30,112 bases of DNA, from IMG/VR virus record IMGVR_UViG_3300020469_000170, positions 1-30,112 of that record. One strand, 5' to 3'. Below the pieces are notes generated by a model that worked only from the letters and a program-made list of their open reading frames with translations, had not been told where the DNA came from and ran no database searches. Shown one piece after another: positions 1 to 30,112 of the stretch; position 1 is the stretch's first letter; every line of letters starts with the position of its first letter. A program made the position numbers and the translations under genes. Origin of the DNA: a virus.

Positions 1-1110
1 GTAGAAACTACCGCTGGTAATGCTGCTACTTCCGCTCAACTTACGTCCGAGCAAACAACTAGAGCGAGTGCGGATACTTCGTTGAGTAGCTCTATCACCA
101 CGCTGCAATCTACTGTTGGCACGAATAGCACATCGATAAGTACTCAAGCTTCCAGTATCAATGGCTTAGAAGCTAAGTATGTAGTCAAGATCGACAACAA
201 CGGCGCAGTAGCCGGATATGGGTTGGCGAGTACGGCGAACTCAGCAGGCAATATCGTAAGCGAATTCATCGTCAACGCTGATCGGTTTGCGATTATGCGG
301 GGTGGGTCTAACACTGCTGCTGCAACCGTACCGTTTGTTGTGCAAGCAAGCTCTACGACGCTTAACGGTGAGTCAGTTCCCGCTGGCGTTTATATGGCTG
401 ATGCGTTTATTAAGAACGGCTCGATTGCGTCCGCAAAGATCGGCACTTTGAACGCAGATAAAATTACTGCAGGCTCTATTGCATCTGCGCGTATAGCCGC
501 GAATTCAATCGATGCGTCTAAATTAAACATCGATAACTCGTCGCTCACGTCTAGCGTTGTTGGTGGTGTACCAACACTCCAGATCGGTGCAGTAAATGTG
601 AACACCCTGACGGGTAACAGTATCAGTGCGACGATCATGTCTGGTACGACTGTTTATGCGAATAGACTGACGGGTGACGTAAACAAGCTACTGCCGTTTC
701 GATCTACATCTTCAGTTTCTTTTCGGGGTAACGCAGCGTCGGGTGGCGGGACTGTAGTGGTCACAACCCAACAACTTCCCGCCACAACGCACCTAACCGT
801 GGGTCATAAGCCGTTTGCTTCCGTGACCGGCTGGTACGACTCGACAAACGGTAAGACTTACTCGTTCAAATTATATATGCAGCTTGGTTCAGGCTCGTAC
901 CAACTTGTCGGTGAAACCAGATTCAAGGCCAACACCAATCTCTACGCGCAGTTTGCGGTCAGCGGTTCGCTCTCTACTGCAACAACGTCAGTCGTCAATT
1001 TGAAATTAGAGGTCACGCGCACAGGTAGCTCCGGCATTTTCGACAGCGATACTTCTACAACTGTCGATAACATTTACGAAGTTTCCGGTTTCATATTGGG
1101 AGCACGGTGA
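1..1110 (+). CDS. Phage tail tip protein (lambda J-like), C-terminal part, 5' end outside window
   Basis: The reading frame is open from base 1, so the gene starts before the window; about 369 residues are visible. The segment around residues 60-130, with 'YVVKIDNNGAVAGYGLAS' and 'SEFIVNADRFAI', is the pattern of the DUF1983-type central domain of lambda J-like tail tip proteins. It is followed by repeats of the type 'NGSIASAKIGTLNADKITAG' that are typical of the stalk region, and a beta-rich, Gly/Ser/Thr-rich C-terminal domain that probably forms the receptor-binding end. The protein sits at the distal tip of a siphovirus tail and determines host attachment. The next gene overlaps its stop codon (TGATG), so the two are translationally coupled. 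The family assignment is good; the receptor cannot be read from sequence. Confidence 0.8.
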   Translation, partial: VETTAGNAATSAQLTSEQTTRASADTSLSSSITTLQSTVGTNSTSISTQASSINGLEAKYVVKIDNNGAVAGYGLASTANSAGNIVSEFIVNADRFAIMRGGSNTAAATVPFVVQASSTTLNGESVPAGVYMADAFIKNGSIASAKIGTLNADKITAGSIASARIAANSIDASKLNIDNSSLTSSVVGGVPTLQIGAVNVNTLTGNSISATIMSGTTVYANRLTGDVNKLLPFRSTSSVSFRGNAASGGGTVVVTTQQLPATTHLTVGHKPFASVTGWYDSTNGKTYSFKLYMQLGSGSYQLVGETRFKANTNLYAQFAVSGSLSTATTSVVNLKLEVTRTGSSGIFDSDTSTTVDNIYEVSGFILGAR

Positions 1111-1460
1111 TGCAGCAGTTTGTGAAGTGGGATCACGACAACAACAAGATCCTATTCGGGCCGCAGGGAATAAGTGGAGACGGCGACAACTGGTATCCCA
1201 TCGATGAAGGGCCAGAGATCGTTAATCCACGGACACAGGTTCGGCAGTTTGTTTTTGACGAGTCTTCGCAAACTGTGGTCGGCAGCATTTCTGGTGACCC
1301 TGTATTGACGTGGGAACAAGTACGAGCGGCGCAATATGGCATTCTTGAAGAGCAACTCGACATGCTTTGGCACGACATCAATAACGGGGCGCTCGACAAG
1401 ACAGGGACTTTTTACAATCACATAAAAGCCGTCAAAGACGGCGCACCAAAAAATTCATAA
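1110..1460 (+). CDS. Tail-associated protein of unknown function
   Basis: 116 residues. The ATG at 1110 overlaps the TGA of the tail tip gene, a better start than the GTG three bases earlier. The C-terminal half has the pattern QYxxLEEQLDMLWHDINNGxLDKTGxFYxxIKxVKD, which I know from small proteins encoded directly after tail fibre or tail tip genes in marine phages. It may be a tail-fibre chaperone or a small virion component; this is inferred only from position and that motif. It has no signal peptide or membrane segment. Confidence 0.7.
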   Translation: MQQFVKWDHDNNKILFGPQGISGDGDNWYPIDEGPEIVNPRTQVRQFVFDESSQTVVGSISGDPVLTWEQVRAAQYGILEEQLDMLWHDINNGALDKTGTFYNHIKAVKDGAPKNS

Positions 1461-1463
1461 GCC

Positions 1464-1928
1464 ATGATTATTGAGAGCGTAGCGGCGGCTTCAGCAATCC
1501 TGGGATCGATAAATAATCTGATCAAGCAGGCTAACGAGACTGGGAACGGCGTGCATCAGGTGATGGGCATGATCTCGGACTTTGGCGAGGGACTGACTCA
1601 GTTCGAGATAGACCGCAAATCCAGCACGTTCAAGCAGCTATCTCAGAACGACCTCTTCCGTATAACTCAACTGCGTAAGCAACAGGAGCGATATTGGAAA
1701 GACGTATCAGATCTGTTAGCGATGTTAGACCCAGAGATGTTGGCGAGTTTCAATCAAGCCAAGGCGGAGCAGGAGTCTAGAAGGCAAGAGCATTTACGAA
1801 TGTTGGCCCTAAAGAAAAAGCAGAGGGATCGACTCGTAAGTCAGGTGCTCGTCGGCTTCACCACTTTGATCGTTGGTGGAGTCCTTATCGGCGGCGGAAC
1901 GTGGATCTTCATCAGGGTCTACATGTAA
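1464..1928 (+). CDS. Small protein with C-terminal membrane anchor
   Basis: 154 residues, starting three bases after the previous stop. The first 20 residues are Ala-rich and mildly hydrophobic, the middle is a charged, Gln/Lys/Arg-rich helix likely to form a coiled coil (about residues 60-125), and residues about 128-150 form one clear transmembrane segment (VLVGFTTLIVGGVLIGGGTWIFI). I do not recognise the family. The place between tail genes and a holin-like gene suggests a tail-end or lysis-related membrane protein, for example a spanin- or holin-associated protein, but nothing in the sequence proves this. Confidence 0.6.
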   Translation: MIIESVAAASAILGSINNLIKQANETGNGVHQVMGMISDFGEGLTQFEIDRKSSTFKQLSQNDLFRITQLRKQQERYWKDVSDLLAMLDPEMLASFNQAKAEQESRRQEHLRMLALKKKQRDRLVSQVLVGFTTLIVGGVLIGGGTWIFIRVYM

Positions 1929-1944
1929 TGAACTGGGATTAACG

Positions 1945-2271
1945 ATGGCAGCAAAACGACTTGAAGAAGGCTCGATATATGCCGACAAGGATCTAAATTC
2001 CGACGGTGTCGTGAGTGACTCAGAACTAGAAACCTCAGAGAAGTTGCAAGAGATGCAGTTGGCGCATGAGAGAGCAGACGCTCAGCGTGCAATGAGTTGG
2101 TTTGCACTTTGGGGAATGCTTCTTTACCCGTCTCTGGTGGTGGTTAGCGAATTCTTTGGTATGAATCAAGCGGCCTCGATTCTCGGTGATATGGCTGCGG
2201 TGTATTTCGTGTCTGTCGCAGGCATTTTGGCGGCGTTCTTCGGCAGTCAGGCTTGGTCAAATAGAAAATAG
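1945..2271 (+). CDS. Holin-like membrane protein with an EF-hand calcium-binding loop
   Basis: 108 residues from the ATG at 1945; the longer open frame upstream lies inside the previous gene and is not needed. Residues 18-29 read DLNSDGVVSDSE, which fits the canonical 12-residue EF-hand loop with acidic or polar ligands at positions 1, 3, 5, 9 and 12 and Gly at 6. A charged helix follows, then two hydrophobic segments (about residues 50-68 and 80-100) and a short basic tail. Small two-helix membrane proteins with this 'GSIYADKDLNSDGVVS' start occur in marine phages, where they are often annotated as holins. The holin role is inferred from topology and position near the tail genes. Confidence 0.65.
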   Translation: MAAKRLEEGSIYADKDLNSDGVVSDSELETSEKLQEMQLAHERADAQRAMSWFALWGMLLYPSLVVVSEFFGMNQAASILGDMAAVYFVSVAGILAAFFGSQAWSNRK

Positions 2272-2276
2272 GAGGT
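2271..2276 (+). promoter_or_regulatory. Strong Shine-Dalgarno site GGAGGT
   Basis: GGAGGT lies four bases before the ATG at 2281. It is the best ribosome-binding site in this small-gene cluster and supports the 36-residue reading frame as real. Confidence 0.7.
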
Positions 2277-2280
2277 GCAT

Positions 2281-2391
2281 ATGCACAACGGTAAACAGTG
2301 TCCGCTTAACGCTCCGCCAACTAATACAAAGAAGATGGCGAAGAAGAATTACCCAATGCGGGGATACAGCAAAAAGAGGAATGGCTCATGA
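2281..2391 (+). CDS. Small basic protein, 36 residues
   Basis: Starts with ATG behind a strong GGAGGT site. The product is short and Lys/Asn-rich (MHNGKQCPLNAPPTNTKK start, GYSKKRNGS end) with one cysteine. No family recognised. Its stop overlaps the start of the next small gene (ATGA at 2388-2391), which argues that both are translated as part of the late transcript. Confidence 0.55.
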   Translation: MHNGKQCPLNAPPTNTKKMAKKNYPMRGYSKKRNGS

Positions 2392-2540
2392 GAGTACCAG
2401 CACCTAAGGGCTATCACTGGATGAAGCAGGGCGACGGCAGCATGAAGGTGATGAAAGACCCCAAAGAAGGCTTTAAGAAACATAAAGGTGCCAGCAAGTT
2501 CGCTAGCTTTGCTGTGCAAAAGACGCACGGTAAGAAATAG
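2388..2540 (+). CDS. Small basic protein, 50 residues
   Basis: Begins MRVPAPKGYHWMKQGDG and ends AVQKTHGKK; rich in Lys and His. The ATG overlaps the preceding TGA (ATGA). The 'P.GYHWM' start is seen in short phage proteins whose role is unknown to me. It is probably a virion-associated or DNA-binding peptide, but only by composition. Confidence 0.55.
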   Translation: MRVPAPKGYHWMKQGDGSMKVMKDPKEGFKKHKGASKFASFAVQKTHGKK

Positions 2541-2752
2541 TGGACGTCAGCATGACAACAGCGCCTGCACCTGCACCGGTTAGCTGGAAGCAAGTAGCTG
2601 TCCAAAAACAGGAAGTGCTGCGTACCGGCGGCGAGGGGCAGCTGATTAAAGAGGCCAAAGAGACCATTCAGCCGACGATCTACACGGCAAAAGATGGTCG
2701 AGTAGAAGTACAACAGCTTGCTGCTTCAACAACACTCAATCTATTGGTGTAA
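2540..2752 (+). CDS. Hypothetical protein, 70 residues
   Basis: The GTG at 2540 overlaps the TAG of the previous gene; an ATG at 2552 is a possible alternative start. The N-terminus is Ala/Pro-rich, the rest is soluble and mixed alpha/beta. No family recognised. It belongs to the tightly packed plus-strand run between the holin-like gene and the DUF5872 gene. Confidence 0.5.
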   Translation: MDVSMTTAPAPAPVSWKQVAVQKQEVLRTGGEGQLIKEAKETIQPTIYTAKDGRVEVQQLAASTTLNLLV

Positions 2753-2755
2753 GAC

Positions 2756-3181
2756 ATGGCACGAACAGACGAGCCTAAATGGAAACGGATTGTTGCGTCG
2801 GTAAAGGCCGGTTCAGCCGGAGGAAAGCCGGGACAGTGGTCGGCGCGTAAAGCTCAGATCGCCACGCAGCGTTACAAAAAGTCCGGCGGTGGTTACTCAG
2901 GGCCGAAGACCAAGGCACAGAAATCACTGTCTAAATGGACAAAAGAAGAGTGGGGAACAAAGTCGGGGAAGAACTCAACACAGGGGTCAAAAGCAACAGG
3001 TGAAAGATATCTACCAAAGAAGGCGCGCCAAGCTCTGTCTGATAAGGAGTATAAAGCCACCAGTGAAAAGAAGCGAAAAGACACTAAAGCCGGAAAGCAA
3101 TTTTCCGCCCAACCCAAGAAAATAGCGAAGAAGACTGCTCGAGTACGGAAAGCCAGCCATCGCCCTAGAAGGCGGCAGTAA
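2756..3181 (+). CDS. DUF5872 family protein (Lys/Arg-rich)
   Basis: 141 residues, very basic. The motifs 'GGKPGQWSARKAQ', 'GGGYSGPKTKAQKSLSKWTKEEWGT', 'GERYLPKKARQALSDKEYKATSEKKRKDTKAGKQF' (given in parts) and 'AKKTARVRK' match the DUF5872 pattern found in many phages and in some bacteria and eukaryotic viruses. The domain's biochemical role is not established; its charge suggests nucleic-acid binding. It is the last gene before the attP region, a common place for accessory genes in a temperate phage. Confidence 0.75.
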   Translation: MARTDEPKWKRIVASVKAGSAGGKPGQWSARKAQIATQRYKKSGGGYSGPKTKAQKSLSKWTKEEWGTKSGKNSTQGSKATGERYLPKKARQALSDKEYKATSEKKRKDTKAGKQFSAQPKKIAKKTARVRKASHRPRRRQ

Positions 3182-3307
3182 GTGGGTCATTGACCCAGTC
3201 CAGTTTAGACTAAATTATAAAACTTAATAAAATCATAGACTTAAAAAAGTGGGTCTTTTCCCCCCAGCCTCCCGTAACCTACTGATTTATAAGCATTTTA
3301 TATTGTA
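3182..3307. promoter_or_regulatory. Left half of attP region with integrase arm-type repeats
   Basis: No gene. It contains GTGGGTCA at 3182-3189 next to TGACCCA at 3191-3197 (together a palindrome with a one-base centre) and GTGGGTC at 3249-3255. The same octamer in the opposite orientation, TGACCCAC, occurs twice on the other side of the attP core (3387-3394, 3398-3405). Such repeats flanking a core are typical of arm-type binding sites for tyrosine integrases. The stretch between is AT-rich, as expected for an attachment site that has to bend. Confidence 0.5.
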
Positions 3308-3327
3308 TGGCGGAGAGAGAGGGATTC
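3308..3327 (-). other. attP core: copy of a tRNA-Ser 3' end
   Basis: Read on the minus strand, 3327-3308 gives GAATCCCTCTCTCTCCGCCA. That is the 3' part of the T arm, the 3' acceptor strand and the CCA end of bacterial tRNA-Ser genes such as those of Pseudomonas and relatives. The rest of a tRNA is absent, so this is not a tRNA gene. Tyrosine-recombinase phages commonly integrate into tRNA 3' ends and carry this identity segment in attP next to int, which is exactly the position here. Confidence 0.75.
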
Positions 3328-3333
3328 TCTCCG
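3311..3333. repeat. Inverted repeat overlapping the attP core
   Basis: CGGAGAGA at 3311-3318 is perfectly complementary to TCTCTCCG at 3326-3333, with a 7-base spacer. One arm lies in the tRNA-derived core and the other extends past it. Such imperfectly symmetric repeats are what two integrase core-type sites around a crossover region look like; there is no T-run, so a terminator is less likely. Confidence 0.5.
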
Positions 3334-3386
3334 CGTACTTTGTAAGTCTATGTTTTTACTGTTTATTATATTACAGTCGCAGTGAA

Positions 3387-3405
3387 TGACCCACTAGTGA
3401 CCCAC
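3387..3405. promoter_or_regulatory. Paired TGACCCAC direct repeats (right arm sites)
   Basis: Two perfect copies of TGACCCAC at 3387-3394 and 3398-3405, 11 bases apart (one helical turn). They lie just before the ATG at 3406 and are inverted with respect to the copies at 3182 and 3249. Their position supports the ATG at 3406 as the integrase start instead of the GTG at 3382, because the repeats then lie outside the gene. Confidence 0.45.
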
Positions 3406-4539
3406 ATGCCCCAGATACGCCCTCGTCCTAACGGCAGCTACCAAGCTATAGTCCGTAAGGCTAAGTACCCTGATCAACGCAAAACCTTCAAAACTAAGTC
3501 TGCTGCTAAGGCTTGGGCTAGGAAGGTTGAGATGCAGATGGACGAAGGCACGTTCATAGATGAAAAAGAAGTAATTAGCCATAAGCTGTCAGATCTAATC
3601 CACAAGTACATCAAAGAGCTAGAGCCTGTGAAACCAGTACTAGGGTCTAAGCTCTCGAGCCTAGAGCGTATGGCCCGTGAGTTTGGTGCTGACACACTCA
3701 GAGATCTCACACCTCAGTACCTGCTCAGCTACGGCAAACGTCGTCGGAAGACTGTAACAGCTTCGACATTGCAGAAAGACATGTCTTATCTCAAGCAGGT
3801 GATCGACTACGGCATCGTAATCTGGAGGCTACCAATAGCTGCTAACCCTGTGGTTGTGACACAGCCCACACTTGGTTCTCTGAAGATGGTTGCTGGCAGT
3901 AAGCGCCGTACGCGTCGGCTGCGAGAAGGCGAATGGGAAACGCTGATGGCTGGGGTAGGCAGGCAGCATAATTCTGAGTCTGGTAACAACTGGCTAAGCC
4001 CTATGATTGAGTTTGCGGTTGAGTCCTGTATGCGGCAGGGCGAAATTCATCGCTTAACTTGGGACGATGTAGACTTTGAACGGCACACCGTGCGCATACA
4101 AAGCAGGTTATGGGACGGTTATAAGAAGGGGCCGACTGATATAATACCTATGCGAGAAGGCTTGAGAGAGGTGCTCCTGCGTGAATTTGAGAAGGTTGGC
4201 AGGGTAACCCGTAACAGAACGCGGCTACCAGAACGGGCTAACCATGTGTTTGGCAAGCCAAAGAGGGCCGGATCAATTTCAGACAGGTTTGCTAGAGTGG
4301 CAATTAAATGTGGGTTAAGAGCAGCACCAATTCCTGGTGTTAAAAGCGAAGCAACCGAAGAAGATTTAACTTTTCACGATCTTAGGCACGAGGGCATAAG
4401 TCGTCTCTTTGAAGATAAAGAAAAGAATTACAGTGTCCCTGAAGTTGCCGTCATATCAGGCCACATTAAATGGGACACACTTTCAATTTACACCCAGTTA
4501 GACCCAGAAAGATTTAATCACGAGGGTCGTCACCCATAG
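3406..4539 (+). CDS. int: Tyrosine recombinase / phage integrase
   Basis: 377 residues from the ATG at 3406; a GTG at 3382 would add eight residues. The start MPQIRPRPNGSYQAIVRKAKYPDQRKTF matches the usual N-terminal arm-binding/AP2-like domain of phage integrases, followed by a SAM-like core-binding domain (about 50-150). Catalytic residues are visible: Arg in ESCMRQGEIHRLTW (R210), HDLRH (H324, R327), SGH (H353) and the nucleophile Tyr362 in LSIYTQL. It inserts and, with the excisionase, removes the phage at the host tRNA-Ser site whose copy lies just upstream. It converges with the DUF3310 gene, overlapping its end by 26 bases. Confidence 0.95.
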   Translation: MPQIRPRPNGSYQAIVRKAKYPDQRKTFKTKSAAKAWARKVEMQMDEGTFIDEKEVISHKLSDLIHKYIKELEPVKPVLGSKLSSLERMAREFGADTLRDLTPQYLLSYGKRRRKTVTASTLQKDMSYLKQVIDYGIVIWRLPIAANPVVVTQPTLGSLKMVAGSKRRTRRLREGEWETLMAGVGRQHNSESGNNWLSPMIEFAVESCMRQGEIHRLTWDDVDFERHTVRIQSRLWDGYKKGPTDIIPMREGLREVLLREFEKVGRVTRNRTRLPERANHVFGKPKRAGSISDRFARVAIKCGLRAAPIPGVKSEATEEDLTFHDLRHEGISRLFEDKEKNYSVPEVAVISGHIKWDTLSIYTQLDPERFNHEGRHP

Positions 4540-4741
4540 CAAAGCGGGTGTACCAAATAGACTTCTGGAGGTCTTGGGTGGCATCGTCTTTCTTTCCGGC
4601 ACGCCATTGGTATTTAAAAGAAGCAAGGCGGCAGTAGGTTTCGACGGCCTCGATACCAAAGGCTGCGATCATGGCGTCGATGCACTCAATGTCGCTTGCG
4701 GCATAATGCGCAGGCGAAAAAACCATATCGTGCCTAGCCAC
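4514..4741 (-). CDS. DUF3310 family protein (T7 gp1.7-like)
   Basis: 75 residues. The pattern 'SPAHYAASDIECIDAMIAAFG', 'ETYCRLASFKYQWRAGKKDDATQDLQKSIWYTRF' (in parts) corresponds to the DUF3310 signature HYxxxxIExIDxI ... GNxIKYxxRxxxKxGxxxDLxKAxxYL. T7 gp1.7, a member, is a nucleotide kinase; whether this short member has that activity is unknown. It overlaps the excisionase gene by eight bases and its 3' end overlaps int, so it is the last gene of the leftward early transcript. Confidence 0.75.
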   Translation of the reverse strand: MARHDMVFSPAHYAASDIECIDAMIAAFGIEAVETYCRLASFKYQWRAGKKDDATQDLQKSIWYTRFAMGDDPRD

Positions 4742-4952
4742 CGGCTGACTGTGGCTCTTTCATTTGAGCGGCAATGTAATCGGCAACACCGTCTGTTGGG
4801 AACAAGTAGCGCTTGCCACTGCGCCAGTGTGGGATGCCAAGCTCATCACGATACAGCTTGTTGTATATCGTTTGCTTGTTGGCTTTGACTAAGTCAGCGA
4901 GTTCATCAACGGTCATAAACGCGCCGTAATCTTCTCGAAGTGCTTCGTGCAT
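4734..4952 (-). CDS. Excisionase-like HTH protein
   Basis: 72 residues. Residues 12-60, 'FMTVDELADLVKANKQTIYNKLYRDELGIPHWRSGKRYLFPTDGVADYI' (in parts), have the MerR-like helix-turn-helix pattern of the HTH_17/excisionase family: 'TVDELADLVKANKQTIYNKL' recognition unit followed by a wing 'KRYLFP'. Next to an integrase this is most likely the recombination directionality factor. It could also act as a transcription regulator. It is driven by the promoter at 5010-5038 and has an operator-like palindrome in its leader. Confidence 0.75.
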   Translation of the reverse strand: MHEALREDYGAFMTVDELADLVKANKQTIYNKLYRDELGIPHWRSGKRYLFPTDGVADYIAAQMKEPQSAGG

Positions 4953-4977
4953 GTTTTATCTCTAATGCTGATAAATT

Positions 4978-4990
4978 GTATACTTTGTAC
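4978..4990. promoter_or_regulatory. Operator-like palindrome, site A
   Basis: GTATA-CTT-TGTAC, one mismatch from the palindrome GTACA-N3-TGTAC found in front of most leftward operons. Here it lies between the predicted transcription start (about 5003) and the excisionase start, where a bound repressor would block elongation or initiation. Confidence 0.55.
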
Positions 4991-5009
4991 TAAATGATAC
5001 GACGTCTGT

Positions 5010-5038
5010 ATAATATCCACATCGATACTAAATAACAA
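5010..5038 (-). promoter_or_regulatory. Sigma70-type promoter for excisionase and DUF3310
   Basis: On the minus strand TTGTTA (5038-5033), a 17-base spacer and TATTAT (5015-5010) make a good -35/-10 pair. It lies in the gap after the repressor gene and points at the excisionase gene. Confidence 0.6.
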
Positions 5039-5041
5039 CGC

Positions 5042-5623
5042 TTACGTAAATATGGCGATGATGGGTTTTATCGATGTAATGTCGGACGCCTTAGCGGCTT
5101 TGGGTAGCATTTCTTTAGGTATGTATTGGATTTTCCACTCGCCTTTCCAACGGATCAGGTATATGGCGCGGCGTTGGTATTTTGCCATGCCAGACGTTCT
5201 TGGCACCGCCCAGATCACGGTGTCAATAAGCTGGTTGCCAGTTCTTGGCTTCCCTAAGTTATTCCAAGTTTTTTTACTGATCATCTCTTCAGTAACTCGA
5301 TACAAGTCTGCGGGTTTTGCTTTATACAATGGCGCAACCGGAACGCATTGGTTGTTGTTTGTCTTCAACACAATGCTGTCAGGGTAATCTTTACCGTAAT
5401 CGGGATCGATGTCGTAAGGACTGACTTCAAAGAAGTTTGCTAACTTCCACACAGTGGGGTCACTGAGCTTGTTGATGTTGGCAATGTAATGGCTAAACAG
5501 GCTTTGATTCCAGCCTAATGCTTTAGCAGCATCATTCTGAGTAATCTTTTCGTTTGCTTTCTTGTTAAACCATAGTCGACGTAGATTTTGGACTGCTACG
5601 GGCAGTTGATCTTCGGTGCTCAT
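5042..5623 (-). CDS. CI-like transcriptional repressor (XRE-type HTH)
   Basis: 193 residues from the ATG at 5623, which has AGG six bases upstream; a GTG at 5644 would add seven. Residues about 8-70 contain an XRE-type helix-turn-helix: 'KITQNDAAKALGWNQSLFSHYIANINKLSDPTVWKLANFFEVSP'-like sequence. The C-terminal 120 residues resemble the beta-rich S24/LexA-like domain in position ('ADLYRVTEEMISKKTW') but I see no clear Ser-Lys catalytic pair, so autocleavage is uncertain. It is the best candidate for the protein that binds the GTACA-N3-TGTAC palindromes, which is an inference from context. Confidence 0.75.
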   Translation of the reverse strand: MSTEDQLPVAVQNLRRLWFNKKANEKITQNDAAKALGWNQSLFSHYIANINKLSDPTVWKLANFFEVSPYDIDPDYGKDYPDSIVLKTNNNQCVPVAPLYKAKPADLYRVTEEMISKKTWNNLGKPRTGNQLIDTVIWAVPRTSGMAKYQRRAIYLIRWKGEWKIQYIPKEMLPKAAKASDITSIKPIIAIFT

Positions 5624-5645
5624 GCCGAACCTGTCTCCTCTCACT

Positions 5646-6050
5646 TTACGTGCCGTCGCTGGCAGGAATAGTTACGCTATTTGTTATCCAGTCGGCTATG
5701 TCCGGTACAGATAGCGGGGTGGAGAACGATTTTTTAGTAAATCCAACATCGACTTCAGCTGGGCTAAAGATCGATGCTCCGTTTTGATGCGCCACGATAA
5801 CAGCGCAGTGCAGATGATACTCAATTAGTCTATTTAGAAACAAGCGTTGTTGCTCAGATAGGCCAATTTTAATCCGGGTTGTACTTTTTTTAGGTAATGA
5901 GACGTATTTGTATTCAACGAATAGTGTACCGGCGGGGCCAGCATACCAAGCATCTGGTACCCCGCCTGTATACGTATCGTGAATCTTCCACCGCATTACG
6001 TCGGGCGGAAGTTTACGATGCACAGCCCGAATGAAACTGTGCTCGTTCAC
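5646..6050 (-). CDS. VRR-NUC-like (PD-(D/E)XK) nuclease
   Basis: 134 residues, GTG start at 6050, three bases after the preceding stop. The core 'GGVPDAWYAGPAGTLFVEYKYV' (in parts GVPDAWY and FVEYK) contains the D-Xn-ExK active-site signature, followed by 'LSEQQRLFLNRL', which fits the Q/helix motif of VRR-NUC and related phage nucleases. Probably a structure-specific or Holliday-junction-type nuclease for replication or recombination. The last 35 residues vary in this family. Lies between repressor and the 226-residue gene in one compact operon. Confidence 0.65.
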   Translation of the reverse strand: MNEHSFIRAVHRKLPPDVMRWKIHDTYTGGVPDAWYAGPAGTLFVEYKYVSLPKKSTTRIKIGLSEQQRLFLNRLIEYHLHCAVIVAHQNGASIFSPAEVDVGFTKKSFSTPLSVPDIADWITNSVTIPASDGT

Positions 6051-6053
6051 TTG

Positions 6054-6734
6054 CTACTTCTGGTGAGCCTTGAAGACTTCCATAGCGTAGTCGTAGTCAT
6101 CCTTCTGTGCCCAGCCTACGTTCTCGACTTTCAAGTTTGCAAAGGTGTTCCCTTCGTAGGTCTCTTTGAAACTGATCATCTTCCACAGGCAGGCGAAGCG
6201 ATCACCGCCTTTCATCTGGATCTCCGTGTTCCAAGCTTTGGAAGCACGCATCTTCGAGCGCGTCAGATCCGTGAGGGCTGGTGCTGATAGCTCACCAGTC
6301 TTGGGATCTTTCACGATCAGCAAATGAACGTGGGTGTACTCAGGATTAAAGTCCTCTTCAGCGCCTTGTCCTTCGTGGACTAGGTCTGCAATACGCTGCC
6401 GTGCTTCAGCTTCAGTTGCGAACTCACCAAAGAATCCGCCGCCTTTCTGTCGATCTTTCCAGATCTTGTAGCTGGCAGTGAAGTTGACGTTCAGGACGTA
6501 CATCTCATCTCCGTAGACTTCACCCGTAGCATCGTTGACGAAGTTACCGTTCTTGGCACCGTCAACATACATGGGCGATTCTGGATCAATTTCTGATGAC
6601 ATCTTCTGCATCATCTTGATCCGTGGGATTTGAATCTCTGCACCGACATTTTCGTTACCCAGACCTTGATCTAGGTTGATGTGGGCAGGTACTTCCAACG
6701 CTGCATCAGCAAGCGCGAGTGCTTTATTAGCCAT
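6054..6734 (-). CDS. Phage replication-module protein of unknown function (possible ssDNA-binding protein)
   Basis: 226 residues with a good ribosome-binding site (GAGGAG) seven bases before the ATG. Not a canonical OB-fold SSB by eye. Visible motifs are 'IPRIKMMQKMS', 'EVYGDEMYVLNVNFTASYKIWKDRQKGGGFFG' (in parts) and 'EGNTFANLKVENVGW'. Proteins with the order 'nF..p.t...G...d..f.vl......yv.fk.r..GGGf.G.f' recur in replication blocks of marine phages that lack an obvious SSB, so a ssDNA-binding role is a fair guess but unproven. It precedes the VRR-NUC nuclease and the repressor. Confidence 0.6.
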   Translation of the reverse strand: MANKALALADAALEVPAHINLDQGLGNENVGAEIQIPRIKMMQKMSSEIDPESPMYVDGAKNGNFVNDATGEVYGDEMYVLNVNFTASYKIWKDRQKGGGFFGEFATEAEARQRIADLVHEGQGAEEDFNPEYTHVHLLIVKDPKTGELSAPALTDLTRSKMRASKAWNTEIQMKGGDRFACLWKMISFKETYEGNTFANLKVENVGWAQKDDYDYAMEVFKAHQK

Positions 6735-6753
6735 AGTGGCTCCTCTTAGTTAC

Positions 6754-7143
6754 TTAGTTGTTGGTTCTGAAGTTCAGTTTTGTGAGTTCGTGCATCTCGA
6801 CTCCAGGGATTGCTTCGCCTTCAGCCGTGAGTTCACGGCAGGCTGCAGCAGATACACGTCTGTGCAGTAGGTGGAGAGCTTCGTTTTGAATCACATAAGG
6901 GCCAAAGGCTTCCCAGTCTGTGACTTGAGGCATCATCTCCGTAGCTACTGATATGGTTGCGTTGTCTGTTGCTAGTCGCTTCAGCCCAATGCTTTCCATT
7001 CCTTGGATCAATGACCGCTCCAGCTGTTGCTTACGCTCGTTGAGCGCAGACAGCTGGTCGTTCAGACCCTTAATTTGTTGTCTGACATCGGCCAGTGCGT
7101 TGACGGTCTCGCCGTCGAGGCTAGTTACTGCTGTTGTATTCAT
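6754..7143 (-). CDS. Coiled-coil protein of unknown function
   Basis: 129 residues. Residues about 10-50 form a heptad-like helix ('VRQQIKGLNDQLSALNERKQQLERSL'), the rest is mixed alpha/beta. It overlaps the DUF2958 gene by four bases (ATGA), so it is translated as part of the same operon. No family recognised; helix-rich partners of recombinases or nucleases look similar, but no role can be given. Confidence 0.55.
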   Translation of the reverse strand: MNTTAVTSLDGETVNALADVRQQIKGLNDQLSALNERKQQLERSLIQGMESIGLKRLATDNATISVATEMMPQVTDWEAFGPYVIQNEALHLLHRRVSAAACRELTAEGEAIPGVEMHELTKLNFRTNN

Positions 7144-7487
7144 GCTTGTACTATTCGTCCTTGTGCTCTTGCCTCTTGGGCGTATTCGATAAGTGTTTTG
7201 GTGGGTTCCCAGTGCAGGTCACGTTCAATGCCTAAGCCAAACGGCAGTCGAACTGACGCCAGTTCTTGCATGGAGACAGCCCCCACCTCCGGTTCGCCCA
7301 TGCCCAAGTCACACAATCCAAAAAAGACAGCGTTACCTTGTTCAATGCTGCCGGATTCAATTTCGCTGATTAGCCACGTACTGGAACCCACTGGGCTGAA
7401 CAGCTTCAGGTACGGCTTACGAAACTTTTCGTGCATCTCGTTGTTCTTCAGTAGCTTCTTCTCTATCTCTTTTGTGATCAGCTTCAT
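7140..7487 (-). CDS. DUF2958 family protein
   Basis: 115 residues. The family pattern is clear: 'MKLITKEIEKKLLKN' start, 'KLFSPVGSSTWLISEIE', 'AVFFGLCDLGMGEPEVGAVSMQEL' (in parts), 'LGIERDLHWEPTKTLIEYAQ'. DUF2958 is widespread on plasmids, phages and integrative elements, often near helicases and nucleases, and has no established function. Overlaps the helicase gene and the coiled-coil gene by four bases each, so all three are translationally coupled. Confidence 0.85.
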   Translation of the reverse strand: MKLITKEIEKKLLKNNEMHEKFRKPYLKLFSPVGSSTWLISEIESGSIEQGNAVFFGLCDLGMGEPEVGAVSMQELASVRLPFGLGIERDLHWEPTKTLIEYAQEARAQGRIVQA

Positions 7488-8839
7488 GCTGTTTTCCTCA
7501 GGTGATTTAGGTTGTTAAGAATCGTGAGCAGTTCGTCCATGCGATCCAGCTTGCCTTCCAACTTGTCGTACACATCGGTCTCCCATGTGTTAGCAGCAGC
7601 GATACGAATGACTTCAGTACGCTTGGTCTGACCAGCACGGTAGATACGACGGTTGAACTGCTGATAGTGCTCAGCGTTGTAAGTGGGGCTGGCCCAAATG
7701 ATTGAGGTAGCGGTAGTCATCGTCAGGCCATGACCAGCTGACTGCGGATGACAGAACACCACCTGTAGTTGCCCAGCCTGCATACGCTCAACTATGTCGA
7801 CGCGCTTGTGAGGTGGTGTGGTGCCGTCTATGACGCCGTATCGGATACCGCGCTTGTCACACTGCTCAACCAGATGCGTCTTCTCATGCGCCCAGTTGAA
7901 CGCCACAAGGCTATGCGCACGCTCTTCGATCAGCTGCATGACGAGGTCATAGCGATCTTCATGAACGCCAATGACGTTGCCTTCGTTGTCGTACATTGCA
8001 CCAGTACAAAGCTGTAGTAGCTTCTTGACCTTGGCACCGGCATGTACGGCGTTGATCGTGCCTTGACTGGTGTGCAGTACCGAGTCTTCAGCCAGCACCG
8101 CGTACTGATTCATGATCGTGCGGGGCAGGGTGGTCGTCAGGGTAGACACCGTCTGCTCTGGCATGTCGATACATTCTTCTAGCGAGTAGCGGATGTTGAG
8201 GTCATGTAAAGCTGCAGCCACGATCTCTTCTGCGTCATCGCGATCAATCCATTCGTTTGCAAACCCGTTGAAACGACTCGTGCAAACGCTGGCGCGAAAC
8301 GGATAGAACCGTTTACCCAACCGTTCACCGTCATCGATGAGTAGCGTGGGGTGCCAGATGTCGAGAATGGTATTGCTGTTTGGCGTACCGGACATTGCTA
8401 CGCGGTAATCAAAGCGGCTAATAATCTTGGCAATGGCTTTGCTACGCGCGCTAGTGCGGTTCTTGAACGCCGTGAACTCGTCAATGCAGATGGTGTTGAA
8501 CTGGGCGAGTGCCAGTGGGTTCTTAACCAACCACTTCACAGCTTCGTGATTTGTAATCACAAGGTCTGTGTCTTCAGCAAACGCCTTAGCGCGGTTCTTG
8601 GCGAAGGCAGTACTGTAGGTCAGGTTAGGCTGGAACTTGTCAATGTCAGCCCCCCACGACGCTTGCAGGATGCTGAGCGGGGCAACCACGAGCATACGGC
8701 CTTTATCTGCAGGTAGCTGAGCATAGGCGTCGATGACGCTGCGGGTTTTACCGGTGCCGGGATCTGAGGTAATCAGGCACTTGCGCTTTTGCACAATGAA
8801 GTCAGCGGTTTGAGTCTGATGAGTAAATGGTTTTTGCAT
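7484..8839 (-). CDS. SNF2-type (SF2) DNA helicase/translocase
   Basis: 451 residues. Motif I (Walker A) DPGTGKT at 26-32, motif Ia 'MLVVAPLSILQASW', motif II 'CIDEFTAFKNRTS' (DEFx box), motif III 'VAMSGTPNSN', motif V 'GHGLTMTTATSIIWASP' and motif VI 'QFNRRIYRAGQTKRTEV' with the QxxxRxxRxGQ signature of SNF2 proteins. Compact size is usual for phage members. It probably acts at replication forks or recombination intermediates. Expressed from the promoter at 8865-8894; the following three genes are coupled to it. Confidence 0.9.
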   Translation of the reverse strand: MQKPFTHQTQTADFIVQKRKCLITSDPGTGKTRSVIDAYAQLPADKGRMLVVAPLSILQASWGADIDKFQPNLTYSTAFAKNRAKAFAEDTDLVITNHEAVKWLVKNPLALAQFNTICIDEFTAFKNRTSARSKAIAKIISRFDYRVAMSGTPNSNTILDIWHPTLLIDDGERLGKRFYPFRASVCTSRFNGFANEWIDRDDAEEIVAAALHDLNIRYSLEECIDMPEQTVSTLTTTLPRTIMNQYAVLAEDSVLHTSQGTINAVHAGAKVKKLLQLCTGAMYDNEGNVIGVHEDRYDLVMQLIEERAHSLVAFNWAHEKTHLVEQCDKRGIRYGVIDGTTPPHKRVDIVERMQAGQLQVVFCHPQSAGHGLTMTTATSIIWASPTYNAEHYQQFNRRIYRAGQTKRTEVIRIAAANTWETDVYDKLEGKLDRMDELLTILNNLNHLRKTA

Positions 8840-8864
8840 AATTAGTTTATTAGTTAAGGATAGA

Positions 8865-8894
8865 ATGATACAACTTGTACTAAAAGTTAGTCAA
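8865..8894 (-). promoter_or_regulatory. Sigma70-type promoter with overlapping operator (site B)
   Basis: Minus strand TTGACT (8894-8889), 18-base spacer, TATCAT (8870-8865). The palindrome ATACA-ACT-TGTAC (8868-8880) lies across the spacer and the -10 box, so a bound protein would compete with RNA polymerase. Leads into the helicase operon. Confidence 0.65.
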
Positions 8895-9072
8895 GAAAAT
8901 CATCAAGGATCTTTTGCCGATAGACCGCCTGATCTTCTCGGCTCATCTTGGTAATGATCTTGATGTTGGACTTTTTGATTTTGTAGGTTTGCCAGAATGC
9001 AGCTTCTGGTGGGTCAGTCTTGAGGGCGTACTCAACGGTGGTGCCGTCCTCATTGGTATAAAACATTTCCAT
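8887..9072 (-). CDS. Small hypothetical protein, 61 residues
   Basis: MEMFYTNEDGTTVEYAL start, charged and Lys/Asp-rich, soluble. It starts one base after the stop of the next upstream gene (9074-9259), as in a compact operon, and its end overlaps the helicase promoter. No family recognised. Confidence 0.5.
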   Translation of the reverse strand: MEMFYTNEDGTTVEYALKTDPPEAAFWQTYKIKKSNIKIITKMSREDQAVYRQKILDDFLD

Positions 9073-9073
9073 C

Positions 9074-9259
9074 TCACATGCCTCTGACCATCAACAAGGC
9101 TTGGTCGGCATTTTCTTTGATGCCTACCGTCGCTGCCTTGGAAAAATTGACCTGTGTGTCACGATTTGGTGGCGCGCCAGTACGCCAAATTTCTACATGC
9201 AGAGCTTGGATGGCAATTGTCTCCATGAGTTTTACCAGTTCTTCTTTATTTGTTTCCAT
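9074..9259 (-). CDS. Small hypothetical protein, 61 residues
   Basis: METNKEELVKLMETIAIQAL start; helical, soluble, possibly a DNA- or protein-binding helix bundle. Supported by an AGGAGG ribosome-binding site with correct spacing (inside the hairpin at 9264-9278) and by tight spacing to the following gene. No family recognised. Confidence 0.55.
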   Translation of the reverse strand: METNKEELVKLMETIAIQALHVEIWRTGAPPNRDTQVNFSKAATVGIKENADQALLMVRGM

Positions 9260-9263
9260 ACAT

Positions 9264-9278
9264 CAATCCTCCTGATTG
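9264..9278 (-). promoter_or_regulatory. Hairpin with Shine-Dalgarno in the loop (CsrA-site candidate)
   Basis: On the minus strand CAATC-AGGAG-GATTG: a perfect 5-base stem with the Shine-Dalgarno core AGGAG in the loop, five bases before the ATG at 9259. This is the geometry of CsrA/RsmA targets (GGA in a hairpin loop over a ribosome-binding site), and the phage encodes a CsrA-like protein. Confidence 0.5.
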
Positions 9279-9315
9279 TTTGTGGGGGTTCCACGACCCC
9301 GGCTAGCCTCAGTCA

Positions 9316-9335
9316 ATCTGGCACGGGAGCCAGAT
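9316..9335 (-). other. Leader hairpin
   Basis: ATCTGGC (9316-9322) and GCCAGAT (9329-9335) form a perfect 7-base stem with a 6-base loop in the gap between the Cas4-like nuclease and the 61-residue gene. There is no T-run after it, so it is more likely a transcript structure or processing site than a terminator. Confidence 0.35.
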
Positions 9336-9373
9336 CTGGGTTGATAGAAACCAAGCCGAGGTCGCGGAGACGG

Positions 9374-10120
9374 TTAAGTGACACCCCATTCGCAAGCGGG
9401 TTCGTCACCTTTTTTGTAGTGGCACCATCGGCAGTTATGGCTACTAGGCTTCGGTTCGTATTCAGTAGCGGTGGTCATAGTGATAGCGCGATGATAAAAG
9501 CCGGGGGCAAATGCCATCGCTTCTGGACGGGTGAACTGCTTGATCGTGGTCTCACCCTTATCGAGATACCACAGTTCTGCTTGTGCAAACTCTAAATGCG
9601 GGTATCGAAAGAACGTACCGATGGCATAGAGCAGGCACTGCTGTGAGTGGGGTATCTCGTTACCCCACTTTTTACCGGTCTTGTAGTCGATCACTCGGCA
9701 GGACTGTTCGTCTTCCAGTACCAAGGCGTCGAGCTTGATGCGTGCCCACGTATCAGGTTGCATCCAACCAACAGGTGACCAGTCCAGATTAAATCCCCAC
9801 TCACCTTCGAGTTCGACCTTTGCATCAATATAAAGTTTGCGCAGTTGATGAAACTGATCTTCAAACTTCTTCAGGGTTTGCGGCATCTCACCGAGCTTAC
9901 CGCACACGTAGTCTTCGGCTTCTTGATGGATGTCTGTGCCACGTTGAGCAGCAGGGCTAGAAGGTTCCTTGATCTTCTTCACACGGCCTAGATACGTGCG
10001 GTACGGACACTCCTCGTAGACCTTGAGTGCAGAGTATGACCAAGACGGCGTGAGGCCCAGCTTCTCAGGCTTTGCTGTGAGACGTTCTAGGTCGGGTCTG
10101 TCATCTTGTGTTAGCTGCAT
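9374..10120 (-). CDS. Cas4/RecB-like PD-(D/E)XK nuclease with four cysteines
   Basis: 248 residues from the ATG at 10120 (a TTG at 10132 is less likely). Motifs in order: 'WSYSALKVYEECPYRTYL' with C38; 'RGTDIHQEAE' (H65); 'KLDALV' (D131); 'RVIDYKTGKKWG' (D145, K147); 'SQQCLLYAI'; and 'NCRWCHYKKGDEPACEW' with C230, C233 and C243. This is the RecB-family exonuclease fold with the cysteine set that binds an iron-sulfur cluster in Cas4 and AddB. It probably resects DNA ends in phage recombination or replication. No cas genes are near, so it is not part of a CRISPR system. Confidence 0.85.
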   Translation of the reverse strand: MQLTQDDRPDLERLTAKPEKLGLTPSWSYSALKVYEECPYRTYLGRVKKIKEPSSPAAQRGTDIHQEAEDYVCGKLGEMPQTLKKFEDQFHQLRKLYIDAKVELEGEWGFNLDWSPVGWMQPDTWARIKLDALVLEDEQSCRVIDYKTGKKWGNEIPHSQQCLLYAIGTFFRYPHLEFAQAELWYLDKGETTIKQFTRPEAMAFAPGFYHRAITMTTATEYEPKPSSHNCRWCHYKKGDEPACEWGVT

Positions 10121-10398
10121 TGCCGGTCTCAATAAAAAGTGGGACAGGGCAGTAGGGTTGGCCTACTCCGAGCGTCCGGTTGAGGCCCCCCATTACTGGA
10201 GGGCCATATCCCAAAACTGTTTGCGGTGATCGATACGATTGACGCTGATAGACAGAAGCTAACAGTCTTCTGTTGGGGCACGCACTTCATCGCATCCGTT
10301 CTTTTTGCCAATGAGAGTTGGCGAAGGAGACGTCGGACGTCACCGCTCCCCCGACGTTTGTGGCCCCATCCAAATCGTATATGTTGTACTAAATATAC
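10121..10398 (-). promoter_or_regulatory. Gene-free structured leader upstream of the nuclease
   Basis: About 278 bases without a convincing gene; the one open frame here (about 60 residues) has an atypical composition and no ribosome-binding site. Several perfect stems are present: ACAGAAG/CTTCTGT (10252-10258 and 10267-10273), GGCCC/GGGCC around 10182-10204, and CGTCGG/CCGACG around 10332-10357. With the promoter/operator at 10377-10389 it looks like a long structured 5' leader of the nuclease mRNA or a small RNA. Confidence 0.4.
10377..10389. promoter_or_regulatory. Operator-like palindrome with promoter, site C
   Basis: GTATA-TGT-TGTAC, one mismatch from the GTACA-N3-TGTAC palindrome. 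On the minus strand TTAGGT-17-TACGAT is a weak -35/-10 pair overlapping it and pointing toward the nuclease operon. Confidence 0.5.
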
Positions 10399-12891
10399 CT
10401 AAGCGACTAGCTTTTTGTCGGCATCGGTAAAGTAGTTTTCGATCACTTCAGCGCGGGCTTCTTCGGACAGCTGCCAATCAACCTCGACACCACGGATGGG
10501 GCTGATGTCTCGGTGTGCGCCATGCTGACGCTTACGGACTTTCGCTAAGCCATTGCGTTCCAGCCGCTTAGCAAACTCTTTTTGATTGAGCCGTGGGTTC
10601 TGTTCAGTCAACGCATGAAACACTACGCGCAGTGATTCGTCTTTGATGATCATGTACGGATCGCTGCTTCGCGCTACCCAGTTTTTAACGAAACGCTGTG
10701 CCGACAACACATCGCCAGACCCCATGAGGTTGGTGGTCTCGACTTGCAGTACGTCAGTGAAGAACTCCAAGTTGCCAGTCTTCAGCGCAAGACAGAAGTC
10801 CTCAAAGACGGACATGCTCACATGACGCATCTCGGTCTTGGCATCGTTGTTCACCGGTATACGCACCAGACGCTCGTCTACTTTGAACGTCTGCAGATAG
10901 CCCGCCAGCATATGTAGCTCACTGTCGATAGCATCAAGATTAGCCAGCACCTGTGGTCTGGCGATCTCTAGCTTCTCTTCTTGGCGCGGTGCCACGTTGT
11001 ATCGGCGGTCACCATCCTCGATCTTGACTGCGTCCAAACGGTTAGTGAGGAAGATAAAGTTCGTGAAGTTACTGACTTCCGTCTGGTTTGAACGCATCGC
11101 ACGAATAGTCATTGTGTTCTCTGTAATCTGATTCTTGAGCTTGTCGGCTATCTTGATCGTGCCTTGACTGGCGCTCGACATATGAAACTCATCGACGATC
11201 AGGAAGAGAGCAGTGCGCATGAACAAGTTAAACTGCTCTTCGATATTCTGCAGTGCCTTCATCGGGACGTGCGACTCACCGAACAGTGGCCTGAGTATGC
11301 GGCTGTAGAACAACCCCTTGCCGGTGCCTGGGACACCAGTGAGTACCCAAGCGGTACCGGCTTTCTTGCGTGTCTGGTAGATATACGCCAGCCAGTTGAT
11401 GAACCGCTCGAACTCTTCGTCGCCGTTACCCAAGATGTGGTGCATCAGGTTGTAACTGAGCGGACACTTGCTTTGAATCTTGACGGCCTCGCCTAGCCCG
11501 AGCCCTTTTTTCGGCAGTGTCGCGTTCAGCATGTAGTCAGTCTGCCGATACATATTGATGTAGAACGGTGTTCGATCTAACTGCACTGCCTCTTGCTGCT
11601 GCGTCGGATCGAAGATCACACGAGCATCCGGGATGAAGTCAGGCGACGGACGTCCGTGCGACTGCATGAAGTTCTCAACCGATGTCTTAGCCAGCGGTGT
11701 CAGCGGATAGTCATCTCGAAACTGCTTGAGGTTTGGATCGAACAGCCCTGCGTAAAAGATGTCAGTGTAGAAGTCACGGATGGCGATAGGCACTGGGGCC
11801 TTACCACTGTCTGACATGTGCTCATCAAACATCTCAAAGATGTTGAGATAAAAGTCTGGGTCTGCTTTTTCTATCTCAAAGATTGGTTCGTCTTTGAAAT
11901 TGTACATGTACGCTGGGCTTCGCAGATCAAAGTAGTACGCGCCCGAATCACCGCCGTTGATGTTGCACCTGATGTAAGGCGCATTGTCGGTACTCGAAAC
12001 AGAGATGGATACTTTGTCTGGGTTGGTCAGCACCTCTTCGTTGTGATGATTGACCGGCAGTATCTTCAGTCGTTCTTTCTTCTTACCCATACCAGCGTCT
12101 TCACGCAGCTTGTCTTTCACCGCGCGGCTTACAGTAAACATTGCTTCGCGGCTGATACCGCTCATCAGCGCAGCCAGATCAAAGCGATCATGGCCTTTAG
12201 TTACCAGTACGATGCGATCCGAGTCATCTGCGAATGGGTTAACCGCACCGTTGGTAAACACTGGTGGTGCTATGAAGACTGTCTTGCTGTTGTCTGCAAC
12301 GCTGGTGTCGACGACATACTTCAGTGAACTGCCGTTGACTGATAGTTCAATCTGATCACAGAACAACGGGTCTGCGTGATTCACATGCTGAAGCCAGAGC
12401 TTCATTGTCTTCGGCGGTACCGGCACCGTCAGTAGAAAGAACAGGTGCAGTGAGTACACGTCTGGCTTCATGCCAAAGCTACTGCTGGCTTGAACCACGT
12501 AGCTAACATTGTGTAGTTCCTCAGGTAATGAGTTCACAACAATGTTAGCTATGTGTTCCAGATGCACACTGGTGAGCGGGCCACTGGCTGCGGTGACGTT
12601 TGGTATAGTCAGGCCATCGATGTCGAGTACCAACAGTTCACTGTACGCGCCACGATTGGTTTGGCCTTTGCGAGATTCGTTCTGCAGTTCTTTCTTTAGC
12701 GAGCCTTTGAGTAGGCAGTGCCCAAGCTGTGCTGCGTCTGTGATTGTTTGGTGTAAGTCTTTGGTGTCGTTTATGTCAACAGTCTGGCTGTCAACAAACG
12801 ATACAAAGGGATAGGGGATTGTTACGGCCCCTTGAAATTTTTTGGTCAGTAGAGTGCCGTCTGATGCACTGAGTAACGTAAGCGATGTCAT
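10399..12891 (-). CDS. Primase-polymerase / superfamily 3 helicase
   Basis: 830 residues. The N-terminal part looks like an archaeo-eukaryotic primase: 'ELLVLDIDGL' (D90, D92), 'YSLHLFF' (S147xH149) and 'YVVDTSVAD' (D195). The C-terminal part is a D5/SF3-type helicase: Walker A GVPGTGKG (519-526), Walker B 'ALFLIVDEFH' (562-570), sensor 'IFLTNRLDAVKIEDGDRRYNV' with the Arg pair at 629-630. It is likely to prime and unwind DNA at the phage origin and works with the family A polymerase encoded just upstream in the same direction. The middle region (about 270-460) is not recognised. Confidence 0.85.
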   Translation of the reverse strand: MTSLTLLSASDGTLLTKKFQGAVTIPYPFVSFVDSQTVDINDTKDLHQTITDAAQLGHCLLKGSLKKELQNESRKGQTNRGAYSELLVLDIDGLTIPNVTAASGPLTSVHLEHIANIVVNSLPEELHNVSYVVQASSSFGMKPDVYSLHLFFLLTVPVPPKTMKLWLQHVNHADPLFCDQIELSVNGSSLKYVVDTSVADNSKTVFIAPPVFTNGAVNPFADDSDRIVLVTKGHDRFDLAALMSGISREAMFTVSRAVKDKLREDAGMGKKKERLKILPVNHHNEEVLTNPDKVSISVSSTDNAPYIRCNINGGDSGAYYFDLRSPAYMYNFKDEPIFEIEKADPDFYLNIFEMFDEHMSDSGKAPVPIAIRDFYTDIFYAGLFDPNLKQFRDDYPLTPLAKTSVENFMQSHGRPSPDFIPDARVIFDPTQQQEAVQLDRTPFYINMYRQTDYMLNATLPKKGLGLGEAVKIQSKCPLSYNLMHHILGNGDEEFERFINWLAYIYQTRKKAGTAWVLTGVPGTGKGLFYSRILRPLFGESHVPMKALQNIEEQFNLFMRTALFLIVDEFHMSSASQGTIKIADKLKNQITENTMTIRAMRSNQTEVSNFTNFIFLTNRLDAVKIEDGDRRYNVAPRQEEKLEIARPQVLANLDAIDSELHMLAGYLQTFKVDERLVRIPVNNDAKTEMRHVSMSVFEDFCLALKTGNLEFFTDVLQVETTNLMGSGDVLSAQRFVKNWVARSSDPYMIIKDESLRVVFHALTEQNPRLNQKEFAKRLERNGLAKVRKRQHGAHRDISPIRGVEVDWQLSEEARAEVIENYFTDADKKLVA

Positions 12892-12932
12892 ACTGCTTCG
12901 TCTCTTTTTCTTTTATGTATAGTGCAAAAATA

Positions 12933-12945
12933 TTATAGGATGTAC
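12933..12945. promoter_or_regulatory. Operator-like palindrome with promoter, site D
   Basis: TTATA-GGA-TGTAC. On the minus strand TTGAAG-17-TAATAT (or TATAAT with a 15-base spacer) overlaps it and leads into the primase/helicase gene. The right half of the palindrome is cut more strongly toward a -10 box than at other sites. Confidence 0.5.
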
Positions 12946-13124
12946 TATTTCACTTCAATAGGATTATCCGTTTTCCTCCTGATGGTTACGGTTTCGGGCG
13001 CTTCAAAGTGTAGTTTTACTGCTGAATTCGTCGTCTGATTTACGGTAATAATTACCTCTGTTCCATCAGGCATCGTCAGCACGACACTCTCAGATGTTCT
13101 ACGTGAAACAATCAATGAACTCAT
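12945..13124 (-). CDS. CsrA-like RNA-binding translational regulator
   Basis: 59 residues from the ATG at 13124, which overlaps the TGA of the polymerase gene (ATGA), so the two are coupled. The sequence MSSLIVSRRTSESVVL lines up with the CsrA start MLILTRRVGETLMI, keeping the L-I-x-x-R-R-x-x-E core, and 'FEAPETVTIRRK' lines up with 'VNAPKEVSVHRE', keeping Ala-Pro and the Arg equivalent to R44. Those are the RNA-contact residues of CsrA. Length (59 versus about 61) and beta-strand pattern also fit. It should bind GGA motifs in hairpin loops of mRNAs; targets may be phage or host transcripts. An insertion (TMPDGTE) makes the second strand slightly longer than in E. coli CsrA. Confidence 0.8.
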   Translation of the reverse strand: MSSLIVSRRTSESVVLTMPDGTEVIITVNQTTNSAVKLHFEAPETVTIRRKTDNPIEVK

Positions 13125-14926
13125 TTTGAATAGCCAATGTCCCATCCGCCTTCGGCTTCCAATGGTAACTCACTCGCCCATGCAGGAGGAGTGCGCATCA
13201 CATCGATCATTGTCTGTAGCTTTTCTTCAGGGTTGCTTTGATCTGCAACGGCAATTATCTCGTCGTGTACGGTAAGTACAACATTGAAACCATCCAGTGC
13301 TTGGATCGCTAGCATCTGATCACAAATGATTATCCTTGCCAGTGCTTGAACCACGTTCTCCGTGATACGCCCACCGTAGGTCTTAACCAATTTGTTCATT
13401 GACTTGTACGCCAGTCCATCAGGCGTCATCTGCAGGCATGGATACTTGAGGGCCATGCCATTGGGTAACTGGATTGCGTTGTGTGTCGCTTGCACACATT
13501 TGTGTGAGATACCAAAGCCATCGTCGGAACGCATGGTGCGTGACTGTCTGAGCATATTCTCAAGCGCTACCCAGAGCTTTGGTATGTAAGCAAAGTCAGA
13601 GCGGTACTGACGCACGACACTCAGTGCTTTATCAAAGTCGATCTCAATTCTTTCGGCAGACTGCTTGAGTGTGGCTTGGAACTTTTCCGGCCCCATGCCA
13701 TAGCCGAGTCCAAGCACAGCAGTCTTACCAATGAATCGCTCGACGGTATCTGCCTTCGTGATCTCACGATCAAACACTTTGCTGGCAAACTCACAGTACA
13801 CATCGACGCCAGACCAGTAGTAGCCAAGCAGATCGTTCTGATCAGCAAGCCATGCCAACACCCGTGCCTCAATCTGCGACAAGTCAGCAACGTAAAGGTA
13901 GTGACCTGGGGGTGCTTCTAGCGCTGTTCGTAGCTGACTGCCACGAGGTAGGTTCTGCAGGTTGATCTTGTCAGTGCCACCAAACCTGCCGGTGTGCGCA
14001 GCGTAGTAACGAAGGGGGGAGGGGAGCTTTCCGCCGCACGCACCGGCACAGTTGATAAAGCGTTGTGCTCTGGTTTCATTGAGCCGACTCTTTACTGCTT
14101 CTCTTGCTGTAAAGACGTGGGCGTATTCAGGGTTTTGATCCTGCCACTGCCGAAACCCTGCATCGTTTTTGCCGAGCGCCGGTATCATCTTGCCCGTCGT
14201 AGGGCTTTTCTTTACCGGCACCTTGAGTCCCTGCTCTGTGGCCCACTCTGCAAACTGTTTGTTGCTGGCAAGCACAGCACGCTCTAGTCCTGAGTTGTCT
14301 ATCGCTTCTTTTGATTCTGCTTGTACTTGTTCTACAAACGTCTCCAGCTTGTCTGTGTTCACATGCAGGCGTGGCTCACAGAACATTCGGCAAGTCAGAT
14401 CGATGAGATCCAATTCTTTCTGAGGGTAGTTAGGAAGCAGCTGCTGATAGATGGCGTAAGTCAGATCAACGTCTTGGATACAGTAGTCTGCAATGACGTC
14501 TTCGATGGCAGGTGGCAGGTCATAGGTGCCTTTGGCTGTAACCAGTTCCTCGCCTTTACGCATGGTCTCGTCTGCTGGGAAGCAGCGTATCGCTGCCTCT
14601 TTGAGCGATGCAGGCTCTCCCGGCCACCAACCACGGGACATAGCTGCAGTATCAAGGTAGTACAGAGGCTGCACGTCATACAGCTGTGTCAGTATGTAGC
14701 CGTCAAAGGATGTGTTGTGGCACAACAGGTGTGCCTTCTCCCAGTCAATGTCATCAATGACATCCTCGACTTCGTCTTCACCAAACCATTCGGTTGGGCC
14801 ATCGTCGATCTTGATACCGACACCCCACACTTTGAACATGGGGTGCTTGATGTACTCCATCGTAGTCATCTTGGTCAGGCTGACCTTGGTATCGAAGTAC
14901 GTCTCGAAGTCGAGTGTTACTAACAT
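13121..14926 (-). CDS. DNA polymerase, family A, with 3'-5' exonuclease domain
   Basis: 601 residues. Proofreading domain: Exo I 'LVTLDFETYF' (D6, E8), Exo II 'HNTSFDGYIL' (D75), Exo III 'YCIQDVDLTYAIY' (Y148, D152). Polymerase domain: motif A 'YLYVADLSQIEARVLAW' (D348), motif B 'RFIGKTAVLGLGYGM' (397-411), motif C 'LTVHDEII' (H554, D555, E556). No 5'-3' nuclease domain, as usual for phage replicative enzymes. The motif B position corresponding to E. coli Pol I Phe762 is Leu (L405), a type reported to be associated with temperate phages. Starts directly after the stop of the upstream 69-residue gene and is coupled to the CsrA-like gene downstream. Confidence 0.95.
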   Translation of the reverse strand: MLVTLDFETYFDTKVSLTKMTTMEYIKHPMFKVWGVGIKIDDGPTEWFGEDEVEDVIDDIDWEKAHLLCHNTSFDGYILTQLYDVQPLYYLDTAAMSRGWWPGEPASLKEAAIRCFPADETMRKGEELVTAKGTYDLPPAIEDVIADYCIQDVDLTYAIYQQLLPNYPQKELDLIDLTCRMFCEPRLHVNTDKLETFVEQVQAESKEAIDNSGLERAVLASNKQFAEWATEQGLKVPVKKSPTTGKMIPALGKNDAGFRQWQDQNPEYAHVFTAREAVKSRLNETRAQRFINCAGACGGKLPSPLRYYAAHTGRFGGTDKINLQNLPRGSQLRTALEAPPGHYLYVADLSQIEARVLAWLADQNDLLGYYWSGVDVYCEFASKVFDREITKADTVERFIGKTAVLGLGYGMGPEKFQATLKQSAERIEIDFDKALSVVRQYRSDFAYIPKLWVALENMLRQSRTMRSDDGFGISHKCVQATHNAIQLPNGMALKYPCLQMTPDGLAYKSMNKLVKTYGGRITENVVQALARIIICDQMLAIQALDGFNVVLTVHDEIIAVADQSNPEEKLQTMIDVMRTPPAWASELPLEAEGGWDIGYSK

Positions 14927-15136
14927 TTAGAACAGATCCTTAGCATCCTGCTTCTGTCGGTGTGCATACACGTTAGGTTCCATCTGATCGAAGTTGCGCA
15001 TCAACTCGTCATACAGATCCGGCTTTCGTGTCTTGAGCCACACAAAGTTAAAGACCAAGCGATCATAGGAATTGACGTCACGGTCTAGTGACTCTTGCAC
15101 CTGATCGCTTAGCTCAAAGAATTCTTCTTCTTTCAT
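14927..15136 (-). CDS. Small acidic hypothetical protein, 69 residues
   Basis: MKEEEFFELSDQVQESLDRDV start; helical, acidic N-terminal half. Its stop is followed at once by the ATG of the DNA polymerase, so it is the first gene of the polymerase operon. The site E palindrome ends six bases before its ATG and contains an AGGTG that can serve as ribosome-binding site. No family recognised. Confidence 0.55.
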   Translation of the reverse strand: MKEEEFFELSDQVQESLDRDVNSYDRLVFNFVWLKTRKPDLYDELMRNFDQMEPNVYAHRQKQDAKDLF

Positions 15137-15141
15137 AAATC

Positions 15142-15154
15142 GTACACCTTGTAC
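15142..15154. promoter_or_regulatory. Operator-like palindrome with promoter, site E
   Basis: GTACA-CCT-TGTAC, a perfect palindrome. On the minus strand ATGACT-17-TACGAT overlaps it. A start from this -10 box would fall at or just inside the 69-residue gene, so the site might also serve a shorter transcript beginning near the polymerase; the AGGTG in its spacer is at the right distance to be a ribosome-binding site for that gene. Confidence 0.55.
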
Positions 15155-15159
15155 TAACT

Positions 15160-15328
15160 CTAGTCATGGATTGAAAAATTATTGGGGAGATCTACCTCGG
15201 CACGGCAGCAGTCGCTGTCCACCGTGTAAAACTTTTGCACGCTGCGCATACCCCAGAACTCGACAGGCTCATCCCACTCCAAGATCACCGGTTCACATTC
15301 TTTGTCGCACTGTGTGCAGATTGGATCG

Positions 15329-15339
<11 letters not shown>
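15160..15339 (-). CDS. Small cysteine-rich, zinc-binding-like protein
   Basis: 59 residues from the ATG at 15339 (GGAG nine bases upstream); a longer frame starts at 15381 inside the previous gene. Cysteines at 8, 11, 15 (CTQCDKEC) and 44-45 (CC) suggest a small zinc site. The motif 'PVEFWGMRSVQKFYTVDSDCC' is not one I can assign. It overlaps the end of the 168-residue zinc-ribbon gene by 11 bases. It is the last gene of the operon that carries the ubiquitin-like cassette. Confidence 0.5.
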
Positions 15340-15819
<480 letters not shown>

Positions 15820-15835
<16 letters not shown>

Positions 15836-16104
15836 GCGAACCTCCTGTATGGAAAGCGTTTGACTTTAACGATGCTCAGCTTCTCGTGGCGCATCGTCCG
15901 TTTCATGATGAACAGTACGACTGAGACGATGAGGCCACCGAATAGTGCAGCCATCATGCCGCTGAATGTGCCAGCAAGTGACAGCATCAAGATGGCAGTG
16001 ATGGCGACATCAAAGAAGATGTCGTAGGTAATGACACGGCGGATGCCGAACTTGAATAGCAGAAACAGTAAGCCTGCTGCTGCGATTAGTCCTGCGGTGA
16101 TCAT
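15820..16104 (-). CDS. Small membrane protein
   Basis: 94 residues with two or three hydrophobic segments (about 2-18, 30-46 and 50-67) and a basic C-terminus ('MKRTMRHEKLSIVKVKRFPYRRF'). The ATG overlaps the TGA of the preceding 43-residue gene (ATGA), and its end overlaps the zinc-ribbon gene. Inner-membrane location is clear from hydropathy; function is unknown. Superinfection exclusion proteins are often of this size and type, but there is no specific evidence. Confidence 0.6.
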
Positions 16105-16232
16105 TCGTCCTCCTCGTCGTCAGACTGTTGGTTGGCTAGGGTCTTCAGGTGCTCCTGTATCTGGAGAGCTATCTCCGTGAACAGTTCTAGCTCCTCGTTC
16201 TCCAGTGTCAGCTTCAGTTCCAGTTGCTTCAC
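16101..16232 (-). CDS. Small acidic helical protein, 43 residues, nested start
   Basis: GTG start at 16232 with GAGGT five bases upstream. The product MKQLELKLTLENEELELFTEIALQIQEHLKTL...DDEEDE is amphipathic and ends in an acidic tail. Its TGA overlaps the ATG of the membrane protein gene. It shares 113 bases with the 60-residue gene in another frame. No family recognised. Confidence 0.5.
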   Translation of the reverse strand: MKQLELKLTLENEELELFTEIALQIQEHLKTLANQQSDDEEDE

Positions 16233-16302
16233 GGTTTACCTCGTTCAGAATTTGTTTGATGGTCAGAAAGGTCAGGACAAATTGGATTGCTTTGTCGAAC
16301 AC
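16120..16302 (-). CDS. Small protein with hydrophobic N-terminus, 60 residues
   Basis: GTG at 16302 overlaps the TAG of the E2-like gene and has AAGGAG six bases upstream, a textbook arrangement. Residues 1-25 (MFDKAIQFVLTFLTIKQIL) are hydrophobic and amphipathic; residues 27-60 are Gly/Pro/Asp/Thr-rich and look disordered. The disordered half overlaps the 43-residue gene in another frame, so part of its composition may be imposed by that overlap. Confidence 0.45.
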   Translation of the reverse strand: MFDKAIQFVLTFLTIKQILNEVNREATGTEADTGERGARTVHGDSSPDTGAPEDPSQPTV

Positions 16303-17339
16303 TAATTACTCCTTACGTATTCGTCGGCGTAGTCAGACTCACAACGGTCTTCATCTGCGAAAATGCCATCAAGCATTTCATCGATCAGCTGCGTATTTAC
16401 GCTGTCTGGTCGTTGCGGATAGCTGTCTGGTCGTTGCGGATAGCTGTCTATATAGCTCACTGGCTCTGGCACATACTGGGGCCAGTGGTAGAACCGGCGG
16501 CCTGCGGGATCCTCTGGATCGAACTGCCGCAGAAACATGCCGACAAGAGTGACGAGGGTTACAATGTCGTAGTCCTCACTGGCGTCTTGGACAGGGCCAC
16601 TGAAGTCACCAAGGCAGGGCTGAGATGTCGAAGTCATGTGCGGATGCAGAACTTCGGATCCGTCATAGCCGCCGTAGCGCTTGGATAAGCCATTGACGCT
16701 GCGGAACTTGACCCCGTGGTTGCGATCACCAATCGTGATGTCGACGTTGATAGGTGAAATCACAATAGCTTCGTTGCTACCACGGGCACAGCGCGCTATC
16801 AGTTGAGGTGTCTGATACGTGATGCGGTAGGTGTCTTCGGCAAGCCACTCCTCATGGATCTTTAGCTTAATCGAACCGTTGACGTAGTCATCACAGACAG
16901 ACAGGTCACTGTCTAGCTTGTCGGTGTCAAGTGTGACGATTGCGTTAGGCATGGACTCAGCACGGTGGAGACGAAACTTCGCCTGTTGCAGGTTAGCAAG
17001 CATTTCCGCAATTATTTCTTCTTCAATTCGGCGAATCCTGCGTTCATAGTCGACAATGTCTGCCGCTAGCCGACTAAAACCGCGCGAGATCTGGTCTTTA
17101 AGCTGATCAGCTACCGATGTAGAACCGCCAGCTGCTTGCAAGAAAGGCCAGTTTGTTTTGGGCACACTGTCTAGGCAGAGGTACTCTTTTTTCAGAGGTG
17201 CAAGTTTTAGTTTGTATCTGGTTCTGGCGGCGCGTTGCTCTGCAATCGTTCTCTCGCAGTTTTCTATTTGACGTTTAGCTGCTTTGATTCCCGGTGCAGC
17301 ACGATTAATTTCGAGACGCTTGCGTACTTTGAAAGCCAT
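16302..17339 (-). CDS. E2-like ubiquitin-conjugating protein with N-terminal coiled coil
   Basis: 345 residues. Residues about 5-125 are a long charged helix region, probably coiled coil. Residues about 135-290 look like a UBC/E2 fold: beta-strand pattern 'NVDITIGDRNHGVKFRSV' followed by 'EVLHPHMTSTSQPCLGDF', which matches the E2 active-site pattern HPN/H...CLG, with H232, H234 and the putative catalytic Cys242. The C-terminus (about 295-345) is Pro/acidic and contains a duplicated DSYPQRP. Starts two bases after the JAB gene stop and uses AAGGAG at its end as ribosome-binding site. The neighbours (JAB, E1, Ubl) make the E2 role much more likely than sequence alone. Fold prediction would settle it. 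Confidence 0.72.
   Translation of the reverse strand: MAFKVRKRLEINRAAPGIKAAKRQIENCERTIAEQRAARTRYKLKLAPLKKEYLCLDSVPKTNWPFLQAAGGSTSVADQLKDQISRGFSRLAADIVDYERRIRRIEEEIIAEMLANLQQAKFRLHRAESMPNAIVTLDTDKLDSDLSVCDDYVNGSIKLKIHEEWLAEDTYRITYQTPQLIARCARGSNEAIVISPINVDITIGDRNHGVKFRSVNGLSKRYGGYDGSEVLHPHMTSTSQPCLGDFSGPVQDASEDYDIVTLVTLVGMFLRQFDPEDPAGRRFYHWPQYVPEPVSYIDSYPQRPDSYPQRPDSVNTQLIDEMLDGIFADEDRCESDYADEYVRSN
16401..16442. repeat. 21-base direct repeat (x2) in the E2-like gene
   Basis: 16401-16421 is repeated exactly at 16422-16442, with a partial third copy (GCTGTCT) at 16443-16449. It encodes two in-frame copies of DSYPQRP in the C-terminal tail. It looks like a recent slippage duplication. Confidence 0.9.
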
Positions 17340-17341
17340 AG

Positions 17342-18148
17342 TTACTCCTTAAAGCCGAATGGATCGTTCATTAGATCGTCATACCCAACAACATCGTCAT
17401 CGTCGTAGTAGCCCGGATTAATGTAGCTTGGGTAGGGATCTCCATAAGCGGGATAGTTTTGATGGCTGAACATTGACTGCTGGCGCGCTGGATACTTTCC
17501 CAGCGGTGACCCCGCTGTGGCCTTGACCACTGGCTTGTACACTTTTTTCTTGACGTTCTGCTTGATCAGCGAGTCGAGATGCTTTTTGGTTGCATCAGTC
17601 ATAGGCTGCGGACGCACCATGTTCTTGACACACTGGTGTACGCAATTGCTATCGACGTCATACACATCGACTTTGCTGTCACCGAATTTGTTGTAGATGC
17701 CACGGATGAACTGCTTGCAGCCGTTCTCCAAGAACGCTTCGATCTGCTGCTCGTCTTGTCCTGACGGGCTGACGCCCATCGTGACGTGAGAGTGGCCCCA
17801 GTAGATGAGCTTGTCAGACTCGATGCCTTGCTCTTCCAGCTGAACTGCTAGCTCACAGATGGCTTCAGCATCGATGTCTGTCTCGGCACCGTGTACTTCT
17901 TGCCTAGGCACAAAGATCTGAGTGACCTCGAAGTCACCGGTCTCTTCACATTGCTCAGCGGTGCCAAGCCAGCCGACTTCTGTGCCGACTTGCTGCACAA
18001 GATAGTCGATGGATGCGGCCACTTCGGGCGTGTAGTAAACAATAGGTGGGTCAGGGTAGTCGTCGTCAAATAACTGTGTGGTCTCAGCTGTCATCGACGA
18101 ACTGTCGAAACTCGCTGACTGGTTCGACCAGTAAGTAACTTTGCTCAT
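17342..18148 (-). CDS. JAB/JAMM-domain isopeptidase (deubiquitinase-like)
   Basis: 268 residues from the ATG at 18148. Zinc metallopeptidase motif complete: Glu57 in 'GTEVGWLG', and 'WGHSHVTMGVSPSGQDEQQ' gives H119-x-H121-x7-S129-x2-D132, the JAMM signature. The C-terminal 100 residues are Lys-rich then Tyr/Pro/Asp-rich ('YGDPYPSYINPGYYDDDDVVGYDDL') and are not recognised. The family cleaves after the C-terminus of ubiquitin-like proteins, either to mature the Ubl or to remove it from targets. ATG overlaps the TGA of the E1 gene (ATGA), showing translational coupling of E1 and JAB. Lambda K-type tail proteins also have JAB domains, but they sit with tail genes, not here. Confidence 0.88.
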   Translation of the reverse strand: MSKVTYWSNQSASFDSSSMTAETTQLFDDDYPDPPIVYYTPEVAASIDYLVQQVGTEVGWLGTAEQCEETGDFEVTQIFVPRQEVHGAETDIDAEAICELAVQLEEQGIESDKLIYWGHSHVTMGVSPSGQDEQQIEAFLENGCKQFIRGIYNKFGDSKVDVYDVDSNCVHQCVKNMVRPQPMTDATKKHLDSLIKQNVKKKVYKPVVKATAGSPLGKYPARQQSMFSHQNYPAYGDPYPSYINPGYYDDDDVVGYDDLMNDPFGFKE

Positions 18149-18831
18149 ATAGCCTCCTTGGTACAAAGCAACATGGGTTTAAAGAAGACATCGAGTTGCG
18201 CTGTCGCGCAGCCGTCGTCCAGTAAGAAGTTGATGAACTCCCACACCGCAAGGTTTGCGATGAGTGAGGCAGTGGCACCGACAGAGATGCTGGTACCACA
18301 TAGGGATACTTCGCCCTCGTCATCGCTGATGAGCGAATCAAACCAAGCATCGCGCTGTGATTTGTTGACAGGGGAGAAGTGGTAGATGTTTCCGTGAGCA
18401 GCCGCCATGCGTGTCTCGAACACATGCAGCAACATGCTGTCGACACCTGTGTTCTGCGACTCCATGATCTTGCGACGAGACGCCATCGTGTCTGTCAGCA
18501 AGAACAAAAAGCCATCGAACTGGCGCTGGTCAATACGTTCATTGATGAACTGCATTGGCAGCTGGTCTTCAGGCACGCCGAGCTTGAGAGACACTAGGTT
18601 CTGCAGTGCTTTGACTTTGGGCAAGCCAATGTGGTGGTGCAGATACGCTTGGTTGGCGAGGTTGTGTGGCTCCACGATGTCGAAGTCATACACATGCAGG
18701 TTGGTCAGGCCCAACTCCACAAGTGACATGAAGACACGCGAGCCAGTAGCACCGGCACCGACGATATGGATTGGGTAATCCTTGTAATCGTATGCACGGA
18801 ACACAGAGTCATGGCGTATGGTTGAAAGCAT
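18145..18831 (-). CDS. E1-like Ubl-activating enzyme (ThiF/MoeB family)
   Basis: 228 residues, a minimal E1. Rossmann nucleotide loop 'IHIVGAGATGSRVFMSL' (GAGATG at 25-30); 'HVYDFDIVEPHNLANQAY' (D49, D51) is the adenylate/Mg region; 'IGLPKVKAL' holds the conserved Lys; 'LLTDTMASRRKI' the second Asp. 'SLCGTSISVGATASL' places a putative catalytic Cys at 178, in the usual place before the last helices. The Arg of the usual 'NLxRQ' is replaced (NLANQ). No Ubl-fold or extra catalytic domain is appended. It should adenylate the C-terminus of the Ubl encoded upstream and pass it to Cys178 or to the E2-like protein. Confidence 0.88.
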   Translation of the reverse strand: MLSTIRHDSVFRAYDYKDYPIHIVGAGATGSRVFMSLVELGLTNLHVYDFDIVEPHNLANQAYLHHHIGLPKVKALQNLVSLKLGVPEDQLPMQFINERIDQRQFDGFLFLLTDTMASRRKIMESQNTGVDSMLLHVFETRMAAAHGNIYHFSPVNKSQRDAWFDSLISDDEGEVSLCGTSISVGATASLIANLAVWEFINFLLDDGCATAQLDVFFKPMLLCTKEAI

Positions 18832-18919
18832 ACGACCTCCAAGTCAGGTTGATAGGAACCCCCGTCGCTGGCCTCACGGACGGGGAACGTGATTCGGGAT
18901 ATGGCCGAATGGGTAGGGT
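18832..18919 (-). promoter_or_regulatory. Structured gap between Ubl and E1 genes
   Basis: 88 bases holding two perfect stems: CCCCGTC/GACGGGG (18860-18866 and 18879-18885) and ATTCGG/CCGAAT (18892-18897 and 18905-18910). No T-run follows, so it is not a typical terminator. It may set the ratio of Ubl to E1 by partial attenuation or by mRNA processing and stabilisation of the upstream Ubl message. The E1 ribosome-binding site GGAGG follows at 18836-18840. Confidence 0.4.
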
Positions 18920-19138
18920 CTAACCGTTACCTTTAGCGCCATCGCTGACGATGAGACGTGAGTTGTCACCGAGCACATCGCTCTGTGAAACTGCTGCACC
19001 GTTGAGCTTAATCTCAGTGGTGCTGCCGATCTCAATGCCTGCAGCGGATAACGCTTCAGCGACGGTTGCGCCCTGTTCCAAAACCACCTCGGTTGTGGCT
19101 CCAGGGACTTTGCCGACCTTGACGAATATCTCTGACAT
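18920..19138 (-). CDS. Ubiquitin-like / ThiS-MoaD-like beta-grasp protein
   Basis: 72 residues. The pattern 'EVVLEQGATVAEALSAAGIEIGSTTEIKLNGAAVSQSDVLGDNSRLIVSD' (in parts: ATVAEALSAAGI, EIKLNGAAV, LGDNSRLIVSD) is the beta-grasp layout of ThiS, MoaD and bacterial Ubl proteins. The C-terminus is flexible and ends ...DGAKGNG, so the terminal residue is Gly but without the common Gly-Gly. It is the protein modifier activated by the E1 encoded next. A sulfur-carrier role (thiamine or molybdopterin) is less likely, since the neighbours are JAB and E2-like, not biosynthetic genes. The start has an AGGAGG site inside a hairpin. Confidence 0.85.
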   Translation of the reverse strand: MSEIFVKVGKVPGATTEVVLEQGATVAEALSAAGIEIGSTTEIKLNGAAVSQSDVLGDNSRLIVSDGAKGNG

Positions 19139-19140
19139 AC

Positions 19141-19157
19141 CGATACCTCCTGTATCG
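19141..19157 (-). promoter_or_regulatory. Hairpin with Shine-Dalgarno in the loop before Ubl (CsrA-site candidate)
   Basis: On the minus strand CGATAC-AGGAG-GTATCG: a perfect 6-base stem presenting the ribosome-binding site in the loop, two bases before the ATG at 19138. AUACAGGA resembles the known CsrA selection consensus (RUACARGGAUGU). It is the best candidate site for translational control of the Ubl cassette. Confidence 0.6.
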
Positions 19158-19217
19158 TGTGACGGGTTGAGGGGGCCGAACTACAGGTGTCACAAACTGC
19201 AGTCCGGCACGGGGTGT

Positions 19218-20276
19218 TTAGTGCTTCGGATCAAAATCTAATTGGTAATCTTTGTGTACGACGCCCAGCTTTGCGTCACCGCGATGGTGCGGCTTGATCC
19301 ATGTACGCCGTACGAATTCATCTGCGTCATTGCGATAGACACGCCAATGCCCACGCACTTGATGTAAGCGCTTGCCGCACGAATCGGTTCGTGGCTCATT
19401 GCCTCTCGAAATGACGCCGTCAGGTTTGGGTAAATTTATTTTGCAGCGGTGATAGCTATCGGTTGCTGTTACTCGCGGAGTCTTTGATCGTTGCTGTGGC
19501 CTAGCTGTAACGACTTCTTTATCAATCCATGGATAGTTGAGTACGCTGATTAGGCTCATGACGAATCGAAGATGGCGAAAGTGACCGGCTACGTGATCCC
19601 AGTCTTCAACTGCCTGAAGACGGTATGTCCCAACCATTAGCTTATGCATAAGCTGCGTGCGCTGAAGAACGTCGAGGTAGGGATCGATTATTTCTTCAAG
19701 GCGGTATGTTTCTAAGGCGTAGTTAAAATCTGTGATGCCGTAAGCAACACGAGAAACGATTTCACCGAAACGAGCGCGATCTGCGGGGTCAGTTATGTCA
19801 TCAAGCCACTGACTAGGCGCACCTTCTTGCGAAAAAATAACAGCGTGTTCGCAAAGCGTTGACGTCATGTCGTCGAGATGACCCAGATAAAAGTGAAAGG
19901 CAATATCGCGAAGACCGGGATAGCCTTTGATTGGTTTCTCTTCCACAAGGCACGCTACTAATGTGTCAGTCAGGTCTTGCGACATAAACTCAAACCACAT
20001 GTTGGGGAAGGGCATACGTAGGTTGTTGGCGATTAACGCCAGCTTTACTGGATGCTCTCTCCACACTTCCGAGTGCTGTGTGTGAATGTGGTCGTTGAGT
20101 TCTTGTCCTACGTCAAAGCGCTTAGCCATGCGTATAACTTGGGCTTCCTCTTGAGCTATTTTCTTCATAGACCTACGTTCTTGAGAGTCTTGCGCTAGCT
20201 TTCCAAAGGTAGGAATGCGAGTGCCGGGGCGAGTTAAGCCCCATTGCACTGCCGTCCATAAGTCACCGATTTCCAT
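19218..20276 (-). CDS. Unrecognised early protein, 352 residues
   Basis: Largely helical. 'MEIGDLWTAVQWGLTRPGTRIPTFGKLAQ' start; Trp/His-rich middle with 'VIRMAKRF', 'LPNMWFEFM'-like segments; C-terminal module 'HQVRGHWRVYRNDADEFVRRTWIKPHHRGDAKLG' (in parts) that I have seen in other marine phage early proteins and that looks like a nucleic-acid- or protein-binding wing. ATG overlaps the TAA of the 208-residue gene (TAATG). It is immediately upstream of the Ubl gene in the same direction. Function unknown; a target or adaptor of the Ubl system is possible only by position. Confidence 0.6.
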   Translation of the reverse strand: MEIGDLWTAVQWGLTRPGTRIPTFGKLAQDSQERRSMKKIAQEEAQVIRMAKRFDVGQELNDHIHTQHSEVWREHPVKLALIANNLRMPFPNMWFEFMSQDLTDTLVACLVEEKPIKGYPGLRDIAFHFYLGHLDDMTSTLCEHAVIFSQEGAPSQWLDDITDPADRARFGEIVSRVAYGITDFNYALETYRLEEIIDPYLDVLQRTQLMHKLMVGTYRLQAVEDWDHVAGHFRHLRFVMSLISVLNYPWIDKEVVTARPQQRSKTPRVTATDSYHRCKINLPKPDGVISRGNEPRTDSCGKRLHQVRGHWRVYRNDADEFVRRTWIKPHHRGDAKLGVVHKDYQLDFDPKH

Positions 20277-20902
20277 TACAACAGCTGCTCAAGCAGGGCG
20301 TAGACAGATACTGAGAAGAAGCACGCTGTGCCTGTGATCAAGCCAAGCTCAGTACGAGTCAGCGATTGCGGGGCTACCGTTGGCATAGCTACCGTTGGCG
20401 GAGCTGCTGCTGGAGTAGCCGGTGCAGGCACATCAGCCTCAGGCTTCTTCGCCTTGAGCTTGGCAATCGCATCACTCATGCGTGACACCTCTGTTACAGC
20501 AGTTTGTTCTGCGGATATCTTTTCTTTTAGACGCTCTCTCTGTGCCTTGAGTTTCTTGGCCCGCACTAACTGTCGCTGGCGTGTGGCTTCGTAATGCTCA
20601 AAAGAAGCAATGCGATACACCGCACGACCAAACTGTGCTTCAGTAGTTATTTTCCTACTGCTGCTGAACTTATTTTCAGCGATTACGTAACCAAGATTGA
20701 CGGCGATAGACATCACATGGGTATGCGTGTCTCGGTTACTTACAAACTTCTTGCCGCCTGCCGCAGGTAGTAACTCTCGCACTTCTGCGCAAGTGGCAGT
20801 GCCACCCAATGCATCAATGGTTTCGTAGATACTGTGTACGTAGCTACCAGTTGTAGGGACAGGTGCTTTACGTCCCGGTGTTTTGATTTCTGTCACGGTC
20901 AT
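20276..20902 (-). CDS. Winged-helix-like protein with coiled coil and C-terminal membrane segment
   Basis: 208 residues. Residues about 20-100 look like a small winged-helix domain ('YVHSIYETIDALGGTATCAEVRELLP...NLGYVIAENKF'), residues 100-150 are a Lys/Arg/Glu-rich coiled coil, then a Pro/Ala linker and a hydrophobic end at about 185-205 ('LGLITGTACFFSVSVYALLEQLL'), i.e. a tail anchor. No family recognised. Ribosome-binding site GGAGG lies in the loop of the hairpin at 20908-20920. Confidence 0.55.
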   Translation of the reverse strand: MTVTEIKTPGRKAPVPTTGSYVHSIYETIDALGGTATCAEVRELLPAAGGKKFVSNRDTHTHVMSIAVNLGYVIAENKFSSSRKITTEAQFGRAVYRIASFEHYEATRQRQLVRAKKLKAQRERLKEKISAEQTAVTEVSRMSDAIAKLKAKKPEADVPAPATPAAAPPTVAMPTVAPQSLTRTELGLITGTACFFSVSVYALLEQLL

Positions 20903-21110
20903 AGGTCTGTCCTCCAGACAATTTTTCTTTTAAGGGGTGCCCCGTTGCTGACCACAGGTGGGGCAGACCTGCAGAGTGAGTGACTAACTCACCCTCTAAG
21001 TCGGCTAGGAGTAGCTGGGTCAATACTTTCGTCCAATACTTGCGCGACCAGTCACTGATGTTTGGTTGCTTAAGTATTTTGCTAACAGTTTCTACACGTT
21101 GCTTACTCAT
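20868..21110 (-). CDS. Small hypothetical protein, 80 residues
   Basis: The ATG at 21110 overlaps the TGA of the preceding gene (ATGA), which decides the start. Helical N-terminal half ('RVETVSKILKQPNISDWSRKYWTKVLTQLLL'), polar C-terminus. It overlaps the next gene by 35 bases. Unknown function. Confidence 0.5.
   Translation of the reverse strand: MSKQRVETVSKILKQPNISDWSRKYWTKVLTQLLLADLEGELVTHSAGLPHLWSATGHPLKEKLSGGQTYDRDRNQNTGT
20908..20920 (-). promoter_or_regulatory. Hairpin around Shine-Dalgarno (CsrA-site candidate)
   Basis: Minus strand TGTC-TGGAG-GACA, a perfect 4-base stem with GGA in the loop, five bases before the ATG at 20902. An alternative 4-base stem (GTCT/AGAC) encloses the same GGA. 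Confidence 0.4.
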
Positions 21111-21322
21111 TTGATTCTCCAAACCCAAACCACGCCGTCTTTGGTGCGTTGACTGCCGCGTCTATCCAGACGCTCAAGGGCACGCAACACACCAACAGTT
21201 GTCTTTCGGTCTCTGGTTTCTACGCTGTCACCGATTTGCATTTCTTCTGCAATCAATGCGTACTCTTCGGACTCCAGAGACGAAGATCGGCGAGGCATAG
21301 GCACGTCGCGGTGGATCTTCAT
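21107..21322 (-). CDS. Small phage regulatory-type protein, 71 residues
   Basis: ATG at 21322 overlaps the stop of the preceding gene (ATGA). 'EEMQIGDSVETRDRKTTVGVLRALERLDRRGSQRTKDGVVWVWRIK' (in parts) follows a pattern common in small phage proteins: GDSxxxxx...A.rr.g..f..R...dGv.VWRi. Likely a small winged-helix-like DNA- or protein-binding protein. Function unknown. Confidence 0.55.
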   Translation of the reverse strand: MKIHRDVPMPRRSSSLESEEYALIAEEMQIGDSVETRDRKTTVGVLRALERLDRRGSQRTKDGVVWVWRIK

Positions 21323-21720
21323 CGGCATATTGATATTGGGTCAGTGGTTAGGTGTTGCAGGTCAGGTCGACGGTTCACGTTGACGCATAAGATGCAGTCG
21401 CCGTTGCTGTCCCAATCGATGGTGAATGCAATGGTGTCGCCCTCTTCAGCTTGTGCTCTGAGCACAGGGGCAGGGATGTTGTAGCGCTTGTCCTTGCGGC
21501 CACCTTTGCCTGCCACCACGTTGAAGCGGATGGTGGTGCGAGTGCCGTCAAGAAACGCAAGAGGTATCTCGTGCTTGTCGCCGCGCTCCATCTCATCAAA
21601 GTTGACGCCCATGCACCGAGCAAGCGCAGCAAGTTCTTTGAAACAATCAGGGCAACCTTTCTTGAGCATGGTCTTGGTCAGCTGTTTGCTGACGGGTGGG
21701 ATGAGTCTTTCAATGGTCAT
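21319..21720 (-). CDS. Hypothetical protein, 133 residues
   Basis: The N-terminus 'TIERLIPPVSKQLTKTMLKKGCPDCFKELAALARCMG' is helical with a CxxC; the C-terminal half 'EIPLAFLDGTRTTIRFNVVAGKGGRKDKRYNIPAPVL' and 'CILCVNVN' is beta-rich. No family recognised. First gene after the terminator at 21762-21793; its leader carries a GGAGGA-loop hairpin. Confidence 0.5.
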   Translation of the reverse strand: MTIERLIPPVSKQLTKTMLKKGCPDCFKELAALARCMGVNFDEMERGDKHEIPLAFLDGTRTTIRFNVVAGKGGRKDKRYNIPAPVLRAQAEEGDTIAFTIDWDSNGDCILCVNVNRRPDLQHLTTDPISICR

Positions 21721-21739
21721 GTTGTTGGTCTCCTAGGCA

Positions 21740-21755
21740 CGCCGTCCTCCCGGCG
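21740..21755 (-). promoter_or_regulatory. GGAGGA-loop hairpin in leader
   Basis: Minus strand CGCCG-GGAGGA-CGGCG, a perfect GC-rich 5-base stem whose loop is GGAGGA, 20 bases upstream of the ATG at 21720. The gene's own ribosome-binding site (GGAG) is separate and closer. An unpaired double GGA in a loop is the classical CsrA/RsmA target shape. Confidence 0.45.
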
Positions 21756-21761
21756 GGGGAT

Positions 21762-21793
21762 AAAAAAGGGGAGATAGCCGAAGCTATCTCCCC
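21762..21793 (-). terminator. Rho-independent terminator
   Basis: Minus strand: perfect 11-base stem GGGGAGATAGC / GCTATCTCCCC with a TTCG tetraloop, followed by six T. It lies just after the 195-residue gene and ends the transcript from site F. Confidence 0.92.
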
Positions 21794-21800
21794 GTGGTGG

Positions 21801-22388
21801 TTACGCGGCTGCACGCTTTCGCATGGCAGCGAGAGCGTCGACTGGGTTCACGCGATTGAGTTTGTCAACGACGTCATCCATCTGGATCTGGGCATCGCTG
21901 AAACTGTCGCAGGTACGCTGCTCAACCCACTCGTCATCGACAACCTCGGAGGGGTTGAAGTAGTGCAACTCGAAGTCAAGGCCCTCTTCGCACTGCAGCA
22001 TGTTGGCTGCCATGATGTAGAGGGTATTGAAGTCGGCGTCGACTACGTCTGGGATATGCTCTATATCGACAGAAACACCAGTCTCTTCACGAGCTTTCTC
22101 CGTGGGGTCGCAGCCGTACACTTCTTCAGGCAGGTGATAGCTCTTCAGTACACGGCGTGCGTTCCAGCAAACCTTGTCCATGAGATCTTGCATGTAGCCA
22201 AGGATCTGAATCGCGTAGTACTCAGAGTCTTCGTCGAATGCGACAGCCAGCGCCTGAAACACGCGATCCTGAAAGTCACCGTCAAAGCTGTCGATGTGTT
22301 TGGCTAGCTTGGCTTTCTTGCCAGAGCGTTCAGGCAATGAAGCAGCAGCGGCAGGGATGAATGATTGTGATGCGTCAAAATTGGTCAT
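21801..22388 (-). CDS. Hypothetical early protein, 195 residues
   Basis: Acidic, helical; 'FQDRVFQALAVAFDEDSEYYAIQILGYMQDLMDKVCWNARRVLKSY', then 'DVVDADFNTLYIMAANML', then an acidic stretch and a basic end 'LAAMRKRAAA'. No family recognised. It is isolated between its own promoter/operator (site F) and a very strong terminator and has a hairpin-embedded ribosome-binding site, suggesting highly regulated, probably strong expression. Confidence 0.6.
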   Translation of the reverse strand: MTNFDASQSFIPAAAASLPERSGKKAKLAKHIDSFDGDFQDRVFQALAVAFDEDSEYYAIQILGYMQDLMDKVCWNARRVLKSYHLPEEVYGCDPTEKAREETGVSVDIEHIPDVVDADFNTLYIMAANMLQCEEGLDFELHYFNPSEVVDDEWVEQRTCDSFSDAQIQMDDVVDKLNRVNPVDALAAMRKRAAA

Positions 22389-22403
22389 GGTACCTCCTGT
22401 ACC
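22389..22403 (-). promoter_or_regulatory. Hairpin with Shine-Dalgarno in the loop (CsrA-site candidate)
   Basis: Minus strand GGTAC-AGGAG-GTACC directly followed by ATG at 22388. Perfect 5-base stem, ribosome-binding site in the loop; GUACAGGA is close to the CsrA consensus RUACARGGA. Confidence 0.6.
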
Positions 22404-22451
22404 TAAGTTGATTGATGAGCGTCATGCTCAAGAGTGAAACCGACTGAGTCC

Positions 22452-22616
22452 TCAGAATGAGAACTCATAAATATCAGCTTCTGACAAAATGGTACAGAGT
22501 GTACTAGATTGCCCCAAACGAAAGTCAAAGGGAAGCGCTGGCTCTGAATAGTCGTGGTCAACGACATCAGGCCAAGGCTGTTGATGTAAATTCAAAGGTT
22601 GGTAGTCACTGGTCAT
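22452..22616 (-). CDS. Small hypothetical protein, 54 residues
   Basis: MTSDYQPLNLHQQPWPDVVDHDYSEP... with AGGAG five bases before the ATG. Acidic, Pro/His-rich. The site F palindrome lies inside its 3' part. Only the ribosome-binding site and the spacing to the next gene support it. Confidence 0.45.
   Translation of the reverse strand: MTSDYQPLNLHQQPWPDVVDHDYSEPALPFDFRLGQSSTLCTILSEADIYEFSF
22492..22504. promoter_or_regulatory. Operator-like palindrome with promoter, site F
   Basis: GTACA-GAG-TGTAC, a perfect palindrome. Minus strand TTGGGG-17-TACCAT overlaps it and points to the 195-residue gene about 100 bases downstream. Confidence 0.55.
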
Positions 22617-22628
22617 AGCGTCTCCTGG

Positions 22629-22757
22629 TTACGAGTGTTTGTGCGCTGCGATCAGCCGGGACTGAACAAGCTGCACGATGGGATCGTTCTGTTTGCCGTG
22701 GTCATAAGCACTAGCTAATGCTTCAACAAACAAGGTACGAGCTTTAGGGTTTTTCAT
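22629..22757 (-). CDS. Small hypothetical protein, 42 residues
   Basis: MKNPKARTLFVEALASAYDHGKQNDPIVQ...; helical, soluble. AAGGAG precedes the ATG inside the hairpin at 22760-22772. It overlaps the end of the upstream 52-residue gene by 14 bases. No family recognised. Confidence 0.5.
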   Translation of the reverse strand: MKNPKARTLFVEALASAYDHGKQNDPIVQLVQSRLIAAHKHS

Positions 22758-22902
22758 TGGATCTCCTTGATCTAATGGTGAAGTAAGCGAGGCCGACAAC
22801 AGCCACGCCGATGAGTACGTAGAACAGCGCTGAATACAGAGCCATTACTACGGGGAATAGGGCTGCTGCGATCAACAGCCCAAGAAACAAACGAAAGGTC
22901 AT
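22744..22902 (-). CDS. Small membrane protein, 52 residues
   Basis: MTFRLFLGLLIAAALFPVVMALYSALFYVLIGVAVVGLAYFTIRSRRSNEKP in outline: two hydrophobic segments and a short basic cytoplasmic end. Weak ribosome-binding site (AGGA). Overlaps the next gene by 14 bases. First gene left of the repeat array. Confidence 0.5.
   Translation of the reverse strand: MTFRLFLGLLIAAALFPVVMALYSALFYVLIGVAVVGLAYFTIRSRRSNEKP
22760..22772 (-). promoter_or_regulatory. Small hairpin around Shine-Dalgarno
   Basis: Minus strand GATC-AAGGA-GATC: 4-base stem with AAGGA in the loop, two bases before the ATG at 22757. It contains the ANGGA core preferred by CsrA. Short, so could be chance. Confidence 0.35.
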
Positions 22903-23326
22903 AACTCATTCCTAAAAGTAATTGAATGTACAAATACCACCGACTTCTATGAGCGAAGCGAATAGATGTGTGCCATGTGTGCCAGCTAGCGGTGGGTGTG
23001 TGCCAGATTGTGTGCCACCTAGAATTAGGGTTAAGTGCTTGATTAATATAGATAAAGTGGAATGTGTGCCATGTGTGTCATGATTTTAGGGGTCTATTAG
23101 ACCTAAACAAAAAATCAAAAAAGCACACATGTAAAAAAACGAAGTTGAAAAATGTAAACACACATGTCACACATGACACACAAACAGGTGTTTTGTTAAT
23201 GGAATCAACGAGTTAAGTGTGTGCCAAATTGTGTGCCACGTAATTTTGGAAGGTGACACACATGACACACACCTGCACGTCGTTGGGTCACGGTACAAGT
23301 GGCACGTCGTTAGCCAGCGTTGGTAT
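22903..23326. repeat. Iteron-like array: twelve copies of TGTGTGYCA (candidate origin)
   Basis: No gene in this stretch. TGTGTGCCA at 22967, 22976, 22997, 23009, 23063, 23218 and 23230; TGTGTGTCA at 23072; reverse-strand copies TGACACACA at 23174, 23254 and 23263, and TGTCACACA at 23165. They come in pairs with 9-base (abutting) or 12-base pitch. Between the groups lies an A-rich stretch (23104-23160) and a 13-base palindrome GGTCTA-T-TAGACC (23091-23103). Paired short repeats beside an AT-rich stretch are typical of iteron origins; a regulator-binding array is the alternative. Confidence 0.65.
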
Positions 23327-23350
23327 AAAAAAAGAGGCCCGAAGGCCCCT
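23327..23350 (-). terminator. Rho-independent terminator
   Basis: Minus strand AGGGGCC-TTCG-GGCCTCT (one G-U pair) followed by seven T. It ends the leftward transcript of the four genes 24241-23355 and insulates the repeat array. Confidence 0.88.
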
Positions 23351-23354
23351 TAGG

Positions 23355-23597
23355 TTAGCGTCTGTAGTATGCGTCAGCGTCTACATATGCAGAGACCGTG
23401 GTGTTGGTCTCGATGGCGTCGATTGAATCGTCCATGTCCATGACCATGAGGGTGATGAGACCCACCATGATGTCCGATGGATTTTCTTTGGCGTACTGAA
23501 GAGCCTTGTCTCCGAGTTCCTTGACCTTGGCTTTGTTCTCTTCGGTTGCGTACTGAGTCTTGAGTGCCAGTGCTTTGGCTTTTAGTTTAGCGATCAT
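23355..23597 (-). CDS. Hypothetical protein, 80 residues
   Basis: ATG at 23597 with AAGGAG ten bases upstream; a longer frame would start inside the neighbour. Lys/Ala-rich helix (1-45) followed by a moderately hydrophobic segment 'DIMVGLITLMVMDMDDS' and an acidic end. No family recognised. Last gene before the terminator. Confidence 0.55.
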   Translation of the reverse strand: MIAKLKAKALALKTQYATEENKAKVKELGDKALQYAKENPSDIMVGLITLMVMDMDDSIDAIETNTTVSAYVDADAYYRR

Positions 23598-23599
23598 GA

Positions 23600-23842
23600 T
23601 TAGGATTCTCCTTCTGCTGCTAGTCTTCCGGTGCGGGGTGTTATCCACCACAGTGAGAACGGTGTTTCATCGGAACATATGATGAGGTTGTCTTCCCATT
23701 TGTTCTTGATGCAGATGTAGTCGTCGGGTATGGCGAGGTCTTCGGCGTACATGGCTTCACGCATGTAGTAGTGATTAGCGATTGTTAGGCCGATTACGGT
23801 TGAAATGAAAAGGATTGCGAAGGTTGTTGATTTACTGATCAT
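23600..23842 (-). CDS. Small protein with N-terminal membrane anchor or signal
   Basis: 80 residues; residues 5-24 (TTFAILFISTVIGLTIANHYY) are a transmembrane or uncleaved signal segment, the rest is soluble with two cysteines ('YICIKNKWEDNLIICSDETPFSLWW'), likely outside the cytoplasm. Overlaps the neighbouring gene by 11 bases. Unknown function. Confidence 0.55.
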   Translation of the reverse strand: MISKSTTFAILFISTVIGLTIANHYYMREAMYAEDLAIPDDYICIKNKWEDNLIICSDETPFSLWWITPRTGRLAAEGES

Positions 23843-24026
23843 CGGTTAAGTCCTCGTAAATTGATGATGATGTAAGGGCCATGAGGCATATCAGAATCCC
23901 GATAATGGCACCTGCAAGCATTGGGTTGAGAGAGATATTGACTGTGACGCCAATCCAGTTGAATCCAGCGATGATTAGCAGAACCAGAATAGGCCCGCTA
24001 ATTAAAAGTGTTAGTAACCGTAACAT
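23832..24026 (-). CDS. Small two-helix membrane protein
   Basis: 64 residues, hydrophobic segments at about 3-25 and 36-52, acidic C-terminus. GGGGG ribosome-binding-like tract upstream lies in a GGTAA/TTACC hairpin next to the ATG. Overlaps the next gene. Unknown function; could be a holin-like or exclusion protein. Confidence 0.5.
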   Translation of the reverse strand: MLRLLTLLISGPILVLLIIAGFNWIGVTVNISLNPMLAGAIIGILICLMALTSSSIYEDLTDDQ

Positions 24027-24031
24027 GGTAA

Positions 24032-24241
24032 TTACCCCCTTACCTTTGTGTAGAACTTAGTGTTGATGGATGCTCGGTTGGTTATGTGAGCGATGATTTG
24101 TTCGATGGAGCGGCCACACTTGGCTTGCTCGCGTACTGTCTGCGGATGCAGGCGATATACGTTGCCGGAAGCTGACTGAACATAGATTGCTGTCTTGTTC
24201 TTCTTACCTACCCGAACCATCGATACCTTGGCTTGTGCCAT
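24032..24241 (-). CDS. Small basic protein, 69 residues
   Basis: MAQAKVSMVRVGKKNKTAIYVQSASGNVYRLHPQTVREQAKCGRSIEQIIAHIT... beta-rich N-terminal half and a helical C-terminal half, basic. AGGAG eight bases before the ATG. First gene of the leftward transcript from the 24.57-kb promoter region. Possibly a DNA-binding protein; not recognised. Confidence 0.55.
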   Translation of the reverse strand: MAQAKVSMVRVGKKNKTAIYVQSASGNVYRLHPQTVREQAKCGRSIEQIIAHITNRASINTKFYTKVRG

Positions 24242-24447
24242 GTCTTTTCTCCTATGGTTAATGACAACAACACAACCGACTGCCGACGAGGGACGAGGAG
24301 GGGGGTACCAGATCTAAGGTTCCAAACATCTAATGCGAAACAAGGTTCCAATGTGCGAATCCGGGGATGGGGTACGACGGCTGGGGAACAGGGAGATGAT
24401 GTCTCAGCGATTCAGAAAAGATTTTTCAAATTTTTTTTCTAAGAAAA

Positions 24448-24548
24448 ATGGCCGCCGTGCCCACCTAAATCTATTTCTTAGTTTTATTACAGACAGTGAT
24501 TATTACTTTAAGTGTAAAAGTGGCGGCCACGGTGGGCACGGCGGCCAT
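24448..24548. repeat. 18-base perfect inverted repeat with 65-base AT-rich centre
   Basis: ATGGCCGCCGTGCCCACC at 24448-24465 and its exact reverse complement at 24531-24548. The centre is AT-rich. It is the main feature of the 350-base gap (24242-24592) between leftward genes and the terminase genes. Candidate roles: packaging initiation (pac/cos) site near the terminase genes, regulator-binding site or transcript hairpin. The gap also holds two copies of AAGGTTCCAA (24316-24325, 24342-24351). Confidence 0.6.
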
Positions 24549-24562
24549 ATAAGCCGCTTGTG

Positions 24563-24586
24563 CATAAATAGTACACCTTGTACGAT
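24563..24586. promoter_or_regulatory. Divergent promoter with perfect operator palindrome, site G
   Basis: GTACA-CCT-TGTAC at 24571-24583. On the plus strand TTGTGC (about 24558-24563) and TACGAT (24581-24586) with a 17-base spacer point into the terminase genes. The minus strand around it is almost identical to site E (GTACAAGGTGTAC then ATTTATG), so leftward transcription is also likely. Confidence 0.5.
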
Positions 24587-24607
24587 CCGCACATGACAAA
24601 GGTGAGA

Positions 24608-24844
24608 ATGATGTCCATCGAGGGCTTGGATCACTGCATTGTAGGTGTGGGCTTGTCTGCGTCCGGCGACGAAGTCCTAGTTTACGATGGCCGAAAAGTT
24701 GAGGAACACATCTCGGTCACAACGATACTGGCTAAAGTGCAGGCAGCAGGCCAACAGGATCACTCACCGCTATTCGTTTTCTTTGACGAGGATGTTCGTG
24801 GAGAAGTCATCGACGCAATCAGAGAGCCTGAACACTATCACTGA
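24608..24844 (+). CDS. Hypothetical protein upstream of terminase, 78 residues
   Basis: AAAGGTGAG ribosome-binding site just before ATG 24608 (24611 equally possible); an in-frame ATG at 24593 would sit on the predicted transcription start and lack a leader. 'IEGLDHCIVGVGLSASGDEVLVYDGRKVEEHISVTTILAKV' and 'PLFVFFDEDV' suggest a small alpha/beta fold. No family recognised. Overlaps the start of the small terminase gene. Confidence 0.55.
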   Translation: MMSIEGLDHCIVGVGLSASGDEVLVYDGRKVEEHISVTTILAKVQAAGQQDHSPLFVFFDEDVRGEVIDAIREPEHYH

Positions 24845-25316
24845 CGTCACCGAGTTTGAGTCTCATATCCCTTATATGGGTTTGAACATTGGTGATCTGA
24901 CGGTGCAGCAAGAAAAGCTCGTGATGTTGGTACTCAGTGGTATGACCATCGCCGCCGCAGGTCGCGGGGCGGGGTATGCCAGTTCGACTGCGGTATATGA
25001 CGCGCTCAAGCGGCCTCGTGTGAAACAAGCGATGGATTACTTTCGCGAGCAGATGCGTGAAGACGTCAAGTTCACTCGTGCCAATGCTCATGTCATGTAC
25101 ATGGATGCTTACACCGCATCGGCCACAGCTACCGAGATGAAGAACACGGTAGACAGTCTGGTCAAGTTACATGGCCTGACCGCTCCAGAGAACGCAACTC
25201 AAGTAAACATAAACATAGATGCCACGCCCAAGCAGTTGGAGCGTATGTCAGATGAAGAGTTGTTGAAGATCGCAGGTAAGGACACCGCGTATCTGGAGCC
25301 TAGCTCTGATGCATGA
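24792..25316 (+). CDS. Terminase small subunit
   Basis: About 174 residues; the true start is uncertain (ATG 24792, or GTG 24798 with CGAGG six bases upstream, or ATG 24876). 'NIGDLTVQQEKLVMLVLSGMTIAAAGRGAGYASSTAVYDALKRPRVKQAMDYFREQM' (in parts) is the typical small-terminase helix-turn-helix region, followed by a helical oligomerisation part and a short end that may contact the large subunit. It recognises phage DNA for packaging. Overlaps the large terminase gene by eight bases. Confidence 0.8.
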   Translation: MFVEKSSTQSESLNTITDVTEFESHIPYMGLNIGDLTVQQEKLVMLVLSGMTIAAAGRGAGYASSTAVYDALKRPRVKQAMDYFREQMREDVKFTRANAHVMYMDAYTASATATEMKNTVDSLVKLHGLTAPENATQVNINIDATPKQLERMSDEELLKIAGKDTAYLEPSSDA

Positions 25317-26952
25317 CGTCCCAATGCAGGAGTGTAAGCGGTGCAAGAACCTGCACCCCGAGACTTTGTATTCAGGGCGCGACGGTTTTTGTGTGTATTG
25401 CAAAGCGGATGAGGTTGAAGCGATCCCCGCTGCTGCACCACCAGTAGAAGAAGAGCAGGTTGCTCAGTCTGTAGAGGAGAAAGCCAAAGCAGAGTTAGCG
25501 CTCCGGTTTCTGACACGCAAGCGATTGCTGCCATTTGTTGAGCGCTTTAGCCCCGATTACCAAGCAGGGTGGGTGCATAAAGATGTCTGTAGACGACTTG
25601 AAGAGTTCAGTAAAAAAGTTGTGGCAAAAGAGTCGCCTCGACTCATGCTTTTCTTACCTCCGCGACACGGCAAGTCAACTTTGGCGAGCATCGCGTTTCC
25701 GGCTTGGCACCTTGGCAGGAACCCACAGCACGAGTTTATTTCGTGTTCGTACTCGGGTTCGCTTGCTATGGGATTCAGTCGAAAGGTTCGTGGACTTCTT
25801 AGAGAGCCAAGCTACAAAACAGCTTTCCAAACTCGTCTCGATCCAGAGTCGCAGTCTGCGGAGGCTTGGCTTACTACTAACGGCGGTGGCTTCGTTGCTG
25901 CTGGTGTTGGTGGTGGTATCACAGGTAAGGGCGCTCATGTTCTCGTGATCGATGATCCAGTAAAGAACCGTGAAGATGCCGAAAGCCAAAACAACAGAGA
26001 CGCAAACTGGGACTGGTACACCTCAACGGCTTATACCCGTTTGGCTCCAGGTGGTGGCGTGTTGGTTATTCTTACTCGTTGGCACGATGACGATCTTGCG
26101 GGTCGCTTATTAAAGGCGACGGGTGAAGGTGGCGATGATTGGGAAGTGGTGCGCTATCCGGCCATCGCTGAAGACGATGAAGAGTTTCGTGAGGCCGGTG
26201 AGCCTTTGCATCCAGAGCGCTATGACTTTGATTCGCTTGAGCGCATCCGACGAGCAGTCGGGCCACGGGATTGGTCGGCACTGTATCAGCAGAATCCGGT
26301 TGCCGATGACGGTGACTACTTTACTCGGCAGATGATCCAGTACTACGAGCCTGAAGAAGTGGACTTAGATGAGATGCGTTATTACTGCGCATGGGACTTA
26401 GCGATTGGAAAGAATGACCGTAACGACTATTCAGTCGGGATGGTGATCGGTGTCAACGATATGGACGAGTTGTTCATTGTTGATGTGGTGCGGGGCCGGT
26501 TTGACGGCTTCGAGATTGTTGAACGGATTCTGGATCTTTACGAAGAGTGGAAACCGTCAATGATCGGCATAGAGAAGGGTCATATTGAGATGGCCCTAGG
26601 CCCGTTCTTGGAGAAACGTATTCGAGAGCGCGGGTTGTACGAGGCATACATAAAGGACTTAAAGACAGGACGTCGGGATAAAGAGGCACGAGCGCGTGCC
26701 ATTCAAGGTCGTATGCAACAGGGCATGGTGTATTTCCCACGCGATGCCATTTTTTCTGGGCCGCTGGTAGCAGAGATGCTGCGTTTTCCAAACGGGTTAC
26801 ACGATGACCAAGTGGACGCGCTGGCATGGCTGGGTCTGATGATGACCGAGTTCGCTTCCTATCAGGCTCCTGTCTACAAAGAACCTTCTTGGCGTGATCG
26901 GCTCGACTACCTGACAGCTACGCCCAAATCTAAATCAGCAATGAGTGCCTAG
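25309..26952 (+). CDS. terL: Terminase large subunit
   Basis: 547 residues. ATPase domain: Walker A 'FLPPRHGKST' (117-124), Walker B 'VLVIDD' (211-216), coupling-type 'LTRWHDDDLAG'. RNase H-like nuclease domain: 'YYCAWDLAIG' (D363), 'IGIEKG' (E422), 'HDDQVDALAW' (D499, D500, D503). The N-terminus adds a four-cysteine zinc finger, C9-x2-C12 and C28-x2-C31, followed by a Pro/Glu linker, which is not part of the standard terminase. It packages DNA into the prohead through the portal encoded next. Confidence 0.95.
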   Translation: MHDVPMQECKRCKNLHPETLYSGRDGFCVYCKADEVEAIPAAAPPVEEEQVAQSVEEKAKAELALRFLTRKRLLPFVERFSPDYQAGWVHKDVCRRLEEFSKKVVAKESPRLMLFLPPRHGKSTLASIAFPAWHLGRNPQHEFISCSYSGSLAMGFSRKVRGLLREPSYKTAFQTRLDPESQSAEAWLTTNGGGFVAAGVGGGITGKGAHVLVIDDPVKNREDAESQNNRDANWDWYTSTAYTRLAPGGGVLVILTRWHDDDLAGRLLKATGEGGDDWEVVRYPAIAEDDEEFREAGEPLHPERYDFDSLERIRRAVGPRDWSALYQQNPVADDGDYFTRQMIQYYEPEEVDLDEMRYYCAWDLAIGKNDRNDYSVGMVIGVNDMDELFIVDVVRGRFDGFEIVERILDLYEEWKPSMIGIEKGHIEMALGPFLEKRIRERGLYEAYIKDLKTGRRDKEARARAIQGRMQQGMVYFPRDAIFSGPLVAEMLRFPNGLHDDQVDALAWLGLMMTEFASYQAPVYKEPSWRDRLDYLTATPKSKSAMSA

Positions 26953-26954
26953 CT

Positions 26955-29072
26955 ATGGCCCACCATAAAGAAATGAAAAACCTAACTCCGTCTGAAGAGA
27001 TGGAGATTGCCAGCACACAGTACGACCGCTATGTGCGTGCGCGTGATAACGGGCACCTTGAATACATCAACATGGCGAAGAAGTGTGATGCGTTCTATCA
27101 GGGTGAGCAGTGGGATCTGTCTGACGTATCGATGCTGGATTCTGAAGGGCGTCCGGCGCTGACGATCAACACGATTCTGCCAACGATCAATACTGTGTTG
27201 GGTGAGCAGTCTACCCGCCGTGCGGACATTCAGTTCAAGCCTCGCCGTGGCGGCGATGAAGAGGTCGCGCATACGCTGAACAAGCTGTACATGCAGATTG
27301 CCGACAACAATAAGTTGGATTGGGTAGAGCAGCAGGTATTCAGCGACGGTCTGATTATGGATGGTCGCGGATACTTTGACGTGCGCATGGACTTTAGTGA
27401 CCACGTTGAAGGTGAGATACGTATCACGGCAAAAGACCCGCTGGATATTTTGTTAGATCCAGATGCTAAGGACTATGACCCCAAGACATGGAACGAGATC
27501 TTCGAGACCAAGTGGATGACGCTTGATGACATCGAAGAGATGTACGGCGAAGACAAGGCAGAAGAACTGCAGTTTATTGCTGAGAACGGCAACTCGTTTG
27601 GCCGTGACTCGGTTGAGTATGAAGAGACGCGGTACGGTGACACTGAGTCGATGGACGACTACCTGCATTCGGCGGGTTACAACGACGATGACTATCGCAA
27701 CGTAAAGTCGCTGCGCGTCATTGAGCGGCAGCATAAGAAGATCACTCGTGTGCAGTGCTACGTTGACCCGGATACAGGTGATCAGCGTCCGGTGCCGGAA
27801 GCATGGAACGAGCGTAAGGCGAAGTCGTTTGCCAAGAAGTACGGACTTTCGATCATCAGCAAGATGCAGAAGAAGGTTCGCTGGACAGTGACCTGCGACA
27901 AAGTGGTCTTACACGATGACTGGTCGCCCTATGCTGGCTTTACGATTGTTCCTTACTTTGCGTATTTCCGCCGTGGCCGTCCGTTTGGCATGGTGCGAAA
28001 CCTGCTTTCTCCGCAGGAGCAGCTGAACAAGATCAGCAGTCAGGAGCTACACATTGTGAACACCACCGCCAACAGTGGTTGGATGGTGGAGTCTGGGTCT
28101 TTGGTGGGTATGACACCGGATGACTTGGAAGAGCATGGTGCAGAGACGGGTCTGGTTATTGAGTATGCGCGTGGCACAAACCCGCCATCTAAGATTCAGG
28201 CAAACACTATTCCTACCGGCCTAGACCGCATCGGACAGAAAGCTGCGGCAAACATTCAGGCGATCAGTGGCATCAACGAATCGATGCTAGGTACTGACAG
28301 TGCCGAGGTATCGGGTATTGCGATCCGTGCCAAGCAGAACCGTGGCGCGATCATGATTCAGGTGCCGCTGGATAACTTGCGTAAGACCCGTCACTACTTG
28401 GCTGAAAAGATGCTGGAGTTGATTCAGACCTTTTATAGCGAGACTCGTGTCATTCAAGTGACCAATGACGAAGATCCGCTAAAGCCGCGCGAGCCAATGG
28501 TGATCAACGAGATGACGCCTGAAGGCGAAATCATCAACGACCTGACCATAGGAGAGTACGACGTAGTCGTTGCGACGGCTCCCGCTCGTGATTCATTCGA
28601 CGAGGTGCAGTTCGCAGAAGCGCTAAACCTGCGACAAGTCGGCGTTGCGATCCCCGATGACGCGATCATTGAGTACTCGCACCTTGCTAAGAAGGGTGAG
28701 CTTGCCAAGCGTATCCGCATGATGACTGGTATTGAGAAGTCACCAGAGCAGATGGAGGCCGCGATGATGGTTCAGCAGATGCAAATGCAAGAAGCGCAGC
28801 TTGAACTGGCGAAACTGGAGGCCGAGGTACAGAAACTCGGCTCTGAAGCAGCTGTCAATGTAGCGAAAGCTCAGACCACGGCGGCTGGGCCAGACATCCA
28901 GATCGCTGAACTGCAAGGAAAGATCGAAATGAAGATGCAAGAACTGCAACTTCGTAGAGAGCTTGCTGATCTGACAAACGAAGTCAGGACAAATCAGCAA
29001 CAAACCGCAGCCGCTGCACGAATTGCTGCCACAGCAATGCAGACCGGTGCGAAAACAAGTAATGCCCAATAG
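26955..29072 (+). CDS. Portal protein (P22-type)
   Basis: 705 residues, the length of P22 gp1-like portals. Motifs: 'GEQWDLSDVSMLDSEGRPALTINTILPTINTVLGEQ' near the N-terminus, 'KDPLDILLDPDAKDYD', 'DDWSPYAGFTIVPYFAYFRRGRPFGMVRNLLSPQEQLNKI', 'GINESMLGTDSAEVSGIAIRAKQNRG' and a C-terminal Gln/Glu-rich coiled coil (about 600-690), all as in the P22_portal family (long motifs given in parts by position). Forms the dodecameric DNA channel at one head vertex. Starts two bases after the terL stop. Confidence 0.93.
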   Translation: MAHHKEMKNLTPSEEMEIASTQYDRYVRARDNGHLEYINMAKKCDAFYQGEQWDLSDVSMLDSEGRPALTINTILPTINTVLGEQSTRRADIQFKPRRGGDEEVAHTLNKLYMQIADNNKLDWVEQQVFSDGLIMDGRGYFDVRMDFSDHVEGEIRITAKDPLDILLDPDAKDYDPKTWNEIFETKWMTLDDIEEMYGEDKAEELQFIAENGNSFGRDSVEYEETRYGDTESMDDYLHSAGYNDDDYRNVKSLRVIERQHKKITRVQCYVDPDTGDQRPVPEAWNERKAKSFAKKYGLSIISKMQKKVRWTVTCDKVVLHDDWSPYAGFTIVPYFAYFRRGRPFGMVRNLLSPQEQLNKISSQELHIVNTTANSGWMVESGSLVGMTPDDLEEHGAETGLVIEYARGTNPPSKIQANTIPTGLDRIGQKAAANIQAISGINESMLGTDSAEVSGIAIRAKQNRGAIMIQVPLDNLRKTRHYLAEKMLELIQTFYSETRVIQVTNDEDPLKPREPMVINEMTPEGEIINDLTIGEYDVVVATAPARDSFDEVQFAEALNLRQVGVAIPDDAIIEYSHLAKKGELAKRIRMMTGIEKSPEQMEAAMMVQQMQMQEAQLELAKLEAEVQKLGSEAAVNVAKAQTTAAGPDIQIAELQGKIEMKMQELQLRRELADLTNEVRTNQQQTAAAARIAATAMQTGAKTSNAQ

Positions 29073-29081
29073 GAGTTATTA

Positions 29082-30112
29082 ATGGCTGAGCAACAGGAAG
29101 ATGTGAACTTTGATGTAATGCCTGGGGCTGATGCACCTGAACCGGTGCAAGAGAAGCTCGACTTAAATTTTGGCCTCGGTGAAGAGCCAGAAGAAGAGGA
29201 AGATGCCGAAGAAGTCGAAGAGACGGAAGCGGTAGCCGAAGCGGAGCCGGAAGAAGAGGTAGCAGAAGAAGCCGATGAAGACGACGAAGAGGAATCGGCT
29301 GAACCGGATACTGAAGAAGAAGAATCTACCGCTGAAGCGCCCGAAGAAGTTACCCCCGAACCCGAACCCGTAGAGGAAACGCCTAAAAAAGCCAAGATGG
29401 TGCCCAAGTCACGGCTTGACGAGGTACTGGCAAAGCAGAAAGCACTGCAAAAGCAGCTGGATGACATGAAAGCTGCCCAAGAAGTGCAGGAAAATGCGCC
29501 CGACGACTACGATTTTGCGGCAAAAGAGGTCGAATACCAGACTTTGGTGCTCGATGGCGAGTCAGACAAGGCTGCGGCACTGCGTCAAGAGATGCGAAAA
29601 GCCGAAAAAGAGCAGATGGCCTATGAAATGCGCCAAGAAATGACGCAAACCGTGGCCCAAAGCCAGCAAGCAACCGCTTTACAGACCGCAGCAGCTGACT
29701 TAGAGGCTAATTTCCCGGTATTTGATCAGAATTCCGAGGTCTACAACGCCGAATACACCCAAGAAGTCATTGATTTGCGTGATGCGTTCATAACACAGGG
29801 TTTCGGAGCGGTAGACGCGCTGTCAAAAGCAGCCAATTTCGTAATTAAGAGCAACGATTTGGCCGAAACCACGTTAGACACAGAGTCTGCACTGGCTTCA
29901 ACCAAGGCGCCTACAGGTAATGCAGACGAAGTAGCCAAAAAACGGGCACAAGTAAGCAAAAAGCTGAAGGCGGCAGAAGCTCAACCACCCGAACTGCCCG
30001 GAGAAAGCTCCGCAAACCGTGGTGAGAAGACATTAGACGTAGCTTCAATGACTGAAGAAGAGTTTTCAGCGCTACCGGAGGCCACATTGAAGCGGCTTCG
30101 GGGCGATATTCT
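29082..30112 (+). CDS. Acidic scaffolding / head-assembly protein, 3' end outside window
   Basis: ATG at 29082 with AGGAG six bases upstream; open to the end of the window (343 codons). Residues about 15-105 are extremely acidic (long Glu/Asp/Ala/Pro runs), then 'KAKMVPKSRLDEVLAKQKALQKQLDDM' starts a coiled coil, followed by helical Gln/Ala/Glu-rich sequence and a Lys-rich stretch. Acidic, helical proteins between portal and major capsid are usually scaffolding proteins. The capsid gene should follow outside the window. Confidence 0.8.
   Translation, partial: MAEQQEDVNFDVMPGADAPEPVQEKLDLNFGLGEEPEEEEDAEEVEETEAVAEAEPEEEVAEEADEDDEEESAEPDTEEEESTAEAPEEVTPEPEPVEETPKKAKMVPKSRLDEVLAKQKALQKQLDDMKAAQEVQENAPDDYDFAAKEVEYQTLVLDGESDKAAALRQEMRKAEKEQMAYEMRQEMTQTVAQSQQATALQTAAADLEANFPVFDQNSEVYNAEYTQEVIDLRDAFITQGFGAVDALSKAANFVIKSNDLAETTLDTESALASTKAPTGNADEVAKKRAQVSKKLKAAEAQPPELPGESSANRGEKTLDVASMTEEEFSALPEATLKRLRGDI

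Follow-up and report, generated by a model that had tools for sequence, protein, structure and literature searches.

An accessory phage cassette predicted to encode a reversible ubiquitin-like conjugation cascade

Introduction

The known role of bacterial ubiquitin-like systems is defence against phages. What, then, would a full set of such genes be doing in a phage? The question is raised by the virus record IMGVR_UViG_3300020469_000170, a tailed-phage contig of which positions 1 to 30,112 (30,112 nt, hereafter the window) were analysed here, and in whose early or replication region an initial annotation had placed a complete set of genes for a ubiquitin-like modifier (Ubl), an activating enzyme (E1), a conjugating enzyme (E2) and a JAB/JAMM peptidase. 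Profile, motif, structural and comparative evidence all support this assignment. It is our belief, held with a probability of roughly three in four, that the genes form a swappable accessory module and encode a reversible cascade of ubiquitin-like conjugation that would act early in infection. Namely, since the same set is found in dozens of unrelated phages, bacterial viruses probably tag proteins much as our own cells do. If this is true, the complete and catalytically conserved cascade of many unrelated phages would mean that ubiquitin-like tagging is used also by bacterial viruses, perhaps against host defences or rivals.

Results

The sequence bears out the open reading frames, coordinates, lengths and spacing first reported for the cassette. 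The four genes are packed tightly on the minus strand, in a leftward early operon, in the order Ubl (18920..19138), E1 (18145..18831), JAB (17342..18148) and E2-like (16302..17339), and it is from this position that we infer early expression. The E1 stop and the JAB start share an ATGA, and JAB and the E2-like gene lie 2 bases apart, while the gap between Ubl and E1 amounts to 88 nt. For this reason, the coupled stoichiometry originally suggested for the whole cassette holds as a translational link among E1, JAB and E2 and does not extend to Ubl. The JAB start is an ATG at 18148 preceded by GGAGG, and a longer frame with a TTG start is also open. An attenuator hairpin between Ubl and E1 was considered and is unsupported, as its stability is no greater than that of shuffled sequences. 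Neither Rfam families nor tRNAs were found in the 30,112-nt window, and direct scans with PHROGs, PADLOC and NCBIfam gave no name to Ubl, JAB or E2.

The JAB protein (268 aa) is predicted to serve in both processing and deconjugation. Its AF2 model (pLDDT 81.9) has the MPN fold, matching Rpn11 and JAMM1 with Z values of 16.5 and 15.6, respectively. The full ExnHxHx7SxxD signature is present, with the core H119-x-H121-x7-S129-x2-D132 at 17753..17794 and E57 at 17978-17980, and all five residues are invariant in 40 diverse homologues.

The E2-like protein (345 aa; AF2 model, pLDDT 86.7) consists of an N-terminal coiled coil (residues 14-128), a C-terminal UBC-type domain (about 130-292) and a disordered tail. 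Foldseek and VIA searches with the whole model returned coiled-coil proteins only. Since the coiled coil swamped the structure search in this way, we base the predicted UBC fold on the profile match, on the spacing of the motif and on secondary structure, the last being a strand meander followed by two helices in the model. What is more, a HMMER profile of the domain matched zero PDB chains and zero Pfam families, which made profile-profile comparison necessary, and a search with PF14461 was uninformative, having 0 matches anywhere. In the hhalign comparison with human E2s, the domain reached a P of 8e-6 and a score of 38.7, as against P of 0.05-0.7 and scores of 9-18 for the controls, with the catalytic Cys, the HPH and the Asp all in register. 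The proposed refutation, a 345-aa protein without a UBC fold, is not borne out, in that the C-terminal domain matches ubiquitin-conjugating enzymes at the profile level. In particular, the predicted catalytic cysteine C242 (16614..16616) aligns with UBE2D3 C85 and lies 10 residues past H232, the same spacing as in human E2s, and D277 (16509..16511) aligns with UBE2D3 D117. The motif is retained throughout 30 homologues, P233, H234, C242, G244 and D277 being invariant and H232 nearly so, and a D.AG motif is likewise invariant.

The E1-like protein (228 aa) is a single Rossmann adenylation domain of the ThiF/UBA5 type (Pfam ThiF, 3.4e-18), whose profile matches UBA5 (1e-17), ThiF and MoeB in the PDB, as well as MccB and PaaA. 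K72, D114 and the predicted thioester cysteine C178 (18298..18300) are invariant in 45 homologues. So is N60 (18652..18654), a family-specific Asn at the position where the NLxRQ motif normally has Arg. Each of the 45 phage E1s aligned, those of all 14 loci found through JAB only among them, has Asn here (HNLxNQ) in place of the ATP-contacting Arg, R73 in MoeB.

The Ubl (72 aa) can be assigned to the beta-grasp modifiers of the ThiS/MoaD/SAMP kind through archaeal SAMP2, which its family profile matches at 4e-5 in an alignment reaching the SAMP2 C-terminus; there is also a weak match to ThiS. Its tail is not the classical C-terminal Gly-Gly. Namely, it reads A-K-G-N-G, where K69-G70-N71 (18926..18934) is followed by G72 and the stop. 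Of 58 Ubl domains, 39 have the end motif KGN and another 8 have [KR]G[AS], GG being confined to one phage locus (L075) and bacterial relatives. In some loci the Ubls are in tandem, with a KGN-type end on each unit. In alignments, N71 falls where Gly-Gly Ubls (the EGG tails of the bacterial relatives and SAMP2) have their last Gly; it is conserved beside a varying cap, and many Ubls stop exactly there. For these reasons we tentatively suggest, on sequence grounds, that phage Ubls may use a C-terminal Asn for activation and conjugation, served by an E1 clade with an altered ATP site; the result would be a ubiquitin-like code whose last residue differs. Alternatively, the Asn would be taken off by JAB, and a single-Gly K-G end would be what is conjugated. 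A 70-aa gene beside the E1 of a Xanthomonas phage was left out of the Ubl count because it has neither a Ubl profile match nor a Gly-type tail.

When the cassette was sought in other phages, the four genes turned up as a set, in several gene orders, in no fewer than 38 distinct viral lineages. They are the only genes common to all neighbourhoods compared, in which no E3 or substrate gene recurs with them, and the Ubl relatives, which might have occurred with thiamine or molybdopterin genes only, sit with E1, JAB and E2 instead. A terminase is present in 26 of the 40 records tested. Flavobacterium phage FpV4 and Xanthomonas phage PhiXhv-15 are relatives in culture that have the E1 gene. Between the window and locus L002, all four genes are under purifying selection (dN/dS of 0 for Ubl, 0.07 for E1, 0.24 for JAB and 0.34 for E2), with the strongest constraint on Ubl, which is 100% identical. 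Co-occurrence in so many lineages, together with purifying selection on every gene, excludes chance. That said, the cassette is an accessory, swappable module: in a close relative the flanking genes are kept and an AAA/metallopeptidase block stands in its place, and it is absent from KPP25 and phiA008.

Discussion

How would such a cascade work? JAB would process the Ubl precursor so as to expose the mature tail, and would split tandem poly-Ubls into units. The E1, as a homodimer, would then adenylate the Ubl C-terminus and hold the Ubl as a thioester on C178, from which it would move to C242 of the E2-like protein, where HPH and D277 would help its transfer onto an amino group of a target chosen by the N-terminal coiled coil. 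Finally, JAB would reverse the tag. Counting against this scheme are two sequence features, the Asn at the site of the normal ATP-contact Arg of E1 and the G-N, rather than G-G, tail of the Ubl, and so does the lack of a recurring E3 or substrate gene. As for its role, we rank highest, at somewhat under even odds, the modification of a host (possibly defence) protein early in infection; it is less likely that the phage modifies its own replication or virion proteins, and slightly less so again that it tags rival phages (superinfection immunity).

Could the cassette instead be a counter-defence decoy, in which JAB, perhaps aided by mimicry through Ubl, E1 and E2, strips or jams host Bil, Bub or CBASS and the phage itself conjugates nothing? 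A fully conserved JAB active site in a true deubiquitinase fold and an accessory, swappable early locus would suit such a role. However, the invariance of C178, C242, HPH (nearly so for H232) and D277 means that E1 and E2 have been kept catalytic, and the strongest constraint falls on Ubl, which together make a decoy unlikely.

Still less probable is a sulphur carrier, in which the protein adenylated by E1 would be ThiS/MoaD-like and serve in sulphur transfer, its maturation being the sole task of JAB. Among E1 families, both Pfam and NCBIfam place ThiF first, the Ubl is weakly ThiS-like and the existing annotation of the phage E1 is "thiamine biosynthesis protein", yet the E1 score is far under every ThiF/MoeB cut-off. 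Moreover, as the neighbourhoods share no gene beyond the cassette, they share no sulphur gene, while the cassette almost always includes an E2, and its Ubls have a KGN tail and are in tandem at some loci. The proposed conjugation cascade, in turn, provides a testable function for phage genes now labelled as thiamine biosynthesis or hypothetical.

We similarly give little weight to a non-protein target, that is, to attachment of the Ubl to a lipid, nucleotide or small molecule, as with ATG8 on lipid. While the lack of a recurring substrate or E3 gene and the E1 profile matches to MccB and PaaA would fit it, the E2 retains an Asp at the alignment position of the UBE2D3 residue that serves in Lys attack, and isopeptide bonds are what JAMM homologues cut. 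Least credible of all is a dead, vestigial set, since the E1 Arg-to-Asn and Ubl Gly-to-Asn substitutions do fall at normally critical positions, but catalytic residues invariant across very divergent phages, dN/dS well under 1 and repeated co-inheritance in differing gene orders speak against it.

The cassette had been likened to Bil/Bub operons and PRTRC cassettes, and the likeness extends to the activities only, because the defining E1 and E2 features of those families are absent. As in Bil (BilABCD), a system that attaches its Ubl to phage tail proteins, Ubl, E2, JAB and E1 share an operon, some phage loci even in the order Ubl-E2-JAB-E1. In Bil, however, BilA has two Ubl domains, BilB carries a CEHH motif, and BilD combines two adenylation domains with a Cys domain (PMC11354881), whereas here the locus is phage-borne, the 228-aa E1 has one domain and the E2 His lies upstream of the Cys (HPH), so that neither the two-domain E1 nor the CEHH E2 of Bil is found. 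PRTRC (type 6d of Iyer 2006) resembles the cassette in that its Ubl is small, free-standing and K-G-tailed, its E1, JAB and E2-like proteins come from separate genes, and the genes lie on mobile elements near replication genes. Nevertheless, the PRTRC ThiF/E1 retains the Arg (HNCLRQ) that is Asn in the phage E1s, the PRTRC E2 His is downstream of the Cys (PMC1779556), and of the PRTRC A, B, C and ThiF models only ThiF was reached, at 31.8 against a cut-off of 144.75 bits.

Type 6e poly-Ubl operons resemble the cassette in their tandem Ubls, E1 and JAB, and in a protein of UBC fold (predicted, for the phages); there, however, the E2/RWD domain is inactive and JAB forms one protein with E1 (PMC1779556), whereas the phage E2 retains its Cys and the phage JAB is separate. 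The E1, E2 and JAB activities recur in CBASS Cap2/Cap3 and 6A-MBL, but there E2 is fused to E1 or to E1 and JAB, and the partner is a CD-NTase or an MBL protein; the phage genes are separate, family scans found no such partner genes with the cassette, and the score for 6A-MBL was 54 against 320 bits. Thiamine or molybdopterin ThiF-ThiS membership likewise fails, at 61 against an equivalog cut-off of 159 bits and with no pathway neighbours. The lambda tail assembly proteins I and K pair a phage Ubl with a JAB in a tail module without E1 or E2 (PMC1779556).

What sets the family apart from Bil, Bub, PRTRC, CBASS and thiamine systems is a short single-domain E1 with HNLxNQ, a coiled-coil E2 with HPH-x7-C, a stand-alone JAB and Ubls, tandem at some loci, that have K-G-N in place of the Gly-Gly of others. 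That the system is undescribed, as first proposed, is plausible, no paper describing the cassette having been found in the open-access literature searched, whose coverage is incomplete. Its E1, E2, Ubl and JAB, being small and separable, lend themselves to biochemistry, and it raises a possible non-Gly Ubl C-terminus. Among known loci, uncharacterised Myxococcales and planctomycete operons (L127-L138) have the order Ubl-E2-JAB-E1 and share with the phages both the Asn signature of E1 and the HPH-C motif of E2, but they are located in bacterial MAG contigs and their Ubl tails read EGG plus a short cap, not KGN.

Structure and place of the cassette

The four-gene Ubl-E1-JAB-E2 cassette proposed in the initial annotation is real, and the predicted cascade is very probably both active and phage-owned. 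A re-reading of the sequence confirmed the coordinates (minus strand; Ubl 18920-19138, E1 18145-18831, JAB 17342-18148, E2-like 16302-17339), the gene lengths and the spacing. Translational coupling holds for E1/JAB, which overlap by ATGA, and for JAB/E2, which lie 2 bases apart, but not for Ubl, since 88 nt separate it from E1; the stability of the hairpin in this gap does not exceed that of shuffled sequences. The cassette lies immediately upstream of the DNA polymerase gene, and on the minus strand no terminator-like site was seen from 20,607 to 15,000, while a strong one is present at 21,793-21,768.

The window, an IMG/VR virus record of 30,112 bases, encodes a portal protein and the large subunit of terminase, as well as a primase-like protein, a DNA polymerase of family A, an SNF2-type helicase and a nuclease of the PD-(D/E)XK type. 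A gene for a tyrosine integrase (3382-4539, plus strand; Pfam PF00589) is also present, so the phage may be temperate. Its backbone is similar to those of Pseudomonas phages KPP25 and phiR18 and Aeromonas phage phiA008. Long ORFs are almost absent from the approximately 970 bases between the early operons (22389-23354); one 55-aa ORF in it (22629-22799) has a counterpart at L223, a locus of a close relative that lacks the cassette.

The four proteins

The E1 matches Pfam ThiF at 3.4e-18, and its family profile, searched against the PDB, finds human UBA5 first, followed by ThiF and MoeB. UBA5 is the E1 of UFM1. The glycine-rich loop, D49, D51, K72, D114, R141 and C178 are invariant in 45 divergent homologues. 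All 45 have Asn (N60) where the NLxRQ motif normally has Arg, although part of these loci were retrieved with a pattern that itself includes this Asn. It is also found in 14 of 14 lineages retrieved through JAB alone, in the cultured Xanthomonas phage E1 and in the E1s of bacterial MAG relatives. Gly stands at this position in Flavobacterium phage and in Dulem virus, and Arg in the PRTRC E1.

For JAB, direct family scans were weak (Pfam 0.2), and a profile search matched Rpn11 at 1e-6. A structure search with the predicted model (pLDDT 81.9) gave matches to Rpn11 (Z 16.5, rmsd 4.0, 148 residues), P. furiosus JAMM1 (Z 15.6, rmsd 2.1, 125 residues) and also CSN5, and none of the five catalytic residues varies among 40 homologues. 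The disordered tail (17342-17365) ends in a motif that recurs within the close clade (DPFGFKE, NPFGFRE, TPFYYKD) and may be a peptide by which JAB docks to E1 or E2. In one homologous locus (L117, 5968-7114) the JAB gene occupies two ORFs with a 253-base gap between them, possibly through insertion or sequencing error.

HMMER found no family for the E2-like protein. Its AF2 model is confident (pLDDT 86.7), comprising a helical hairpin (residues 14-128) and an alpha/beta domain (130-292), and structure searches with it returned only coiled coils. In a profile-profile comparison, the family scored 38.7 (P 8e-6) against five human E2 sequences, one of them confirmed as UBE2D3 against the PDB; the controls, for which profiles were reversed or those of JAB, E1 and Ubl were used, scored 9-18. 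In this alignment HPH falls opposite HPN, C242 opposite C85 and D277 opposite D117, the residue that assists catalysis in UBE2D; HPH, C242 and D277 are invariant across very divergent homologues, the first His of HPH nearly so. A 21-base tandem duplication in the gene (16402-16450), encoding the tail repeat SYPQRPD-SYPQRPD, is lacking in the closest relative, L002. Five loci (L056, L059, L061, L105, L115) carry two E2-like genes per cassette.

The Ubl family profile matched SAMP2 at 4e-5; two higher-scoring matches were designed repeat proteins and were taken as composition artefacts. The most novel feature of the cassette is the Gly-Asn tail. Among 58 detected Ubl domains, 39 end in K-G-N, eight in [KR]-G-[AS], one in KGF and one in EGG, the remainder being paralogues or divergent. 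In an ungapped alignment, the KGN Asn is in register with the terminal Gly of the Myxococcales EGG tails, whose following cap residues are variable. Several phages have tandem Ubls of two to four units, all with KGN or RGA at the end of each unit, a pattern that processing of a poly-Ubl would lead one to expect. The tandem Ubls of L059 and L061 have no Gly tail of any kind. Extra Ubl-like paralogues adjoin the main Ubl in L002 (4228-4617), L011 (3286-3770) and L021 (3532-3747); the first continues from VKGF into a long extension, and the other two are without the KGN tail.

Distribution and relation to known systems

Scans seeded with E1, E2 and JAB, followed by iterated HMM searches, extended the cassette to other phage genomes: the complete set occurs in at least 38 distinct viral lineages, in the orders Ubl-E1-JAB-E2, Ubl-E2-JAB-E1, E2-JAB-E1-Ubl and variants. 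In one gut-phage group, scored as JAB-E1, a small Ubl-like gene is present as well, together with an E2-like gene whose product bears a PH..C motif. Only the four cassette genes are common to all of 44 loci; the genes otherwise found nearby, such as those for DNA polymerase, helicase and terminase, recur within subclades only. Terminase was detected in 26 of 40 cassette-bearing records tested, and integrase in 9 of 24 tested besides the window. Cultured relatives include Flavobacterium phages, with E1 and JAB, and Xanthomonas PhiXhv phages and Erwinia phage Ep032, with E1 and an 892-aa protein bearing the E2 motif. Myxococcales and planctomycete MAG relatives have the order Ubl-E2-JAB-E1; as read by eye from the sequence, a Cas4-like nuclease lies downstream in two of these operons (L130, L135) and an integrase-like gene near a third (L128).

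The cassette has activities in common with Bil, PRTRC, 6e, CBASS and 6A-MBL, but the defining features tested for these systems, taken from PMC1779556 and PMC11354881, were not found in it. A search of the literature available without subscription found no report of a complete phage-borne Ubl-E1-E2-JAB set.

An optional module

G056, a record whose terminase and DNA polymerase are 84% and 51% identical to those of the window and which keeps the flanking homologues, has none of the four genes; its corresponding interval is taken up by a block that encodes a DUF2201 metallopeptidase/VWA protein. Nor were cassette genes found in the stretches read of KPP25 and phiA008. The cassette is therefore an optional, interchangeable module. 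At L223 (3286-7164) the block comprises, besides the DUF2201 protein, a possible AAA ATPase, and the interval is a hotspot of such modules.

Between the window and L002, dN/dS is 0 for Ubl, 0.07 for E1, 0.24 for JAB and 0.34 for E2; Ubl and E1 are almost unchanged, whereas E2 has diverged to 72% identity over aligned codons, a pattern that would fit E2 as the target-choosing part.
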